Of a stretch of DNA of 64,000 nucleotides, positions 1 through 64,000 are shown piece by piece (positions within the stretch are counted from its first letter, which is position 1; every line of letters begins with the position of its first letter). The DNA comes from Aminobacter aganoensis (GTDB lineage Bacteria > Pseudomonadota > Alphaproteobacteria > Rhizobiales > Rhizobiaceae), in assembly GCF_014206975.1 (NCBI RefSeq), contig NZ_JACHOU010000005.1, positions 62,001-126,000 on the forward strand. Direction: 5' to 3'. Below the pieces are notes generated by a model. It saw nothing but the letters and a program-made list of their open reading frames with translations. It was not told where the DNA came from and made no database searches. The translations under genes and the position numbers were made by a program.

Positions 1-1310
1 AGCCCTACACCGTCATCATCGGCGGCGGCCAGGGCGGCATAGCGCTCGGCGCCCGGCTGCGGCAGCTCGGCGTGCCGACCATCATCATCGAGAGGAACGA
101 GCGGCCCGGCGACAGCTGGCGCAAGCGCTACAAGTCGCTCTGCCTGCACGACCCCGTCTGGTACGACCACCTGCCCTACATCCCGTTCCCCGAGAACTGG
201 CCGGTTTTTGCGCACAAGGACAAGATCGGCGACTGGCTGGAGATGTACACCAAGGTCATGGAGCTGAATTACTGGACCTCCACCACCTGCAAGTCCGCCA
301 GCTATGACGAGGCTGCCGGGGAATGGACCGTCGCGGTCGAGCGCGATGGCCAAGAGATCGTGCTGAAGCCGAAACAGCTCGTGCTGGCCACCGGCATGTC
401 GGGCAAGGCCAACGTCCCGAAATTCAAGGGCCAGGACATCTTCAAGGGCGAGCAGCAGCACTCCTCCCAGCACCCCGGACCCGATGCCTACAAGGACAAG
501 AAGGTGGTGGTCGTCGGCTCCAACAATTCCGCGCATGACATCTGCGCGGCCCTTTGGGAAGGCGGCGCCGACGTCACCATGCTGCAGCGCTCCTCCACCC
601 ACATCGTCAAGTCCGACTCGCTGATGGAGATCGGGCTCGGCGACCTCTATTCGGAGCGCGCCGTCGCTTCCGGCATGACCACGCGCAAGGCCGACCTGAT
701 CTTCGCCTCGCTGCCCTATCGCATCATGCACGAATTCCAGGTGCCGATTTACAACAAGATCCGCGACAAGGACGCGGCATTCTACCAGCGTCTCGAAGAT
801 GCCGGCTTCATGCTCGACTTCGGCGACGACGAGTCCGGCCTGTTCATGAAATACCTTCGGCGCGGCTCCGGCTACTACATCGACGTCGGGGCTTGCGAGC
901 TGGTCGCCGACGGCCGCATCAAGCTGGTCAGCGGCACAGGCGTCGAAAAACTGACCGAAACCTCGATCGTGCTCGAAGACGGGCGCCAGTTGGAGGCCGA
1001 CCTCATCGTCTACGCCACCGGCTATGGCTCGATGAATGGCTGGGCCGCCGACCTGATCAGCCAGGATGTCGCCGACAAGGTCGGCAAGTGCTGGGGACTT
1101 GGCTCCAGCACGACCAAGGATCCCGGCCCCTGGGAAGGCGAGCAGCGCAACATGTGGAAGCCGACCCAGCAGGAAGCGCTGTGGTTCCACGGCGGCAACC
1201 TGCACCAGTCCAGGCATTACTCGCAATATCTCTCCCTGCAGATCAAGGCGCGCAAGGAAGGGCTCGCCACCCAGGTCTACGGGCTGCAGGACGTCCATCA
1301 CAAGTCCTGA
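1..1310 (+). CDS. Flavin-containing monooxygenase-type NAD(P)/FAD oxidoreductase, 5'-truncated by window edge
   Basis: The reading frame is open from base 3, so the start lies outside the window. The first visible residues contain the FAD dinucleotide fold GGGQGG, followed by the strand ending in ER, as in class B flavoprotein monooxygenases. A second Rossmann motif, VVVGSNNSAHD, begins about 160 residues in and should bind NADPH. An ATGY motif near the C-terminus (IVYATGYGS) is typical of the FMO/Baeyer-Villiger group. At least 435 residues are present. Family members oxygenate N, S or ketone centres in the cytoplasm; the substrate cannot be told. The next gene is an AcoR-like regulator about 140 bp downstream, on the same strand. 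Confidence 0.85.
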   Translation, partial: PYTVIIGGGQGGIALGARLRQLGVPTIIIERNERPGDSWRKRYKSLCLHDPVWYDHLPYIPFPENWPVFAHKDKIGDWLEMYTKVMELNYWTSTTCKSASYDEAAGEWTVAVERDGQEIVLKPKQLVLATGMSGKANVPKFKGQDIFKGEQQHSSQHPGPDAYKDKKVVVVGSNNSAHDICAALWEGGADVTMLQRSSTHIVKSDSLMEIGLGDLYSERAVASGMTTRKADLIFASLPYRIMHEFQVPIYNKIRDKDAAFYQRLEDAGFMLDFGDDESGLFMKYLRRGSGYYIDVGACELVADGRIKLVSGTGVEKLTETSIVLEDGRQLEADLIVYATGYGSMNGWAADLISQDVADKVGKCWGLGSSTTKDPGPWEGEQRNMWKPTQQEALWFHGGNLHQSRHYSQYLSLQIKARKEGLATQVYGLQDVHHKS

Positions 1311-1452
1311 CGTCGAGAACGCTGCAGGCCGGCGAGCTCGTCGCTCCCGGCCTGCATGCCTGTCTGGGTCTAACGGCTAATTGACCGGCGCGCGGAAGCG
1401 GGCGACGACTGTACGCGACAAGGAAGAGTGCAGACCACCGTCGGAGGAGAGG

Positions 1453-2418
1453 ATGAGAGGCCCCGCAATCGTCGAGCATGCCGACAGGGTCCAGGCGGCC
1501 CTGAAGTCGAGCGACGCTGCGCGCTCGGCGCTTGTCGCGTCCTGGCGGCGTTCGTCGCAGCACCGTCTCGACCCGACGCACCGGAGCCCGCCCGAGCGGC
1601 TGACCGAAGCCGAGCTGTCGCTCGCCCGGCAGCGCATCGAGCCCCTGATTGCAGTGGCCCAGGCCAGCCTCGACCGGCTTTACCTCGCCGTCGGCGGAGT
1701 CGGCTGCTGCGTGCTGCTGGCCGACCGCGACGGCGTGCCCGTCGAGCGCCGCGGCGCCGTCGCCGACGACGAGACCTTCCACGACTGGGGCCTGTGGACG
1801 GGCACCGTCTGGAGCGAGGAAAGCGAAGGCACCAACGCCATAGGCACCAGCCTGGTCGAGCAGCGGCCGCTGACCATCCATCGCGGCCAGCACTTCCTGT
1901 CGCGCAACACCGCACTGTCCTGCACCACCGCCCCGATCTACGACCACCACGGCAATGTCGCGGCCGCCCTCGACGTGTCGTCCTGCCGGGCCGACCTGAC
2001 CGAAGGATTCGTCAACCTGATCGCGCTCGCCGTCGGCGATGCCGCGCGCCGCATCGAGGCCGACAACTTCCGTCTCGCCTTCCCCCATGCCCGCATCATC
2101 CTGACGCCCGAGGTCGAGCGCAGCCCCGGCGGCATGATCGCCGTCGACGCCGACGACCTGGTCATCGGCGCGACGAGGCAGGCGCGCCTGACCTACGGCA
2201 TCACCCGGGAACGGCTCGAGCGGCGGCTGCCGGTCGCCGACATTGTCGGTGGCGGCATGCGGGTCGCCGAGGACCTCGGCGAAGCCGAGCGTGCCGCCCT
2301 GCACCGGGCGCTTGCCCGCGCCGACGGCAACGTCTCGGCCGCTGCCCAGCAGCTCGGCATTTCGCGCGCCACCCTGCACCGCAAGCTCAACCGCCTCGGC
2401 ATCCGCCGCACGCATTGA
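1453..2418 (+). CDS. AcoR-like regulator: GAF-type sensor plus Fis helix-turn-helix, no AAA+ domain
   Basis: 321 residues from the ATG at 1453, chosen because GGAGG lies 5 bases upstream; an in-frame TTG at 1381 would add 24 residues. The N-terminal two thirds resemble the GAF input module of acetoin/aldehyde regulators ([17 protein letters not shown]). The C-terminus is a Fis-type helix-turn-helix ([20 protein letters not shown]). The central sigma-54 AAA+ module (GAFTGA loop, Walker motifs) that AcoR proteins normally carry is absent, so it cannot remodel sigma-54 polymerase in the usual way. It lies directly before the aldehyde dehydrogenase at 2558 and probably controls it; that is inferred from position. 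Confidence 0.8.
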
Positions 2419-2557
2419 GGTTGCCGCCCGAAACTGTCGCAGTTCTGCGACAGTTGGCGCCGGCGACCGCTCCGCCCGGGCTGACACGGCCCCGATATTC
2501 TCCGACGCTGCTCCCGACACGTCGCATCCCGCGACGTCGCTTCTCGGGAGGAAGTTC

Positions 2558-4075
<1,518 letters not shown>

Positions 4076-4084
4076 GCTTTTTTT

Positions 4085-4207
4085 CCTTCTCCCCGCCTGC
4101 GGGGAGAAGGTGCACCGAAGGGGCGGATGAGGGGCAGCTCGACCACCCAGGTCTGCGCCGCCCCTCACCTGCCTGCCGGCATCCTCTCCCCGTGCACGGG
4201 GAGAAGA
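4085..4207. repeat. Mesorhizobium-type double palindromic intergenic repeat
   Basis: Two related palindromes, about 4085-4110 and 4183-4207, each built on CTTCTCCCC and GGGGAGAAG arms. They flank a smaller inverted pair, GATGAGGGGC (about 4127) and GCCCCTCAC (about 4160). Palindrome pairs of this type recur in intergenic DNA of Mesorhizobium-like genomes. It sits between the ALDH stop and the DUF779 start and could act as a transcript-stabilising or attenuating stem-loop. Confidence 0.75.
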
Positions 4208-4238
4208 GAGCTGGCCGCAACGCCGGAACCCAGCGCCC

Positions 4239-4592
4239 ATGTCCTCGCATCCTCCCCACGACAAGGTCTCCGCCACACCTGACGCCGTCGCCCTGCTCGA
4301 CGACATCATCGCCGACCACGGGCCGGTGCTGTTCCACCAGTCCGGCGGCTGCTGCGACGGCTCCTCGCCGATGTGTTATCCGCGTTCCGACTTCATCGTC
4401 GGCGACAACGACGTCCTGCTCGGCACCATCGGCGACACGCCGGTCTACATCGGCGCCGCGCAGTTCGAGGTCTGGAAACACACCGATCTGGTCATCGACG
4501 TCGTGCCCGGGCGCGGCGGCATGTTCTCGCTCGACAATGGTCGCGAGAAGCGCTTTCTGACACGCTCGACGGTCTGCATTCCGACGGTGTGA
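4239..4592 (+). CDS. DUF779 family protein (ALDH companion)
   Basis: 117 residues, recognised as DUF779 by SGGCCDGSSPMC near residue 30 and the QFEVWKHT / DVVPGRGGMFSLD blocks. Proteins of this family are small, cytoplasmic and of unknown biochemical function. They are very often encoded next to acetaldehyde-type dehydrogenases, as here. The conserved adjacent cysteines suggest metal or redox chemistry, but no activity is established. A palindromic repeat lies between it and the ALDH, so whether they share one message is uncertain. Confidence 0.85.
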   Translation: MSSHPPHDKVSATPDAVALLDDIIADHGPVLFHQSGGCCDGSSPMCYPRSDFIVGDNDVLLGTIGDTPVYIGAAQFEVWKHTDLVIDVVPGRGGMFSLDNGREKRFLTRSTVCIPTV

Positions 4593-4861
4593 GCGCCGGC
4601 ATCCAGGCGCGCTTGCGCCTGTCGCGCGACCGTTGCATGCGCCTGGACTTCACAGAACTGCAGAAGCTCCTTAAAAGCGTCGGGCGCGTTCCGCCACGCG
4701 CAGCGGCTGCCAGTCGGCCGGAACGAGATCGCGTCCTCGCCCGCGCTTGCCCGCCCCCGGCAAGCGGTTCCCCGATCGCCGCCCGCTCGGCCGCATGGTT
4801 GTTCGAAGGGGCGCTTATGGTAACGATGAGGCAATCCGACTCATCAAATCGATGAAGGCAC

Positions 4862-5746
4862 ATGGCAAATCAAGTCAACCTGATCGACCGCCTGCGCATC
4901 GAAAACGATGAAATGAACCCGGCCGACCGCGCCATCGCCAACGCCATCCTCGAAGACATCGAGGCGGCGACGCGGCTGCCGATCAAGGAGCTTGCGGCCC
5001 GCGCGAAGGTCAGCGAACCGACCATCGTCCGCTTCACCCGGCGCATCGGCTGCGACGGCTTCACCGACTTCAAGATCCGCCTGGCGCAGGACTATGCCAT
5101 CGGCCGCATGTACATCGTCGGCGAGCGCACCTCGGCGGCGGAAACCGGCCCCGACGTCGCCGAAAACGTCTACGAGGCGACGATCCAGGCCCTTGCCGTG
5201 GCCTTCTCGCAGCGCGACCCGGCTGCGCTGGAGCGGGCGACCGAACTGCTCCACAATGCGCGACGCATCTTCTGCTTCGGCGTCGGCGGCAGTTCGGCAA
5301 ACGTCGCGCGCGAGGCGGAGAACCGGCTGTTCCGCCTGGACCTGGCGGTTTCGGCCACCGCCGACCCCTACAAGCAGCGCATCATCGCCTCGACCGTCGA
5401 AGCGGACGACGTGCTGTTCATATTCTCGGTCACCGGCAAGCCGCTGTCGCTGGTCGACAGCGCCAAGCTCGCCGTCTCGCTCGATGCCAAGGTGGTCACC
5501 GTCACCCATCCCGGCAGCCCCCTTGCCAGCCACGCCACCGTCAACGTGCCCCTGGTCGCCTTCGACGAGGAGAAGTTCTTCTACATGCCCAACCGCGGGC
5601 GCTACGGCCAGTTGTTCGTGCTCGACTGCATCTCGACCCTGATCGGCGCCCGCCGTCGCAACACCGTCGGCAAGAAGCTGTGGCGGGCGCGCTCGACGCT
5701 CGTCGCCCTGCACGGCAGCACCGACAACCAACCCATCGGCGACTGA
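4862..5746 (+). CDS. RpiR-family transcriptional regulator (HTH-6 + SIS)
   Basis: 294 residues. The N-terminal helix-turn-helix (IKELAARAKVSEPTIVRFTR, about residues 41-60) is the RpiR signature. A sugar-isomerase SIS domain follows at about 130-260 (FCFGVGGSSANVAREAENR; FSVTGKPLSLVD). Such regulators usually sense a phosphorylated sugar or other small ligand through the SIS domain. It is encoded 240 bp upstream of and co-directional with the enolase/creatininase/ABC operon, and is the obvious candidate regulator. The 270 bp before it hold no gene I can support. Confidence 0.88.
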   Translation: MANQVNLIDRLRIENDEMNPADRAIANAILEDIEAATRLPIKELAARAKVSEPTIVRFTRRIGCDGFTDFKIRLAQDYAIGRMYIVGERTSAAETGPDVAENVYEATIQALAVAFSQRDPAALERATELLHNARRIFCFGVGGSSANVAREAENRLFRLDLAVSATADPYKQRIIASTVEADDVLFIFSVTGKPLSLVDSAKLAVSLDAKVVTVTHPGSPLASHATVNVPLVAFDEEKFFYMPNRGRYGQLFVLDCISTLIGARRRNTVGKKLWRARSTLVALHGSTDNQPIGD

Positions 5747-5901
5747 TCGGCGGCTCGATCCGCAATTCCTGACGGTGCGGCGAGAGCCGCACTTCGCGGA
5801 AACGGATTCAATTTCATATAACAAATACAATGAGATAGCCCACCCCCGCCCGAATCCGGAACGTGCCGGATGGTCGCGCGCGGTCCACAGGGTATGAAAT
5901 T

Positions 5902-5930
5902 TTACTCCGCACTTGTTGACTTGTGAGTAA
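5902..5930. promoter_or_regulatory. Candidate operator: TTACTC-N17-GAGTAA inverted repeat
   Basis: A 6-bp perfect inverted repeat (TTACTC at 5902-5907, GAGTAA at 5925-5930) lies in an unusually AT-rich stretch 55 bp before the enolase-family gene. A TTGACT hexamer inside the loop could be a -35 box, but no convincing -10 is spaced from it. Binding by the upstream RpiR protein is inference from position only. Confidence 0.35.
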
Positions 5931-5984
5931 TAAAACTACATCCTGCTTCTCGAAACGACACCCAGTCCAATCCGAAAGCCGCCC

Positions 5985-7133
5985 ATGCCGATAGCCGACA
6001 AGACCATTGTTTCCTTCCGCTTCGACGAGGTCATCGTGCCGGCGCACAAGGGCGTCATCAACTCGGACAGCCTGGCCAAGCCGCTTCACATGTTGCCCGT
6101 CGGCGGCAAGGCCGCCTGGAGCATGCAGTTCGACGAACTGCCCAAGCTCGTCCTGCGCATGACGCTGGCCGACGGCACGGTTGGCCTTGGCGAGTTCTAC
6201 CGCGATCACGAATGGCCGCGTATCGAGGCGATCTGCGACAACCTGCTTGGCCAGTCGATCATGGATCTGCCGCTGCAGGACCTGCCGCTGCCGCTTTGCC
6301 GCGAATATGACGGCTTCGAATGCGCCATCTGGGACGCCTATGCCAAGTCGCTCGGCGTGCCGATGCATCGCCTCCTCGGCGGCGCCATCCGCGACCGCGT
6401 CCCTGTCAGCGCCTGGTCGAGCCACCGCACGCAGGAAGAGGTCGGACCCTGGGTCAAGCGCTACCAGGAGCAGGGCTACAAGGTCATCAAGTTCAAGTGC
6501 GACCTCGAAGACGACGTCGCCGGCTGGTGCGCCGAGATCAAGAAGCACGCGCCGGGCATGAAGGTCATCTTCGATCCCAACCAGCGCTGGGAGAATGCCG
6601 GCAACGCCCGCCGCATCATCCGCGAGCTCGAGGCCGTCGGCAACGTGCTGCTGCTCGAGGATCCGCTGCCGCGCTGGATGCAGCTCGACTTTGCCGAGCT
6701 GCGCCGCTTCTCCTCGATCCCGATCGTGCTGCACGTCTCGCTGCCCTACGTCTTCCAGGGCCAGCGCCCGCACGACGCCATCAACGCCATCGCCCACAAC
6801 GCCGTCGACGGCTTCAACTTCAACGGCGGCCTCGCCAAGTTCCAGGTGCTCGACCACATTGCGGCAACCGCCGGCCTGTATTGCTGGCACGGTTCGGAAA
6901 TCGACCTCGGCATCCTCGAGGCAATGTATGTCCACCAGTCGGCGGCGGCGAAGAGCTGTGTCTGGCCGGGCGACATCTTCGGCCGCATGATCCGCACCCA
7001 CGACCTGCTGGAAACCCCGCTCGCCTTCGAGCCGCCCCATGTCGGCATCCCGGCCGACGGCCCCGGACTTGGCGTCAAGCTCGACGAGGCCGCCCTCGCC
7101 CGCTTCCGCACCTCCGAACGCACGATCTCCTGA
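5985..7133 (+). CDS. Enolase-superfamily protein (mandelate racemase/muconate lactonizing type) with an altered metal site
   Basis: 382 residues, first gene of an eight-gene catabolic operon. The family landmarks are K169-x-K171 (VIKFKCD), first metal ligand D197 (FDPNQRW), second ligand E225 (LLEDPLP) and a barrel-end His at 302 (WHGSE). The third acidic ligand, expected five residues after the proline of IPI, is missing: the segment reads IPIVLHVSLPY, with only H250 and S252 nearby. Typical members abstract a proton alpha to a carboxylate, causing racemisation, dehydration or cycloisomerisation. The unusual metal site means the reaction should not be assumed. Cytoplasmic. Confidence 0.85.
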   Translation: MPIADKTIVSFRFDEVIVPAHKGVINSDSLAKPLHMLPVGGKAAWSMQFDELPKLVLRMTLADGTVGLGEFYRDHEWPRIEAICDNLLGQSIMDLPLQDLPLPLCREYDGFECAIWDAYAKSLGVPMHRLLGGAIRDRVPVSAWSSHRTQEEVGPWVKRYQEQGYKVIKFKCDLEDDVAGWCAEIKKHAPGMKVIFDPNQRWENAGNARRIIRELEAVGNVLLLEDPLPRWMQLDFAELRRFSSIPIVLHVSLPYVFQGQRPHDAINAIAHNAVDGFNFNGGLAKFQVLDHIAATAGLYCWHGSEIDLGILEAMYVHQSAAAKSCVWPGDIFGRMIRTHDLLETPLAFEPPHVGIPADGPGLGVKLDEAALARFRTSERTIS

Positions 7134-7144
7134 GGGTAGCCCGG

Positions 7145-7906
7145 ATGCGCTGGGACAAGCTCACCACCAACGAATTCGCCGGACTGGACCGCTCCATTCC
7201 GGTCATCGTCAACGTCGCCGCCATCGAGCAGCACGGTCCGCATCTGGCGATCGACACCGACGTCGCCATCGGCGGCCACTTCCTCGACCGCCTCGACGAG
7301 CGCCTCGGCGACAAGGTCCTCATCCTGCCGCAGGTCAAGGTGTGCTGCTCCGAGCACCACATGGACTTTGCCGGCACGCTGACCGTGCGCCACGAGACGT
7401 TCCTCGCCTATGTCGGCGACATTCTGGAAAGCGTCGTGCGCCACGGCTTCACCAACCTCGTCATCTTCAACAGCCATGGCGGCAACCAGGCTGTCGGGCA
7501 GGTGCTGCTCGAAACCTTCGGCTCCCGTCATCGCGAGTGCACCATCGCCATGCTCACCTGGTGGCGGCTGGTCGCGCCGGAGCTGGAGGCGATCCGCGAA
7601 AGCGGCTTTGCCGGCGTTAACCATGCCTGCGAGTTCGAGACCTCACTGATGCTGCTTGCCGCCCCCGACAACGTGCGGCGCGAGCTGATCGGCGACATGT
7701 CCTACGTCGAGACCTACGACTGGGCCAACGCCGACATGATCCGGGCAAGCCGCGGAGCGCTGTTCCGCACCATGCACCAGATGTCCGGCGGCACCGGCGT
7801 GGTCGGCGATCCGTCCACGGCGAGCGCCCGCAAGGGCGAACTGATCACCGACGCGGTCGTCAACGAACTGGAGCGCGTGGTGAGGTCGCTGACCAAGGCG
7901 AATTGA
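7145..7906 (+). CDS. Creatininase-family amidohydrolase
   Basis: 253 residues from the ATG at 7145, 11 bp after the enolase-family stop. The metal-binding pattern of creatinine amidohydrolases is visible: E28 and H30 in EQHGPHL, an aspartate in IDTD, H111 in FNSHGGN and an acidic residue in CEFETS. Relatives hydrolyse cyclic or linear amides (creatinine, 3-dehydro-scyllo-inosose-type lactones, mycofactocin peptide, formamidopyrimidines). In this operon it may cleave the imported compound or a product of the enolase-family enzyme. The exact substrate is not visible. Confidence 0.87.
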   Translation: MRWDKLTTNEFAGLDRSIPVIVNVAAIEQHGPHLAIDTDVAIGGHFLDRLDERLGDKVLILPQVKVCCSEHHMDFAGTLTVRHETFLAYVGDILESVVRHGFTNLVIFNSHGGNQAVGQVLLETFGSRHRECTIAMLTWWRLVAPELEAIRESGFAGVNHACEFETSLMLLAAPDNVRRELIGDMSYVETYDWANADMIRASRGALFRTMHQMSGGTGVVGDPSTASARKGELITDAVVNELERVVRSLTKAN

Positions 7907-7947
7907 GAATTACCGTCAACTTTTGATTTGGATATAGGGAGGGAACC

Positions 7948-9474
7948 ATGCTGAAGAAATTGACTATCGCGGGCCTGGCAAGCGTGAGCATGCTCGTTGC
8001 CGCACAAGGCTTTGCACAGGAACGCGGCGGCGTCGTCAACGTCGCGACGATCGGCGAACTCACCACGCTCGATCCGATGACCGCGACGGGCGACCTGCTC
8101 GGCATGGTCACGCAGCACTTCTTCGAGACGCTCTACACCTTCGACAAGGACTGGAACGTCGCGCCGCTGCTGGCGGAGGCGCTGCCCGAGGTATCGGCCG
8201 ACGGCAAAGTCCACACCATCAAGCTGCGCCAGGGCATCGTCTTCCACGACGGCTCGGCGATGACCGCCGAGGACGTGGTCGCCTCGCTCAAGCGCTGGCT
8301 GGAAGTCGCCTCGCGCGGCAAGCTGGTCGCAGCCAATCTCGACAAGCTCGAAGCCGTCGATGACTACACCGTCCAGATCACGCTCAAGCAGCCCTTTGCG
8401 CCGCTGACCGCACTGCTCGCCTTCAACAATTCGGCCGCCGTGGTGCTGCCGTCGGAGAAGATCGCCGAGACGCTGGCCGACTATGTCGGCACCGGTCCCT
8501 ACATGATCAAGGAGCGCAAGGCCGACCAGTATCTGCAGCTCGTGCGCTTCGACGGCTACAAGGCCCGCGAAGGCGAGCCTGACGGCTTCGGCGGCGCCCG
8601 CAAGCAGTATCTCGACGAGATCCGCTTCGTGCCGGTGCCGGACGCCAACACCCGCGTCGAAGGCGCCATCGCCGGCCAATACGACTACGCCGACCTGCTG
8701 CCTGTCGAGGCATTCGACCGCCTCAACGGTCAGGCAAAGACCGAGCCGCTGGTGCTCAAGTCGTTCGGCTGGCCGATGTTCATCATGAACAACAAGGAAG
8801 GCATGATGACCAAGCCCGGCCTGCGCAAGGCCGTGCAGTCGGCGCTCAACGCCGAGGACATGATGGCAGCCGCATTCGGCAAGCCCGAGTTCTTCGCGCT
8901 TGACGGCGCGCTCTACCCCGATGGCTACCAGTGGCGTTCGGACGCCGGCATCGAAGGCTACAACCAGGCCGATCCTGAAAAGGCCAAGACGCTTGCCACC
9001 GAAGCCGGTTACGACGGCAAGCCGGTCCGCATCCTGACCAGCCGCCAGTACGAGTTCCACTACAAGATGGCCCAGGTCGCGGCCGAATATCTCAAGGCCG
9101 CCGGCCTTGCGGTGCAGCTCGACGTCGTCGACTGGGCGACGCTGGTGCAGCGCCGCGCCGAGCCGGCGCTGTGGGACATCTTCATCACCCACAGCCCGTT
9201 CCTGCCGGATCCGGCGCTAATCGCACCGCTGCCTTCGTCCTATCCGGGCTGGTGGGCCAGCGAGGCGAAGGACAAGCTCGTCGTCGCCCTCAACACCGAA
9301 ATGGACCCGCAGAAGCGTGTCGCCATCTTCGCCGACATCCAGAAGCTCATCTATGAAGAGGCCCCCTTCTACAAGGTCGGCGACTTCAACGCCCTGTCGG
9401 CCAAGTCGCCGAAGCTCGCCGGCTTCACGCCGTCGGCCTGGCCATACTTCTGGAACGCCTATATCGCCAAGTAA
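7948..9474 (+). CDS. ABC importer periplasmic binding protein, SBP_bac_5 (Dpp/Opp) family
   Basis: 508 residues with a clear Sec signal peptide (KKLTIAGLASVSMLVAAQGFA) and start at 7948 after AGGGAGGG. The body matches family 5 binding proteins: early TLDPMTATGD, then LAEALPEVSADGKVHTIKL and the closing WPYFWNAYIAK. These bind di/oligopeptides, opines, nickel or glycosides in the periplasm and hand them to DppBC-type permeases, which follow immediately. It is the specificity subunit of this importer, and its neighbours suggest a non-peptide amide or sugar-acid-like ligand. Confidence 0.93.
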   Translation: MLKKLTIAGLASVSMLVAAQGFAQERGGVVNVATIGELTTLDPMTATGDLLGMVTQHFFETLYTFDKDWNVAPLLAEALPEVSADGKVHTIKLRQGIVFHDGSAMTAEDVVASLKRWLEVASRGKLVAANLDKLEAVDDYTVQITLKQPFAPLTALLAFNNSAAVVLPSEKIAETLADYVGTGPYMIKERKADQYLQLVRFDGYKAREGEPDGFGGARKQYLDEIRFVPVPDANTRVEGAIAGQYDYADLLPVEAFDRLNGQAKTEPLVLKSFGWPMFIMNNKEGMMTKPGLRKAVQSALNAEDMMAAAFGKPEFFALDGALYPDGYQWRSDAGIEGYNQADPEKAKTLATEAGYDGKPVRILTSRQYEFHYKMAQVAAEYLKAAGLAVQLDVVDWATLVQRRAEPALWDIFITHSPFLPDPALIAPLPSSYPGWWASEAKDKLVVALNTEMDPQKRVAIFADIQKLIYEEAPFYKVGDFNALSAKSPKLAGFTPSAWPYFWNAYIAK

Positions 9475-9536
9475 CAACAGCAATCTCCGCCGGCGCGGCC
9501 ATTGTCGCGCCGGCGGGCCAATGGGGGAGCCGATCG

Positions 9537-10478
9537 ATGACACGATACGTCCTGCAACGCCTCTTCGGCATGCTGACCGTGATGTTCACGGTCGTCACGA
9601 TCGTCTTCGTCATCGTGCGCGTCGCTCCCGGCGATCCGGCCGCGGTCATGCTCGGCCCGGACGCCACGCCTGCCGACATCGACGTGCTCAGGGTGCGCCT
9701 CGGCCTCGACCAGTCACTGCCCGTCCAGTACCTCTATTTCCTCGCCCAGCTCGCCCGCGGCGACCTCGGCCATTCGATCTTCCTCGACATGCCGGTCGCC
9801 GCAGCGCTGCTCGATCGTGCCGAGCCGACCTTCTTCCTCACCGTCTTCGCGATCCTGATCGCCAGCGCCATCGCGCTCCCCGTCGGCATCATGTCGGCCT
9901 ACAAGCGCGGCAGCTTCTTCGACCAGTCGGTGACCACCCTGACCATGCTCGCCGCAAGTATCCCGAGCTTCTGGCTCGGCCTGATCCTGATCCAGGTCTT
10001 CGCAGTCCGCTTCGGCTGGTTCCCGGTCGCAGGCTACGGTGGCCCCGATGCCTCGTTCCTGACGCGCATGAGCCATCTCGTGCTGCCGGCAGTGGCGCTC
10101 GGGGTCGTCTCGTCGGCGCTGATTACCCGCTTCACCCGGGCCTCGATGCTCGACGTTCTCAATGACGACTACGTGCGCACGGCCCGCTCCAAGGGCATGG
10201 GCGAGTTCCGGGTCATCATGAAGCACGCCTTCAAGAACGCGCTGATCCCGGTGCTGACCGTCGTCGGCCTGACCGCCGCGCTGTTGGTTTCCGGCGCCGT
10301 CGTCACCGAGACCGTGTTCAGCCTGCCGGGCGTCGGCAATCTCGTGGTGTCGGCCGTTCTGCGACGCGACTATCCCGTCATCCAGGGCGCCCTGCTCGTC
10401 ATCGCAGCGATCTACGTGCTGATCAATTTCGGCATCGACCTGCTCTACCTCATGATCGATCCCCGGGTACGTTACTGA
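9537..10478 (+). CDS. ABC importer permease, DppB type
   Basis: 313 residues with six predicted membrane helices and the DppB N-terminal pattern (RLFGMLTVMFTVVTIVFV then RVAPGDPA). The EAA loop that docks with the ATPase reads YVRTARSKGMGE. Its stop overlaps the next permease start (TGATG), implying translational coupling. It forms half of the inner-membrane channel of the importer. Confidence 0.93.
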   Translation: MTRYVLQRLFGMLTVMFTVVTIVFVIVRVAPGDPAAVMLGPDATPADIDVLRVRLGLDQSLPVQYLYFLAQLARGDLGHSIFLDMPVAAALLDRAEPTFFLTVFAILIASAIALPVGIMSAYKRGSFFDQSVTTLTMLAASIPSFWLGLILIQVFAVRFGWFPVAGYGGPDASFLTRMSHLVLPAVALGVVSSALITRFTRASMLDVLNDDYVRTARSKGMGEFRVIMKHAFKNALIPVLTVVGLTAALLVSGAVVTETVFSLPGVGNLVVSAVLRRDYPVIQGALLVIAAIYVLINFGIDLLYLMIDPRVRY

Positions 10479-11341
10479 TGGCCGCCGCATCCGCATCCAG
10501 CGTGGATAGCCCACGCATCTCGACGCTCATCCTGCAGCGCAAGACGCTGGCGATCGGCCTTGCCATCATCGTGGTGATCACCCTGCTCGCCGTTCTCGCG
10601 CCGCTGATCGCGCCCTATGCGCCGGGCAAGCTGTCCATCGTCAACCGGCTCAAGCCGCCGAGCGCGACCTGGTTCTTCGGCACCGACGAGTTCGGCCGCG
10701 ACATCTTCAGCCGCACCATCTATGCCGGCCAGCTGTCGCTGCTGGTCGGCGCCGCGGCCACCGCCCTTGCCGCCACCGTCGGCATCACGCTCGGCCTGGT
10801 GGCCGGCTTCTTCCGCAAGGCCGACGGCATCGTCTCGCGCATCATCGATGCGATGATGGCCTTTCCCGACATCCTTCTGGCCATCGCCCTCGTCGCCGCT
10901 CTGGGGCCGTCGCTGGCAACCGTCATCGTCGCGCTCGGCGTCGTCTATGCGCCGCGCCTGGCGCGCGTTGTGCGCGCCTCGACGCTGGTCATCCGCGAAC
11001 TCCCCTATGTCGAGGCCGCGCGCGCCCTTGGCGTGCCGACATGGCGCATCATGACGCGCCATGTCCTGCGCAACCTCGTCTCGCCGATCCTGGTGCAGGC
11101 AACCTTCATCTTCGCCTATGCGATGCTCGCCGAGGCCGGCCTGTCCTTCCTCGGCGTCGGCGTCAGCCCGGAAATCCCGACCTGGGGCACGATGATCGCC
11201 GCCGGCCGCCAATATGTCGGCCAGGCCGACTGGATGACGATCTTCCCCGGCCTCGCCATCATCCTGACCGTGCTCTCGCTCCAGCTTGTCGGCGACGGCC
11301 TGCGCGACCTGCTCGATCCACGCCTGCGCAAGGACCTCTGA
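10478..11341 (+). CDS. ABC importer permease, DppC type
   Basis: 287 residues with the DppC N-terminal helix, then FGTDEFGRDIFSR, a hallmark of the family, and an EAA loop (YVEAARALGVPTWR). About five to six membrane helices follow. The start overlaps the dppB-like stop by one base and the ATPase gene follows 3 bp after its stop. It pairs with the preceding DppB-type protein in the inner membrane. Confidence 0.93.
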   Translation: MAAASASSVDSPRISTLILQRKTLAIGLAIIVVITLLAVLAPLIAPYAPGKLSIVNRLKPPSATWFFGTDEFGRDIFSRTIYAGQLSLLVGAAATALAATVGITLGLVAGFFRKADGIVSRIIDAMMAFPDILLAIALVAALGPSLATVIVALGVVYAPRLARVVRASTLVIRELPYVEAARALGVPTWRIMTRHVLRNLVSPILVQATFIFAYAMLAEAGLSFLGVGVSPEIPTWGTMIAAGRQYVGQADWMTIFPGLAIILTVLSLQLVGDGLRDLLDPRLRKDL

Positions 11342-11344
11342 CAC

Positions 11345-12394
11345 ATGGCCATGTCCACACCCAACGCAGGCAATCATCCCGACGCGCTCGCCGACGACAT
11401 CGTGTTGCGGGCGGACAATCTGCGCACGCACTTCATCATGGGCGCACGCGCCGCCAAGTCGGTCGACGGCGTCACGCTCACCGTCCGCCGCGGCCAGACG
11501 CTTGCGGTCGTCGGTGAATCAGGCTCGGGCAAGTCGGTCACCAGCCTGTCCATCATGCGGCTGCTGGCGCATCCCGGCCGCATCGTCGGCGGCCGCCTGC
11601 TCTACCGCATGCGCGACGGCGGCGTCGTCGATCTCGCCACGCTGAGCGACAAGCGCATGCGGGCGATCCGCGGCAAGGAGATCGCCATGATCTTCCAGGA
11701 GCCTATGACGAGCCTCAACCCGCTCTACACCGTCGGCGACCAGATCATGGAGATGATCCGCCTGCACGAGCCGGTCGACCGGCACGAGGCCCGCACCCGC
11801 GCCCGGCGCATGCTCGAACTGGTCGAGATCCCGGCCCCCGACAAGCGTCTCGACCAGTACCCGCACGAAATGTCCGGCGGCATGCGCCAGCGTGTGATGA
11901 TCGCCCTGGCTCTCGCCTGCAATCCGGCCCTGCTGATCGCCGACGAGCCGACGACCGCGCTCGACGTCACCATCCAGGCGCAGATCCTCGACCTGATGCG
12001 CCGGCTGCAGCGCGAGATCGGCATGAGCATCCTGTTCGTCACCCACAATCTGGGCGTCGTCGCCGAGATCGCCCATGAGGTGGCTGTCATGTATGCCGGC
12101 CGCGTCGTCGAGCAGGCGCCGGTGCACGACCTGTTCGCCCGTCCGCGCCATCCCTACACCAAGGGCCTGCTTGCCTGCATTCCCGATGCCAAGCGCGACC
12201 GCGCCGACGACGGCACGCGCAAGATGCTCAACCCGATCCCCGGCAGCGTGCCGAGCGTGCTGGCGCTGCCTGCCGGTTGCGCCTTCGCCCCGCGCTGCCC
12301 GCTGGCCGAGCCGCACTGCGAAACCGCGCCTCCGGAACTGCTCAACGCCTCGCCCGAACACCTGACCCGCTGCTGGAGGCACGAACTTCTGTGA
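11345..12394 (+). CDS. ABC importer ATPase, DppD type
   Basis: 349 residues. Walker A is GESGSGKS, the Q-loop is [10 protein letters not shown], the signature is MSGGMRQR and Walker B is [12 protein letters not shown]. The C-terminal oligopeptide-transporter extension with its cysteine cluster ([15 protein letters not shown]) is present, as usual for DppD/OppD. A second ATG six bases downstream is also possible. The end overlaps the GTG start of the DppF-type gene. Confidence 0.93.
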
Positions 12395-13398
12395 CCGACA
12401 CGACGCAAACGACGCAACAGCCTGACGCCGCCGACATCCTGCTGTCGGTGCGCGGGCTCAGCAAGCAATTCTCGACCGGCAGCGGCCCGGTCAAGGCGGT
12501 CGAAGACATCTCCTTCGACGTCCGGCGCGGCCAGATCGTCGGCATCGTCGGCGAATCCGGCTCGGGCAAGACCACCGCCGGGCGCTGCCTGCTGCGGCTG
12601 GTGGAACCCTCGTCGGGCGAGGCGATCTTTGACGGCGTCGACCTGTTCAGCCTGCCGGAAAAGGCCCTGCGCGCCTACCGGCGGCGCCTGCAGATCATCT
12701 TCCAGGACCCCTATTCCAGCCTCAATCCGCGCATGCGGGTCCGCGACATCATCGGCGAGGCGATCGACACCCACGGCCTCGCCAAGGGGGCTGCCCGCCA
12801 GGCCCGGATCGAGGAGTTGCTGACGCGCGTCGGGCTCTCGCCCGAGCACGCCCGGCGCTATCCCAACGAGTTCTCCGGCGGCCAGCGCCAGCGGGTCGGC
12901 ATCGCCCGTGCGCTCGCCGTCGAGCCCGAACTGATTATCGCCGACGAGCCGGTGTCGGCGCTCGACGTTTCGGTGCAGGCGCAGGTGCTGAACCTGATCC
13001 AGGAACTGCAGCGCGAACTCGGCCTGACCATGATCTTCATCTCCCACGACCTGACCGTCGTGGAATATCTCTGCGACGAGATCGTCGTGCTCTATCTCGG
13101 CCGCATCATGGAACAGGGACCGGCGCGCTCCGTCTACGCCAACCCGCGCCACCCCTATACGCGCGCGCTGCTGGCGACCGCCCCAGTGCCGGACCCCACT
13201 GTCCGGCGCGAACGGGTCATCCTGCAGGGCGACATTCCGAGCCCGCTCAACCCACCGTCCGGCTGCGTCTTCCGCACGCGCTGCCCGCATGCGATAGCAG
13301 CCTGCGCCGAAACCGTCCCGACGCGCGAGACGGTCGGCTCCGGCCACAGCGTCGCCTGCATCCGCCAGGCCGAGCTTGTGGAAACATACCAGGACTGA
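12391..13398 (+). CDS. ABC importer ATPase, DppF type
   Basis: 335 residues from the GTG at 12391, chosen because it overlaps the stop of the previous ATPase (GTGA). The longer open frame upstream is the shadow of dppD. Walker A is GESGSGKTT, the Q-loop region is [11 protein letters not shown], the signature is FSGGQRQR and Walker B is [12 protein letters not shown]. It carries the C-terminal cysteine motif ([11 protein letters not shown]) of the family. It forms a heterodimeric ATPase with the DppD-type subunit. Confidence 0.92.
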
Positions 13399-13401
13399 TC
13401 G

Positions 13402-13863
13402 ATGACCCCTTATGACAGACTTGCCGCGCTCGGGTTGACCCTGCCGCCGCCGCCCTCCCCCATTGCCACCTACGTGCCCTTCGTTCTCGAGGGCGACATG
13501 CTCTACCTCTCCGGCCAGGGACCGAAGCTGGCCGACGGCACCCTCAAGACGGGCAAGGTCGGCGCCGGGGTCGGCATCGAGCAGGCCTATGAAGACGCCC
13601 GCCTGACGGGGCTCAACCTGCTCTCCATCATCCACGCGGCGACCGGCGACCTCTCCAGGGTCCGGCGTGTCGTCAAGCTGCTCGGCATGGTCAACGCCAC
13701 GCCGGACTTCACGGCCCATCCCAAGGTCATCAACGGCTGTTCGGATCTGCTGCTCGAGGTCTTCGGCGAGCGCGGCCGCCACGCCCGCTCCGCCGTCGGC
13801 TTCGGCTCGCTGCCGGACAACATTACCGTCGAGATCGAGGCGATCGTCGCCATCGACGCCTAG
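13402..13863 (+). CDS. RidA/YjgF/Rut family protein
   Basis: 153 residues, 3 bp after the last ATPase gene. It fits the longer RidA subfamily with LYLSGQGP near residue 35 and the C-terminal LPDNITVEIEAIVAI; the motif arginine of canonical imine deaminases is not evident where IxxR is expected. RidA proteins hydrolyse reactive enamine/imine intermediates or act as small hydrolases in catabolic operons. Its presence suggests that the operon generates an enamine or imine, for example after amide cleavage or dehydration of an amino compound. Confidence 0.85.
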   Translation: MTPYDRLAALGLTLPPPPSPIATYVPFVLEGDMLYLSGQGPKLADGTLKTGKVGAGVGIEQAYEDARLTGLNLLSIIHAATGDLSRVRRVVKLLGMVNATPDFTAHPKVINGCSDLLLEVFGERGRHARSAVGFGSLPDNITVEIEAIVAIDA

Positions 13864-13910
13864 CGTCGGCCACGCCTGCGCTTTCCATGATCTGGTGATG
13901 TCGATGGAAG

Positions 13911-13937
13911 GCGCCATCAGTGCAGAACCGATGGCGC
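13911..13937. terminator. Stem-loop between convergent operons
   Basis: Perfect 8-bp inverted repeat GCGCCATC / GATGGCGC with an 11-base loop, between the RidA stop and the convergent deaminase stop. There is no T-run on either strand, so it is at best a weak or Rho-assisted terminator. Confidence 0.45.
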
Positions 13938-13952
13938 AGCGCCGTCGTCCGC

Positions 13953-14429
13953 CTACGGCTTCGACCCGGCGCGGGCCTGCCAGGCCTGATAGAGATGGCG
14001 CCCGTCACCGGTCTTCGGAGGACAGTGCCTGATCGACACCCCGCTTTGCTGGCCGAGCGGCTTCGACAGTTCGGCGGCATGGGCGGCGGTCGACAGGCCG
14101 AAGGGCTCGGCCTCTTCATTCGAATAAGCGAACGCGATGTCCTTGATGCCGGACATGCGCATCGCGGCCAGGCACATCGGACAGGGTTGTCCGCTCGCAT
14201 AGACGGCCAAGCCGTCGAGCCGTGGCGATCCCAGCGCCTTGCCCGCGGCCCGCAGGGCCAGGAGTTCGGCATGCGCCGTCGGATCGTTGTCGGCCTGCAT
14301 CCGGTTCACCGCGCGGGCGAGAATTGCGCCGTCCTTGACGACGACCGCACCGAAGGGCCGCCCGCCCTGCTCGACATTGTCGAATGCCAGGGCGATCGCC
14401 TCGGCGAGGAAGCCGTCGGTTTCGCTCAC
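13953..14429 (-). CDS. Nucleoside/guanine deaminase of the cytidine deaminase superfamily
   Basis: 158 residues. The zinc site is the HAE motif (PTAHAELLAL, proton shuttle Glu) and PCPMC (QPCPMCLAAM), as in GuaD and TadA relatives. The C-terminal region resembles guanine deaminase GuaD more than the tRNA enzyme TadA, but I cannot fix the substrate. The ATG overlaps the stop of the upstream ankyrin gene by four bases (ATGA), indicating co-translation. Confidence 0.85.
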   Translation of the reverse strand: MSETDGFLAEAIALAFDNVEQGGRPFGAVVVKDGAILARAVNRMQADNDPTAHAELLALRAAGKALGSPRLDGLAVYASGQPCPMCLAAMRMSGIKDIAFAYSNEEAEPFGLSTAAHAAELSKPLGQQSGVSIRHCPPKTGDGRHLYQAWQARAGSKP

Positions 14430-15124
14430 TTGGCGCCGGCCTTTTCAAGCAGGCCGATCATGGCGTCATAACCGCTGGAGCGCGCATGGCTGAGCGGCGT
14501 CACGCCGTCCTTGTCGGCGAGGTTGACGTCGGCGCCGGCGTCGACCAGCAGCTTGACGATCTCGACATGGCGTTCGCCGCCGTCGCCCAGGATGATGGCC
14601 TCCAGCAGCGCGGTCCAGCCGAGATTGTTGACATGGTCGACATCGACGCCGGCCTCGATCAGCGTGCGCACCGTATCGACATGCCCCCGCTCGGAAGCCG
14701 GGATCAGCGCCGTGCCGCCATAGCGGTTGGTGCTCTTCAGGTCGGCGCCGTTCTGCAGCGTCAGCTTCAGGATGTCGAGATGTCCGCGTGCGCCGGCATA
14801 GAGATAGGCGCTGTCGTTGATGTTGTCCTTGAGGTTGACGTCGGCGCCGGCCTGGATCAGCGCCTCGGCGGCGTTGACCTTGTTGCCCAGCGTCGCGACC
14901 AGCAGCGCGCTGCGCCCGTCCTTGTCGCGGACGTCGATCTTGGCGCCCTTGGCCAGAAGCTGCCCGATGGCCGCGGCATCGTCATTGGCCGCCGCCGCAT
15001 GCAGTGGAAGGTCGCTCATGTTCTCTCCTGAAGCGCCTGAGGGAATGGAATTGAACAGCATGAACACCAGGGCGAGCAGAACAGGCGCTCCGAGCCATCC
15101 GATGCGACGTTGCGAGAGTGCCAT
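14426..15124 (-). CDS. Ankyrin-repeat protein with N-terminal signal/anchor
   Basis: 232 residues from the ATG at 15124, which has AAGGAAG upstream; the longer frame is unsupported. The N-terminus (RIGWLGAPVLLALVFMLF) is a signal peptide or membrane anchor. The rest is about six ankyrin repeats with the usual DGRSALLVAT / AGADVN / GHLDILKL pattern. It is probably periplasmic or membrane-tethered and acts in protein-protein contacts. It is translationally coupled to the deaminase gene, an odd pairing because the two products would lie in different compartments. Confidence 0.85.
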   Translation of the reverse strand: MALSQRRIGWLGAPVLLALVFMLFNSIPSGASGENMSDLPLHAAAANDDAAAIGQLLAKGAKIDVRDKDGRSALLVATLGNKVNAAEALIQAGADVNLKDNINDSAYLYAGARGHLDILKLTLQNGADLKSTNRYGGTALIPASERGHVDTVRTLIEAGVDVDHVNNLGWTALLEAIILGDGGERHVEIVKLLVDAGADVNLADKDGVTPLSHARSSGYDAMIGLLEKAGAK

Positions 15125-15287
15125 GAAGCTTCCTTTTCCAGTTGTGTTGCGGCTCTCGCCGCCTGTCTGCGCCAGCGCCGCCGACAATGGCGGATCGGGG
15201 CTGCAGTCATCCACCCTGTATATGATGCCGGCCACTGGCATTCGGTCATTAAATGTTTGGATACTCTGCAGTGTGCTTCTGAATGCC

Positions 15288-16715
15288 TCAGGATGATGGC
15301 CGGTCCTGCAGCGTCTTGAGCGGCTCCAGCCCCATCTCGGGCCGGTGGCGCAGCCGCATGAAGCTGGCGCCGCTCCCCAGCAACGCAAACACGGCGCCCA
15401 TCCACAGCGCGACAACGGCTCCGTGCGCCCCGAACAGGTTGAACAGCGCGGCCACCATTGCGACGCCGCAGGCCTGGCCCAGATTGCCGATGACGCTGGA
15501 CATGCCGCCCGCACCGCCGCTGCGTTCGGGCGGCACGGAGGTGATCATGGTGCGCATGTTGGGCGACTGGAAAAAGCCGAAGCCCGCGCCGCAGACGGCC
15601 ATGCGCCAGGCCACGTCCAGCGCATCCGGGTCGGGCGGCATCGTTGCCAGCAGCAGCATGCCCAGGCTGAGCACGCCAAGGCCGGCGCCGCCCAGCAGGC
15701 CGGCGGGAAAACGGTCGGACAGCCGCCCGGCCAGCGGCGCCGAAAAGGCCACCATCGCGGGCCATGGCGTGATCAGGAAACCGGTCTCGACCTGGCTGTA
15801 GCCGAACAGCGCCTGGAACAGGAACGGCAGCGACACGAATGCCAGCGCCTGGGTGATCATGGTGAAGAAGGAGCAGACGGACGACAGCGCGAAGACCGGC
15901 TTTCGCATGAGGTCGATGGCCAGGATTGGCCCCGGGCGGTTGCCCTGGCGTTTCAGCAGCACCGCGAGGCTGGCGATGGCGATCGTCGCGTTGGTCGCCA
16001 CCGATGCCCACGATGCGCCCTGCGCCGCCATGTTCAGCGCAAACACCGTCGTCGCCAGAAACAGCGCGCACAAGGCCGCCGCCCACCCGTCGAAGCGCCG
16101 CGCGCTGCGGATCGTCGGCGGCAGCGCATACAATCCCATCGCGATGCCGATCAGGCCGAGCGGCACGTTCATGAGGAAAAGCCAGTGCCAGCTGGTCAGG
16201 CTGAGGACGGCCGAGGCCGCCGACGGCCCTGCCGCAAACGACAGGCCTACCACCAGTGCGTTCAGGCCCATGCCGCGCCCGAGCAAAGCGTGCGGATAGA
16301 TGAAGCGCATCATCGCCACGCCCGTGCCCAGGATGCAGGCCGCGCTCATGCCCTGGACGACGCGGCCGGCAACCAGCCACTCCAGCGACGGCGCAAGGCC
16401 GCAAAGCAGCGAGGCCAGCGTGAACAGCACCAGCCCGCCCATCGAGATGCGCCTGAGCCCGACGATCTCGCCCAGCGCCGCGGCAGGCAGGAGCGAGGCT
16501 ACCATCGCGAGCTGGTAGGCGCCGACGATCCAGATCGACTGGGCCTCGGTCGTGTTGAGATCGCGGGCGATCGTCGGCAGGGCCGTGTTGGCGATCGCCG
16601 TGTCGAGATTGGCCATGCAGACATTCAGCAGGACAGCGCAGGTGGCGATGGTCCGTTGCCGGCCGTGAAGGCCCTCGCCCGCAGCCGAAAGCTGTGTTTG
16701 CCTGAATGCCAGCAC
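15288..16715 (-). CDS. MFS drug-efflux transporter, DHA2 (EmrB/QacA) type
   Basis: 475 residues with about 14 hydrophobic segments. The early NLDTAIANTALPTIA is the DHA2 motif, and the motif A loop reads GEIVGLRR. Members export drugs, dyes or metabolites using the proton gradient. It is transcribed divergently from the LysR gene at 16873, a common regulator-pump arrangement, across a 157-bp region carrying a perfect palindrome. Confidence 0.88.
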   Translation of the reverse strand: MLAFRQTQLSAAGEGLHGRQRTIATCAVLLNVCMANLDTAIANTALPTIARDLNTTEAQSIWIVGAYQLAMVASLLPAAALGEIVGLRRISMGGLVLFTLASLLCGLAPSLEWLVAGRVVQGMSAACILGTGVAMMRFIYPHALLGRGMGLNALVVGLSFAAGPSAASAVLSLTSWHWLFLMNVPLGLIGIAMGLYALPPTIRSARRFDGWAAALCALFLATTVFALNMAAQGASWASVATNATIAIASLAVLLKRQGNRPGPILAIDLMRKPVFALSSVCSFFTMITQALAFVSLPFLFQALFGYSQVETGFLITPWPAMVAFSAPLAGRLSDRFPAGLLGGAGLGVLSLGMLLLATMPPDPDALDVAWRMAVCGAGFGFFQSPNMRTMITSVPPERSGGAGGMSSVIGNLGQACGVAMVAALFNLFGAHGAVVALWMGAVFALLGSGASFMRLRHRPEMGLEPLKTLQDRPSS

Positions 16716-16837
16716 GAAAGACCCCGTAGCGCGCGACCCCTTGGGCCGCAGCGCGAAAGCGACGAGAACGATTGAAGCGAGCCTGGACGGCTCATCCTTG
16801 CCTAGCGCCTTGGTATTTCATGCGCAAATGGGATATA

Positions 16838-16854
16838 TGAATGATAATCATTCA
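16838..16854. promoter_or_regulatory. 17-bp perfect palindrome containing an exact Fur-box-like core
   Basis: TGAATGAT-A-ATCATTCA is a perfect odd palindrome whose central AATGATAATCATT equals the core of the classical Fur box; GATGATAATGA follows 2 bases later. It lies between the divergent MFS and LysR genes, 18 bp from the LysR start. It may be the site of the LysR protein itself or of a Fur/Mur-type metalloregulator; sequence alone does not decide. Confidence 0.55.
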
Positions 16855-16872
16855 CGATGATAATGAGCTGAT

Positions 16873-17721
16873 ATGCTGGATCCTCGGCTGCTGCGCGCCT
16901 TTGTGACCATCGCCGACACCGGAAGCTTCACGCTTGCCGCCGACCGGCTGCACATGACGCAATCGACGATCAGCCAGCAGCTGGCGCGGCTCGAGGATGC
17001 CGTCGGCCGCGAGTTGATCGACCGGGCCGCCCGCCCCGTCAGGCCCACCGCATCCGGCGAGCGCCTCATAGGCCATGCGCGACGCATCCTGCTGCTCCAG
17101 GGCGAAGCCGAACTCCTGCTTGCCGACACCGCCGGAACCGCGTCGATCCGCATCGGATTGCCTGACGACATCGCCACTGGAAGCATGACCAGCGCCTTCG
17201 CGGAATTCGCAAAGCGGCACCGCGAGGTGCGCCTCGACGTTACCGCCGGCCTCAGCCTCGACCTGACCAAGCGCTACCGTGGCGGCGAGTTTGACATCGT
17301 GGTGGTCAAGGAAGCCACGCCGAGCGCCGATCACCGCGCCGCCTTCCCCGAAGCCATCGCCTGGTTCGAAGGTGCCGACGCCAGTCCGGCCTGGCCGGAG
17401 CCCTTGCCGCTGGTCACCTTTCCGCCGGGCGGGCTGTACCGCGATGCGATGTTCGAGCGGATCGACCGCGAGCGGCTGCGCTGGTACGTCGCCTTCACCA
17501 GCAGCAGCCTGAGCAGCGTGCTGTCGGCCGTCGAGGCCGGCCTCGGCCTCTCCCTGCTTCCGGTCGGCACGACGACGGACCGCCGGGTCCGCCAGTCCAC
17601 CGCCTTCGGCGCGGAACCGTCGATGGTCGTGTCGCTGTATTCCTGGGAGGCCGGCGGCATCGTCGCGGAGCTTGCCCGGGACATGGCCGCAGTCTTACGC
17701 CAGCGCTTCGCTGCACCCTGA
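16873..17721 (+). CDS. LysR-family transcriptional regulator
   Basis: 282 residues. The N-terminal winged helix-turn-helix reads LLRAFVTIADTGSFTLAADR then MTQSTISQQLARLEDAVG, as in LysR regulators. The effector domain spans roughly residues 90-280. It faces the MFS exporter gene and most likely controls that gene and itself. Effector unknown. Confidence 0.9.
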   Translation: MLDPRLLRAFVTIADTGSFTLAADRLHMTQSTISQQLARLEDAVGRELIDRAARPVRPTASGERLIGHARRILLLQGEAELLLADTAGTASIRIGLPDDIATGSMTSAFAEFAKRHREVRLDVTAGLSLDLTKRYRGGEFDIVVVKEATPSADHRAAFPEAIAWFEGADASPAWPEPLPLVTFPPGGLYRDAMFERIDRERLRWYVAFTSSSLSSVLSAVEAGLGLSLLPVGTTTDRRVRQSTAFGAEPSMVVSLYSWEAGGIVAELARDMAAVLRQRFAAP

Positions 17722-17809
17722 ACGGCGCCAGGCGGTGAAGGGGAAAACCGGATCCAGTGCTGCGGCCGGCCGCTTCGCGGCTGTTCCAGCAGAACCTGTC
17801 GTGGCCGAT

Positions 17810-18109
17810 CTAGATCGGCATGCGGCCGCGCCTGGGCGTGACCATCCACGGCTCCACCGACACCGGGCCGGCTTCGCGAATGTGCACGGAACGGGCAAAG
17901 CCGGCAAACGCGTTGCGCGCGCCGTCGACGGTCAGCCGGCCTTCGCGCGCCGCCTGGCAGGCGCGAACGGCGGTGCTGTGGATCGGCCCGCGCCGGTTTT
18001 CCGGCCACGTCGTCAGGAATGCCAGCGCATCGGCGACACATGCGATTTCGCGGACGGCCTGACCCTCGTCCTTGACGAAGATCGGGCGGGAAAAGGCATT
18101 TGCTGTCAT
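17810..18109 (-). CDS. DUF982 family small protein (copy 1)
   Basis: 99 residues from the ATG at 18109, preceded by GAGGAAG. It shows the DUF982 pattern found widely in rhizobia: an N-terminal PIFV, an ADALAFLTTWP block, a central A.RACQAA segment and C-terminal DGARNAFAGFA. Function is unknown; it is soluble and cytoplasmic by composition. A second, diverged copy lies just upstream on the same strand, so the two probably arose by duplication. Confidence 0.8.
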   Translation of the reverse strand: MTANAFSRPIFVKDEGQAVREIACVADALAFLTTWPENRRGPIHSTAVRACQAAREGRLTVDGARNAFAGFARSVHIREAGPVSVEPWMVTPRRGRMPI

Positions 18110-18227
18110 CACTTCCTCCTCGGTCCTGGACCGTCGTCTCGAGCAAGCGGACACTGCCGCGATCGCCACGACATGCTCACAAGGAAATGGCGACGGCAGC
18201 CGTTCCCGTCAAGAATGGCGGGCGAAT

Positions 18228-18476
18228 TCAGTCCTTCGGCGCTTCGTCGGCCAGGATTCCGGCCTCGGTGCAAAACGTCTCGAACGCCTCTCTTGCTTCC
18301 TCGACCGGGATCGACCCGTTGATCGCCGCCTGCATGGCGTTCTCGGCCAGATAGAAGAACGGACTGCGCCTGTCGTGCGGCCACGCCTCGAGAAACTCGG
18401 CAGCGTCGGGCACCGAGACAACCTCGCGCAGCGAGAAGTCTCCGTCCTTGATCCAGACATTCGGCGTAAAATCCAT
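18228..18476 (-). CDS. DUF982 family small protein (copy 2)
   Basis: 82 residues from the ATG at 18476 with TTGAGG upstream; an earlier ATG at 18530 is less well supported. It follows the same pattern as its neighbour: VWIKDGDF, DAAEFLEAWPHDRRSP, then MQAAINGSIPVEEAREAFETF. It is only distantly similar to copy 1, so the duplication is old or they came separately. Function unknown. The 240 bp upstream, to 18722, hold nothing I can support. Confidence 0.75.
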   Translation of the reverse strand: MDFTPNVWIKDGDFSLREVVSVPDAAEFLEAWPHDRRSPFFYLAENAMQAAINGSIPVEEAREAFETFCTEAGILADEAPKD

Positions 18477-18722
18477 GAACCTCAACGCACGTGAAGCTTG
18501 CCGGTTGCATGACAGGGCACGCGCCGACATGCCCCTCTGCCCAAAGCCCGGTCACATCGGTGGCATGCTCGGGGCCGTGAGTGGCCTGTCCGCTTGGACA
18601 AGCAAATTGGCGCACGTTCGGCAAGCAACCCATCGCGCTCGTCTCACATTGGCTTCAACCGCACGACCAGTGCTCACCTGCAACATCTATCCAATCAACC
18701 ACCCTGGTCGCTCGTCTGAAAA

Positions 18723-19508
18723 TCATGTTCGGCAAAGGACATCCAAGGCGGCCCTGTGGAGGTCGCCGTTTGCCGCCATGAGTACCGTGGCGTAGCTCCG
18801 AGCGTCCTTGAGCGGCTCACCGTCCCAGTCGGTCACGACGCCGCCCGCGGCCTGCACGATGGGCAGTTGCGGGAGGATGTCGTAGTCGAAGACGTCGCTT
18901 TCGACGAGGAGATCGACGCCGCCGAGCGCCAGGAGACCGGCAGCGTAGCAGTCGTGCGACAGCCGGGTGAAACGGACGCTGGCGGCAAGCGCCGAGAACC
19001 GGTCATGGCGCGGCTGGTCGAACTGTTCGAGCGCCGAGGTGTAGAGGATCGCCTGGTCGAGCGTGGTCCTTTCGCTGGTGCGGATCGCTTCGCCGCCAAG
19101 CATCGCCATGCCCCCCGTCCCGACCCAGCGCTCGCCCGTGATCGGCTGGTTGATGATGCCGAGCACCGGCTCGCCCAGATGGAGAAGTGCTATCTGCGTG
19201 CCGAAGGCGAGTGAACCGGAGACGAAGGATTTCGTGCCGTCGATCGGATCGAGCACCCACACCCATTCGGCATCGGTGCGGCAGCTGCCGAACTCCTCGC
19301 CCCTGATGCCATGATCGGGGAAGTGCGCTTCGATCATCCGCCGCATCGTGGACTCTGCGTCGCGATCTGCAACGGTGACGGGGCTGGAATCGGCCTTGGC
19401 GTCGATGGCGATGCGCTTGCGGAAATGCGGGCGGATCACCTGCGCGGCGGCATCCGCCATCGCATGAGCGAGCGCCAGGCAGGCGGGGGGACAGGCATGG
19501 TTCATCAT
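18723..19508 (-). CDS. Inositol-monophosphatase-family phosphatase (HisN/SuhB type)
   Basis: 261 residues. The lithium-sensitive phosphatase metal motifs are present: IRGEEFG (Glu), WVLDPIDGTKSF (DPIDGT) and a late FDYD aspartate. Members dephosphorylate inositol-1-phosphate, histidinol-phosphate or related small phosphates. It is the last gene of an ABC-transport operon and starts inside the stop of the TIM-barrel gene (4-bp overlap). This suggests the imported compound is, or becomes, a phosphate monoester. Confidence 0.88.
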   Translation of the reverse strand: MMNHACPPACLALAHAMADAAAQVIRPHFRKRIAIDAKADSSPVTVADRDAESTMRRMIEAHFPDHGIRGEEFGSCRTDAEWVWVLDPIDGTKSFVSGSLAFGTQIALLHLGEPVLGIINQPITGERWVGTGGMAMLGGEAIRTSERTTLDQAILYTSALEQFDQPRHDRFSALAASVRFTRLSHDCYAAGLLALGGVDLLVESDVFDYDILPQLPIVQAAGGVVTDWDGEPLKDARSYATVLMAANGDLHRAALDVLCRT

Positions 19509-20533
19509 CGGGTCCTTTCAGCCTCGGCGGCGATCTCGTCCAACATCGCCCTGACGGTTTCGACCTGCCGACGCGCGGCCTGGGCCTCCTGTCGCAGCCG
19601 CGCTGGGAGATCATCGGTCCCAAGCTCGGTGAAACTGGCGGAGCGGGCGGGGATGAAAGGATCGCTCCCCTCGGCTGCAAAACGCAGGGCGGGAGCGAAA
19701 TAGCCCTCCTCCTCCTCCAGCCCGAAGGCCAGGACCTGCGGCCGGTCCTCGCCCAGAAGCAGCAGTTCCACCAACATCGCATGCATCGGCAAGTGGCCGC
19801 TGCCCGACTGGCAGGCCAGATGCGCCCAGCCGCCGCGATCGGGCGTAACGAGGCAATCCTTGACATGCACCTCGGTGACATGGGGCGCCTGGGCGGCGAG
19901 TGCCGGCAGCGGCATCTCATGGGCGTTGGTCATGTTGGCGAAATCGAACAGCAGGCTGAGGCGCGGATTGGCGACGGCATGCAGGATGCAGATCAGTTCA
20001 TCCGACTGGAGGTCCTCATGCTGCTCGAGCGTGAACCGTAGCCGCCCCTGAGGGTCGAAGCTGTCCAACCGGCGAAGGTCCGCGACCGTCCAGTCGATGA
20101 TGTCGGAAACGCGTCCCTCGTAGCGCGGATAGCAGCGCAACGAAGTGGCGCCGGTGGCAAGGGCGATCCGCACGGCATCTGCAAGCCCGTCCGCCTCGGT
20201 CGTGCTGGTCTCGACATGCAGCTCCAGCCCGAGGTGGCTCACCGCCGCTCTATAGGTGCCCAGGGCTGCATCGGACATGCGGGCAAGGCATGCGCCTTCA
20301 CCATCCTCGACATGGACCTTCAGGCCGGCAAGGCCTTGCGCCTTGGCGAACTCGGCAAGGTGAAGCGGTGTCATGCCGCCGAAGCGCATGTTGAGATGAA
20401 AGGCATAGGCATGGGCAAAGAGCGGCGCGCTCGTCGCACGCGCGGCCAGCCGGGCGCGGCGTCCCGCCGGAAGCTGTGCGATACGTGTCCGCCAGTCGGC
20501 GGACTGCGCCGTGTTCCAGGGCATGTCGATCAA
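19505..20533 (-). CDS. Sugar-phosphate isomerase/epimerase-like TIM-barrel protein (AP_endonuc_2 fold)
   Basis: 342 residues; starts at 20533 or 20524 are both possible. The sequence shows the xylose-isomerase-like barrel pattern: FTLEQHEDLQSDEL with a metal-type Glu-His, LLFDFANMTNAHE with Asp and His, and VTEVHVKDC with a conserved His. These residues usually bind a divalent metal in epimerases and aldose-ketose isomerases. It sits between the ABC ATPase and a phosphatase, so it probably acts on the imported substrate. The substrate is unknown. Confidence 0.75.
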   Translation of the reverse strand: MIDMPWNTAQSADWRTRIAQLPAGRRARLAARATSAPLFAHAYAFHLNMRFGGMTPLHLAEFAKAQGLAGLKVHVEDGEGACLARMSDAALGTYRAAVSHLGLELHVETSTTEADGLADAVRIALATGATSLRCYPRYEGRVSDIIDWTVADLRRLDSFDPQGRLRFTLEQHEDLQSDELICILHAVANPRLSLLFDFANMTNAHEMPLPALAAQAPHVTEVHVKDCLVTPDRGGWAHLACQSGSGHLPMHAMLVELLLLGEDRPQVLAFGLEEEEGYFAPALRFAAEGSDPFIPARSASFTELGTDDLPARLRQEAQAARRQVETVRAMLDEIAAEAERTR

Positions 20534-20576
20534 TATGCCAGCTCCTTCGCTGGAGATGTCGAGGCTTCAAGCCCCA

Positions 20577-21635
20577 TCAGGCAGCGAGCACCAGAAGGTC
20601 GCGATGCGACATGCTGATATCGACCGGCGCACCGACCGATGGCGGCGGCCTGTCGGCCTGGTTGAACGTGTCGAGCGAGATGAAGCCGCCGCCCTCCACC
20701 GCGACGCGGACACGGAGCACCGGGCCAAGGAAATGCACCTCGGCGATCCGGCCCGGCAGGACGATGTCGCCCCCATCGCGCCCGAGCGCCACCGTCTCGG
20801 GCCGCAGCGCCAGGCTGATGCGCTCCCCGGCCCGCCCGGGCGCTGGCCTGCCCAGCGTCACCGGCACGCCGCCCAGCCTGACATGGCCGGCCGCGGCATC
20901 GACCAGGTCGGCATCGATGAGATTCAGCGTGCCGACGAACTCGGCGACAAAACGCGTCGCCGGCCGGTTGTAGATCTCGAACGGCGTGCCGACCTGGTCG
21001 GCGATGCCCTGATGCATGACCACCACGCGGTCCGACATCGACAGCGCCTCCTCCTGGTCATGGGTCACGAAGATCGTAGTGATGCCGAGGTCGCGCTGGA
21101 TGCGGCGGATCTCCTCGCGCAGGCTGACGCGGATCTTCGCGTCGAGCGCCGACAGCGGCTCGTCGAGCAGCAGCACCTGCGGGCGTGGCGCCAGCGCGCG
21201 GGCCAGCGCCACGCGCTGCTGCTGGCCGCCGGAGAGTTGGAAAGGATAGCGGCTGCCGAGTTGCGGCAGGCCGATCAGTTCCAGCATCTCGCCAACCCGC
21301 CTTGCGATCTCCGCCTTGCCCTGCCCGGCCACCCTGAGGCCGAAGCCGATGTTGTCGGCCACCGTCAGGTTCGGAAACAGCGCGTAGGCCTGGAACACCA
21401 TGCCGATCTTGCGGCGGTTGGCAGGCAGGCCCGTGATGTCGTGCCCATCGATACTGACGGCTCCCGATGTCGGCGTCTCGAAGCCGGCGACCATGCGCAG
21501 CACGGTGGTCTTGCCGCAGCCGGAAGGGCCGAGGAAGGACACGAACTCGCCCTTCTCTATTCCGAGGGTGAAATCCTGGACGACGCGCAGCGCGCCAAAG
21601 GACTTTTGCAGATGACGAATGTCGAGAAAGGCCAC
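20577..21635 (-). CDS. ABC importer ATPase, PotA/FbpC/PhnT type
   Basis: 352 residues from the GTG at 21635, three bases after the permease stop. Walker A is GPSGCGKTT, the signature is LSGGQQQR and Walker B is VLLLDEPLSALD. A C-terminal TOBE domain covers roughly residues 280-350. This is the ATPase class serving polyamine, ferric iron, thiamine and 2-aminoethylphosphonate importers. The matching permeases and binding protein are encoded upstream. Confidence 0.92.
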   Translation of the reverse strand: MAFLDIRHLQKSFGALRVVQDFTLGIEKGEFVSFLGPSGCGKTTVLRMVAGFETPTSGAVSIDGHDITGLPANRRKIGMVFQAYALFPNLTVADNIGFGLRVAGQGKAEIARRVGEMLELIGLPQLGSRYPFQLSGGQQQRVALARALAPRPQVLLLDEPLSALDAKIRVSLREEIRRIQRDLGITTIFVTHDQEEALSMSDRVVVMHQGIADQVGTPFEIYNRPATRFVAEFVGTLNLIDADLVDAAAGHVRLGGVPVTLGRPAPGRAGERISLALRPETVALGRDGGDIVLPGRIAEVHFLGPVLRVRVAVEGGGFISLDTFNQADRPPPSVGAPVDISMSHRDLLVLAA

Positions 21636-21637
21636 GG

Positions 21638-22426
21638 TCAGCGCCTCGCGGTGGAGAATTTGGAAAAGCGGGTGAAAAGCTGGATCAGCCCCATGCAGGC
21701 CCAGGTGATGACGAAGGCGACGACGGCGAGCGCCGAGGGCTCGTAGGCGCGGTTGCCACCCATCCAGACCATGTAGGGGCCGAAGGAATTGACGTTCAGC
21801 AGCGCCGCGAAGACGTATTCGCCGATGACGATGGCGAAGGTCAGGAAGGCCCCTGACAGAACCGAGACGAAGACGTTCGGCAGGATCACGACCGCAAGGA
21901 TGCGCGCCCAGCCGGCGCCGAGCGACTGTGCGGCCTCGGTGAGGCTGGCGATGTCGATGGTGCGCAGCCCCGTGTCCACCGAGCGGTACATGTAGGGCAG
22001 CGACAGCACGGCATAGCCGCAGAGCAGCAGGATGTTCGTGCCCCACCAGCTCCCGGTCAGCGGCAGTACCGAGGAGGTGTTGTAGATGCGGATGTAGCCG
22101 AAGACGATGACGATGGGCGGGATGACCAGCGGCAGCAGCGTGATGAACTCGATCGCCGGCCTCAGGCCCGGAAAGCGCAGGCGCACGAAATAGGCGGTCG
22201 GCACGACGAGCAGGATGCCGATGACGATGGTCAGCAAGGCCAGCGCGACCGAATAGCCGAAGGTCTGCTGGAACTGCGGATCGGCAAGCACGATGCGATA
22301 GGCTTCGAACGAATAGACCCCACGTTGCATGCGCATCGAGAAGTCGAACATGCCGACCAGCGGCAGCAGGAAATAGAGCCCGGCAAACACGACAGCGAGC
22401 CAGGACCAAAGCTGCTTTCCCGTCAT
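21638..22426 (-). CDS. ABC importer permease, PotC-like
   Basis: 262 residues from the ATG at 22426, which overlaps the upstream permease stop (ATGA). About six membrane helices and the EAA loop SLTEAAQSLGAGWARI place it with the polyamine/AEP-type permeases. A longer upstream frame is a shadow of the other permease. It pairs with the product of 22423-23307. Confidence 0.9.
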   Translation of the reverse strand: MTGKQLWSWLAVVFAGLYFLLPLVGMFDFSMRMQRGVYSFEAYRIVLADPQFQQTFGYSVALALLTIVIGILLVVPTAYFVRLRFPGLRPAIEFITLLPLVIPPIVIVFGYIRIYNTSSVLPLTGSWWGTNILLLCGYAVLSLPYMYRSVDTGLRTIDIASLTEAAQSLGAGWARILAVVILPNVFVSVLSGAFLTFAIVIGEYVFAALLNVNSFGPYMVWMGGNRAYEPSALAVVAFVITWACMGLIQLFTRFSKFSTARR

Positions 22427-23307
22427 TTGAGCCACCTTTCGGCACGCATGCGCAGGAGGATGTAGATGCCGTTGGCGATGGCCGTCAGAACGATCATCGC
22501 AAACGCGATGGCGTAGCCGAGATGCGGATCGTTGAGCACGTCGCCGCGGATCTGCGCGAAGAGCACGATGGGCGCGATCGACAGGGACGAACCGGTGAGC
22601 GCAATGGCCGTGGCCACCGCACCGAAGGCATTGGCAAACAGCAGAGCCAGCGTGCCGAGCAGCGAGGGCCACAGCACCGGCAGCGCCACCAGCCGCCAAT
22701 ATTGTGCCCCGGAAGCCCCGAGGCTCTCGGCCGCTTCCCGCCACTCACGCTTCAGCCCTTCCAGCGCGGGCGTGATGATCAGCACCATCAGCGGGATCTG
22801 GAAATAGAGATAGGTAAGCGCGAGGCCAAGGAAGGAGACGATGTTGAAGCCGCTGCCGTAGAGGTTGATGCCGAACCAGTTGCGCAACAGCATGGTGACG
22901 AAGCCGAGGCGTCCGAGCGTCGCGATGAAGGCGAAGGCGAGCGGCACGCCGGCGAAATTGGAGGCGACGCCGGAAAAGGTGAGGATGGCATTGCGCAGCG
23001 GGCGCGGCAGGTCGCCAAGGGTGATGGCGGCGGCGATGAGGAAGCCGAAAAGGCAGCCGAGCACCGCAGTCAGCAGGCTGAGCTCGATTGAGATCCAGAA
23101 GGCCGAGCGGATGGAGGGCGACAAGAGCTTGCCCAAGTTCTCCAGCGTGACCTGCCCCTGCGGGTTGCGGAAGGCACCGACGACGATGTTGAGCGTCGGC
23201 AAGATCAGGAACAGCAGGGCGAAGAGGAAGAAGGGGGCAACCCCCAACCAGCTGAGCATCTGCCTCGGCTGCCGCGCCGATGGCAGGGATAGGGCGATTG
23301 TCGTCAT
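22423..23307 (-). CDS. ABC importer permease, PotB-like
   Basis: 294 residues from the ATG at 23307. It has six membrane helices beginning with LGVAPFFLFALLFLILP and the EAA loop EWREAAESLGASGAQ. It is the first permease after the binding-protein gene and is coupled to the second by a 4-bp overlap. Confidence 0.9.
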   Translation of the reverse strand: MTTIALSLPSARQPRQMLSWLGVAPFFLFALLFLILPTLNIVVGAFRNPQGQVTLENLGKLLSPSIRSAFWISIELSLLTAVLGCLFGFLIAAAITLGDLPRPLRNAILTFSGVASNFAGVPLAFAFIATLGRLGFVTMLLRNWFGINLYGSGFNIVSFLGLALTYLYFQIPLMVLIITPALEGLKREWREAAESLGASGAQYWRLVALPVLWPSLLGTLALLFANAFGAVATAIALTGSSLSIAPIVLFAQIRGDVLNDPHLGYAIAFAMIVLTAIANGIYILLRMRAERWLK

Positions 23308-23375
23308 CGGAGTGTTCCCAACGGGCGCGATGGGGAAGGCCTGCCGCAGCAAGCCTTCCCGCTTTCTGCGCGTGC

Positions 23376-24482
23376 CTACTTGATGTTGGCGCCGACGACC
23401 TTGTCCCATCCCTCGACGATGGCAGTCTTGTTGGCGTCCAGCTCTTCGACGGCCGGGAAGATCGCCTTTTCATAGGCTTCGGCCGGCGGCAGCTTGTCGA
23501 GCAGTTCCTGCGGGAACTTTCCGGCCTTCAGCATGGCGGCAAAGCGCGCCGGGTGGCAGTAGCCCTTCAGCCAGCCGGTCTGGCCCTCGTCCGAATAGAG
23601 ATACTCCATCCAGAGCTTTGCCGCGTTCGGATGGGGTGCATAAGCCGAGATCGCCTGCACATAGACGCCGGCCACCACGCCGCTGGTCGGTACAACGACT
23701 TCCATCGGCGGGTTGCCGTTCAACGAGTCGCGCCAGGCAAGCAGGTTGTAGTCCCAGGCGGCGACGATCGGCGTCTGGCCCTGTGCGATGGTGCCGGCCT
23801 TGCCGAGCACCGGCACGAAGTTGCCGGCCTTGTTCAGCTCGGCAAACAGTTCCAGTCCCTTGGCGCCGGATTCGGCACCCGGCTTGGCACCGCGCGAGAT
23901 GCCCGCCGACATCAGCGCGAGGATCGCCTGCGCCGAGGAGCGCGGGTCGCCGGTAAGCGCCACCGCACCGGAATATTCGGGCTTGGAAAGCTCCGACCAG
24001 TCGGCCGGCGCCGTCTGCAGCAGGTCCTTGTTCACGCCGAAGGCCATGACGCCGTAATAATCGCCATACCAGTAGCCGTCGGCATCCTTGATGTTGTCGG
24101 GGATCTCGTCCCAGGTGGCGACCTTGTAGGGCTGCAGCAAGCCTTCCTTGGCGGCAGTGGGTGCAAAGGCGAGGCCGAGGTCGACGACGTCGGGGGCCTG
24201 CGAGCCGGTGTTGCCCTTGTTGGCGCGGATCGCCTCCAGTTCGTCGGCCGTGCCGGCATCGGGGTTCAGCTCGTTGACCGTGATGCCGGGATACTTCGCC
24301 TTGAAGCTGGAAATGACCTCGCCGTAATTGCACCAGTCATGCGGCAAGGCAATGACCGTCAGCATGCCTTCCTTGGTCGCTGCGTCCACGAGGTCTTGCG
24401 CGGGCTCTGCCCAGCCGACCGTCGGCAAGGCCGCCGCGAGGGCGAGCGCGGAAACGAATGCGCGCGAGATGATGCGGTTCAT
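23376..24482 (-). CDS. ABC importer periplasmic binding protein, polyamine/AEP-like
   Basis: 368 residues with a Sec signal peptide (SRAFVSALALAAALPTVGWA). The mature part follows the SBP_bac_1/6 pattern of polyamine, iron and phosphonate binding proteins, with YYGVMAFGVNKDLL, PRSSAQAILAL and a late LWMEYLYSDEGQ. It is the first gene of an operon running to 18723. A basic ligand is possible, given the acidic residues, but I cannot name it. It diverges from a MocR-type regulator. Confidence 0.88.
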   Translation of the reverse strand: MNRIISRAFVSALALAAALPTVGWAEPAQDLVDAATKEGMLTVIALPHDWCNYGEVISSFKAKYPGITVNELNPDAGTADELEAIRANKGNTGSQAPDVVDLGLAFAPTAAKEGLLQPYKVATWDEIPDNIKDADGYWYGDYYGVMAFGVNKDLLQTAPADWSELSKPEYSGAVALTGDPRSSAQAILALMSAGISRGAKPGAESGAKGLELFAELNKAGNFVPVLGKAGTIAQGQTPIVAAWDYNLLAWRDSLNGNPPMEVVVPTSGVVAGVYVQAISAYAPHPNAAKLWMEYLYSDEGQTGWLKGYCHPARFAAMLKAGKFPQELLDKLPPAEAYEKAIFPAVEELDANKTAIVEGWDKVVGANIK

Positions 24483-24644
24483 GAAGTCCTCCTGTTGACC
24501 GTCAGCGACGGTTCGTGGGCAATGGCTGCGTTGATCCTTGCATCCGGCCGTCGGCCTTGCCGTTCACGCCGGTTCCCCTGGCACCTGTCTGCGTCCCGTG
24601 GGGCTGCATCGGTGCGTTCTCGTGTAGGCAGAGCATGTAACAAT

Positions 24645-24665
24645 TGGACAACAATCAAACGTCCA
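24645..24665. promoter_or_regulatory. Candidate MocR operator TGGAC-N11-GTCCA
   Basis: Perfect 5-bp inverted repeat, 21 bp overall, immediately before the MocR start at 24671 and in the divergent region shared with the ABC operon. An autoregulatory site in this position is usual for MocR/GntR proteins. Assignment is by position and symmetry only. Confidence 0.45.
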
Positions 24666-24670
24666 TTATC

Positions 24671-26173
24671 ATGCATTCAACTAGACCAATTTTAGGATGC
24701 CCCTTGGCCAAGCAGTTCGAAGGCCCGATCCTGCCCTTCCTTCGCCTCGAAGGTTCCGCGTCCCTGCCGAAGTTCAGGCAGGTGCAGGACCAATTGCGCA
24801 CGGCGATCCTGCGCGGGCACCTCAGGGCCGGCACCCGCCTGCCGGCAAGCCGCATCCTGGCACAGGAGCTGGGCCTGTCGCGCCAGACGCTGGTTCGCGT
24901 CCTGGAAAACCTGAAGGCGGAAGGGTATCTGGAGGCGCGACAGGGTGCCGGCACATTCGTTTCGACCGCCCTGCCCCATCAACGCCCACAGCCACGCGCC
25001 GAGCAACCGTTGGGCGATGCACCGCCGCGGCTGTCGCGGATCGGCACACAGGCGGGTGGCGTGTCGGCGGAGATCGGCAGGATGGAGCATCGGCCCTTCC
25101 TGCCCAACCAGCCGGCGCTCGACCGCTTTCCCTTCGCCCTCTGGCGCAAATGCTGGAATGCGGTGACGCGCAGCGGCAAGGCGGCGATGGGCTATGGCGA
25201 TATCGCGGGCGAGCTGGTGTTGCGACAGCGGATCGCCGAGTACCTCGCCCTGCATCGGCGCGATCCCTGCGACCCCGAGCAGATCGTCATCACGCCGGGA
25301 GGACACGCGGCGTTCACGCTCGCGGCTCTGGCGCTCGCAAATCCCGGCGACGGCATCTGGTTCGAGGATCCTGGCCCCGTCACCACAAGCAACCTTTTCC
25401 GCACGCTTGGCCTGGACCTCTGCCCTGTGGATGTCGATGCAGATGGCATGGATGTCGCCGGCGCCATGGCGCGCCACCCCGATGTGCGGCTCGCCTTCGT
25501 CATGCCTTCGCGACACCATCCGCTTGGGGTGACGCTCTCGCTACCGCGCCGGCTCGCGCTGCTGGAATGGGCCCGGATCAACGACGCCTGGATCATCGAG
25601 GACGATTATGACAGCGAGTTCCGCTACGACGGCGCGCCGCTGCCTTCGATGCGTTCCATCGACAGCCATGGCCGGGTGATCTATGCGGGCAGCTTCAGCA
25701 AGGCGCTCTATCCGGGCATCCGCATCGGCTACCTCGTACTGCCTCCGGCGCTCATCGGCGCCTTCCGCAACCTTGCCGGCCTCATCCATCGCAGCGTACC
25801 GGTGGAAACCCAGCTCGTGCTGGCCGAGTTCATCGGAGGCGGGCATTTCGCCAGCCATCTGCGCCGCATGCGCAGCCTTTATGCCGAGCGCCGCGAGGCG
25901 TTCAAGGACGCCGGTCAGACGGCCCTCGCCGGCCTTGCCAGCATCGACTGTTCCGAGAGCGGGCTCAACGCGCTCGCCTGGCTGGAAGGCGGGCGAGAAG
26001 ATCGGGCAGCCCATCGCGCCGCGATCGAGGCCGGGCTGCAATGTTATCCGCTGTCCGACTATGCGATCGGCCCGACCCGGCCCGACGCGCTTATCCTCGG
26101 CTATGCCGGCGTTCCGGCAGAACGCATGAAGCCTTATCTCGATCGCCTCGCCGAGGCACTCGCCCGGCTGTGA
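24671..26173 (+). CDS. MocR/PdxR-type regulator (GntR HTH fused to a PLP aminotransferase fold)
   Basis: 500 residues from the ATG at 24671; an in-frame TTG at 24644 lies inside the candidate operator. The GntR winged helix covers about residues 25-95 (GTRLPASRILAQELGLSRQT). A fold-type I aminotransferase domain follows, with the Asn/Asp/Lys set: EDDYDSEFRY and the PLP lysine in YAGSFSKALYPG. MocR proteins use PLP and often an amino compound as effector. It is divergent from the ABC/TIM-barrel/phosphatase operon and convergent with the GMC-enzyme operon. Confidence 0.9.
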   Translation: MHSTRPILGCPLAKQFEGPILPFLRLEGSASLPKFRQVQDQLRTAILRGHLRAGTRLPASRILAQELGLSRQTLVRVLENLKAEGYLEARQGAGTFVSTALPHQRPQPRAEQPLGDAPPRLSRIGTQAGGVSAEIGRMEHRPFLPNQPALDRFPFALWRKCWNAVTRSGKAAMGYGDIAGELVLRQRIAEYLALHRRDPCDPEQIVITPGGHAAFTLAALALANPGDGIWFEDPGPVTTSNLFRTLGLDLCPVDVDADGMDVAGAMARHPDVRLAFVMPSRHHPLGVTLSLPRRLALLEWARINDAWIIEDDYDSEFRYDGAPLPSMRSIDSHGRVIYAGSFSKALYPGIRIGYLVLPPALIGAFRNLAGLIHRSVPVETQLVLAEFIGGGHFASHLRRMRSLYAERREAFKDAGQTALAGLASIDCSESGLNALAWLEGGREDRAAHRAAIEAGLQCYPLSDYAIGPTRPDALILGYAGVPAERMKPYLDRLAEALARL

Positions 26174-26343
26174 GACCGCCGCGCCAGGGCTGAGGCAAAC
26201 ATACCAAGGAATCGGGCTTGTAGCCGACGAAGCAAGGCCACGATGAAAGGCGCCCGATCGTGAGGCGCCTCCGATCCGTCACGACCCTGTTGGCAGACCA
26301 CATAGCCTATTCCACGTTCCACCATCCCCGTGCTCCCGACAAC

Positions 26344-28023
26344 TCAGTGTTGGACGGCGCGCAAGGGATTGCCGCTGCGCTGGCTGACCCCGACGCCAGG
26401 GGCAATGCCGACCGGCGCATTGGAGGCGGCAAGCAGCGGCTTTCCGCGCACGATGTCGGAAGCGCGTTCGGCGAGCATGATGGTCGGCGCGTTGAGGTTG
26501 GCGTTCGGCTCCGCTGGGAACACCGAACTGTCGATGACCCTGAGCCCTTCGAGACCGTGAACCTTGAGGTCGCTGTTCACCACGGCCATGGCATCCTCGC
26601 CCATACGGCAGGAGCCGCAGGGATGGTAGGTGCTTTCCATGGTCTCGCGCACCCAGGCGTCGATCTCGTCGTTGCGGCGCACATCCTTGCCGGGGGCAAT
26701 CTCCTCGCCACGGAACCTGTCGAAGGCCGGCTGGGCGACGATTTCGCGGGTCAGCCGCAGGCAACGACGAAAGCCCTCGCGATCCTCCTCGCGGTCGAGA
26801 TAGTTGAAGAGGATGTCCGGTTGCTCGTGCGCCTCGGGCGAGCGCAGGCGCACATGGCCTCGGCTTTTCGGCTTGTTCGGCCCGGTCAGCACCATGAAGC
26901 CGTGGCCGTCGAGCGGCTTCTTGCCATCGTAACGCATCGCGGCAGGCAGGAAATGGAACTGGATGTCGGGCCATTCGAGCGCGGCATCGGAGCGGATGAA
27001 ACCGCCGCTCTCGAAATGGTTGGAGACCGAAAGTCCCTTCTTGAACAGCAGCCATTCGGCGCCGATGAGCGCGCGGCTGAGGAGCCCCATCTTGCCGTTG
27101 AGCGTGATCGGCTCCTTGCAGGCGTACTGGATGTAGACCTCGGAATGATCCTGGAGGTTCTCGCCGACGCCGGGCAGATCGTGCAGCACCTCGACGCCCG
27201 CCTGCTGCAGCACCGACGCCGGGCCGATGCCGGAGCGTTGCAGAAGATGTGGCGAGCCGATCGGGCCGGAGGAAATGAGCACCTCTCGGCTCGCCTTGGC
27301 CACGACGCGTTCGCCGCCGAGTTCATACTCGACGCCGACGGCCCGCTTGCCCTCGAGCAGCACGCGCCGCGTCATGGCATGGGTGACCACGGTGAGGTTC
27401 GGCCGGCTCATCGCCGGCTTCAGATAGGCATTGGCGGTCGACCAGCGCACGCCGTCCTTGACGGTCATGTGCATCGGGCCGAAACCTTCCTGCATATGGC
27501 CGTTGGGATCCTCCGTCGTGATGTAGCCCGCCTCGTGGCCGGCATCGACGAAGGCCTTGTAGAGCGGGTTCTGCATCTTGTTGCCGGCATTGGTGGCGAG
27601 CGGGCCGGTGCCGCCGCGATAGGCGTCGCCCCCGTCCTGCCAGTTTTCGGCGCGCTGGAAATAGGGCAGGCAGTTGGCGTAGCGCCAGCCCCGCGCTCCC
27701 AGCTCCTCCCACTCGTCGAAGTCGCGGGCGTGGCCGCGCATGTAGACCATCCCGTTGATCGAGGAGGAACCGCCGATGACCTTTCCGCGCGGGCAATGGA
27801 CCCTGCGGCCGTCGAGACCCGGCTCCGGCAGGGTCATGTATTTCCAGTTGTACTTGGTGCCGTTCATCGGGATGGACAGCGCCGTCGGCATCTGGATGAA
27901 GACGGACTTGTCGCTGCCGCCGTATTCGAGGACCAGGACCTTCGTGGCCGGATCTTCCGAAAGACGATTGGCAAGCACGCAGCCGGCCGATCCGGCGCCG
28001 ATGATGATGTAGTCGTAGGTCAT
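26344..28023 (-). CDS. GMC-family FAD alcohol dehydrogenase (choline dehydrogenase-like)
   Basis: 559 residues from the ATG at 28023 (AGGTG upstream); a GTG at 28032 is the alternative. The FAD motif is [19 protein letters not shown]. The GMC signatures are [20 protein letters not shown] and [17 protein letters not shown]. The catalytic pair is the His of [12 protein letters not shown] and the Asn of NLNAPTIML. Members oxidise choline and other primary alcohols to aldehydes. Last gene of the agmatinase-ALDH-microprotein-NCS1 operon, it would supply aldehyde to that ALDH. BetA activity is possible, but no betaine genes accompany it. Confidence 0.88.
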
Positions 28024-28039
28024 GGCGGTCACCTAAGAG

Positions 28040-29503
28040 TTACGGATAGAGACCCCAGCCGCGCCCGCGGGCAAACAGCCGGGTCAGGACATAGTGAACG
28101 CCACCGGCAGCGAGGCAGGACGGCACGGAGGCGGTCAGGTATTTGAAGGCGGGAATGCTCGCGAGCGTCTGCGGATTGAAGATCATCACATAGACGACGA
28201 AGCCGACGGCAAGTGCTGCGAGCCCGATCGGGTTGAAACCGGCGCAGAAATGGTAGGGACCGTTTTCCTGCGGGCCGTGCAGGCTGCGCATGTCCAGCTT
28301 CTGGCCACGCAGGAAGAAGTAATCGGCGATGCCGATGCCGGCGAGCGCCGAATTGAGCGCCGACGTCCAGACGAGGAAGATGAAGAAGCCGTCATACATC
28401 TGCGGATAGAAGATCACGAGGCCGAGCGGGATGAGACAGAACAGGAAGAGGATCGCGCCCCAGGAAATGGCGCGCACCGACGCCGTTCCCACCTGCCGGA
28501 GACCGACGATCGAGGTGTAGAGGATGTTCGCCATCGAGGTCATGTTGGCGAAGGCGACAAAGAGCAGTGCGATGATGCCGATCATCGGGCCGGCAATCTT
28601 GGTCATCCAGATCGTCGGATCGCTTTCGCCGAGGGCCACGGCGGCGAGCAGGCCGACGATTTCGCCGAGGGCTGCCGCACCGAAGATGCCGAGGATGTTC
28701 GGCCAGAAGGCGGTGCGCTCGTTCTTGGTCAGACGCGCCAGGTTGCCGATGTAGGGCCACCAGGAGAAGCCCGCGGCAAGGTTGACCTCGACCGCAATGA
28801 TGAAGTTGAGCGTGTCGTCCTCGAAGGGCGGGGCAAGCGCCGGCATCGCCAGGAGTTCGGCAAAGGAACGGTTCTGGAGGATGAGGTAGAGCATCACGAT
28901 CATCAGGATCACCAGCGCGGGCGAGACGACCATGTTGAAGAACTTGATCGATGTCGGCCCCTTGGCAACGATGAACCAGGTGACGAGGATCGCGCCGACG
29001 GCGGCGATAACCATCTTGATGCCGGTCGGATTGGCCGCCTCGCCCGCGCTGAGCGCAGCGAGGCCGTCGATCGAGCGGCCGAACATCATGGCAAGCACGG
29101 CAAGCCAGCCCATGGTGAGCACGACAACGGCGAGCACATAGACGACGCGGCTGCCATTGTAGCCGAACTGGCTGCGCAGCGCGACGAACTGCTCGATGCC
29201 GTAGCGGCCGGAAAGCGGCGTGGTGGCCAGCGCCGTCAGCACGACGCCGACGATGTTGCCGATGACGATGGCCGCTATGCCTTCCTTCGGCCCGACGAAA
29301 AGGCCGATGGCGCCGCCGATCAGGAAGGCCCACGTGGCGATGGCAAGTGCCGAGTTGGCGTAAGTGAATTCCCAGAAGCCCCAGAGCCTTTCGGAAGGCA
29401 GGAGCGGCGCATCGCCGCGTTCGGCGGCATCGCGATTGCGGGCGGCTTCCTGGCGCTCGGCCGCAGCCGCCCCGAGCCCGGCATTGAAGGCGTGATCGGT
29501 CAT
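28040..29503 (-). CDS. NCS1-family permease (cytosine/purine/allantoin permease type), ureohydrolase-linked
   Basis: 487 residues with about 12 membrane helices. The NCS1 pattern is clear: WEFTYANSALAIATWAFLIGG in helix 1, LARLTKNERTAFWPN after the helix-6 region and a late IADYFFLRGQ. NCS1 carriers import nucleobases, hydantoins, allantoin or related ureido/guanidino compounds with H+ or Na+. The gene starts one base after the stop of a single-TM microprotein gene (TGA-G-ATG). Its operon also encodes a ureohydrolase, ALDH and GMC enzyme, so a guanidino substrate is a reasonable inference. Confidence 0.88.
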   Translation of the reverse strand: MTDHAFNAGLGAAAAERQEAARNRDAAERGDAPLLPSERLWGFWEFTYANSALAIATWAFLIGGAIGLFVGPKEGIAAIVIGNIVGVVLTALATTPLSGRYGIEQFVALRSQFGYNGSRVVYVLAVVVLTMGWLAVLAMMFGRSIDGLAALSAGEAANPTGIKMVIAAVGAILVTWFIVAKGPTSIKFFNMVVSPALVILMIVMLYLILQNRSFAELLAMPALAPPFEDDTLNFIIAVEVNLAAGFSWWPYIGNLARLTKNERTAFWPNILGIFGAAALGEIVGLLAAVALGESDPTIWMTKIAGPMIGIIALLFVAFANMTSMANILYTSIVGLRQVGTASVRAISWGAILFLFCLIPLGLVIFYPQMYDGFFIFLVWTSALNSALAGIGIADYFFLRGQKLDMRSLHGPQENGPYHFCAGFNPIGLAALAVGFVVYVMIFNPQTLASIPAFKYLTASVPSCLAAGGVHYVLTRLFARGRGWGLYP

Positions 29504-29504
29504 C

Positions 29505-29672
29505 TCACGCCCCCCAGATCCAGAATCCGACGACGAGTGCGAGCGTCAGAAGGGTCATGCCGGCATAATCGAGCGTGGTCATCACGCCCTCGAAACGGCC
29601 ACCGGCCTCGATGTCCTCATAGATGCGGGCGCGCCGCTCGAGTTCTTTCTGCCAGGCGATATCGGTTTCCAT
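29505..29672 (-). CDS. Single-TM microprotein preceding NCS1 permease (module 1)
   Basis: 55 residues from the ATG at 29672, with AAAGGGGAA upstream. The N-terminal ~33 residues are charged and probably cytoplasmic (QKELERRARIYEDI, GGRF). One hydrophobic helix at residues ~35-53 (YAGMTLLTLALVVGFWIW) ends the protein. It lies one base before the NCS1 gene. A protein of the same size, layout and position precedes the other NCS1 gene at 42470, with shared spacing of an ELxRR segment, an acidic/Gly-Arg turn and a C-terminal helix. I know of no name for the family; a permease accessory subunit is inferred. Confidence 0.75.
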   Translation of the reverse strand: METDIAWQKELERRARIYEDIEAGGRFEGVMTTLDYAGMTLLTLALVVGFWIWGA

Positions 29673-29790
29673 TGTCGTTCCCCTTTCGCGTCGCGCCTTC
29701 GGCATCTGTCCGCGATGAATGCGGCTCCATCGGCCGCGGATCTTGCCAACCGGCCGCCCATGGGCGACGGCCGGGTTGTCACTCAGGCCC

Positions 29791-31299
29791 TCATGGCAGG
29801 GTGATCCACACGGCCTTCGTCTCCATCAGGTAGTCGAGCTGCTCGGGTCCCAGATCCTTGCCAAAGCCCGAGGCCTTGAAGCCTCCGAAGGGCATGGAAG
29901 GATCGATCGTGCTGTGGGCATTGACGTAGATGGAGCCGGCATGCAGGCGCGGGATCAGCCCGTGCACCCGCGAAAGGTCGTTCGAGTAGATCGCGGCCGC
30001 CAGGCCGAACGGCGTGTCGTTGGCCAGCGCGACCGCATCGTCGAGATCGTCGAAGGCGTCGGTCACCAGAACGGGACCGAAGATCTCCTCGCGCACGATC
30101 GTCATTTCGGGCTTGCAGCGCGCGAAGATGGCGGGCTCGATGAAATGGCCCGGCCGGTCCAGGCTCACGCCGCCATGGATCAGCTCGGCGCCCTCCCGGC
30201 GGCCGGCATCGATGTAGGACGAGACGACCTTCTTCTGCTGCGCCGAGACCAGCGGGCCGATGTAGCAATCGCGGTCGAGGCCGGGCGCGATCTTGAGCGT
30301 TCGCGTGACGGCGACCAATTCGTCGAGGAAGGCGTCGTGCACCGAGCGCTGGACGTAGACGCGCGTGCCGGCATCGCAGACCTGCCCGGAATTGAAGAAC
30401 ACCCCGTTCACCACCGCCCGGGCCGCGCTGGCGAGATCGGCATCGTCGAGAACCAGCACCGGCGACTTGCCGCCGAGTTCCAGCGTGACATGCTTGAGAT
30501 TGCCGACGGCCGAGCGGCCGACTTCCTGACCGACGGGCGTCGAGCCGGTAAAGGTCACCTTGTCGATGCCGGGATGGGTCGACATGGCGGCGCCGATCAC
30601 GCTGCCCCGGCCCGTCACGATATTGACGACACCATCCGGGATGCCGGCCTCCTGCACCAGTTCGGCAAAGCGCAGGGTGGAGAGCGAGGTCAGTTCGGCC
30701 GGCTTGACGATCACGGTGCAACCGACGGCAAGTGCCGCCGCGAGCTTCCAGGCCATGGTCTGGAGCGGGAAGTTCCACGGCACGATGGCCGCGACCACAC
30801 CCAGCGGTTCCTTGCGGGTGTAGGCGAGATAGTTGCCGGGAATGGAAGGCTCCACCGTGCGTCCGTGCAGCTTGGAGGGCCAGCCGGCGAAGTAGCGGAA
30901 TGTGTCGACAGTGCCCTGGATGTCGATCTCGCGGGCAAAGGTCACCGACTTGCCCATGTCGATCGCTTCGATTTCCGCCAGTTCGTCGGCATGCAGTTCG
31001 ATCAGGTCGGCAAGGCGATGGAGCAGGCGCTCGCGCTCGAGCGGCTTGAGGCGGCGCCAGGCCCCGCCGTCGAACTGGCGTCGGGCAGCCCGGACGGCCC
31101 GGTCGAGATCATCGGTCGTGCCTGAGGGAGCGCAGCTGACCAATCCGCCAGTAGAGGGCTCGAAAATGTCGAAGGTCGCGCCATTGCTGCTGTCGACCCA
31201 GGCGCCGTCGATGAACATTTTTTGCGGCTTCGCCAGGAACCGCCGCGTCGCGTCGCTGACACCATAGTGGTCAAGATAATTGCGGACGGTGTCGTCCAT
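29791..31299 (-). CDS. NAD(P)-dependent aldehyde dehydrogenase
   Basis: 502 residues from the ATG at 31299 behind GGAGGAAG. Catalytic Glu in LELGGKSPV, catalytic Cys in NSGQVCDAGTR, and the PWNFPLQTM loop are all present, so it should be active. It is most like the betaine-aldehyde/aminoaldehyde group by length and context. It follows the agmatinase-family gene by 55 bp and precedes the microprotein and NCS1 genes. It probably oxidises an amino- or guanidino-aldehyde made by the GMC enzyme of the same operon. Confidence 0.9.
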   Translation of the reverse strand: MDDTVRNYLDHYGVSDATRRFLAKPQKMFIDGAWVDSSNGATFDIFEPSTGGLVSCAPSGTTDDLDRAVRAARRQFDGGAWRRLKPLERERLLHRLADLIELHADELAEIEAIDMGKSVTFAREIDIQGTVDTFRYFAGWPSKLHGRTVEPSIPGNYLAYTRKEPLGVVAAIVPWNFPLQTMAWKLAAALAVGCTVIVKPAELTSLSTLRFAELVQEAGIPDGVVNIVTGRGSVIGAAMSTHPGIDKVTFTGSTPVGQEVGRSAVGNLKHVTLELGGKSPVLVLDDADLASAARAVVNGVFFNSGQVCDAGTRVYVQRSVHDAFLDELVAVTRTLKIAPGLDRDCYIGPLVSAQQKKVVSSYIDAGRREGAELIHGGVSLDRPGHFIEPAIFARCKPEMTIVREEIFGPVLVTDAFDDLDDAVALANDTPFGLAAAIYSNDLSRVHGLIPRLHAGSIYVNAHSTIDPSMPFGGFKASGFGKDLGPEQLDYLMETKAVWITLP

Positions 31300-31354
31300 G
31301 TGCTTCCTCCTCGGCCGGGCACCGCAAGCGGCCGGCTCGTCCCAAGTTCTTCGT

Positions 31355-32332
31355 TCAGCGTTGTTTTGGCCTGGCATGAATGACGCGGCCGATGAGGTTC
31401 ATCAGCACCTGCGCGGCCAGGATCGAGGTGCCGCCCGTGTGGTCGTAGTCGGGCGCCACTTCGACCAGGTCGATGCCGACGATGGTGCCGCGCTTGGCAA
31501 GTGCGGTCAGGATCTCCAGCACCTCGTAGTAGATGAAACCGCCATGCGAGGGCGTGCCGGTGCCCGGCGCGATCGATGGGTCGAAGCCGTCGATGTCGAT
31601 GGTGACGTAGTAGCGCGCGCCGGCGGGGACGCGCTCGGCGACGGCCGCACTTCCAAGGGCGCGGATCTGGCGGACCGAGAGAATGTCGGAGCCCATCTTG
31701 CGCGCGTCCTCGTAGCCTTCTTTCGCGGTCGACGAGACGTTGCGGATGCCGAGTTGCGACAGGCCGCTCACATAGGGCTTTTCAGCGGCGCGGCGCATCG
31801 GGTTACCGTGGCCGTAGCGCACGCCGTGGCGCTCGTCGACGAAATCGAGATGGGCGTCGATCTGGACGACGTGGATCGGGCCGTTCCTGGCGCAGTCGTC
31901 GGAGAAGGCGTTGATGCAGGGGATGTTGACGGAATGGTCGCCGCCGAGCACCACCGGCAGGGCGCCGGCGGCCAGGATCTTGCGCACGCCGAATTCGATG
32001 TTGGCATGGCTTTTCATCGTGTCGGTGTGCACGATGTCGGCGTCGCCGATGTCGACGATCGAGACCTCGCCGCTCGGCAGGTAGGTGACGTCGTCCTCAT
32101 GGTCATAGGCGCCGCCGTGGCCGAAGGAGAACAGCGTCGAAGCCTCGCGGATCGAGCGCGGGCCGAAGCGGGTTCCGGCCCGCCATTGCGTGCCGCAGTC
32201 GAACGGTGCGCCGAGGATCGCGACATCGGCGTCGATGGCGTCCCAGTCGGGCTGGTAGGGATATTTGCCGAACGTGCAGATGCCGACGAACGGCAGGTTC
32301 AGGCGTCCGGTCTCATAAGAATTGCTGGCCAT
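31355..32332 (-). CDS. Ureohydrolase (agmatinase/guanidino-acid hydrolase family), complete metal site
   Basis: 325 residues. All six binuclear-metal ligands are present: H133 (GGDHS), D159, H161 and D163 (DAHLDF), D246 and D248 (DIDGFDPS). The family hydrolyses a guanidino group to urea plus an amine, as in agmatinase, guanidinobutyrase, guanidinopropionase or proclavaminate amidinohydrolase. It is first in an operon with ALDH, NCS1 permease and GMC alcohol dehydrogenase and diverges from a LysR. A guanidino-alcohol to guanidino-acid to urea route is inferred; the exact substrate is not. Confidence 0.9.
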   Translation of the reverse strand: MASNSYETGRLNLPFVGICTFGKYPYQPDWDAIDADVAILGAPFDCGTQWRAGTRFGPRSIREASTLFSFGHGGAYDHEDDVTYLPSGEVSIVDIGDADIVHTDTMKSHANIEFGVRKILAAGALPVVLGGDHSVNIPCINAFSDDCARNGPIHVVQIDAHLDFVDERHGVRYGHGNPMRRAAEKPYVSGLSQLGIRNVSSTAKEGYEDARKMGSDILSVRQIRALGSAAVAERVPAGARYYVTIDIDGFDPSIAPGTGTPSHGGFIYYEVLEILTALAKRGTIVGIDLVEVAPDYDHTGGTSILAAQVLMNLIGRVIHARPKQR

Positions 32333-32385
32333 GTACCCTCCTCCAAAGGTCGAAGGAGTGTGCCAAAAGCCAATACGTTTAAAAG

Positions 32386-32401
32386 CATCTATGATTGGAT
32401 G
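32386..32401. promoter_or_regulatory. Candidate LysR site CATC-N8-GATG in divergent promoter
   Basis: Short inverted repeat in the 92-bp AT-rich gap between the agmatinase-family and LysR genes. Position fits a LysR autoregulatory site overlapping both promoters, but the symmetry is short. Confidence 0.3.
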
Positions 32402-32424
32402 TTTACTTGTGCATTAATCAATGA

Positions 32425-33357
32425 ATGATCAACAAGGTCCGCCATCGCGTCCTCAACCTTTCGCTTGGCGATGCCGAACTCAGGCTGCTGCGTGTCTTCG
32501 CTTCCGTCGTGCAGCATGGCGGCTTTTCCGCCGCGCAATCGGCGCTCGGCATGACCCAGGCGACGATCTCGACCCATATGCGCCACCTCGAGGAACGGCT
32601 GAGCCTGCGCCTGTGCAGCCGTGGGCGCGGCGGCTTCCTGCTCACCGACGAGGGGCGTCTCGTCTATGACGCAGCGCTCGAACTCTTCGGATCGCTCGAA
32701 AAATTTCAGAGCCGCATCGGCGAGGCGCAAGGGGAACTGACCGGCAATCTCAGCTTCGGCACCGTCGACGCCATGATCACCAACCGTGACCTCGACTTGC
32801 AGGGAGCGCTTGCCGCCTTTCACCGCGCGGCCCCGCGCGTTCATCTGGAGATCGACGTCGCAGCCCCCCAGGTGCTGCACCAGGGCCTGCTCAACGGCTC
32901 CTACCAGATCGTCCTGATGCCGTCGGTCGGCAGCGTCACGCCGCATTTCCGCGCCCAGCCGGTCTTCTCCGAGGTCCAGAAGCTCTATTGTGCCGAGGGT
33001 CACGCCCTCTTCGCCCTCCCCGATGCCGAGCTTACCGACGACCGCCTCTCCGCCCAGCCCTTCGCCGGCCGCACCTACATGCTGAACGAGACGATCTGCG
33101 GAGTGAACTTCACCTGGGCAGCCGCAACACCTCACATGGAGGGTACACTGCTGCTTCTGCTTTCCGGCGCCTACATCGGCTTCCTGCCCGACCACTATGC
33201 CGACGAATGGGTCCGCACCGGCCGTCTTCGGGTGCTGGCGCCCGAGCGCATGGTTTTCGAGGACATGTTCCACATAGCCTATCCCCGCAACAAACCCTCC
33301 CGTGCCGCCGAAACCCTGGCGCAGACCATCACGGAAAGCGTGCGCAGGCCGCACTGA
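32425..33357 (+). CDS. LysR-family transcriptional regulator
   Basis: 310 residues. The winged helix-turn-helix is LLRVFASVVQHGGFSAAQSA followed by MTQATISTHMRHLEERL. The effector domain covers the rest. It faces the agmatinase-ALDH-NCS1-GMC operon across 92 bp and is its probable activator. The next downstream sequence is a matA remnant, so an alternative is that it once served the malonate genes; orientation favours the divergent operon. Confidence 0.9.
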   Translation: MINKVRHRVLNLSLGDAELRLLRVFASVVQHGGFSAAQSALGMTQATISTHMRHLEERLSLRLCSRGRGGFLLTDEGRLVYDAALELFGSLEKFQSRIGEAQGELTGNLSFGTVDAMITNRDLDLQGALAAFHRAAPRVHLEIDVAAPQVLHQGLLNGSYQIVLMPSVGSVTPHFRAQPVFSEVQKLYCAEGHALFALPDAELTDDRLSAQPFAGRTYMLNETICGVNFTWAAATPHMEGTLLLLLSGAYIGFLPDHYADEWVRTGRLRVLAPERMVFEDMFHIAYPRNKPSRAAETLAQTITESVRRPH

Positions 33358-33391
33358 GATGGATCTGGCGAAAGGCGGATCTGTCCGATGA

Positions 33392-33661
33392 AGTACGACT
33401 TTTTATTCGGTCGCGCGCTTCCATCTCGGCAACGGCGCTCGGCTGGAGCGGATCAACTTCCTGGCCAATACCGGCAATGCCGGCATGTCGTCGTCGCATG
33501 GCATCATGATCAACTATCTTTACAAGCTTGACGAGATAGAGCGCAATCACGAGGCATATGCATCAGGCCAGTCGGTCGCGGCATCCGCCGCAGTGGGCCG
33601 GCTCAGCGCAGCCGGCGGGCGGTTGGTCGAATCCGCGACGATCGAGGGGATCAAGCCATGA
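33392..33661 (+). pseudogene. matA: C-terminal remnant of malonyl-CoA decarboxylase (matA)
   Basis: An open frame with no start codon of its own, bounded upstream by an in-frame TGA at 33389. It encodes about 85 residues matching the end of malonyl-CoA decarboxylase: VARFHLGNGARLERIN, then MINYLYKLDEIERNHEAYA and VAASAAVGRL. Its TGA overlaps the matB ATG (ATGA), the coupling expected of an intact matAB operon. The upstream ~370 residues of a normal MatA are gone, replaced by the LysR gene ending at 33357. The deletion must therefore lie between about 33357 and 33410. Decarboxylase activity is lost. Confidence 0.85.
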
Positions 33662-35172
33662 ACGGCAACCTATTCACCACCATCGAGGCCGCGATCGCCG
33701 ATCCGGCACGTCCGTTCCTGCACGCCGACGGCCGCAAGACGCTGTCCTACGGCGACATGCTAGAGACCTCGGCTCGCTATGCCAACCTTCTGGCGTCGCT
33801 GGGCGTGAAGCCGGGCGACCGCGTGGCGGTGCAGACCGACAAGCATGTCGACAGCGTCTGGTTCTATCTCGGCTGCTTGCGGGCCGGCGCGGTCTACCTG
33901 CCGCTCAACCCGGCCTATACGCCGGCCGAGGTGAGCTACTTCGCCGACGACGCCGAGCCGGGGCTTGTGGTGTGCGAGCCGGGCAGCCTTGCCACGCTGC
34001 GCTCCACACTTGGCGCGGCGGTCAGTCGCATCGAAACGCTGGACGCGGCCGGCACCGGCACACTTCAGCAGTTGGTCCGCGACATGCCGGCGACCTTCAA
34101 CACCGTCGTTGCCGGCCCGGACGACCTCGCCGCGATCCTCTACACCTCCGGCACGACGGGTCGCTCGAAGGGCGCGATGATCACCCACGAGAACCTGCGC
34201 TCCAACGCGATGTCCCTCGTCGAGAGCTGGCGCTTCAGCGCCGGCGACGTGCTCTTGCACGCGCTGCCGATCTTTCACACGCACGGGCTGTTCGTCGCCA
34301 TCAACACGGTGATGCTGTCGGGTGCGTCGATGATCTACCTGCCGAAGTTCGACATTGACGCGGTGATGGCGGCCCTGCCCCGCGCCACCACGATGATGGG
34401 CGTGCCGACCTTCTATACCAGGCTGCTTGCCGACAACCGCTTCGACCGCGCCGCCGCGAGCCACATGCGGCTGTTTGTATCGGGCTCGGCGCCATTGTCG
34501 GCCGAGACGCACCGCGGCTTCACCGCGCGCACCGGCCACGCCATCCTCGAGCGCTACGGCATGACCGAGACCAACATGATCACCTCCAACCCGTATGATG
34601 GCGAGCGGCGCCCGGGCGCTGTCGGCTTCGCCCTGCCGGGCATCACGGTACGCATCGCCGATCCGGAGACGGGGACGCCGCTACCGCAAGGCGAGGTCGG
34701 CGTCATCGAGATCGAGGGGCCGAACGTCTTTTCGGGCTACTGGCGCATGCCGGAGAAGACGGAGCAGGAGTTCCGCCCCGACGGCTTCTTCATCACCGGC
34801 GACCTCGGCTATGTCGATCCTGAAGGCTATTTCACCATCTCCGGCCGCGCCAAGGACCTGATCATCTCGGGCGGCTTCAACGTCTATCCGGCCGAGGTCG
34901 AGAACGCGCTCGACGCATTGCAGTCGATCGGCGAGTCGGCGGTGATCGGCCTGCCGCATGCCGATTTCGGCGAGGCGGTGACAGCGGTTGTGACGGCACG
35001 CCCCGGCCGCACCGTGGACGAGTCCGCGATCCGCGGCGAACTCGAAAGCGTGCTGGCCAAGTTCAAGATCCCGAAGCGCGTTTTGGTCAAGGACGCGCTC
35101 CCCCGTAACGCCATGGGCAAGATCCAGAAGAACGCCCTGCGCGAGGAATTCGCCGGGCTCTACACGGTCTGA
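33658..35172 (+). CDS. matB: Malonyl-CoA synthetase (acyl-CoA synthetase superfamily)
   Basis: 504 residues. AMP-forming motifs: YTSGTTGRSKGAM (P-loop), YGMTETNM, TGDLG and GRAKDLIISGGFNVYP; the catalytic lysine is in PRNAMGKIQK. Length and the matA remnant directly upstream identify it as MatB, which makes malonyl-CoA from malonate, CoA and ATP. It is apparently intact. With MatA gone, its product would feed fatty acid synthesis or other malonyl-CoA use rather than acetyl-CoA. No malonate transporter is seen in the window. Confidence 0.9.
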   Translation: MNGNLFTTIEAAIADPARPFLHADGRKTLSYGDMLETSARYANLLASLGVKPGDRVAVQTDKHVDSVWFYLGCLRAGAVYLPLNPAYTPAEVSYFADDAEPGLVVCEPGSLATLRSTLGAAVSRIETLDAAGTGTLQQLVRDMPATFNTVVAGPDDLAAILYTSGTTGRSKGAMITHENLRSNAMSLVESWRFSAGDVLLHALPIFHTHGLFVAINTVMLSGASMIYLPKFDIDAVMAALPRATTMMGVPTFYTRLLADNRFDRAAASHMRLFVSGSAPLSAETHRGFTARTGHAILERYGMTETNMITSNPYDGERRPGAVGFALPGITVRIADPETGTPLPQGEVGVIEIEGPNVFSGYWRMPEKTEQEFRPDGFFITGDLGYVDPEGYFTISGRAKDLIISGGFNVYPAEVENALDALQSIGESAVIGLPHADFGEAVTAVVTARPGRTVDESAIRGELESVLAKFKIPKRVLVKDALPRNAMGKIQKNALREEFAGLYTV

Positions 35173-35493
35173 GGCGGAGTCCGGCGCAATACCACCCCTC
35201 CCCGGAAGGGAGAGCGGGACATTTCGGCCGCTCTGCCGGCGCAAAACGGAGTCGATCTGCGCCTGGCCACTACGCCTCCGGATTTGCCGGGAGGTGCGCC
35301 AACGTCGGCGATCCGGGGCCGAGGCGGGCCGATTCACCAAAATCGTCGGAGCATTCCTCCCAGCGCCAGTCTGGCGTGTTTGACCCTGCAGGACGGGATC
35401 GGCTGCAGTACTGCGCCAACAAAAGAGGGATCCGACCAGATTGGCGGCAACGCTGACCAATAGTCTGATCGAATCCCTCCGCCGTTGCGGATC
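35173..35493. other. Intergenic 321 bp between convergent matB and GcvT-like gene, with long inverted repeat
   Basis: No supportable gene. It contains an imperfect inverted repeat with 18-bp arms (35425-35442 and 35462-35479, 15 of 18 pairs) around a 19-base loop, each arm ending in GAGGGAT/ATCCCTC. A smaller palindrome (GCGCCAG-T-CTGGCG, about 35363-35377) lies upstream. These could be transcription-terminating structures between convergent genes or the relic of a small mobile element; there is no T-run and no target-site duplication that I can see. Confidence 0.5.
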
Positions 35494-36627
35494 TCAGCCC
35501 TTTGCCGTCCGTTTCTTCTTTTCCGGATCATCGAAGGTCAGGGTGTGGGCAATTGCGCTGGCCTTCAGCGATTTGCCCCGCACTTCCAGCTTCACGCCTT
35601 GCCGGGCATAGGGCACATCGAGACGGGCGATGGCCATCGAACGCTTGGTCAGCCGGGAATAGGACGGACAGGTGATGACGCCGACCTTCTTGCCGTCGGC
35701 CCAGACCTCGTCGCCGAGATCGGCCATCTGGTCGCCCTCGATCAGCATGCCGAAGATCTTGAACCGCTCCTGTCCCTTCTGTCGATAGTGCTCCTCGGCG
35801 CCCCTGAAGCCGGCTTTCCCGGGCGACACGGTGACATCGAGGCCGAGCTCCCACAGGCTGTCACCCACCGGCTGTCCTGCGATCGGATACATCTGGGAAT
35901 TGTCGTAGGGATAAAACAGCAGGTAGCTCTCGACCCGCAGCAGGTCGAGCGTGCTGAAGCAGCACGGGATGATGCCCATCTCCTTGCCGTCCGAGAGGAT
36001 CGTATCCCAAACCAGCCGGGCGTCCTGGCCGCGCACGAAGATTTCGTAACCGCGCTCGCCCGTGTAGCCGGTTCGGGAAATCGTCACCGGGGCGCCGAAC
36101 AGCGTGGTGTGGACGTGGTGAAAATAGTTGAGGTCGCGAATTCCGGGCACGTGCCTGGCCAGGAAATCGACCGCCACCGGCCCTTGCAGCGACAGGTCGT
36201 GCAGGTCGTCGTCGAACAGCACGGCGCAGTTGCGGCCCGCAGCCTGCTTGACGATCTCCTCATGCGCGGTGCCGGTGCCGGAAACCAGCATCCAGGAATT
36301 GGGGCCATTGCGGTAGAGCACGCAATCATCGGTCAGGTGGCCGCGTTCGTTGAGGATGGCCGCATAGACCGATCGGCCCGGCTGGATCTTGGCGACGCTG
36401 CGGGTGGTGATGTATTCGAGGATCGCAATGGCATGCGACCCGATCAGGTGCGTCTTGCGCAACCCCGACACGTCCATCAGCCCGGCCTTGGTACGGATCG
36501 CGACGTGCTGGTCGTACGGGTCCGCGTCGTAGGTCCAGGCAGTGCCCATCCCGCTCCAATCCTCGAGATTGGAGCCTAGGGCGCGGTGACGGTCAGCAAG
36601 GGCTGAGAAACGCCAGCTCAATGTCAT
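35494..36627 (-). CDS. GcvT/DmdA-like aminomethyltransferase-family protein
   Basis: 377 residues from the ATG at 36627, with GGAGG upstream. The fold is the folate-binding GcvT type: LMDVSGLRKTHLIG, DDCVLYRNG, LSLQGPVAVDFL, RTGYTGERGYEIFV and the C-terminal FRGAEEH. Family enzymes move a methyl or methylene unit to tetrahydrofolate from glycine-H protein, dimethylsulfoniopropionate, dimethylglycine or methylated amines. It is last in the nickel-ureohydrolase operon, about 200 bp after hupE. Demethylation of an N-methylated product is attractive but unproven; it could also be a free-standing DmdA-like gene. Confidence 0.8.
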   Translation of the reverse strand: MTLSWRFSALADRHRALGSNLEDWSGMGTAWTYDADPYDQHVAIRTKAGLMDVSGLRKTHLIGSHAIAILEYITTRSVAKIQPGRSVYAAILNERGHLTDDCVLYRNGPNSWMLVSGTGTAHEEIVKQAAGRNCAVLFDDDLHDLSLQGPVAVDFLARHVPGIRDLNYFHHVHTTLFGAPVTISRTGYTGERGYEIFVRGQDARLVWDTILSDGKEMGIIPCCFSTLDLLRVESYLLFYPYDNSQMYPIAGQPVGDSLWELGLDVTVSPGKAGFRGAEEHYRQKGQERFKIFGMLIEGDQMADLGDEVWADGKKVGVITCPSYSRLTKRSMAIARLDVPYARQGVKLEVRGKSLKASAIAHTLTFDDPEKKKRTAKG

Positions 36628-36792
36628 TTTTTTCCTCCGGTCATGTCTTGGCAAACAGGGTTCGTTCTGGCGGCAGACGCACGCCAGTGACGTCTTTCGC
36701 TCCCTAGAGAAGGAGCCATGCGGATGTTTGGAAAGGGACCCGGCTCCGGCCTGGGTCGTTGATGCTCTGGACGTCTCGGCGCCCAGGCATGA

Positions 36793-36816
36793 GCGGAGGG
36801 CGGCGAGGCCCTCCGC
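36793..36816 (-). terminator. Strong stem-loop after hupE
   Basis: Perfect 9-bp stem (GCGGAGGGC / GCCCTCCGC) with a 6-base loop, 12 bp past the hupE stop on the minus strand. There is no T-run. It may attenuate transcription into the GcvT-like gene or stabilise the 3' end of the upstream message. Confidence 0.5.
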
Positions 36817-36827
36817 CAGATGCGTGG

Positions 36828-37445
36828 TCAGGCGGCGAGACTCGAAGCCAGCGCAACACCCGCTACGGCGATGCCGCCGCCACCCACCCTGAGCGCAGTG
36901 CGCCAGGACAGGCGCGCCACGAAGGTTGCCAGCGAGAAGCCGATCGCATGCAGGACGGCGGTCGACACCACAAAGCCCAGTCCGTAGAGCAAGGCGTTGC
37001 TGGCGATCGGCAGTTCCTGGCCATGGGCAAAACCGTGCAGGCCGCCGAATACCACCGTCATCGCAAAGGCCGCGCCGAACGGCACCCGGCTGCCCAGTGC
37101 CACGATCGCGCCCAGAACAACCACCGAGCCGGCGATACCAAGTTCGACGAAGGGAAGCGGAAACCCGGTCATGCCGAAGACCGCACCGGCGATCATGCCG
37201 ATGACGAAACCGAGCGGCAGCCAGCGGAACACCGGCTCGTTGTCGGCATTTTGCCCGGCCCAGATGCCCACCCCGGCCATGGCCAGGATATGATCGAGAC
37301 CGGAGAGCGGATGCGAGAGCCCTGCCCCAAGGCCACCGGCGTTGGGCAGGAAATGCGCGTAGCTCGGCATCGTCGATGCGGCGTAGGCCACAGCGACGGC
37401 GGTTGCGAACCGCGTGATCTTTCGAGTGCTTGTCGTGTTCACCAT
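36828..37445 (-). CDS. hupE: HupE/UreJ-family nickel permease
   Basis: 205 residues from the ATG at 37445 (GGAG 5 bases upstream); the ATG at 37454 is the alternative. A signal peptide ends at ..SYA, giving a mature N-terminus HFLPNAGG. The family signature HPLSGLDHILAMAGVGIWA follows, and the second histidine-containing helix reads FGGLHGFAHG. About six membrane helices. HupE/UreJ proteins bring Ni2+ (or Co2+) across the membrane for hydrogenase or urease. No hydrogenase or urease is encoded here, so it presumably feeds the adjacent nickel ureohydrolase. Confidence 0.88.
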   Translation of the reverse strand: MVNTTSTRKITRFATAVAVAYAASTMPSYAHFLPNAGGLGAGLSHPLSGLDHILAMAGVGIWAGQNADNEPVFRWLPLGFVIGMIAGAVFGMTGFPLPFVELGIAGSVVVLGAIVALGSRVPFGAAFAMTVVFGGLHGFAHGQELPIASNALLYGLGFVVSTAVLHAIGFSLATFVARLSWRTALRVGGGGIAVAGVALASSLAA

Positions 37446-37492
37446 CGACTCCATGGGCCGGTATCACCCGGCCTTGTCCAAGTGGATATTCG

Positions 37493-38539
37493 TTATTCGG
37501 CGGCTACCAGGTCGGTGCGGCGCAGATTTGCGTCGATCACGTCCCCGCCTTGCGCTGCCAGCGACGCCATCAGCCGCATGATCACGCACGCCGCGAGCCG
37601 TGCAGCCGTGCCGCTGATGTCGAAGATCGGGCAGAGCTCGGTAAGGTCGATCACGCTGACGCTGCCGCGCTTTGCGATCATGTCGGCGATGCGCATCATT
37701 TCGCGCGATTCAATGCCGCCGGGTTCGGTGGACGTGACGCCCGGCGCCGCCGACGAATCCATGACGTTGAAATTGAAGCTCAGATACTGCGCGTCGGTGC
37801 CGCTCCAGACGCGGTCGATGGAATGCTCGACCAGCGGGAAGATGCCGCCGTCGATCAGGTCGAACATGGTGTCGTATTGCAGTCCTCTCTCCTTCGAGAG
37901 GTCGATGTGGTCCTTCGGGTTCATCGCATTGCGCGCGCCCAGATGCGCGACGTTCCTGATGTCGAGATTGGGCAGTTCGGTGATCCGCGCCATGGCGCAC
38001 GGCGCCAGGTTGCGCTCGCCGGCCCAGCTGTCGGCCATATCGAGCTGGGCGCCGAAATGCATGTAGCCCATCTTCTTTTGCGCGCCGATATGGTCGGACA
38101 GCGCGCGCGCAGCGGCGATCGAGATCGAGCGGTCGCCGCCGCAGATGATCGGCGTTAGTCCCGACTTCAGCACTTCGCGGACCGCACGATAGATGCGCTC
38201 GTGCGCCACCTCGGGGCTGACCTTCGGCATCGAGACGTCGCCGCAGTCGACGGCCTTGCCATGCAGGTCGACATTGTATTCGAACCAGTATGAGAAGTAC
38301 TCCTGCGAGACGAGGCGGAACTCGCGCGGACCGTCCTCTGATCCGGGCTTGCCGATGTTGCCTTCGTCGAACGGCACGCCGACGAAGGCGTATTTCGCGC
38401 CACAGGCCTTCAGCGCTTCGGCATTCAGCGGCACGTGAGCCGAACGCAGGAACGTGATCAGGCCGGGCGCCCGATAGTTGTCTCCGGCGTCGCCGCCAAG
38501 CGGCGAGAACAGATGGGCGTAGGATTTTGCTGGGTTCAT
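37493..38539 (-). CDS. Ureohydrolase-family beta subunit with degenerate metal site
   Basis: 348 residues, start at 38539 behind GGGAGGAG. It aligns with the next gene product along its length, but five of six metal ligands are changed: His to R137 (GGDRS), Asp to G163 and His to Q165 (GAQLD, only D167 kept), and Asp-x-Asp to N256/N258 (NFN). It cannot bind two metals and is a pseudo-enzyme. Dead beta subunits beside an active alpha are the hallmark of the Ni-dependent heteromeric metformin/dimethylguanidine hydrolases reported from Aminobacter and Pseudomonas. Role: structural partner shaping substrate specificity, by analogy. Confidence 0.85.
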   Translation of the reverse strand: MNPAKSYAHLFSPLGGDAGDNYRAPGLITFLRSAHVPLNAEALKACGAKYAFVGVPFDEGNIGKPGSEDGPREFRLVSQEYFSYWFEYNVDLHGKAVDCGDVSMPKVSPEVAHERIYRAVREVLKSGLTPIICGGDRSISIAAARALSDHIGAQKKMGYMHFGAQLDMADSWAGERNLAPCAMARITELPNLDIRNVAHLGARNAMNPKDHIDLSKERGLQYDTMFDLIDGGIFPLVEHSIDRVWSGTDAQYLSFNFNVMDSSAAPGVTSTEPGGIESREMMRIADMIAKRGSVSVIDLTELCPIFDISGTAARLAACVIMRLMASLAAQGGDVIDANLRRTDLVAAE

Positions 38540-38564
38540 GACTGTGTCTCCTCCCTGAGAATTC

Positions 38565-39638
38565 TTACGGTTGCTTGCCCTGCTGGCGCAGCGTCTGGGC
38601 GCGCGAGCCGAGATAGTGGTAGATCATGTTGACCGTCATCTTGGCGCTGATCTGGCTCGAGTCGAAATACGGGCAGAGCTCGACGACATCGAGGATGTCG
38701 CAGCCGTGCCGGCCGGCGATGCGCGCAAACTGGATCGCTTCTCGGCCTTTCAGGCCGTAGCATTCCGGCGAGGTCGAGCCGGGCATGCAGCTCATGTCGA
38801 TCGAGTCCGTGTCCCAGGTGAAGTACAGCGTGTCGGCGTCCTTCTTCACCCGTTCGAAGATCTCGTTGGCGCACACCTCCAGCCCGCGCTCGATCATTTC
38901 GGGCATGGTCACGACGCGGATGTCGTTGTCGACGTAGAAGTCCCACCAGTCCTTCGGATTGAGGCCGTTGCGCGATCCCATGTGCGCCATGTTCCTGGCA
39001 TTGCAGTTGGGCAGGTCGAGCGCCCGCGGCGTGCCGGAGCAGTTGGTGATCAGGTTGCCCGCCCAGTCGGGGCCGGCGTCGAGATGGCTGTCGACATGCA
39101 GGTAGCCCATCTTGCCGCTGCCGGTGAAACGCGACAGCGCCTTGGCGCCGGGGATCGGCAGGGAATGGTCGCCGCCGAACAGGATCACCTTGGCGCCGCC
39201 TTCGAGGCACTCGGTGACGTAGTCGGTGGTGTATTCCTGCGACTTGACGTTGTTGCCGGGGACCGTCGGAACGTCGCCGCAGTCGACGACCCGGAAGAAG
39301 CTGAGCAGGTCGACGTCATATTCGAACATGTAGGGAAAATACTGGGTCGTCGCCTCACGCAGGCCCGAAGCGCCTTGCGAAGCGCCGGCGCGCACGATCT
39401 GGCCCTGGTCCCAAGGCACCGCCAGAAAGCAGATCTTGGCGCCCATCTCGCGGATCTTGTGGCGGTCCGGCGGGCAGTAGGGCGCGCCCATGAAGGTGGC
39501 GAGCCCCCTGGATTTGAACGAGCCATTGTGCAGTTTCGGCGAATAGATGTGGTCATCCTCGCCGAACTGCTCGGCGGGCCCGCGATGTTGATGTGGCGTG
39601 AATTGCCACTTGGCTGTCTCTGATTTTCGATCGAGCAT
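38565..39638 (-). CDS. Ni-dependent ureohydrolase alpha subunit, guanidine-derivative hydrolase type
   Basis: 357 residues, start at 39638 behind GGGAGGAAC. All six metal ligands are present: H158 (GGDHS), D183, H185 and D187 (DSHLD, with Ser in place of the usual Ala), D276 and D278 (DTDSID). It hydrolyses a guanidino compound, releasing an amine and a urea/guanylurea-type product. HypA, HypB and HupE homologues in the same operon argue for nickel rather than manganese. A beta subunit lacking the ligands follows 25 bp on. Dimethylguanidine or metformin is the closest known substrate class; the true substrate needs assay. Confidence 0.88.
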   Translation of the reverse strand: MLDRKSETAKWQFTPHQHRGPAEQFGEDDHIYSPKLHNGSFKSRGLATFMGAPYCPPDRHKIREMGAKICFLAVPWDQGQIVRAGASQGASGLREATTQYFPYMFEYDVDLLSFFRVVDCGDVPTVPGNNVKSQEYTTDYVTECLEGGAKVILFGGDHSLPIPGAKALSRFTGSGKMGYLHVDSHLDAGPDWAGNLITNCSGTPRALDLPNCNARNMAHMGSRNGLNPKDWWDFYVDNDIRVVTMPEMIERGLEVCANEIFERVKKDADTLYFTWDTDSIDMSCMPGSTSPECYGLKGREAIQFARIAGRHGCDILDVVELCPYFDSSQISAKMTVNMIYHYLGSRAQTLRQQGKQP

Positions 39639-39659
39639 TCTGTTCCTCCCAACAGGTAA

Positions 39660-40046
39660 CTACTGAAGTGTTTGCCGAGCCTGGGCCGCCGGTTGCGGCG
39701 GTTCGTCCTCGAGTTCGATGTGGGTAAGTTCCATCTCGCGTCCCGACAGCACCTTGCGTGAAGGCCTCCCGCAGTCGGGGCAACGAAGATTGGAAAGCGA
39801 GAGCGGCGACCGCGCTTCGGCGCAGTGCTCGCAGAATATCGTCAGCGGCACCTCCTCGATGTGCAGCTTGGCACCTTCGCACCGCGTGCCGCGCGTCGCC
39901 GGGCCGAAGCAGAAGTAGAGCGAGCGAGCGATGCCGCACATGACGCCGAGGCGCACATGCATTCCCGTGACCCGGCCGCGGCCGTTCCTGGACGCGTGAT
40001 CGCTGGCGAGTTCGATCAGGCTCGAGGCAATCGTGAGCTCATGCAT
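39660..40046 (-). CDS. hypA: HypA-type nickel metallochaperone
   Basis: 128 residues. It begins MHELTIASSL, the nickel-binding N-terminal Met-His-Glu of HypA, and has a zinc site of two CxxC pairs (FCEHC about residue 73, LRCPDC about residue 89). The C-terminal tail is longer than usual. In hydrogenase systems HypA hands Ni2+ to the enzyme with HypB. Here it lies 21 bp upstream of the alpha ureohydrolase gene with no hydrogenase present, as in guanidine-hydrolase operons. Confidence 0.92.
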   Translation of the reverse strand: MHELTIASSLIELASDHASRNGRGRVTGMHVRLGVMCGIARSLYFCFGPATRGTRCEGAKLHIEEVPLTIFCEHCAEARSPLSLSNLRCPDCGRPSRKVLSGREMELTHIELEDEPPQPAAQARQTLQ

Positions 40047-40055
40047 GGCGCAACC

Positions 40056-41066
40056 TCAGGCGTGCAGCGCGTTGTGGATGATGTCCATCCGTGCCTGCAG
40101 GCCGCGCGCGAGATCCTGCAACTGCGTCTGGCGGGCGCGAACGATCCAGTCGAGCCACTCGGTCATCCCGGTGCCGTCGCGGGCCGAAACGACAATGCTC
40201 TCGATTGACGGATTGATTTCACGGGCGCGGGCAACACAGGCCTCGATGTCGAAATCGCAATAAGGCGCAAGGTCCGACTTCGAGATCACCAGGAGGTTCG
40301 CCGCGGCGAACGCCTCGGGATACTTGACCGGCTTGTCGTCGCCCTCGGTCACCGACAGGATGACCACCTTGTGGGCTTCGCCAAGGTCGAAGCCGGCGGG
40401 ACAGGCCAGGTTGCCGACATTCTCGATGAACAGGACACCGCCCTGCTCCAGCGACAGCGAGGCAAGCGCGCGCTGGATCATGTCGGCATCGAGGTGACAC
40501 CCCTTTCCGGTGTTGATCTGCACGGCCTGGGTGTCAGTCGCGCGAATGCGGTCGGCGTCATTCGCCGTTTCCTGGTCGCCCTCGATCACCCAGGTTGGGA
40601 AGGCTCCCTTCAAACGCTGCAGCGTTTCGACCAGCAAAGTGGTCTTGCCCGCCCCCGGACTTGCAATCAGGTTGAGCGCAAGCACGCCTTGCGAGCTGAG
40701 TTCATCGCGCACGTCGTCCGCGAACATGCCGTTCTTCGCCAGGATCTCCTGCTCGATCTGCACCAGGCGCTTCTGGCTCATCCCCGGAACATGGGTCTTG
40801 GCGGCGTCCCTGCCGAAATGCAGGTCGCCGTGGGCCAAGGCCCCTGGCGCATCCTCGTCTGCAAGGTGAACATGTTCGTGGTGATGGCCGTCCGCATGAT
40901 GGTGATGATGGTGCCCGTCATCGTGGTGGTGCCCGTCGCCATGGTGGTGGTGATGCCCGCCGTCGTGATGGTGGTGGTGATGACCGTGATCGCCGCCCCC
41001 CACGCCGGCGTCGCCTTTGCCATCGATGCGAATGTTCTCAGGGCCGCAGCCGCATACCTGGCACAT
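40056..41066 (-). CDS. hypB: HypB-type nickel-delivery GTPase
   Basis: 336 residues. The N-terminal CQVCGC metal motif is followed by a very histidine-rich stretch (about residues 27-70), a nickel store. The GTPase domain has the P-loop [41 protein letters not shown] and the guanine motif ISKSDL. It loads nickel onto the target with HypA. It is 9 bp upstream of hypA and 2 bp after the TetR stop, so co-transcribed. Confidence 0.93.
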
Positions 41067-41068
41067 GG

Positions 41069-41773
41069 CTATCTCCCGCTCTTGGCCGTGGACGTCTTGT
41101 TGGCGGACGGGTCGCCGGCATAGTGCAGCAGCCCCCAGACCACCTCCTTGAGGTAGCGCATCGCAGCCGGGATCGGAGCGCCGTGCGGCATGAAGCTGCC
41201 GAAGTAGATGCCGTCGATGTTGCGCGAAATGAACGCTGCCATCTCGTCGGGATCCGGGCAGGCAAAGATGCCCACCTCGACGCCGGTGCGGATGCAGTCG
41301 GCAAGTACCTTCTTCTCCGACTCGTAGAAATCCTCGACGAAGCTGTCGATGAACTTCGGGCCGGAGTCCCTGGCGCCACCGGCATTGACGAACATGATGC
41401 GCACGAGGCTGCGCAGCGTCTCCGACATCTCGACATTGAGGTCGAGATAGGCGCTCAGCAGTTCGGCCGGGCTTTCGTGCCGGGCGACGACCTCTCCGTA
41501 GTTGGTCATCAGCCGGTCAAGCGCATGAAGGACGGAAGACTGGTACAGAGAGTCCTTGTTCTTGAAGTAATAATAGATGAGCGAGTGAGCAACGCCCAGC
41601 TTCTTGGCGATGAGCGGGATCGTGACACTCTCGTAGTCTTCCTCGGCGAAGCACTCCAGCGCCGCTTCCAGCAACGACTCCGCCCGGACGCCCGGATTGC
41701 GATAGAAGCGTGTCTTGGCCCGTTTGACCGATTTCACGCGATCTTCGAGATGAATGAGAGCGGCGGATTCCAT
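41069..41773 (-). CDS. TetR-family regulator of the nickel ureohydrolase operon
   Basis: 234 residues from the ATG at 41773; an ATG at 41797 is possible. The TetR DNA-binding helices are visible: [40 protein letters not shown]. The rest is an all-helical ligand domain. It is the first gene of the hypB-hypA-alpha-beta-hupE operon and diverges from the microprotein-NCS1 pair. Two TGTCA/TGACA palindromes in the shared upstream region are candidate operators, so a guanidine-derivative effector controlling both directions is likely. Confidence 0.87.
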
Positions 41774-41917
41774 CGATGACGTCCTGACCCTGAGCATTGC
41801 CGGAGAAGTTCGCAGCGGCGGCGTGCGTTCAACGTCCGAAGCAGGGCGGGATTTGCCGCTTCGGACGGCGAGGCGCTTGCAACGAGGCTGCGCTTTCGAC
41901 CTTGACGCTACGTAGCT

Positions 41918-41933
41918 TTGACATTGCTGTCAA
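41918..41933. promoter_or_regulatory. Candidate TetR operator TTGACA-N4-TGTCAA
   Basis: Perfect 6-bp arms around TTGC, 145 bp upstream of the TetR start. The half-site TGACA/TGTCA recurs in the second repeat at 42150-42172, supporting a shared binder. Confidence 0.55.
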
Positions 41934-42149
41934 CACGGTGATTTGAGGATTTTTTCCGACCTGACAGGAATTGGCAGGCACAGGACCTATGCACAAGGCA
42001 TGTTCGCAGGCAGCACGAAGAATGCATAGATTCTAAATAAACATCTGTAATCATAAAGTAATTTAACAACCCTCCGCTTCGCCAGAAGTTGGGCGGATGC
42101 GCGCTCGCACCCTCCACATATGTGCATCCCAGCTAATATTTTTACATTC

Positions 42150-42172
42150 GTGTCAGGAAAATTGTTTGACAC
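42150..42172. promoter_or_regulatory. Candidate TetR operator GTGTCA-N11-TGACAC
   Basis: Perfect 6-bp inverted repeat in the AT-rich promoter zone about 300 bp before the microprotein gene. Its half-sites contain the same TGTCA/TGACA element as 41918-41933, placing one candidate site near each divergent promoter. Confidence 0.5.
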
Positions 42173-42403
42173 CAAATTCAAACTGCCGCAACGTTACGGC
42201 GTGATGGGCAGCGACCCTGCGCGACAAGACAAAGGGCGCGCCGCACATCCGACAATCCGATGGAACCCTGGGGTCGATCAGACAGGAGAACCCCGCTTGC
42301 GAGCTTCCCGGTCCTCAACAGAACCAATGCGTCGGGCGAAAGTTTTGCCCGCAGGGGAAGCCGCGGTGATTCCGGACAGCCAGGAGAACACGACGATGCC
42401 AGC

Positions 42404-42435
42404 CCCGGGGGACTGAAGGACGTTCAGGAACCGGG
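42404..42435 (+). promoter_or_regulatory. Compound leader hairpin upstream of microprotein-NCS1 operon
   Basis: Outer stem CCCGG/CCGGG (42404-42408, 42431-42435), internal loop, inner stem CTGAA/TTCAG and terminal loop GGACG (42418-42422). It ends 22 bp before the Shine-Dalgarno GGAGGAGG. It could modulate translation, but ligand or protein binding is only a guess. Confidence 0.35.
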
Positions 42436-42469
42436 ACAGGTGATCATTTAATCTTTGGAGGAGGATGAA

Positions 42470-42661
42470 ATGACTATCGCTTCAGAAAGCCCAGACAACG
42501 AAATGCGCCGGGAGTTGAACCGGCGGCTGAACATCATCGCGGATCCCAGCTACATGGACCCGGCACGCACGGATATTTCGGGCCGGGAGCTCGGGATATG
42601 GTTCGCCGTAACCGCCACCATCCTGCTTGGCGCGATTGCTATGTGGGTCGGAGGCAACTGA
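42470..42661 (+). CDS. Single-TM microprotein preceding NCS1 permease (module 2)
   Basis: 63 residues from the ATG at 42470, with a strong GGAGGAGG 5-12 bases upstream. The N-terminal ~40 residues are polar (EMRRELNRRLNIIADPSY, then RTDISGRE) and one C-terminal helix follows (LGIWFAVTATILLGAIAMWV). The stop overlaps the NCS1 ATG (TGATG), so translation is coupled. Size, topology and position match the microprotein at 29505-29672. No known family name comes to mind; a one-helix accessory subunit of the permease is proposed. Confidence 0.78.
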   Translation: MTIASESPDNEMRRELNRRLNIIADPSYMDPARTDISGRELGIWFAVTATILLGAIAMWVGGN

Positions 42662-44076
42662 TGGCCCCCGCACCAAAATTCACGGGCGCGAGCGCCGCCT
42701 TCGGCACGCTTCCCGTGCTCAAGGAAGAACGCGAGCTCGGTTTCCTCGACAATTCATGGATCAACATCGGCCTCGCCATCGCCACATGGGCGTTCCTGCT
42801 CGGCGGCAGCACGGCCCTGGTCGTCGGCGCCCGGGACGGGATCTACGCGATCATCATCGGCAACGTGATCGGCGTGTCGATCATGGCCGTCAGCGTCTGC
42901 ATCTCGACCGGAAAGTTCGGCATCGAGCAGTTCACCTTGATGCGCAGCGTGTTCGGCCCCCTCGGCATCCTGATCCTGGTAGGCTTCTTCCTGGCGATCT
43001 ACGGCGTCGGCTGGTCGGCGATCCTGTCGATCATGTTCGGCCGCGCGATCAGCGGCGTCATGAACCAGGTCGGCGGCACCAACATCGGTGAAAATGATCT
43101 CGGCGTGACCTTTCTGGCCATCCTGGCCATCACCATCTCATGGCTGCTGCTCTGGAAAGGGCCGACGGCCGTCAAATGGCTCAACCGCTTTGTCGGGCCG
43201 GGCAAGCTCATCCTCTGCTTCGGCATCCTGTTCCTCATCTTCAGCCACAAGAGTTGGGGCGACATCGCCAATGCCGCTCCGCTTGCGCCATTCGACGATC
43301 GGCGGCTCAACTTCATGATCGCGGTCGAATTCAACCTGGCGGCGGGCTTCGGCTGGTGGCCGGTGCTGGGAAACATCTCGCGCTTCACGCGCACGCCCCG
43401 CGCAGCCCTTTGGCCCAATCTGATCGGCATCTTCGCCGCGGCCGTGCTCGGCGAACTGGTCGGCTTGTTTGCCGCCCTGAGCCTGGGATCGCATGACCCG
43501 ACGGCCTGGATGATCCCGCTGGGCGGAGCTTTCGTCGGCGTCACCGCCCTGCTCTTCGTCGGACTGGCCAACATCACCGCCATCGTCAGCATCTTCTACG
43601 GCATGTGCCTGGCGATGCGGCAGGCCGGCCGCTACTTCGAAGCCATGCCCTGGGGTTTGCTGACCGGCGCCCTGTTTGTTCCGGTGATCGTCATCGCCTT
43701 CTTCCCGGGCCAGATCTACGACAACTTCTTCAAGTTTCTCGCCTGGACCGCGCTCGGATTCGCACCGCTCTCCGGCGTGACGGCGATGGACTATCTGGTC
43801 CTGCGGCGAGGCCGCATCAAGCAGTGCGACGTCTTCAACGACGGCGCCGATTCCGACTACGCCTACTGGCGCGGCATCAATCCGGCAGCATTCCTTGCCC
43901 TCGCCGGCGGCGGCCTCGTCTACTACGCACTGTTCGACCCCCAGTCCCTCGCCGCGCACGGGCCGTTCATCTGGGTCAGCGCATCGGTCCCCGCCTGCAT
44001 CGTGGCGGCGATCCTTCACTATGGCCTGACCAGGACAATGGTCATGCCGGCAAGGCGAGGCGGATACGAGTACTGA
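42661..44076 (+). CDS. NCS1-family permease linked to the nickel ureohydrolase operon
   Basis: 471 residues, about 12 membrane helices. It is clearly homologous to the permease at 28040-29503: both have a helix-1 block NSWINIGLAIATWAFLLGG-like, FMIAVEFNLAAGFGWWP, then a TPRAALWPN-like turn and a late AMDYLVLRRG. NCS1 carriers take up nucleobase-, hydantoin- or ureide-like solutes. Being divergent from a Ni guanidino-hydrolase operon and coupled to a microprotein, it probably imports that enzyme's substrate. Confidence 0.9.
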   Translation: MAPAPKFTGASAAFGTLPVLKEERELGFLDNSWINIGLAIATWAFLLGGSTALVVGARDGIYAIIIGNVIGVSIMAVSVCISTGKFGIEQFTLMRSVFGPLGILILVGFFLAIYGVGWSAILSIMFGRAISGVMNQVGGTNIGENDLGVTFLAILAITISWLLLWKGPTAVKWLNRFVGPGKLILCFGILFLIFSHKSWGDIANAAPLAPFDDRRLNFMIAVEFNLAAGFGWWPVLGNISRFTRTPRAALWPNLIGIFAAAVLGELVGLFAALSLGSHDPTAWMIPLGGAFVGVTALLFVGLANITAIVSIFYGMCLAMRQAGRYFEAMPWGLLTGALFVPVIVIAFFPGQIYDNFFKFLAWTALGFAPLSGVTAMDYLVLRRGRIKQCDVFNDGADSDYAYWRGINPAAFLALAGGGLVYYALFDPQSLAAHGPFIWVSASVPACIVAAILHYGLTRTMVMPARRGGYEY

Positions 44077-44165
44077 GCGCGGCAGGTGGCCCGCTCACCG
44101 CGGGTCACCTGCTCTACGCACCTGCTTTACGCAACCGCATCACACAGAGCCAGAACACGATCGCT

Positions 44166-44492
44166 GTGACCAAAGCCAGAGAACCATTCTTGCATAGCGC
44201 GATCGGTCGCGAGGTTCGTGCCTTTCGAACGCGACATGGCATGAAGGTAAGTGACCTGGCGGCGGCCACGAACCTGTCGATTGGCATGCTGTCCAAAGTC
44301 GAAAATGGGGGAATCTCACCTTCCCTTACGACGCTGCAGGCAATTGCGAACGGCCTGACAATGCCAATTACCTGGTTGGTGAGCCGTTTCGAATCCGAAA
44401 GTGCGGCGGTCTTCGTTAAAGCCAGCAGCGACGTTGTCAGACAGCCGCGCACCCCCCTTGGGTCAGGCTGGCGCCGGCGGACTTCGTGTTGA
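44166..44492 (+). pseudogene. Truncated XRE-cupin transcriptional regulator
   Basis: 108 codons from a GTG at 44166. The XRE helix-turn-helix is good: IGREVRAFRTRHGMKVSDLA, NLSIGMLSKVENGGISPSL. It continues into the linker FVKASSDVVRQ that normally leads to a C-terminal cupin domain of ~110 residues. Here the frame loses similarity at about 44455 and stops. A decayed or deleted regulator is more likely than a functional HTH-only protein. It lies just after the NCS1 gene. Confidence 0.7.
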
Positions 44493-44561
44493 AACCAGCT
44501 TGATATCCCTGTCCCATGAGACAGACGTATTTCCGGCAAGGCTTCGCCTTTCTCTACAAGC

Positions 44562-44813
44562 GGCGAAGCCTGGAACGAAACCGGGTTTGCCAACGACGAT
44601 TTCGACGCAAAACTGAATGAGGCTCTGTCGATATCCGATGTCGACAAACGTCGCGCTGCCATGCAGCACATGGAACAGATCCTTCAGGAGGCTGGCGTCA
44701 TCATCCAGCCATACTGGCGGAAGGTCTTTACCCACTTTGTTCCAAAGGTCAAAGATCATCACGCTCATCCGCTCCTCCAGATCCAGCTTGAGAAGGTTTG
44801 GCTCGAGTCCTGA
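44562..44813 (+). pseudogene. C-terminal remnant of an SBP_bac_5 ABC binding protein
   Basis: An uninterrupted frame without a start, encoding 83 residues: GEAWNETGFANDDFDAKLNE, then KRRAAMQHMEQILQ and GVIIQPYWRKVFTHF, ending in a TGA at 44811. This is the characteristic tail of family 5 (dipeptide/opine/nickel) binding proteins. Roughly 430 upstream residues are missing. A short stretch in another frame just upstream (FAFLYK) may be the preceding residues displaced by a small indel. It confirms that the DNA between the truncated regulator and the tRNA is a deletion scar. Confidence 0.78.
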
Positions 44814-45084
44814 TGTCTCGACCAGCGCGAGGAGACAGGCGCTGCGACACCCGCCTGTCTCATCACACAAGCGCCCATTGGGTTGGGTATTCAACGCCAC
44901 CAATTCGCCAACCCCAGACACAAGGGAGTTGCACCGGGGTTGCGACTCGCTCGGTTGGGATGCGCATCCGAAAGAAAAAGCCTGAATCCTTTTGCCAAGG
45001 ATACACGCGCGCTCCAGTGTACGTCTTGGTGCACACTCGGGCTCGGAGCAGACGAAAATATAGATAAAATCAATATTTAGATTT

Positions 45085-45160
45085 TGGTGGGCCCGGAGGG
45101 ACTCGAACCCCCAACCAAGCGGTTATGAGCCGCCGGCTCTAACCATTGAGCTACAGGCCC
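45085..45160 (-). tRNA. tRNA-Ile(CAU), lysidine-type
   Basis: 76 bases on the minus strand including the encoded CCA. The acceptor arm pairs GGGCCTG with CGGGCCC (one T-G), the D-arm contains TAGCTCAATGGTTAGAGC, the anticodon loop is CTCATAA and the T-arm has GGTTCGAGTCC. A CAU anticodon in this body matches the minor isoleucine tRNA (bacterial ileX type, modified by TilS to read AUA) rather than tRNA-Met. Anticodon stem GGCGG/CCGCT is intact. Confidence 0.93.
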
Positions 45161-45296
45161 CACACGCGGGCTGGATAGTCAGTTTTGCGCGCCGGCACAA
45201 GCCATCTTCGCGCATCTCGTGCGCCCTGCCGCAATCCACCCATAATCCGCCCCTATTCGACACGGTTGAAGGGCTCAGGACAACGGAGATTATATT

Positions 45297-46016
45297 ATGA
45301 ATCGCAAATACATGGCGCTCGCTCTTGCAGCGGCACTCGCAGTTCCCGCCGCTGCCGCCCGCGCCGACAACCAGCCGCCGCCGCGCATCATCGTGACGGG
45401 CGAAGGCGAAGCCTCGGTCGCGCCCGACCTTGCCCTGCTGTCGCTGTCGGTGATGCGCGAGGCCAAGACCGCGCGCGAGGCACTCGACGCTAACAACGAC
45501 GCCATGGCCGCCGTCATCGCCGCGATGAAGGCCTCCGGCATCGCCGACCGCGACCTGCAAACCGCCGGCATCCAGATCCAGCCGCGCTACAACTACACCA
45601 ACAAGCCCGACGGCTCGCAGGAAGCCGAACTCGTCGCCTACCAGGTCACCAACACGCTGTCGGTGCGCATCCGCGACATCGCCAAGACCGGCGAGGTCCT
45701 CGACAAGGCGGTATCGCTCGGCGTCAACCAGGGCGGCGGCATCAACTTCACCAACGAGAAGCCCGACACCGTCATCACCGAGGCGCGCAAGCTTGCGGTT
45801 GCCGACGCCATCGCCAAGGCCAAGGTGCTGGCCGAGGCCGCCGGCGTCAGCCTCGGCAAGGTGATCGAGATCGCCGACCAGTCCTTCGCGCCGCCGCCGA
45901 TGCCGCTGCAGCAGGCCAAGTCGTTCGACCGCGCCGCCGCCGGTGCCGTCCCCGTCGAGGCCGGTGAAAACGCCTACCGCGTCCAGGTCAACGTCACCTT
46001 CGAACTGAAGAACTGA
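45297..46016 (+). CDS. SIMPL-domain (DUF541) periplasmic protein
   Basis: 239 residues with signal peptide (MALALAAALAVPAAAARA). The SIMPL/DUF541 pattern follows: IIVTGEGEASVAPDLALLSL near the mature start, QIQPRYNY, and ARKLAVADAIAKAKVLAEAAG. The family is exported and often oligomeric; functions are poorly known, some linked to oxidative stress. It is monocistronic, followed by a strong terminator. Confidence 0.9.
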   Translation: MNRKYMALALAAALAVPAAAARADNQPPPRIIVTGEGEASVAPDLALLSLSVMREAKTAREALDANNDAMAAVIAAMKASGIADRDLQTAGIQIQPRYNYTNKPDGSQEAELVAYQVTNTLSVRIRDIAKTGEVLDKAVSLGVNQGGGINFTNEKPDTVITEARKLAVADAIAKAKVLAEAAGVSLGKVIEIADQSFAPPPMPLQQAKSFDRAAAGAVPVEAGENAYRVQVNVTFELKN

Positions 46017-46086
46017 CGCCTTGGGTCCAGGGCTGCCGTCTCGGGGCGGCAGCCTTCGGACAAGCCGGACGCCCGATCGGGCAATG

Positions 46087-46119
46087 AAAAAACCCCGGAG
46101 GCCAGGCCTCCGGGGTTTT
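46087..46119. terminator. Bidirectional Rho-independent terminator
   Basis: An almost perfect stem (CCCCGGAGGCC / GGCCTCCGGGG around one A) flanked by AAAA and TTTTG, ending both the SIMPL gene and the convergent secreted-protein gene. Confidence 0.9.
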
Positions 46120-46192
46120 GTTTGGAGCCACGCCCTCTCTTGGCGAAAAGGGGCCCCCGCTACTCAGGACCGGGCGGCGCCCGGCCCGGCTG

Positions 46193-46609
46193 TTACCAGC
46201 GAACCACCGGGCAGTTCGGGGCACGGGCGAAGCTGATCGCGACGCGCTCGCCATACTTGCGGCCGCTGACGGTGATGGTGCGGCGGTTGACGTCGACGAC
46301 GCGGGCGCGGCGCAGGCCCATGCGGTCGGCCTTGTCGAGCGCCCGGTCGGGCGTGCAGCGGCGATCCCAGCGGCCATGGTCGGGGCGATTGCCCCAGCGG
46401 CCGTCATTGCGGTTGTCCCAGCGGCCGTCGTTGCGGTTGTCCCAGCGGTTGCCGTCACGATAGCCGTCCTGGACATAGATGCCGACGCGCGGCTCGCCCT
46501 GGCCGAGGTTCAGGTAGAGGCCATCTGCCTGCGCCGAAGCGGGAATCGCCGCCAGCGTGCTGAAGCCGATGAGCGCCGAAAGGGCGGCAGTCTTGATCTT
46601 GTCGAACAT
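46193..46609 (-). CDS. Small secreted protein with tandem WDNRNDGR repeats
   Basis: 138 residues from the ATG at 46609 with AAGGAGAA upstream. A signal peptide (KTAALSALIGFSTLAAIPASA) is followed by a short strand (GLYLNLGQGEPRVGIYV), then two and a half copies of an eight-residue repeat WDNRNDGR. The C-terminal region has conserved CTPDRALDKADRMGLRRARV and a SGRKYG segment. Similar short secreted proteins are common in Rhizobiales, with no assigned function. Two cysteines near the ends could form a disulfide. Confidence 0.8.
   Translation of the reverse strand: MFDKIKTAALSALIGFSTLAAIPASAQADGLYLNLGQGEPRVGIYVQDGYRDGNRWDNRNDGRWDNRNDGRWGNRPDHGRWDRRCTPDRALDKADRMGLRRARVVDVNRRTITVSGRKYGERVAISFARAPNCPVVRW
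46393..46448. repeat. 24-bp coding tandem repeat
   Basis: Two full units and a partial third of a 24-bp repeat beginning CCCAGCGGCCGTC, with one base difference between units. They encode the WDNRNDGR repeats of the gene on the minus strand and are prone to copy-number change. Confidence 0.85.
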
Positions 46610-46831
46610 GGTCTTCTCCTTGAACTCCGTGGCGTCAAGCCGTCTGTGCCTGAGCGATGGCTGCAGATTGCCCCACCCAAGCTGAACCGATTTCGAACCG
46701 TGCATTCATTTTCGGTTCATCTGGCAAGACACTGATTCCATTGGATAATATGATGCGATCACGCATTCGTGAGTCGCCGCGCGAGCGCGAAATAGCCTGC
46801 CGAAATGGTCGGGAATATGGCGAACCGGCGC

Positions 46832-47278
46832 TTACGGTTCCTCGTCGAGCACATGCTCGAAATAGTCTTCCGGTTCGGCCAGGTCGTCCTCGGAAGCCGT
46901 CAGCCTGCCGCGCACCGAAATGCCGGCCTCGTGCACGGTCTCGGCGCTGCCCGAAACCAGATGGTGCCACCAGTAGAGGTCGTGGCCCTCGGCGACGAGG
47001 CGATAGGCGCAGGTGCTGGGCAGCCAGGTGATGGTGCGCACGTTGTCAGGCGTCAGCCCGACGCAATCCGGCACGCGCGCGAGGCGGTTGGCATAGTCGG
47101 AGCAGCGGCAGGTCGCGCCGTCGAACAGCCGGCAGCCGACGCTGGTCCAGTAGATGTCACCGGTGTCCTCGTCCTCGAGCTTGGACAGGCAGCATTTGCC
47201 GCAGCCATCGCACAGCCGCTCCCACTGGGCGGGGCTCATCGCCTCCAGCGGCGTCGTTTTCCAGTAGGGCTCGTCCAT
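46832..47278 (-). CDS. YcgN-family cysteine-cluster protein
   Basis: 148 residues from the ATG at 47278; a longer start (47287) is possible. It carries the UPF0260/YcgN pattern: [42 protein letters not shown] and [10 protein letters not shown]. The eight or so cysteines suggest an iron-sulfur or zinc cluster. Function is not established. It is cytoplasmic and monocistronic. Confidence 0.9.
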
Positions 47279-47505
47279 GCCCGGCATTTGGCGCGCATCT
47301 CCGGCGTCGTCAAGCACGCACGCATTGTATTCATCGCCTGCGCGTTGCATTCATCGCCAGTTCAGCGAAGCCACGATATTGCCTTGTTGCCGTCGGGCAA
47401 ATGCCCCGAAACGATGCGACTGCCGGGTGGAGCGGAACCATTTCAGGGTTCCATCTGTTTGGGCCGGGACGGGACCAAGAGTTCACTTCGAGGAGATTTC
47501 CAACG

Positions 47506-49551
47506 ATGAAACGCCAACCACGGATTCTCGCAGGCACGGCGATCGGCCTGTTCATGGCATCCGCGCCGTTGGGCGCGCTGCCGCTGCCGAATGGCGCGCT
47601 GCCGGATTCCGGCGCTGCGCTGCCGCTCATTCGCGTGCAGTCGGACTGCCAGGAAGGCGAATCGGCCGAGGCCTGCGCCGCACGCCAGGGCGGCCAGCAG
47701 GCACCGGCGGAAGAGCCGGCCCCTGCCCCCGAACCAGAACCGCAGCCGGCGCCGGAACCCGCGCCGGAACCCGAGCCCGCGCCTCAGCCCGAGCCGGCAC
47801 CGGAACCGGAGCCCGCTCCGGCGCCCGAGCCCCAGGCCGAGCAGCCAGCCCCCGAACCGGAGCCCGAGCAGCCCGCACCGCAACAGCAGGAGCAGGCGCC
47901 GGCCGCCGAACAGCCGGCCCCCGAAGCCGAGCCCGCGCCGGAACCTCAGGCCGAGCAGCCGGCGGAAAAGCCCGCCGAACAGCCTGCCGAGAAGCCCGCC
48001 GAGCAGCCAGCGCCGGAACAGCAGGAACAGGCGCCAGCCGCCGAGCAGCCGGCTCCGGAAGCCGAGCCCGCCCCCGAACCTCAGGCCGAGCAGCCGGCTG
48101 ACAAGCCTGCTGAGAAGCCCGCTGAACAACCCGCCGAGGCAACGCCTGAGCAAGCGCCGGCTCCTGCGCCTGCCCCGGAAACGACGGCACCCGCCGGAGA
48201 GGCCCCAGCCCAGGGCGAGACGCCTGCCGCCGAACAGCCCAAGGCCGAGCAGCCGGCAACCGGCGAACAGCCCGCGACCGGCGAGCAACCCGCTGCCGGC
48301 GAGCAACCCACTACCGGCGAGCAGCCGCAGCAGCCCGCGACCGGCGAACAGCCGGCCCAGCAGGGCGAGGCGCCCGTCAACCCGAACGAGGCCCCGATCC
48401 TCGACAGCCAGAAGGAAACAGCGCCTGCACCTGCCGGTGGCCAGCAGCCGGCTGCCGAGGGCCAGCCCGCCCAACCTGCGCCGGAAGGCCAGCCTGTGCC
48501 CGAAGGCCAGGCCGGCGGACAGACGGCCCAGCCGCAGCCGGTGCCGGTCGATCCGGGCCCGCCGCCGGCCGACGACAAGGCTGCCGCCGAACAGGCCCAG
48601 CCGGTCGAGATCCAGGCGATCACCGCCGAGCAGGGCACCCGCCTCGAGCGCGCACCCGAAATCGACCTGCGCCGCAGGCCGCGCCCCGAGGGTACCGAGG
48701 TCCTGCGCGAGATCGGCGACCGGGTGATCATCCAGATCAACAACCAGGTCATCGTCGAGAGCAACGAGCGCCCGCGCATGACGCGCAACGCCCAGGAGGT
48801 CTACTACGAGGAACTGCCGCGCGGCCGCACCCGCGAGGTCATCGTCCGCGAGAACGGCAACCAGATCATCACCATCCGCAACCGCTACGGCGACATCGTG
48901 CAGCGCTCGCGCATCACGCCCGACGGCCAGGAATATGTACTGAGCTATGTCGACGACCAGTATTACGGCGAGATGGACGAGTGGCGCGATCCGGGCCTCG
49001 ACCTGCCCCCGCTCCAGCTTCACATCCCGCGCAACGAATACATCCTCGATGCCCAGTATGTCGAAGATGAAGATGCCTACTACGAGTTCCTCGAGCAGCC
49101 GCCGGTCGAGCGCGTCAAGCGCCTCTACTCGGTCGACGAGGTCAAGCGTTCGGCCCGCGTGCGCGACATCGCCCGCCGTGTCGACCTCGACACGCTGAAC
49201 TTCGAGTTCGGCTCGGCTTCGATCAACGAAGCCGAAGTCGCCAAGCTCGAGGGCGTCGCCAACGCGATGGACAAGCTGCTCAAGAAGAACCCGGCCGAAA
49301 CCTTCCTCATCGAAGGCCACACCGATGCCGTCGGCTCCGACGTCGCCAACCTGGCGCTGTCGGACCGCCGCGCCGAGGCGGTGGCGGACGCGCTCTCCAA
49401 CGTCTTCGGCATCCCGCCGGAAAACCTGTCGACGCAAGGCTACGGCGAGCGCTACCTGAAGGTGAAGACCGACGCGCGCGAGCGTGAGAACCGCCGCGTC
49501 GCCATCCGCCGCATCACGCCGCTGGTGGCCCCCATCGCCAGCGCCAAATAG
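47506..49551 (+). CDS. OmpA-family outer-membrane/periplasmic protein with long Pro/Glu/Ala/Gln-rich segment
   Basis: 681 residues from the ATG at 47506 with GAGGAG upstream. The signal peptide is followed at about residues 65-365 by an extremely biased P/E/A/Q region, built partly from a 46-residue unit repeated nearly twice (about 47880-48155). A folded central part follows (~370-560, YEELPRGRTREVIV). The C-terminal OmpA peptidoglycan-binding domain is at ~563-675: FEFGSASI and GHTDAVGSD...LSDRRAEAV. It is probably a peptidoglycan-anchored protein whose rod-like spacer crosses the periplasm. Confidence 0.9.
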   Translation: MKRQPRILAGTAIGLFMASAPLGALPLPNGALPDSGAALPLIRVQSDCQEGESAEACAARQGGQQAPAEEPAPAPEPEPQPAPEPAPEPEPAPQPEPAPEPEPAPAPEPQAEQPAPEPEPEQPAPQQQEQAPAAEQPAPEAEPAPEPQAEQPAEKPAEQPAEKPAEQPAPEQQEQAPAAEQPAPEAEPAPEPQAEQPADKPAEKPAEQPAEATPEQAPAPAPAPETTAPAGEAPAQGETPAAEQPKAEQPATGEQPATGEQPAAGEQPTTGEQPQQPATGEQPAQQGEAPVNPNEAPILDSQKETAPAPAGGQQPAAEGQPAQPAPEGQPVPEGQAGGQTAQPQPVPVDPGPPPADDKAAAEQAQPVEIQAITAEQGTRLERAPEIDLRRRPRPEGTEVLREIGDRVIIQINNQVIVESNERPRMTRNAQEVYYEELPRGRTREVIVRENGNQIITIRNRYGDIVQRSRITPDGQEYVLSYVDDQYYGEMDEWRDPGLDLPPLQLHIPRNEYILDAQYVEDEDAYYEFLEQPPVERVKRLYSVDEVKRSARVRDIARRVDLDTLNFEFGSASINEAEVAKLEGVANAMDKLLKKNPAETFLIEGHTDAVGSDVANLALSDRRAEAVADALSNVFGIPPENLSTQGYGERYLKVKTDARERENRRVAIRRITPLVAPIASAK

Positions 49552-49570
49552 GCACTGGCAGCATCTTTGA

Positions 49571-49605
49571 AGGCCCGGTCCGCACCTCGCGGGCCGGGCC
49601 TTTTT
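49571..49605 (+). terminator. Rho-independent terminator after OmpA gene
   Basis: GGCCCGGTCCGC / GCGGGCCGGGCC stem with a short loop, followed by TTTTT, 20 bp after the stop codon. Confidence 0.9.
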
Positions 49606-49789
49606 GCTGCGTTCCAGCGGCCAGATTGCCGCCGGCGCGGCCTGTCCCGGCCCGCTTCCGGCCATCCTGTCGCCCGGTCACAATCACGCGATGACCCGGC
49701 TTTCGCCATTGATTCGCTGGATTTTGATGCCACTTTGAGGGCGACGTGGTTCCCTGCCCCGTCCCATCTCCGGCATTCTAGGAGATCAA

Positions 49790-49832
49790 GGCCCGGCCGA
49801 AATTCCCCCTCCAGCGGCCGGGCCTTGTTTTA
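49790..49832 (+). terminator. Second terminator-like hairpin upstream of UPF0114 gene
   Basis: Perfect 10-bp stem GGCCCGGCCG / CGGCCGGGCC, 15-base loop, then TTGTTTTA. It lies 80 bp before the UPF0114 start, so it may attenuate that gene. The rest of 49552-49911 holds no gene. Confidence 0.7.
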
Positions 49833-49911
49833 TCCCAAAACCTGTTGCATTCGTCGGCACCTTCGCAATCTGCAATCGCAAATTCCCCAAACGCAAAATT
49901 TCGGACGTCTC

Positions 49912-50448
49912 ATGAAACGCCTCGAACACGCCGTCGAATCCATCATTCTCGCCTCGCGCTGGCTGCTCGTGGTGTTCTACCTCGGCCTCGCCGTCGCACT
50001 CGGCGTCTACGCCCTGTCCTTCACGAGGAAGCTCTACGAGTTCGTCATGAAGGTGATGGTGCTGGATGACACCGACACCATCCTGAAGGTGCTCGGCCTG
50101 ATCGACGCCGCGCTCGTCGCCTCGCTGGTGGTGATGGTCATCATTTCCGGCTACGAGAATTTCGTCAGCCGCTTCGACAACCACGATGGCGAGGTCCACT
50201 GGCTCGGCACCATCGACATCAGCTCGCTCAAGATCAAGGTCGCCTCGACCATCGTCGCGATCTCGTCGATCCACCTGCTGCAGGTCTTCCTCAACAACCA
50301 GCAATACACTTCCGACCAGTTGATGTGGCTGACGATCATCCACCTCACCTTCGTGCTGTCGGCGCTGCTGCTGGCCTATATCGACCGCCTCACCGGCCTG
50401 TCCAAGGGCTCCAAGAAGTCGGCCGAGGCGGACGGCCCCAGCCTCTGA
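49912..50448 (+). CDS. UPF0114/YqhA-family membrane protein
   Basis: 178 residues with three to four membrane helices. The family block is ESIILASRWLLVVFYLGLAV at the N-terminus, GLIDAALVASLVVMVIISGYENFVS in the middle, and IKVASTIVAISSIHLL. YqhA-type proteins are inner-membrane proteins of unknown function. A hydrophilic lysine-rich tail ends the protein. Confidence 0.9.
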   Translation: MKRLEHAVESIILASRWLLVVFYLGLAVALGVYALSFTRKLYEFVMKVMVLDDTDTILKVLGLIDAALVASLVVMVIISGYENFVSRFDNHDGEVHWLGTIDISSLKIKVASTIVAISSIHLLQVFLNNQQYTSDQLMWLTIIHLTFVLSALLLAYIDRLTGLSKGSKKSAEADGPSL

Positions 50449-50591
50449 GCCGACGCCGGGCATCGCACCGGCGCGGATTCATCTTGTCAGTCGCGCCGGC
50501 CAACCCGCTGGATTGATTCAGTCTTCGGCCACCCGGCCGAAGCGCTGCCCACCCTCCATTGTCGAACTCGAACCATCGCCGGGAGGCCACT

Positions 50592-50840
50592 ATGCGCATT
50601 CTGGGATATGTCCTGGCCGGCGCGGGCTTGCTCGTCTGCGCGGTCACCTTCGGCTTGTGGGTCTGGCTCAACAGCTTCGCCTGCGGCATGATTCCGACCG
50701 GCTGCAAAGGCTTCCGGCTGCGCTGGGAAGACAGCGAGGCGCTGGCCTATTTCATTCCGCCGTTCATCCTCGGCTGCGTCATCGCGGTGGCGGGTGCGGC
50801 GACGATCGCCGTGAACCGGAAACGCGCCCGGAAAACCTAG
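50592..50840 (+). CDS. Small two-helix membrane protein
   Basis: 82 residues from the ATG at 50592, behind GGGAGG. Two hydrophobic helices (ILGYVLAGAGLLVCAVTFGLW and FIPPFILGCVIAVAGAATIA) flank a loop with two cysteines (ACGMIPTGCKG) that could form a periplasmic disulfide. Not recognised; basic C-terminus suggests a cytoplasmic tail. Real coding is supported by length, RBS and topology only. Confidence 0.65.
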   Translation: MRILGYVLAGAGLLVCAVTFGLWVWLNSFACGMIPTGCKGFRLRWEDSEALAYFIPPFILGCVIAVAGAATIAVNRKRARKT

Positions 50841-50899
50841 GGCGGACAGCCGTCTCTCCCGCCAGCCGTCGCTTGTCGGCCGGCCCCATTTCTGGTCTT

Positions 50900-51127
50900 G
50901 TGGGACGGTTCGCCTCCTGGGATAGCCTCAGCGTGCTCGCAGCCTATATCGACGAGATCATCATGGCCTGCGCCGCTGTCTGGATGACGGCCGTCGGCTT
51001 CGGCTACATCGCCTTTCCCGTCCCGCCCCAGCAAGCGTGGCTGGACAATCTCGTGAAGCACTTCAAGTGGATGGGTCCGCTGTTGATGCTCATCGCAATC
51101 GTGCTCGGCGCCCTATCTCCCCAATGA
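50900..51127 (+). CDS. Possible small two-helix membrane protein
   Basis: 75 codons from a GTG at 50900 (or 54 from the ATG at 50963). It has two hydrophobic stretches (IIMACAAVWMTAVGFGYIAF and GPLLMLIAIVLGAL) separated by PPQQAWLDNLVKHFKWM. Start and translation are uncertain; no family recognised. It falls in a run of very short genes. Confidence 0.45.
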   Translation: MGRFASWDSLSVLAAYIDEIIMACAAVWMTAVGFGYIAFPVPPQQAWLDNLVKHFKWMGPLLMLIAIVLGALSPQ

Positions 51128-51240
51128 TCGCGCATGTCGCAGCGGAGACCGCGCCTGATCGATGAGTCGACCGCCTCGAGGCACCAAAGGAACCTTCCGC
51201 CGCCCTCCATGTTGTCCCTGCAGCAGACAGGAGACAATCG

Positions 51241-51507
51241 ATGCCGAACAACTATGAAACCGGCGCACGAAAGCCCGTCGAACGAAAGGGCCCGGACCCC
51301 GGCGATGCCTTCTCGCAGCAGGCTGCCGAGAACAGGCACCCGGCCGATCGCTACGGCAACACCGAGCCCGTCGACGAAACCAACGAAAAGGCGCGTCACT
51401 CGGACGGCCAGAACGCACCGGGCCGCCGCGCGCGCGTTCCTGAAAAACCAGGCGGCAGCGAACAGCCGGGCTACAGGATGAAGCGGGCACGCTTCTGGCA
51501 GTCCTGA
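51241..51507 (+). CDS. Small hydrophilic, probably disordered protein
   Basis: 88 residues starting at 51241 after AGGAGACAAT. Very rich in charged residues, Gly, Pro and Asn, with no hydrophobic core (NNYETGARKPVERKG; GRRARVPEKPGG). It looks intrinsically disordered, like some hydrophilin or stress proteins, but I do not recognise a family. The good RBS supports coding. Confidence 0.6.
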   Translation: MPNNYETGARKPVERKGPDPGDAFSQQAAENRHPADRYGNTEPVDETNEKARHSDGQNAPGRRARVPEKPGGSEQPGYRMKRARFWQS

Positions 51508-51592
51508 CGCCGCCAGATCCAACCGCCATCCCCGTCGACCGGATCGCTTTCCGCGTTCAGGCGTTGTTGCTTCGTTGAAAGGAGCAATCGCC

Positions 51593-51898
51593 ATGAACGT
51601 CGCCAACCTGCAACTCGAGGGCCTGATCATGGCCATCGCAGCGATCAACCACGTCCTTGTCCGCAAGGGCGTTCTGACGGTTGAAGAAATCGACATCGCC
51701 TTGCGCAAGGCCGAAGCCAGCGAGACAGCCGAAGATCGATCCGAGGGCATGTCGTCGTCCAACCGCGACGCCATCAACTTCCCGATCAGGGTGCTGGAGC
51801 TTGCCAACCAATGCCAGCCGGAAGCGGACATTCCGTCATTCTCCAGGCTGGCCCGGATGATCGGGCAGATGAAGGAACCGTACAACGATCAGCGGTGA
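51593..51898 (+). CDS. Hypothetical small helical protein
   Basis: 101 residues from the ATG at 51593 with AAGGAGC upstream. Helical pattern NLQLEGLIMAIAAINHVLVRKGVLTVEEIDIALRK-like (quoted in part) resembles a short regulatory or adaptor fold. No family recognised. It sits 8 bp before the next small gene, suggesting an operon. Confidence 0.65.
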   Translation: MNVANLQLEGLIMAIAAINHVLVRKGVLTVEEIDIALRKAEASETAEDRSEGMSSSNRDAINFPIRVLELANQCQPEADIPSFSRLARMIGQMKEPYNDQR

Positions 51899-51906
51899 GG
51901 CGCGCG

Positions 51907-52140
51907 ATGAAGGACGTCAAGTCGATCGACTGGACCGAAGCAGCCACGTTCTACGAGAGCCGGCTGGGTCCGGGGATGCTGTTCGATCACCTGTCGCAGG
52001 CCGTGCGGCACGCGGTCAACGTCCCGCTGCGCCGCCAGCACGACACCGCAAGGATCGTCACGCAGTCGGGGTCGCAGTACGGCTGGCAAGAGATCAACGT
52101 TCTTCACCATCGTCTGCGGGCCAGCAACGGCAGCGAATGA
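51907..52140 (+). CDS. Hypothetical small protein
   Basis: 77 residues from the ATG at 51907, 8 bp after the previous stop. Soluble, basic, with SIDWTEAATFYESRLGPGML near the start. No recognised family; coding is inferred from tight spacing with its neighbour. Confidence 0.55.
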   Translation: MKDVKSIDWTEAATFYESRLGPGMLFDHLSQAVRHAVNVPLRRQHDTARIVTQSGSQYGWQEINVLHHRLRASNGSE

Positions 52141-52234
52141 GTTGTCGTCGTCTTGCCGTTTGAAGTTGACCCAGATCAAGTTCGCCCCCTCCACCCGGCA
52201 CTATAGTTGGCTCGACAATTCGCAAGGAGATGAA

Positions 52235-52474
52235 ATGTCGAACACACCGCACACTCTGGGTGAAGAATTCCCCGGCAAGTTGGATGCCATCCACGCCCTG
52301 AAAGCTCGGGACACGGGTTTCGCCCGCATCCTCGAAGAATATGACGATGTGAACGAGCAGATCCACAAGGCCGAAACCCACATCGAGCCCGTGAGCCAGG
52401 AACACGAGGCGACGCTGCGAAAGCGCCGGCTGATGCTCAAGGACGCGATCGCGGGCGCGGTCACGGCAGGCTGA
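52235..52474 (+). CDS. YdcH-like DUF465 protein
   Basis: 79 residues from the ATG at 52235 behind AAGGAGATGAA. The DUF465 pattern is clear: FARILEEYDDVNEQIHKAET then LRKRRLMLKDAI. These are short coiled-coil cytoplasmic proteins of unknown function. It is directly upstream of the universal stress protein gene. Confidence 0.8.
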   Translation: MSNTPHTLGEEFPGKLDAIHALKARDTGFARILEEYDDVNEQIHKAETHIEPVSQEHEATLRKRRLMLKDAIAGAVTAG

Positions 52475-52560
52475 TCGACCGAACACCCGCAGCAGCCGGC
52501 GGTGAAACCGGCGCTGCGGGACCGATGAAAACGACGATGATCCAAGCAGTGGAGGTAGAT

Positions 52561-52980
52561 TTGTACACGCATATCCTCATAACCACCGACGGTTCCGAAC
52601 TCGCGCAGAAGGGTGTCGACCACGGGCTGACACTGGCCAGGAACCTTGGCAGCAAGGTCACGGTCATCACGGTGACCGAGCCCTATCCATTGAACAGCCC
52701 GGCCACGATGGCATCATGGAGCGATGCCCAGCAAAAGCATGCCGACGCGGCCCTGAACCTCGCTCAGGCGGCAGCGTCAAAGGCCGGCGTCACCGTCGAT
52801 CCCGTCCAGGCATTCGGCGAGTCACCCGCCGAAGCGATCGTCGAGACTGCCGCGGAACGTGGCTGCAACCTCATCGTCATGGCCTCCCACGGACGCCGCG
52901 GCGTCAGCCGGCTGCTGCTCGGCAGCCAGACCGCCGAGGTCGTCCATTATTCCAAGGTGCCGGTGCTCGTCGTGAGATAG
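52561..52980 (+). CDS. Universal stress protein (UspA family)
   Basis: 139 residues from a TTG at 52561, chosen over the ATG at 52525 because GGAGG lies 5 bases before it and the resulting start (YTHILITTDGSELAQKG) is the family's usual one. The ATP-binding loop GxxGxxG-type segment reads ASHGRRGVSRLLLGSQ, and VHYSKVPVLVV ends the protein. Such proteins bind ATP and help survival under stress. It closes a run of small genes. Confidence 0.88.
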   Translation: MYTHILITTDGSELAQKGVDHGLTLARNLGSKVTVITVTEPYPLNSPATMASWSDAQQKHADAALNLAQAAASKAGVTVDPVQAFGESPAEAIVETAAERGCNLIVMASHGRRGVSRLLLGSQTAEVVHYSKVPVLVVR

Positions 52981-53285
52981 GCAGCCTGCCGAACTGCTCT
53001 GCTCCGGAGGCGCCGAAAGGCGCCTCTTTGCGTTTGGGCCCGTCCTGCGCCCAAACGCCTCCGGCGAGGATTGCCGATCACAATGATCGCCCATAGGTGC
53101 ATGCAAGAAATTTTCATCAATCCAAGATTGTATAGAATATGGATTGATTTTTCAAAAATTCTGTAGAATTTAATTAGAAAATGACAAGATTCGAAGAAAT
53201 TTAACACCTGAGATAACAGTAGATCGAAGGCAATTGTGCTTCTGCAATCTCAAGAAATTTGAATGACGACTTTTCGAGGCAATTC
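52981..53285. other. Intergenic region: hairpin cluster then AT-rich promoter of the autotransporter
   Basis: The first 85 bp hold nested hairpins (see next entry). The remaining ~190 bp (about 53095-53285) are strikingly AT-rich for this window and carry no supportable gene; they probably hold the autotransporter promoter and may be of foreign origin. Confidence 0.6.
53004..53065 (+). terminator. Nested terminator hairpins after the universal stress gene
   Basis: GAGGCGCC-GAAA-GGCGCCTC followed by TTTG forms one stem. GCGTTTGGGC / GCCCAAACGC forms a second. CCGGAGGCG / CGCCTCCGG closes both as an alternative outer stem. The first 33 bases (53007-53039) recur with one change at 55206-55238, after the autotransporter. 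Confidence 0.75.
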
Positions 53286-55181
53286 ATGAAACTATCGGGA
53301 TCTGCGTTCAGCGCCTCAGTATCGATTGCGGCACTTGTGCTGGGCATCGATGCGGCACAGGCCGGCCAAAGCACGATCGAGTTTGAAATTTGCACCGTGC
53401 GCGAATGTGAATCATGGTCGGATGCCTACGTCGATGAGGGTTTCGACGACGCATATTGGGGGACCGGCGCGGCTGGCGCAGTCAGTCAATCCCGTTCGGA
53501 CGACAGCGACAACGCTTACGACAAATGGGGCGTGATTTACGGCGCATCGACGATCGACTACCACATCAACAGCGTCGTCGCTTATGATTCTGAATTCAAC
53601 GGGCTGAAGGCCTGGCGGCAAACCCAGTCTTACATCGGGGTGCCGGGACTTCCCACCAACTCGGTTCGCTGGTTCGACAGCTTCACCAACGACACCGGCG
53701 CCACGATTACCGCCAACATCGTCTTCGGCGGCACTCTCGTTGCCGGCGACGACATGTACGTTCACGCCGCGGAATCGGGTTACGTGGTGACCGGCCAGTT
53801 TCAGCCTGGCAACGAGTCCCTGACTGCGGTCATCGCCCATCTCTACGGCAACAACGACTACGCCCTCAGCCAGGTCATAACCAATTTCGAGAACCACGAC
53901 GACAACCTCTACATCGTCTTCCCGGTGACGGTCGCTGACGGCCAGACCGTGTCGTTCATGAACGTCAACATGCTTTTCGGCGAGATAGGGCGCAATATCG
54001 ACCACGATGGCGCGCTCTATGCCGCCGACGTGGCACGTGCCATCCAGCAGTCGGAACTGTTCATCAACAGCCCGATATTTGCCGGCCTGACCGCCGCCCA
54101 GGTCCAGAGCCTGCTCAACTGGACCGTCAAGGACACCGGCCTCGTCGCCGCTGGCGGCCCCGTCGCACTGTCCCAGCGCCTGCACGAGGCCTACGACCTC
54201 ATGCTTGCCCGCGGCACCGGTGCGACCGGCGGCCAGGCCACGGCCCAGCTCGCCACCGGCGCCCTGCAATATGCCGAGGAAAGCACGGCCGGCTCGGACG
54301 GAGCCGCGGCCCTTGCCCGCTCGATCGGCGATGCCGGCGGCAATGTTGCGCTCGCCGGCTTCGACGGCAGCCGCAGCTTCCTCTTCGGCGGCTACACCAC
54401 CGGCTCGCAGGACTTCACTGCCGGACAGCTCGACTTCTCCGGCTATGTCACCGGCCTCGGCGTCGAGCACGCCATCTCGCCCGAAGTGCTCGTCGGCCTC
54501 GCCGGCGGCTATGCCAGCGGCAACGGCGACATCGACGGCGTCTATGCCAATATCGAAAACCGCCAGTTCACCGCCTCGCCCTATATCCGCTGGCAGGCGC
54601 CGACCGGCACCGTCTTCGACGCCCGGCTTGCCGCCTCGACCGAGCGCTGGGAATATGCCCGCACCGCGGGTGCAACCACGGCTTCTGCCGAGATCGACGG
54701 CTACAGCCTGGGGGCGCATCTGCGCGCCTCGCATGACATCGAGCTGGACGTGGCCAGGGTCACGCCCTTCGCCAGCCTGGCCTACCTGCGCACCCACGTT
54801 GATTCCTACACCGAGACCGGTGCCGGCGCGGGCAACCTCATCGTCCAGGCCTATGATGTCGATCGCCTCGAAGCTCTCGCCGGCATCGGCGCATCCCGCA
54901 GCTGGCAACTCGAATCCGGCACATCCCTGCGCGGTTTCGGCAGCGTCGGCATCGGCGGCGCCTTCTTCGGCAACGACGAGACGGTGTCGACCCGCTACAC
55001 CACCGCGGCGACCGCCTTCCTCAGCCAGGTAGAGACCGGCGAAGGCACCTTCGGCCGCGTCGAGGCCGGCCTTGCCGCCGATTTCACCAACCGGCTCAGC
55101 CTGACCTCGAGCTACGCCGGTTCGTTCGGTGCCGAACGCGACCAGCACACCTTCAACCTCGGCCTCTCCGGCAAGCTCTGA
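53286..55181 (+). CDS. Classical (type Va) autotransporter with a novel-looking passenger
   Basis: 631 residues from the ATG at 53286 (GAGG upstream; a TTG at 53259 is less likely). A signal peptide (SASVSIAALVLGIDAAQA) precedes a ~270-residue passenger that is aromatic, Asp/Asn rich and not repeat-like (EICTVRECES near the start with a cysteine pair). The C-terminal ~280 residues form the autotransporter beta-barrel (GSQDFTAGQLDFSGYVTGLG ... final FNLGLSGKL). Barrel inserts in the outer membrane and displays or releases the passenger; passenger function is unknown. Confidence 0.85.
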   Translation: MKLSGSAFSASVSIAALVLGIDAAQAGQSTIEFEICTVRECESWSDAYVDEGFDDAYWGTGAAGAVSQSRSDDSDNAYDKWGVIYGASTIDYHINSVVAYDSEFNGLKAWRQTQSYIGVPGLPTNSVRWFDSFTNDTGATITANIVFGGTLVAGDDMYVHAAESGYVVTGQFQPGNESLTAVIAHLYGNNDYALSQVITNFENHDDNLYIVFPVTVADGQTVSFMNVNMLFGEIGRNIDHDGALYAADVARAIQQSELFINSPIFAGLTAAQVQSLLNWTVKDTGLVAAGGPVALSQRLHEAYDLMLARGTGATGGQATAQLATGALQYAEESTAGSDGAAALARSIGDAGGNVALAGFDGSRSFLFGGYTTGSQDFTAGQLDFSGYVTGLGVEHAISPEVLVGLAGGYASGNGDIDGVYANIENRQFTASPYIRWQAPTGTVFDARLAASTERWEYARTAGATTASAEIDGYSLGAHLRASHDIELDVARVTPFASLAYLRTHVDSYTETGAGAGNLIVQAYDVDRLEALAGIGASRSWQLESGTSLRGFGSVGIGGAFFGNDETVSTRYTTAATAFLSQVETGEGTFGRVEAGLAADFTNRLSLTSSYAGSFGAERDQHTFNLGLSGKL

Positions 55182-55205
55182 CCTGAGCTGCCCTTGAAAA
55201 CGCCA

Positions 55206-55238
55206 GAGGCGCCGAAAGGCGCCTCTTTGCATTTGGGC
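55206..55238 (+). terminator. Duplicate terminator element after the autotransporter
   Basis: GAGGCGCC-GAAA-GGCGCCTC-TTTG stem with the same flanking sequence as 53007-53039 (32 of 33 identical). It ends the autotransporter transcript. Confidence 0.8.
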
Positions 55239-55391
55239 AGGACGCCTGCACCCCAAGCCGATGACGGGCACCCGGACGGACGGGAGCATGGCAAAACACT
55301 GCGCCAGGCGTTCGTCAAAAAGGCCCATTCATCGTGCATTCAAGATGTCGTGGCCAAAGTCGCGGTCTTCCAACGATTCGAGGACATCCCA

Positions 55392-55901
55392 GTGTCAACC
55401 GCCCACACATTTGCAATGCGGACAGCCCTTGCCTCCCTTTGCGTCGCCGGCCTGGCTGCAACCCTGTCCATGCTGGCCCCTGCCCCGGCCACGGCCCAGC
55501 GCATGGTTCGCTGCGCCACCGAGGGCGGCACCTGTCGGCTGCCATTTCCCGCCGAAGTCGTCTACGGCGCGCAAGGCAGGATGACCTCGCGCTTCATCGA
55601 CAGGCCGTCGGTCCGCTGCTCGAACCGCGTTTTCGGCGACCCGGCTCCCGGCCTGCGCAAGGAGTGCTACATCGTGCAGCGCGGCCGGGGCGGCGGCGGC
55701 TATGACGAGCCACGCCGCCAGAGATGGACAGTCTGCGCCAACGAGAACGGCTTCTGCGACTTCTATGGCCGCAAGCGGGTGCGATACGGCACGATGGGCA
55801 GCTACGAGGAAGGCGTCTTCCGCGACGGCGTCGAATGCGACAACGACACCTTCGGCGATCCGGCACCGGGCGTCCGCAAGCGCTGCTACATCCAGGACTG
55901 A
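55392..55901 (+). CDS. Secreted protein of two tandem four-cysteine modules
   Basis: 169 residues from the GTG at 55392 (GAGGA upstream); an ATG at 55416 is the alternative. A signal peptide is followed by two ~58-residue homologous modules, each of the pattern C-x(4-5)-C ... RYG/VYG ... C-(S/D)-N-x-x-FGDPAPG-(L/V)-RK-x-CYI. Compare RCATEGGTCRLPFP with VCANENGFCDFYG, and FGDPAPGLRKECYI with FGDPAPGVRKRCYI. Four cysteines per module suggest two disulfides in the periplasm or outside. I do not recognise a named family. Confidence 0.8.
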   Translation: MSTAHTFAMRTALASLCVAGLAATLSMLAPAPATAQRMVRCATEGGTCRLPFPAEVVYGAQGRMTSRFIDRPSVRCSNRVFGDPAPGLRKECYIVQRGRGGGGYDEPRRQRWTVCANENGFCDFYGRKRVRYGTMGSYEEGVFRDGVECDNDTFGDPAPGVRKRCYIQD

Positions 55902-55937
55902 GCCTGCCGGCCAGGTCGAAGCCGGTTGGGATAAAGT

Positions 55938-55967
55938 AACGGAGGCGCCTCGCGGCGCCCCCGTTTT
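55938..55967 (+). terminator. Rho-independent terminator
   Basis: AACGG-A-GGCGCC / GGCGCC-CC-CGTT stem with a TCGC loop followed by TTTTCG, 35 bp after the four-cysteine protein stop and before the convergent VOC gene. Confidence 0.85.
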
Positions 55968-55975
55968 CGTTTGCG

Positions 55976-56401
55976 TCAGGCGTCAACCCTGTCCGGCACA
56001 TACATCGCCAGGTACTCGGGGCTCGGCGGGATCTGTGTGATGACGTCGATCAGCACGCCATTGGGGTCCCTGGTGATGAAGTGGCGCTGCCCGAAGTCTT
56101 CGTCGCGCAGCGAGCGCAGGATCGGCAGCCCCTCCGCGACGAGCCGTTCATGCACGGCATCGACATCCTTGACCTCGAAATTGATCAGCACGCCGGCGAC
56201 CCGTCCGCGCCCCTCCTCGGGGATCGTCTCGTGGTCGCCCTGGACGATGGCGAGATCGACTTTTCTGTCCTCCGTCGACCGCAGATGGACATACCAGCCG
56301 GCGTCAAACTCATACGCGAAGCGGAAGTGCTTGACATAGAAGGCGGCGGTGCCGGCGACGTCGCCGGTCATCAGAACGGGATAGTAGCTGGTCGTCTTCA
56401 T
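55976..56401 (-). CDS. VOC-superfamily (glyoxalase/bleomycin-resistance-like) protein
   Basis: 141 residues from the ATG at 56401. It shows the VOC beta-alpha-beta pattern: [21 protein letters not shown], a middle [21 protein letters not shown] and [18 protein letters not shown] near the end. Possible metal ligands are the H of GQRHF and the E/D set, though not all canonical ones are present. Members are lyases, dioxygenases or drug-binding proteins. It diverges from a TetR regulator. Confidence 0.85.
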
Positions 56402-56425
56402 GGCTTTCCTTCTCCTCTCAAAAGA

Positions 56426-56473
56426 CATACAGTCTGCATGCAAATGCGAAGTAACATACAGGCTGAATGTATG
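56426..56473. promoter_or_regulatory. Candidate TetR operator pair in divergent VOC/TetR promoter
   Basis: CATACA-N7-TGTATG (56455-56473) overlaps the TetR start codon. A related CATACAGTCTGCATG lies at 56426-56440. Both share ACATACAG-(T/G)-CTG. Position between divergent genes fits autorepression by the TetR protein. Confidence 0.55.
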
Positions 56474-57073
56474 CAAGAGAAAACCGAGCGCCGCTCCAAC
56501 CGTGACCGCACCGAGGCGACACGCGCTCTCCTGATCGAGGCCGCGCGCACGCTGTTTGCCGAAAAATCCTACGCCGAGACCAGCACGCCGGAGATCGTCG
56601 CCGCTGCCGGCGTCACGCGCGGCGCGCTCTACCACCACTTCGCCGACAAGCAGGAGCTGTTCCGGGCCGTGGCCGAGCAGGAGGCGGCATCCGTCGCCGC
56701 CGAGATCGAGGCGGCAGCGCCGCCGGCCATCGGCGCCCAGGAAGCCTTGCTTGCCGGCAGCAAGACCTATCTCCAGGCCATGCGCGCGCCCGGCAGGACG
56801 CGGCTGCTGTTGCTCGACGGTCCCGCCGTGCTCGGCCGCACCGGCATGGACGATATCGACAACCGCCACGGCAACCGCACCTTGCGCGAGGGCCTCGCCG
56901 CCTCGATGCGGACCGGCGCCATGCGCCGCCTGCCGCTGGCCGCGCTGACCGGCCTGCTTGCCGCCGCCTTCGATCGCGCGGCCCTGGCGATCGATGCCGG
57001 CGCCTCGCCCGAAGACGAGATAACGGTCATCTCGGCTGTCATCGACGGGCTGATGCTGCCCGAGCGGTCCTGA
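56471..57073 (+). CDS. TetR-family regulator
   Basis: 200 residues from the ATG at 56471, which lies inside the candidate operator. The DNA-binding domain is canonical: [39 protein letters not shown]. The C-terminal ligand domain is alanine-rich. It most likely represses itself and the divergent VOC gene in response to an unknown compound. Confidence 0.9.
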
Positions 57074-57082
57074 AACGCAAAA

Positions 57083-57103
57083 GGCCCGGCACAAGGCCGG
57101 GCC
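57083..57103 (-). terminator. Terminator for HlyU-family gene
   Basis: GGCCCGGC / GCCGGGCC stem with a short loop; read on the minus strand it is followed by TTTTGCG, so it terminates the HlyU-family transcript and separates it from the convergent TetR gene. Confidence 0.8.
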
Positions 57104-57130
57104 ATAAGCTGCCGGGCGATACCGCCGGCT

Positions 57131-57421
57131 TCAGGCGAACATGCGCTCGCCCTGCTCGTCGACCAGTTGCCGGCCCTTGGTCAGCGACACCTCGACCGCG
57201 TCGTCGAGGGCGGCGAAGCGGTCGGCGCGAATGAACTTGTGCTCCTTGACCTCGCCGCCGACGTCCTTGGAAACCACGCCGCAGGTCTGGAACTGGCCGC
57301 CTTCCTTGTAGGGCATCGCCTTGATCGAGAAGCCCTTGTATTCGATCTCCTTGGCAACGGCCGCAGCGGCAGGCTCGGCCGCACCGCCACCACCGCCGAA
57401 AAGCCTCTTCAGAAACGACAT
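57131..57421 (-). CDS. HlyU-family protein
   Basis: 96 residues from the ATG at 57421. The start FLKRLFGGGGG and the body EYKGFSIKAMPYKEGGQFQ, HKFIRADRFAALDDAVEV match the HlyU family named after the Vibrio haemolysin activator. In alphaproteobacteria it is a widespread small protein of unproven function. It is not the winged-helix ArsR-type HlyU. Confidence 0.85.
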   Translation of the reverse strand: MSFLKRLFGGGGGAAEPAAAAVAKEIEYKGFSIKAMPYKEGGQFQTCGVVSKDVGGEVKEHKFIRADRFAALDDAVEVSLTKGRQLVDEQGERMFA

Positions 57422-57543
57422 GCTGTTCTTCCCGTTGTTTTTCCGAAGCTTAGACGCTTGTCTTGAATCAGTCGAGGCGTTTCGAACCGGCCGCAGCCAG
57501 GGCGCACGCGCGGCCCGTGCGCCCAGGCTCCATGTTGCCGGCC

Positions 57544-57837
57544 CTACCCGAGCGAGGCGATGATCTCGCGATAGGCAAGCTCGGGAAATGCCTTGAGCGT
57601 GCGTGTCCTGATGTTGCCGCCCTGGCCCAGCATCATGGCGAAGCGGGCCACCACCGCGTCGTCCGGCGCCTCGGCAATCGCCACCATGTCGCACTCGCCC
57701 ATGGTCAGGTAGAACTGCTTGAACGAGCCCCCCATGTCGCCGAGCAGCTTCTTGGCGGCGTCGAGCCGCTTGGGCGAGGACCTGACATCGCGAATGCCCT
57801 GGTCCGTCCAGTTGATCAGCATGATGTAAGTCGTCAC
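57544..57837 (-). CDS. GYD-domain protein
   Basis: 97 residues from the GTG at 57837, with GGAGG 6 bases upstream. TYIMLINWTDQGIRDVRSSP and MGGSFKQFYLTMGECDMVAI followed by RTRTLKAF identify the GYD (alpha/beta barrel dimer) family. Function unknown. The gene stands alone. Confidence 0.88.
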   Translation of the reverse strand: MTTYIMLINWTDQGIRDVRSSPKRLDAAKKLLGDMGGSFKQFYLTMGECDMVAIAEAPDDAVVARFAMMLGQGGNIRTRTLKAFPELAYREIIASLG

Positions 57838-58018
57838 GGCAACCTCCCTCCGGTGCCACGGCGCACGGCGGAAAGCCGGGGCAGGCATCCGGGTCATTGC
57901 CCTGAAATGCGTCCGACGCGCCGGAGTATCCTCCCGTGCCGGGTCAGGTGCAAGTTTGTGATGGCCTTGCCCGCCGACAGGCTGCACGTCTCCTGTGCTC
58001 AGCCGGCGTTGCCTCGGC

Positions 58019-58477
58019 TCAGTCGAGCCGCTTTTCCATGAACACGCTGAACGGATCTTCGCGGTAGTCGCCGAACGGCCCGCGCCGGACGAAGCCGGTG
58101 CGTTCGTAGAGCGCCAGTGCCTCGTGGTTGGCGATCCCTGTCTCGAGCCGCATCAGGCTGTGCCCGGCGTCGCGCGCGCGGCTTTCAAGGTCGCCGAGGA
58201 TCGCCTTGGACAGTCCCTTGCCGCGTGCGGCCGGCACCACCCACATGCGCTTGAGCTCGGCCCAGCCATTGGCCAGCGCAATCGCGCCGGTGCCGACGGC
58301 CGTCCCTTGCCCGTCGCGCGCGACGACGAAATGCACAGTGTCGGCCCGCAGCGCGTCGAGCGGCAGGAAGTGGTTGCTTTCGGCCGGATAGAGCGACGCG
58401 CCATAGGCGTCGCCGTCCTCCAGCAGCGCAATCACCTCCGGCGTCGCCGGATCCTCGCGGCCGATGCTGAACTGCAT
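58019..58477 (-). CDS. GNAT-family N-acetyltransferase
   Basis: 152 residues from the ATG at 58477. The acetyl-CoA loop is MWVVPAARGKGLSKAILGDL (R/Q-x-x-G-x-A type), followed by LETGIANHEALALYERTGFV. It transfers acetyl to an unknown amine. The preceding LysE-type exporter gene is 12 bp away on the same strand, so the two are probably co-transcribed. Confidence 0.88.
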   Translation of the reverse strand: MQFSIGREDPATPEVIALLEDGDAYGASLYPAESNHFLPLDALRADTVHFVVARDGQGTAVGTGAIALANGWAELKRMWVVPAARGKGLSKAILGDLESRARDAGHSLMRLETGIANHEALALYERTGFVRRGPFGDYREDPFSVFMEKRLD

Positions 58478-58488
58478 GACGTCGCCCT

Positions 58489-59100
58489 TCAGCGTTCGGT
58501 CAGCGCCAGCTTGGCGCCGAGCATGACGAAGGCCGCGGCAAAGGTTCGACGCATCCAGGTCATCACCCGCGGGCTGCCCGTCACCTTGTCGCGCACGGCG
58601 GCTGCGCACAGGCCATAGATGGCGAAGATGACGAAGGTCGCCAGCATGAACACGCTGGACAGTTCGAGCATCCGCGCCAGTGCGTTCGGATCGTTGGGCG
58701 CGATGAACTGCGGCAGGAAGGCGACGAAGAAGATCGACAGCTTCGGGTTCAGCACGTTGACCAGGACGCCGTCGATCAGCACCTGGCGGGCGCTGCGCGG
58801 GTCGGCATTGGCTTCGACCTTGAGCGCGCCATGTTCGCGCAGGCTCTGCCAAGCCATGTAGAGCAGGTAGGCGACGCCGGCATATTTGACGATCTCGAAC
58901 AGCAATGCGCTGGTATGCAGCAAGGCGGCAATGCCGGTCAGCGCCGCAATCAGATGCGGCACGATGCCGAGCGTGCAGGCGAAAGCCGCGAGCACGCTTG
59001 CCTTGCCGCCGCGCGAAAGCCCCGCGGCCAGCGTGTAGACGACACCCGAGCCGGGCGATGCGACGATGATCAGCGTGGTCAGCAGGAATTCGATCGACAC
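58489..59100 (-). CDS. LysE/RhtB-family amino-acid exporter
   Basis: 203 residues from the GTG at 59100 behind AGGGAGA. The family start is seen as FLLTTLIIVASPGSGVVYTLAAGLSRG-like (quoted in part), with the conserved Pro-Gly, and LIDGVLVNVLNPKLSIFF in the middle. Six membrane helices expected. Members export lysine, threonine, homoserine and similar. It is coupled to the GNAT gene and diverges from the DUF2798 gene. Confidence 0.9.
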   Translation of the reverse strand: MSIEFLLTTLIIVASPGSGVVYTLAAGLSRGGKASVLAAFACTLGIVPHLIAALTGIAALLHTSALLFEIVKYAGVAYLLYMAWQSLREHGALKVEANADPRSARQVLIDGVLVNVLNPKLSIFFVAFLPQFIAPNDPNALARMLELSSVFMLATFVIFAIYGLCAAAVRDKVTGSPRVMTWMRRTFAAAFVMLGAKLALTER

Positions 59101-59280
59101 GGCAATCTCCCTTGTTTGACCGGACCTTAGTTGAACGCTGGACGCTGCGGAAGCCACCTGATTTCGCAGCTGTTGCCTTTTGCACCAAGGCCCACTAGGA
59201 ACGGGCCGCTGCGCCAAGCGCACGCCGTAAGCGTCTCACGTCAAGCAACGCATTCAACCGGCCCGTCCGGGAGGAATGCC

Positions 59281-59592
59281 ATGTCTTGCACTCTCGTGAC
59301 CGATGCCGACTTCAGGAAATACTCTTCAATGACCTTACGTTCGAAGTCGCCCGGCAAGCTGCCGGCGCGTTATGCCGCCCTTGTCATGCCGCTGGTCCTG
59401 TCTGTGGTGATGACCTTCATTGTCTCCGCCATCTCGACGCTGAAGAGCCTCGGCCCGACGCCCGCCTTCCTCGCCACCTGGCCTTCGGCCTGGGCGCTGT
59501 CCTGGCTGGTGGCGTTTCCCACCTTGCTGCTCGTCCTGCCGCTCGTCCGCCGCATCGTCGCACTGGTCGTCGAGTCTCCCAGGGCGCCGTGA
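59281..59592 (+). CDS. DUF2798 membrane protein
   Basis: 103 residues from the ATG at 59281 behind GGGAGG; the DUF2798 homology starts near residue 28 (YAALVMPLVLSVVMTFIVSA) and continues WALSWLVAFPTLLLVLPLVRR. Two membrane helices. Members are small inner-membrane proteins of unknown function. The N-terminal ~17 residues are not typical, so the ATG at 59329 is an alternative start. Confidence 0.82.
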   Translation: MSCTLVTDADFRKYSSMTLRSKSPGKLPARYAALVMPLVLSVVMTFIVSAISTLKSLGPTPAFLATWPSAWALSWLVAFPTLLLVLPLVRRIVALVVESPRAP

Positions 59593-59599
59593 TCTCGAG

Positions 59600-59620
59600 G
59601 GGTGGCGCCAGGCGCCACCC
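59600..59620. terminator. Stem-loop after DUF2798 gene
   Basis: Perfect 10-bp inverted repeat GGGTGGCGCC / GGCGCCACCC around a single A, 8 bp after the stop. No T-run, so possibly a stabilising or Rho-assisted 3' end. Confidence 0.5.
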
Positions 59621-59836
59621 GCTCCTGCCCGCGCCGGCTTCCGGACTATCCACAGCCACGCTCCGCCCCACCTGCCGCAGCGTCTGCAACGGCGCCTGCG
59701 GCAAAAACCCACTCAAGCGCCAACCCATTGAATTGGCACAACAAGCTTCATCCAAAGATGGTCCAGCTACAAACTGGACTCTCATACTCAAGTATTATAT
59801 CCCGGCGCCGTTCAATCGGAAGCCCACGTAAAGATC

Positions 59837-61996
59837 ATGAAATTCCCAAGTCTGTTTGCAGCGGCGCTGGTCTCCGGCACCGCCCTCTCCAGCCATGCCC
59901 TGGCGCAAGTCCAGCAGCCCATAGTCGAGCTTGACGGCAACCTCGCCTATGGCCACGGCACCGGCGGCGTCGGCATCTTCCTGCCCTTCCTGCTCGACGG
60001 CGGCGACGGCCTGTTCTTCGATGCCGGCGGCAGCTTCGTCGAGGGTTCTGCCCGCCAGGCCTCGTTCGGCATCGGCTACCGCCATCGCATCGACAATGGC
60101 TGGCTGCTCGGCGCCTATGGCTACTACGACGTCTTCAACAGCGACCATGGCAACAGCTTCAACCAGCTGTCCTTCGGCGCCGAGGCGCTGGGGCCGATCC
60201 ACGAAGCCCGCACCAACATCTACCTGCCGCTGACCGACGACAAATATGCCGCAAGCCTGAGCCGCGCCTTCGTCTCCGGCAGCGACCTCAGGATCCAGGC
60301 CGGCCGCGAACTCGCCCGCACCGGCGCAGATGCCGAAGCCGGCATGCGCCTGCCCGTGTTCCCCGATGGCATGGCGGCCGAGATGAAGATCTTCGGCGGT
60401 GCCTACTGGTATGACGGCGACACCGGCCTCGACGACACGCTGGGCGTCAAGGCGCGCACGGAGGTAAGCTTCGCAGGCCTGCCCGGCGTCTCCGGCTCGA
60501 CCTTCACGCTCGGCGCGTCCGTTTCCCACGACAACGAGAACGACACCGAATTCGGCCTGACGGCCCGCCTGCGCGTGCCGCTCGGCGGCTCCAGCCGCAG
60601 CGGCAATGCCGCGTTCGACCCGATGTTCCAGCGCGTCGAGCGTTCGGACTTCGTCCGCACCCACGCCGACGGCAATGGCCTGATCGAGGCCGCCGAATTT
60701 GTCCATGGCGGCCGGGCGGTCGGCAAGGTGGTCAATGTCGACGACGCGTCAGGCGACGCTGCCGCGATCAACGCAGCCCTCGCCGCCGCCGGCCAGAATG
60801 CGCTGGTGCTCGCCAACGGCACGATCGCGCTGGACCAGGCGATGCAACTGGGCACCGGCCAGCACATGCTCGGCGGCGGCGGGGTCATCGCCGTGCGCGG
60901 CACCAACAGCCGCATCGAGACCGCCTTCCGCAACGACGGCCAGGCAACGGCGCTGCACGGCACGGATCCGCTCGCCAATGTCGTCGCCATGGCCTCGGGC
61001 AGCGAGATCGCAGGCGTGACGATCACCGGCGGCCTGGCCGGCATCGCCTCGAATGGCGCGTCCAGCATCTCGATCCGCAACGTCGACATCTCGCAAACCG
61101 ACGGCGACGGCATCCGCCTCGACAACGTCACGGGTGCCGCGATCGACAACGCCTACATCCACGACCTCTTCGTCTGCGACAACAACACCGCCTGCGAGTT
61201 CGCCGTCGGGCGGCCGAACCTCGCTCCCCATGCCGCGATCAGCGCGCTTGGCACCAGCGGGCTGAGCGTCCGCAACACCGTCATCGGCAGCGTCACCTAC
61301 GGCATCTTCGCCGGCAGCCGCATCGACCAGAGCGACTGGCCCGAAGTGATCACCCATGCCGCCACCAACATCGTCATCGACAACGTCACCATCAGCAAGT
61401 CGCGCCGCGAAGGCATCCTGCTGGTCGCCGCCAACGACGTCGAGATGAACAAGGTCACCATCGACAACTCCGAACAGGGGCTCGACATGGATCTGGTGGT
61501 GCTCCAGGGCACTTCCGATGTGACCATCACCGACATGACGCTGAAGGGCGGCGTCAACGGGCTGATGCTCGTCTCGGCGATGTCACTGCCGGAAGAAGCA
61601 GCAACCACCAACGTCAAGTTCAAGGGGCTCAACATCGACGGCACCCGCAATGCCGGGATCTTCTTCAATCCGGTTTCCGACATCCACTTCGAGGATGTCG
61701 CCATCACCAACGCCGGATCTTATGGCGCATTCATCTATGGCAGTAATTTCCAGGGGCCGGTGAGCGACATCACCTTCGAAAACATACGCGTCGAAAACGC
61801 ATCCACGGCGGGCCTCTATTTCTCCGGCCCGGCCGAGAACATCCGCGGCGACATCACCGTCGTCGGCACGCCGCTGAACTGCCTCGCCGACCAGGGCACC
61901 TGGTCGGCCACGTCGCTGACCCAGACCGACGGCTCGGTGCTCACCCTCAACGGCGGCACCCTCGACGCCAGCCGGATGACGGCCACCTGCCGCTGA
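59837..61996 (+). CDS. Inverse-autotransporter-like beta-barrel protein with right-handed beta-helix passenger
   Basis: 719 residues with a signal peptide (SLFAAALVSGTALSSHALA). Residues ~30-255 resemble the intimin/invasin-type inverse autotransporter barrel: FGIGYRHRIDNGWLLGAYGY, FNQLSFGAEALG, ARTNIYLPL. A linker with an EF-hand-like DADGNGLIEAAEF-type loop (~275-290) follows. Residues ~295-700 are a parallel beta-helix of repeated NVDIS / NVTISKS / ITDMTLKGG turns. The barrel should anchor it in the outer membrane with the helix exposed. Ligand or target unknown. Confidence 0.8.
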   Translation: MKFPSLFAAALVSGTALSSHALAQVQQPIVELDGNLAYGHGTGGVGIFLPFLLDGGDGLFFDAGGSFVEGSARQASFGIGYRHRIDNGWLLGAYGYYDVFNSDHGNSFNQLSFGAEALGPIHEARTNIYLPLTDDKYAASLSRAFVSGSDLRIQAGRELARTGADAEAGMRLPVFPDGMAAEMKIFGGAYWYDGDTGLDDTLGVKARTEVSFAGLPGVSGSTFTLGASVSHDNENDTEFGLTARLRVPLGGSSRSGNAAFDPMFQRVERSDFVRTHADGNGLIEAAEFVHGGRAVGKVVNVDDASGDAAAINAALAAAGQNALVLANGTIALDQAMQLGTGQHMLGGGGVIAVRGTNSRIETAFRNDGQATALHGTDPLANVVAMASGSEIAGVTITGGLAGIASNGASSISIRNVDISQTDGDGIRLDNVTGAAIDNAYIHDLFVCDNNTACEFAVGRPNLAPHAAISALGTSGLSVRNTVIGSVTYGIFAGSRIDQSDWPEVITHAATNIVIDNVTISKSRREGILLVAANDVEMNKVTIDNSEQGLDMDLVVLQGTSDVTITDMTLKGGVNGLMLVSAMSLPEEAATTNVKFKGLNIDGTRNAGIFFNPVSDIHFEDVAITNAGSYGAFIYGSNFQGPVSDITFENIRVENASTAGLYFSGPAENIRGDITVVGTPLNCLADQGTWSATSLTQTDGSVLTLNGGTLDASRMTATCR

Positions 61997-62006
61997 CGAT
62001 GAGCGC

Positions 62007-62032
62007 GCCCACGCAACCTCCGTTGCGTGGGC
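62007..62032 (+). terminator. Stem-loop after the beta-helix gene
   Basis: Perfect 10-bp arms GCCCACGCAA / TTGCGTGGGC with a 6-base loop, 10 bp past the stop codon; no clear T-run. Confidence 0.5.
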
Positions 62033-62141
62033 CTCTCCACGGCCAGACATCCAGGCCGCAGCAAGCAGGAAATCGGAACCTTTGCTCAATCGAGCGGTTT
62101 GGCTGGCACGACCCATGTCAGATCAAACCAAGGTAAATGCC

Positions 62142-62612
62142 ATGAACATCCAACATCATTCCATGCACAACTACCTTCGTCTTCTGGCGATGGCAGTTCT
62201 GTCCTTCATCGCCATGTTTGCCCTCATGTACGCCATGGTGAACACCTTCGCCGATGTCTTTGCAAACCTGAACCAGTTCTACATGGCGGCGCTGATGGTG
62301 TTCCCGATGATCCTGATCGAGCTCCTGCTCATGCGCGCCATGTACCCCAACCGCGCCATCAACGTCGCGATCGTCGTCTTCAGCCTCGTGGCATTCACCG
62401 CCTCGTGGTTCATGATCCGGGAACAGACGGCAATCGCCGACGTGCAGTTCCTGAAATCGATGATCCCGCACCACTCCGGCGCAGTGCTGATGTGCGAGAA
62501 CGCGACCGTCAGCGATCCGGAGATTGCCGCCCTGTGCAGCGATATCGTGCCCGGCCAGCAGGCCGAGATCGACAAGATGAGGGAAATCCTGCAGCGCCTC
62601 GAAGGCGCATAG
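62142..62612 (+). CDS. DUF305-family membrane protein
   Basis: 156 residues from the ATG at 62142 (AAGG upstream); earlier ATGs at 62115 and a TTG at 62082 are possible. Three membrane helices (LRLLAMAVLSFIAMFALMYA; FYMAALMVFPMILIELLLM; INVAIVVFSLVAFTASWFM) precede a DUF305 ferritin-like segment, LKSMIPHHSGAVLMCENA, with His and Glu that could bind metal (copper or iron). Function unproven. Confidence 0.85.
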   Translation: MNIQHHSMHNYLRLLAMAVLSFIAMFALMYAMVNTFADVFANLNQFYMAALMVFPMILIELLLMRAMYPNRAINVAIVVFSLVAFTASWFMIREQTAIADVQFLKSMIPHHSGAVLMCENATVSDPEIAALCSDIVPGQQAEIDKMREILQRLEGA

Positions 62613-62678
62613 TCCTGCTCGGCAAAGGGGCTGCAACCGAACCTTCGGCCTGCGGTCACATCGGCAGGCCTGCCTCGA

Positions 62679-63998
62679 TCAGCCGGCAGCGTCGATCGGC
62701 TGGCCGCCGGGGGTCTGCAATGCAGCCAGCATGTCCTCGGCCACGTCTTTCCAGCTTCGCAAGCTGGACCTTGCCGCGACGATCCGCCGTTGCAGGCCCA
62801 GGCGGTAGTCCTTGTCGGTAGCCAGCCGCTCCAGCAAGCCGGCCAGCTCCGCCGGCGAATCCGGGTCGAAATAGACGGCGAGGTCGCCGCCGACCTCGGG
62901 CAGGCTCGACGACGGTGCGGCCAGCGCCGGCGTGCCCAGCCACAGCGATTCCCCCAGCGGCAGGCCCCAGCCCTCGAGCTTGCTCGGCATCAGCGTCGCC
63001 AGCGCGTTCTGGTACAGCCTGATGAGATCGGCCTGCGAGGGGTTGTCAATCATCAGCACATGCTGGGCCACCGTCGCATTGCGGCCGCTGTTGAGGCCCG
63101 CGATCGTCCGCCACCGGTTGGCGCCGGCGATCACCATCAGCGGCGGCGTCTTGCCCTGTTCCAGCAGCAGCTTCTGCGCGGCGAGAACGACGTCGAGGTT
63201 CTTGCGCCCGAGCGTGATGCCGACGCCCAGCACGTAGGGCCGTACCGGCAGCTCGAGCTTTGCCGTCTCGCCATCCGCGCGGCACTCATGCGCCAGCGGA
63301 ACCACGGACATCCCGGGCAACGGCGGCAGCAACCCCTCCTCCACCTTGGCCTGCAGGTCCTTCGCGGTGAACTGCGAATTGGCGATGATATGGCTGGCGT
63401 GCCGGATCACCTTGTTGTTGTCGGCATGGAAGTTGCGCTGGAACGCATCCGGTTTGTCGCCGAAATCATGCAGCGGGATGCAGTCGTGCAGCAGCGGGTA
63501 GAACCGCGTCCTGGAACCAGTCCGGGCGAGGCAATCGATCATGTCGACCAGAAGCTTCGGCCGCCCGGCCGACACCAGATAACCATCCTGGAGCGCAATC
63601 GGCTTCAGATGCGATTGCAGCGCTCGCAGCTTCGAGCGATTGACCGCCCTCAGGAAGGTGCTGAACGTGGTCGCAAACACGCGGTTCGGCAGGCTGCGGC
63701 CCGGCTTTGGCCCCCGCAGCCGGTAGGGAACGGCACCTTCGGGAAAACCGAGATCGACGACGCCATTGTAGGACGCCTTGCCGAAATGCGGGGTGACCTC
63801 GAAGAAGGCGCGCGCCGTCTCGTCGTAGACGACGAAGATCACGCCCTTGTCGAGGAGATGCAGCTCGTAGCCGATCTCCGCCACCACCCTGGCGATGCCA
63901 TAGAACTTCAGCCTGCCACGACTTAGCAGGTAAAGCTCGCTCAGATCGTAGTAGACAGGTGAACTCAAACAGGCCTGATCCATTTTCGACCGATACAC
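62679..63998 (-). CDS. Glycosyltransferase, GT4 (GT-B fold), possibly 5'-truncated by window edge
   Basis: 439 residues visible, starting at 63998 or at the ATG at 63983; the frame may extend beyond the window. The C-terminal GT-B half shows VRPYVLGVGITLGRKNLDVV, MIDNPSQADLIRLYQNA and PSKLEGWGLPLGESLWLGTP, the E-x7-E donor-binding motif of GT4. The N-terminal half is less conserved. It probably acts in capsule, O-antigen or exopolysaccharide synthesis from an NDP-sugar. Confidence 0.88.
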   Translation of the reverse strand: MYRSKMDQACLSSPVYYDLSELYLLSRGRLKFYGIARVVAEIGYELHLLDKGVIFVVYDETARAFFEVTPHFGKASYNGVVDLGFPEGAVPYRLRGPKPGRSLPNRVFATTFSTFLRAVNRSKLRALQSHLKPIALQDGYLVSAGRPKLLVDMIDCLARTGSRTRFYPLLHDCIPLHDFGDKPDAFQRNFHADNNKVIRHASHIIANSQFTAKDLQAKVEEGLLPPLPGMSVVPLAHECRADGETAKLELPVRPYVLGVGITLGRKNLDVVLAAQKLLLEQGKTPPLMVIAGANRWRTIAGLNSGRNATVAQHVLMIDNPSQADLIRLYQNALATLMPSKLEGWGLPLGESLWLGTPALAAPSSSLPEVGGDLAVYFDPDSPAELAGLLERLATDKDYRLGLQRRIVAARSSLRSWKDVAEDMLAALQTPGGQPIDAAG

Positions 63999-64000
63999 AG

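Follow-up and report, generated by a model that had tools for sequence, protein, structure and literature searches.

Guanidine hydrolase, GdmH, is encoded by a single gene, with no known beta subunit, and depends on nickel and on HypA/HypB-like helpers. Closer to the locus described here are heteromeric enzymes with an alpha and a beta chain. The DmgH pair of Aminobacter niigataensis DSM 7050 is nickel-dependent, active on dimethylguanidine and inactive on metformin; the strain grows on dimethylguanidine, not on metformin, and the need for chaperones has been published for this system (Sinn 2024, PMC11399263). That both subunits are needed was shown with the P. mendocina metformin enzyme and has been stated for both enzymes. 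A trace metformin activity, ~20,000-fold lower, was reported for a pair at 93.8% identity (Li 2024, PMC11271267), so inactivity on metformin cannot be taken as complete; that study also described a metformin enzyme without dimethylguanidine activity, unlike Sinn 2024 (PMC11399263). DmgH, which splits dimethylguanidine into urea and dimethylamine, is the proposed ancestor of the bacterial hydrolase of metformin, a diabetes drug. Between 2022 and 2026 the enzyme, the chaperones, HupE and the NCS1 (codB-like) transporter of the cluster were all published (PMC9699525, PMC9800807, PMC11271267, PMC11399263, PMC13390362), in the last of which MetT, an NCS1 protein, is the transporter that takes up metformin in Aminobacter NyZ550 (Xu 2026).

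We analysed a window of 64,000 nucleotides from the soil bacterium Aminobacter aganoensis, the whole stretch of DNA presented. Its minus strand carries an operon at 36828-41797 with tetR, hypB, hypA, alpha, beta and hupE, adjoined by a divergent NCS1 gene. The initial annotation had named these six genes and the divergent transporter gene, and all are present where it placed them, with agreeing Pfam families above cut-off (TetR_N, CobW/HypB, HypA, Arginase twice, HupE_UreJ and, for the divergent gene, Transp_cyt_pur). Intergenic gaps from tetR to hupE are 2-38 bp, including 25 bp between alpha and beta. The extent assigned to the locus, 36828-42661, closes with the last base of a 63-aa ORF; a same-strand gene at 35494-36627, which is part of the locus, had been left unlisted. 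The features are:

35494-36627, minus strand: DmmD-like protein of the GcvT / tetrahydrofolate-binding kind, 377 aa long when started at the ATG at 36627 (PF01571, 191.7 bits; longer reading 35494-36705)
36828-37454, minus strand: HupE/UreJ nickel permease (PF04955, 156.4 bits; 85-92% in four other Aminobacter loci)
37493-38539, minus strand: putative DmgH beta, ureohydrolase with a degenerate site (PF00491; phmmer match to 8ryi_C; ligand columns)
38565-39638, minus strand: putative DmgH alpha, catalytic ureohydrolase (PF00491; phmmer matches to 8x3g_A and 8snf_D; residues; 98.0% to DSM 7050)
39660-40046, minus strand: HypA-like nickel chaperone (PF01155, 91.4 bits; sole HypA match in the genome)
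40056-41066, minus strand: HypB-like nickel GTPase with a His-rich N-terminus (TIGR00073, 269.1 bits against a cut-off of 121.2)
41069-41797, minus strand: TetR/AcrR-family regulator, at the MetR1 position of the published cluster (PF00440; 89-94% in four other Aminobacter loci)
41798-42469, no strand: divergent regulatory region (six-sequence alignments)
42470-42661, plus strand: protein of 63 aa in which inspection by eye shows a single hydrophobic stretch, at the C-terminus (79-83% in four Aminobacter loci and two plasmid records)
42661-44076, plus strand: NCS1-family transporter, MetT orthologue (PF02133, 82.6 bits; longer ORF 42598-44076)

The nine genes of the locus, small ORF and second dmmD included, occur in identical order in four other Aminobacter genomes, so chance is not at issue.

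As the initial annotation had claimed, one ureohydrolase retains a full metal site and the other does not. The alpha protein keeps all six ligands (H158, D183, H185, D187, D276 and D278), whereas the same columns of beta hold R137, G163, Q165, D167, N256 and N258, with one of the six kept. In phmmer, alpha matched 8x3g_A at 817 bits and subunit A of metformin hydrolase, 8snf_D, at 809.7 bits, and beta matched 8ryi_C, metformin hydrolase subunit B, at 750.5 bits. Alpha is 98.0% identical to DmgH of DSM 7050, the 2% of positions at which it differs from the characterised enzyme being a limit to a DmgH assignment, and 93.3% identical to the metformin hydrolase copy of pMET-2. A further limit is that beta is slightly nearer Aminobacter sp. 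AP02 (97.1%) than DSM 7050 (95.7%). In the tree, alpha groups with Aminobacter DmgH and the plasmid metformin hydrolase copies in an eight-row clade with support 100/99. Within it, the clade of the five Aminobacter alphas without the plasmid copies has lower support (94/85 in one tree and 89/84 in a rebuilt tree), also a limit to the assignment. The root is unsure, since the genome's own paralogues are long-branched; GdmH is not a row, and two of the eight Arginase matches of the genome (L003 and L009) were left out. The tree and residue counts also leave out two partial alphas (L067 and L068) and the beta of L044 (36.6%, under the 50% filter). The clade at 100/99 lends strong sequence support to the initial annotation's inference that the pair is a nickel-dependent alpha/beta ureohydrolase belonging with the metformin and dimethylguanidine hydrolases.

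Membership of PF00491 is also what would be seen if alpha and beta formed a Mn-dependent pair of the agmatinase or guanidinobutyrase kind whose neighbours were unrelated. However, alpha does not group with the Mn agmatinases: it scores 120.8 bits against the NCBIfam agmatinase equivalog TIGR01230, whose cut-off is 174.3, and 88.6 bits to 3nio, the guanidinobutyrase comparison, against 807-817 to four metformin-hydrolase alpha chains; the degenerate beta and the linked HypA/HypB also argue against this reading. Its probability is negligible, and we treat such an identity as excluded by sequence. Nor does the enzyme match GdmH, the single-gene enzyme of Synechocystis: the locus encodes an alpha/beta pair, and alpha reaches 136.9 bits with 7esr compared with 817 for 8x3g. 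The PDB entries named agmatinase 2 (7esr, 7oi1 and 9fek) are presumably GdmH.

The gene order and the identity of alpha to plasmid metformin copies (93.0-93.3%) would also suit a locus encoding metformin hydrolase (MefH/MetCaCb). Positions 184 and 288-290 have been reported to steer substrate specificity (PMC11399263). Alpha carries S184 and S288-T289-S290, the DmgH form at all four positions, whereas all three plasmid metformin alphas carry C184 and N288-S289-A290; the metformin signature was rejected for alpha. Alpha is moreover nearer to that of DSM 7050, a strain without growth on metformin (PMC11399263). A metformin hydrolase is therefore very improbable, and the locus very probably encodes dimethylguanidine hydrolase and its support, as judged from orthology and these residues.

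The hypA and hypB genes lie directly upstream of alpha (39660-41066), and the profile search found a single HypA match in the whole genome. The initial annotation had stated that there was no hydrogenase or urease for these proteins to serve. The first half stood, with no match to a NiFe hydrogenase in the profile search of the genome, but a urease alpha subunit is encoded on another contig (C3), so the second half is true of the window only. Among relatives, hypA and hypB were both absent nearby in 4 of 37 surveyed loci (L041, L042, L044 and L048) on contigs long enough to show them, and the chaperone link is therefore not universal.

The gene downstream of hupE is the second copy in the genome of DmmD, the tetrahydrofolate protein of dimethylamine oxidation. 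Its product shares 68% identity with the other DmmD of the genome, encoded on contig C39, and 32% with the paralogue that comes next. That first copy adjoins dmmABC homologues, and the genome has dmmDABC homologues. The GcvT/tetrahydrofolate domain and this close kinship to a dmmABC-linked DmmD mark 35494-36627 as a predicted DmmD. The protein is 92-95% identical in four other Aminobacter dmgH loci. Across ten genomes of the genus, a second dmmD was present in all five dmgH carriers and in none of the five non-carriers (one of them 81% complete), which points to dimethylamine as the product. The second DmmD of these five loci, the window's included, constitutes independent genomic evidence for that product; it was not found in the published descriptions of the cluster that we examined.

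Release of dimethylamine is all that a linked dmmD demands, and the natural substrate might be another N,N-dimethylated guanidino compound for which 1,1-dimethylguanidine stands in. Dimethylguanidine has not yet been identified in biological systems, and the Km of DmgH is ~2.6 mM in HEPES (Sinn 2024, PMC11399263). In 2025 these authors again called its natural source elusive (PMC12508155), and a phrase search of the literature since 2018 returned a drug review only. The panel of other guanidines is reported for the two metformin enzymes (PMC11399263). Against this, the abstract of that paper calls DmgH specific for dimethylguanidine, on which DSM 7050 grows (PMC11399263). We consider a different natural substrate unlikely, though a good deal less so than a metformin hydrolase.

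The NCS1 protein of the DmgH locus is 96.4% identical to that of DSM 7050, 90.6% to the pMET-2 copy and 90.2-90.6% to plasmid permeases. The DSM 7050 orthologue failed to restore growth on metformin, its expression being unchecked (PMC13390362), which by analogy suggests that the window's transporter probably carries another substrate. The 63-aa ORF overlaps the NCS1 start at 42661 (TGATG). Over 15 sequence pairs, its three codon positions showed 154, 92 and 368 differences, and its product had no Pfam match. Every MetT-like NCS1 gene detected in the genus, nine in all, has such a small ORF ahead of it. This pairing covers the genus and plasmids, as a search across the order for close relatives of the NCS1 protein, at E 1e-130, returned a single genome out of 397, the one that holds the window. 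A 55-aa protein accompanies the second NCS1 system, and its kinship to the 63-aa protein is weak (a local score of 34, with 12 of 500 shuffles as good). The 63-aa ORF was not found as such in the cluster descriptions examined, and a phrase search of the literature found no small membrane-protein partner of NCS1 transporters; an unnamed 'hypothetical protein' listed in a shared plasmid region (PMC9800807) may be this ORF. If the protein is a transporter subunit, it would bear on the working and expression of metformin and guanidine uptake systems.

In the divergent region, six-sequence alignments revealed conserved blocks on both sides, towards tetR near TTTGACA-N4-TGTCAAC and towards ncs1 near TGTCA-N11-TTTGACA. 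The leader of ncs1 also contains a short stretch, GGGGTCG..CAGGAGAACCCC, that is conserved. Promoter and terminator patterns did not rise above the level of shuffled sequence. A cmscan of the window returned one tRNA and nothing else; Rfam gave no match in the divergent region even at E 1, and a known guanidine riboswitch family was rejected there on that basis.

We also surveyed the signatures at 184/288-290 in 39 alphas: SSTS in 6, CNSA in 3, ASTS in 2, CTTA in 13, CTSC in 14 and CTTY in 1. C184 with TTA, TSC or TTY thus accounts for 28 of 39, and S184/STS is no general mark of the family. All 14 CTSC loci have a polyamine-type ABC importer. Among the 13 CTTA loci, eight have an NMT1-type importer, eight a glutamine-synthetase-like gene and six a urease; the Aminobacter loci have NCS1 and the second DmmD. 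We tentatively propose, at somewhat less than even confidence for the two proposals jointly, that alpha/beta nickel ureohydrolases are a wider multi-substrate group whose signatures track importers and neighbour genes, and that MetT-like NCS1 transporters use a one-helix small subunit, here the 63-aa protein.

In the proposed scheme, the substrate would enter through the NCS1 protein, probably helped by the 63-aa protein, and nickel through HupE, after which HypB and HypA would load the nickel into alpha. Alpha and beta would assemble into the active hetero-hexamer, which is alpha2beta4 in the solved structure of the metformin enzyme, and hydrolyse 1,1-dimethylguanidine into urea and dimethylamine. 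The urea would pass to the urease encoded elsewhere in the genome and dimethylamine to DmmABC on another contig, with the extra DmmD assisting the transfer of the released C1 unit onto tetrahydrofolate. TetR may control the divergent promoters.

The DmgH operon of DSM 7050 shares with the window the tetR-hypB-hypA-alpha-beta-hupE order, the divergent NCS1 gene, the second dmmD, the 63-aa ORF and identical specificity residues. Its contig carries a ureC-like gene (53% to UreC of the window's genome) ~9 kb past the second dmmD, whereas the window locus has no adjoining urease; in the window, the XRE gene that follows NCS1 is truncated. The metformin hydrolases of pMET-2, KHPS1 and KHPS2 share the operon plan, with alphas at 93.0-93.3% and betas at 94.4-94.5%, but the pMET-2 and KHPS2 plasmids have no second dmmD within 19-kb stretches. 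MefH/MetCaCb of Aminobacter MD1 and NyZ550 are known here from papers only; MetT of NyZ550 shares its cluster position with the window's NCS1. GdmH has the ureohydrolase fold of alpha, at 130-137 bits compared with 807-817 for metformin alphas. By sequence comparison, the locus is an orthologue of the published DmgH system, real and largely already known.

The initial annotation had read this locus as encoding an enzyme of the metformin or dimethylguanidine hydrolase type, a reading that proved right in substance. The alpha subunit carries the residues of the dimethylguanidine hydrolase (DmgH) characterised from Aminobacter niigataensis DSM 7050 (PMC11399263, available text); it shares 98.0% identity with that enzyme and 93.3% with the copy on plasmid pMET-2. 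Four PDB chains match this subunit at 807-817 bits: two carry the name metformin hydrolase subunit A; the other two, 8x3g and 8ryi, are titled 'agmatinase family protein', 8RYI being the structure of metformin hydrolase from PMC11399263. Below these rank the beta chain, at 190 bits, and the 'agmatinase 2' entries, at 130-137 bits. The beta subunit itself matches metformin hydrolase subunit B at 750.5 bits. The DmgH system is already in print; the second DmmD tied to it, the small ORF ahead of the NCS1 gene and the split of signatures and importers in the wider family, all drawn from sequence, were not found in the literature examined.

The proposed gene content was confirmed, including the divergent NCS1 uptake gene beside the operon, and intergenic gaps from tetR through hupE are 2-38 bp. 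Two more members belong to the locus, a GcvT-like gene and a 63-aa ORF; the stop codon of the latter overlaps the NCS1 start, which is therefore placed at 42661.

36828-41797, minus strand: operon of tetR, hypB, hypA, two Arginase-family genes and hupE (Pfam, all above cut-off)
35494-36627, minus strand: GcvT-like gene (second dmmD), 200 bp past hupE, same strand as the operon
42470-42661: 63-aa ORF, stop codon overlapping the NCS1 start
from 42661, divergent from the operon: NCS1 gene (Pfam match)

The six metal ligands of alpha (HDHDDD) are intact in 39/39 aligned alphas, and the window beta reads RGQDNN in the same columns, with 5/6 positions altered, in agreement with the earlier claim of one full and one destroyed metal site. 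An XRE regulator gene at 44166-44462 (plus strand) is shortened relative to the copy following NCS1 in other Aminobacter loci and the plasmids; its matches to two relatives cover 105/213 and 91/204 residues, and by eye the bases after it resemble the last part of an ABC binding protein. The XRE match of A. anthyllidis (L035) is broken across two frames. TTTGACA-N4-TGTCAAC and TGTCA-N11-TTTGACA are among the blocks that six loci share in the divergent region (41790-42475), which gave no Rfam match; a leader of perhaps 270 nt ahead of the small ORF carries a conserved GGGGTCG..CAGGAGAACCCC stretch.

The 35494-36627 protein shares 68% identity with a protein encoded on another contig of the same genome, adjoining homologues of dmmA, dmmB and dmmC, and 32% with its next paralogue in this genome. 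DmmD is a tetrahydrofolate-binding protein that Ruegeria pomeroyi requires to grow on methylated amines and that probably hands formaldehyde to tetrahydrofolate; it is dispensable in two other bacteria (Lidbury 2017, PMC5520151, available text). The dmgH alpha gene is present in 5/10 genomes of the genus. At an E-value of 1e-60, these same five encode two DmmD copies and 4/5 non-carriers encode one, with none in the remaining non-carrier (genome 81% complete). The extra copy sits inside the dmgH locus in 5/5 carriers. Supplements and figures aside, 'gcvT' is absent from the text of the metformin papers examined and 'dmm' from the main text of PMC11399263, PMC9699525 and PMC11271267; PMC9800807 mentions 'dmm' once, concerning the chromosome.

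Counterparts of the 63-aa ORF in four Aminobacter loci and in the records of two plasmids are 79-83% identical. Differences at codon positions 1/2/3 number 154/92/368 (15 pairs of six sequences summed), the pattern of a coding sequence. The genus has another NCS1 protein, 41-42% identical to the first and encoded in this window within a second guanidino-type cluster (28040-32332, minus strand), from which a LysR gene diverges and which possibly serves guanidinobutyrate or agmatine use.

31355-32332, minus strand: ureohydrolase with complete HDHDDD ligands
29791-31377, minus strand: aldehyde dehydrogenase
28040-29503, minus strand: second NCS1 gene, 55-aa ORF ahead

This 55-aa ORF has one hydrophobic stretch, such stretches being judged by eye. 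The genes at 42661 and 28040-29503 are the two NCS1 matches of the window's genome; across the genus, nine matches of these types occur in 6/10 genomes, with a small ORF of this kind just upstream in 9/9. In pMET-2 (L083, 5968-6156, minus strand), an in-frame stop interrupts the recorded 63-aa ORF ahead of the permease gene, whereas the KHPS2 record has it intact. Since the pMET-2 host degrades metformin despite this stop, an essential role is disfavoured there, unless the stop is a sequencing error. The available text of the paper on MetT, the NCS1 metformin transporter of Aminobacter NyZ550, yielded no mention of a small protein ahead of NCS1 and reports that the MetT homologue of DSM 7050 does not support growth on metformin (PMC13390362).

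The window's genome holds one HypA match, eight Arginase-family matches and no NiFe hydrogenase match; HypA and HypB thus have no hydrogenase to serve, as had been proposed. The accompanying claim that urease is lacking stands for the window and fails for the genome, where a strong urease alpha match lies on a different contig (a second match is marginal, 24.3 bits).

Our genome scan across species gave 37 relatives' loci, including DSM 7050; 56 such gene pairs across four phyla were already described by Li 2024 (PMC11271267, available text). By tblastn, beta was found in 34 loci, hypA in 33 and hypB in 30. Misses at L067, L068, L046 and L060 are contig ends, because contigs stop inside alpha in the first two and open near hypA in the others; hypA and hypB are both absent near L041, L042, L044 and L048, where contig ends offer no explanation. 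Urease alpha lies near five loci, urease gamma-beta near six and a glutamine-synthetase-like gene near nine. HupE, GcvT and NCS1 lie near five, five and four, and thus it is mainly the Aminobacter version that has HupE, NCS1 and a second DmmD.

We aligned 39 alphas: the window's, those of 35/37 loci (L067 and L068, with partial alphas, were left out) and three from plasmids. According to Sinn 2024 (PMC11399263, available text), DmgH has Ser184 and Ser288-Thr289-Ser290 where metformin hydrolase has Cys and Asn-Ser-Ala. Other alphas read CTTA (13), CTSC (14), ASTS (2) or CTTY (1) at these positions, so the four residues cannot serve as a general marker. A polyamine-type binding protein lies near 15 loci, namely 14/14 CTSC loci and L036, the source of the query, and ORF clustering reproduced the split of signatures and neighbours. 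CTTA loci (L039, L040, L041, L042, L043, L044, L048, L049, L051, L054, L055, L057, L065) have a glutamine-synthetase-like gene near 8/13 and urease near 6/13. Two of these glutamine-synthetase-like genes score 345-367 bits, short of the 469.6 set as cut-off for type III glutamine synthetase; if the gene encodes gamma-glutamylmethylamide synthetase, methylguanidine could be the substrate. Six uncultured genomes (OFTM207, OFTM97, jk18x7bins.3, Bin_16_5, SI074_bin150, KW1-S11_145) carry two different alphas each (L036+L042, L051+L056, L041+L045, L038+L048, L050+L057, L044+L049). Signatures differ within the pair in 5/6, suggesting two substrates per cell if the bins are clean.

A tree of 81 rows covered alphas, betas and other ureohydrolases of the window's genome. 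Alphas and betas formed separate clades, the former of 39 rows (99/98) and the latter of 38 (99/99). Within this sampling, the window alpha grouped with DmgH and the plasmid metformin hydrolase (MefH) copies (8 rows, 100/99). A group of the five chromosomal Aminobacter alphas, plasmid copies excluded, received 89/84, which does not reach the program's star level. Because the genome's own ureohydrolases sit on very long branches, the root carries no information.

Compared with known systems, the DSM 7050 locus has a ureC-like gene (53% to UreC of the window's genome) some 9 kb past its second dmmD, a position agreeing with the downstream urease mentioned in the available text of PMC11399263, whereas urease is not at the locus in the window's genome. 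Neither the pMET-2 nor the KHPS2 record annotates the window's second dmmD downstream of hupE, in gene tables that can be incomplete, and a search with it gave no match in 19-kb stretches of these two plasmids. Finally, MefH of the plasmids has C184 and NSA in 3/3 alphas, whereas the window alpha has the DmgH form at 184 and 288-290 instead.
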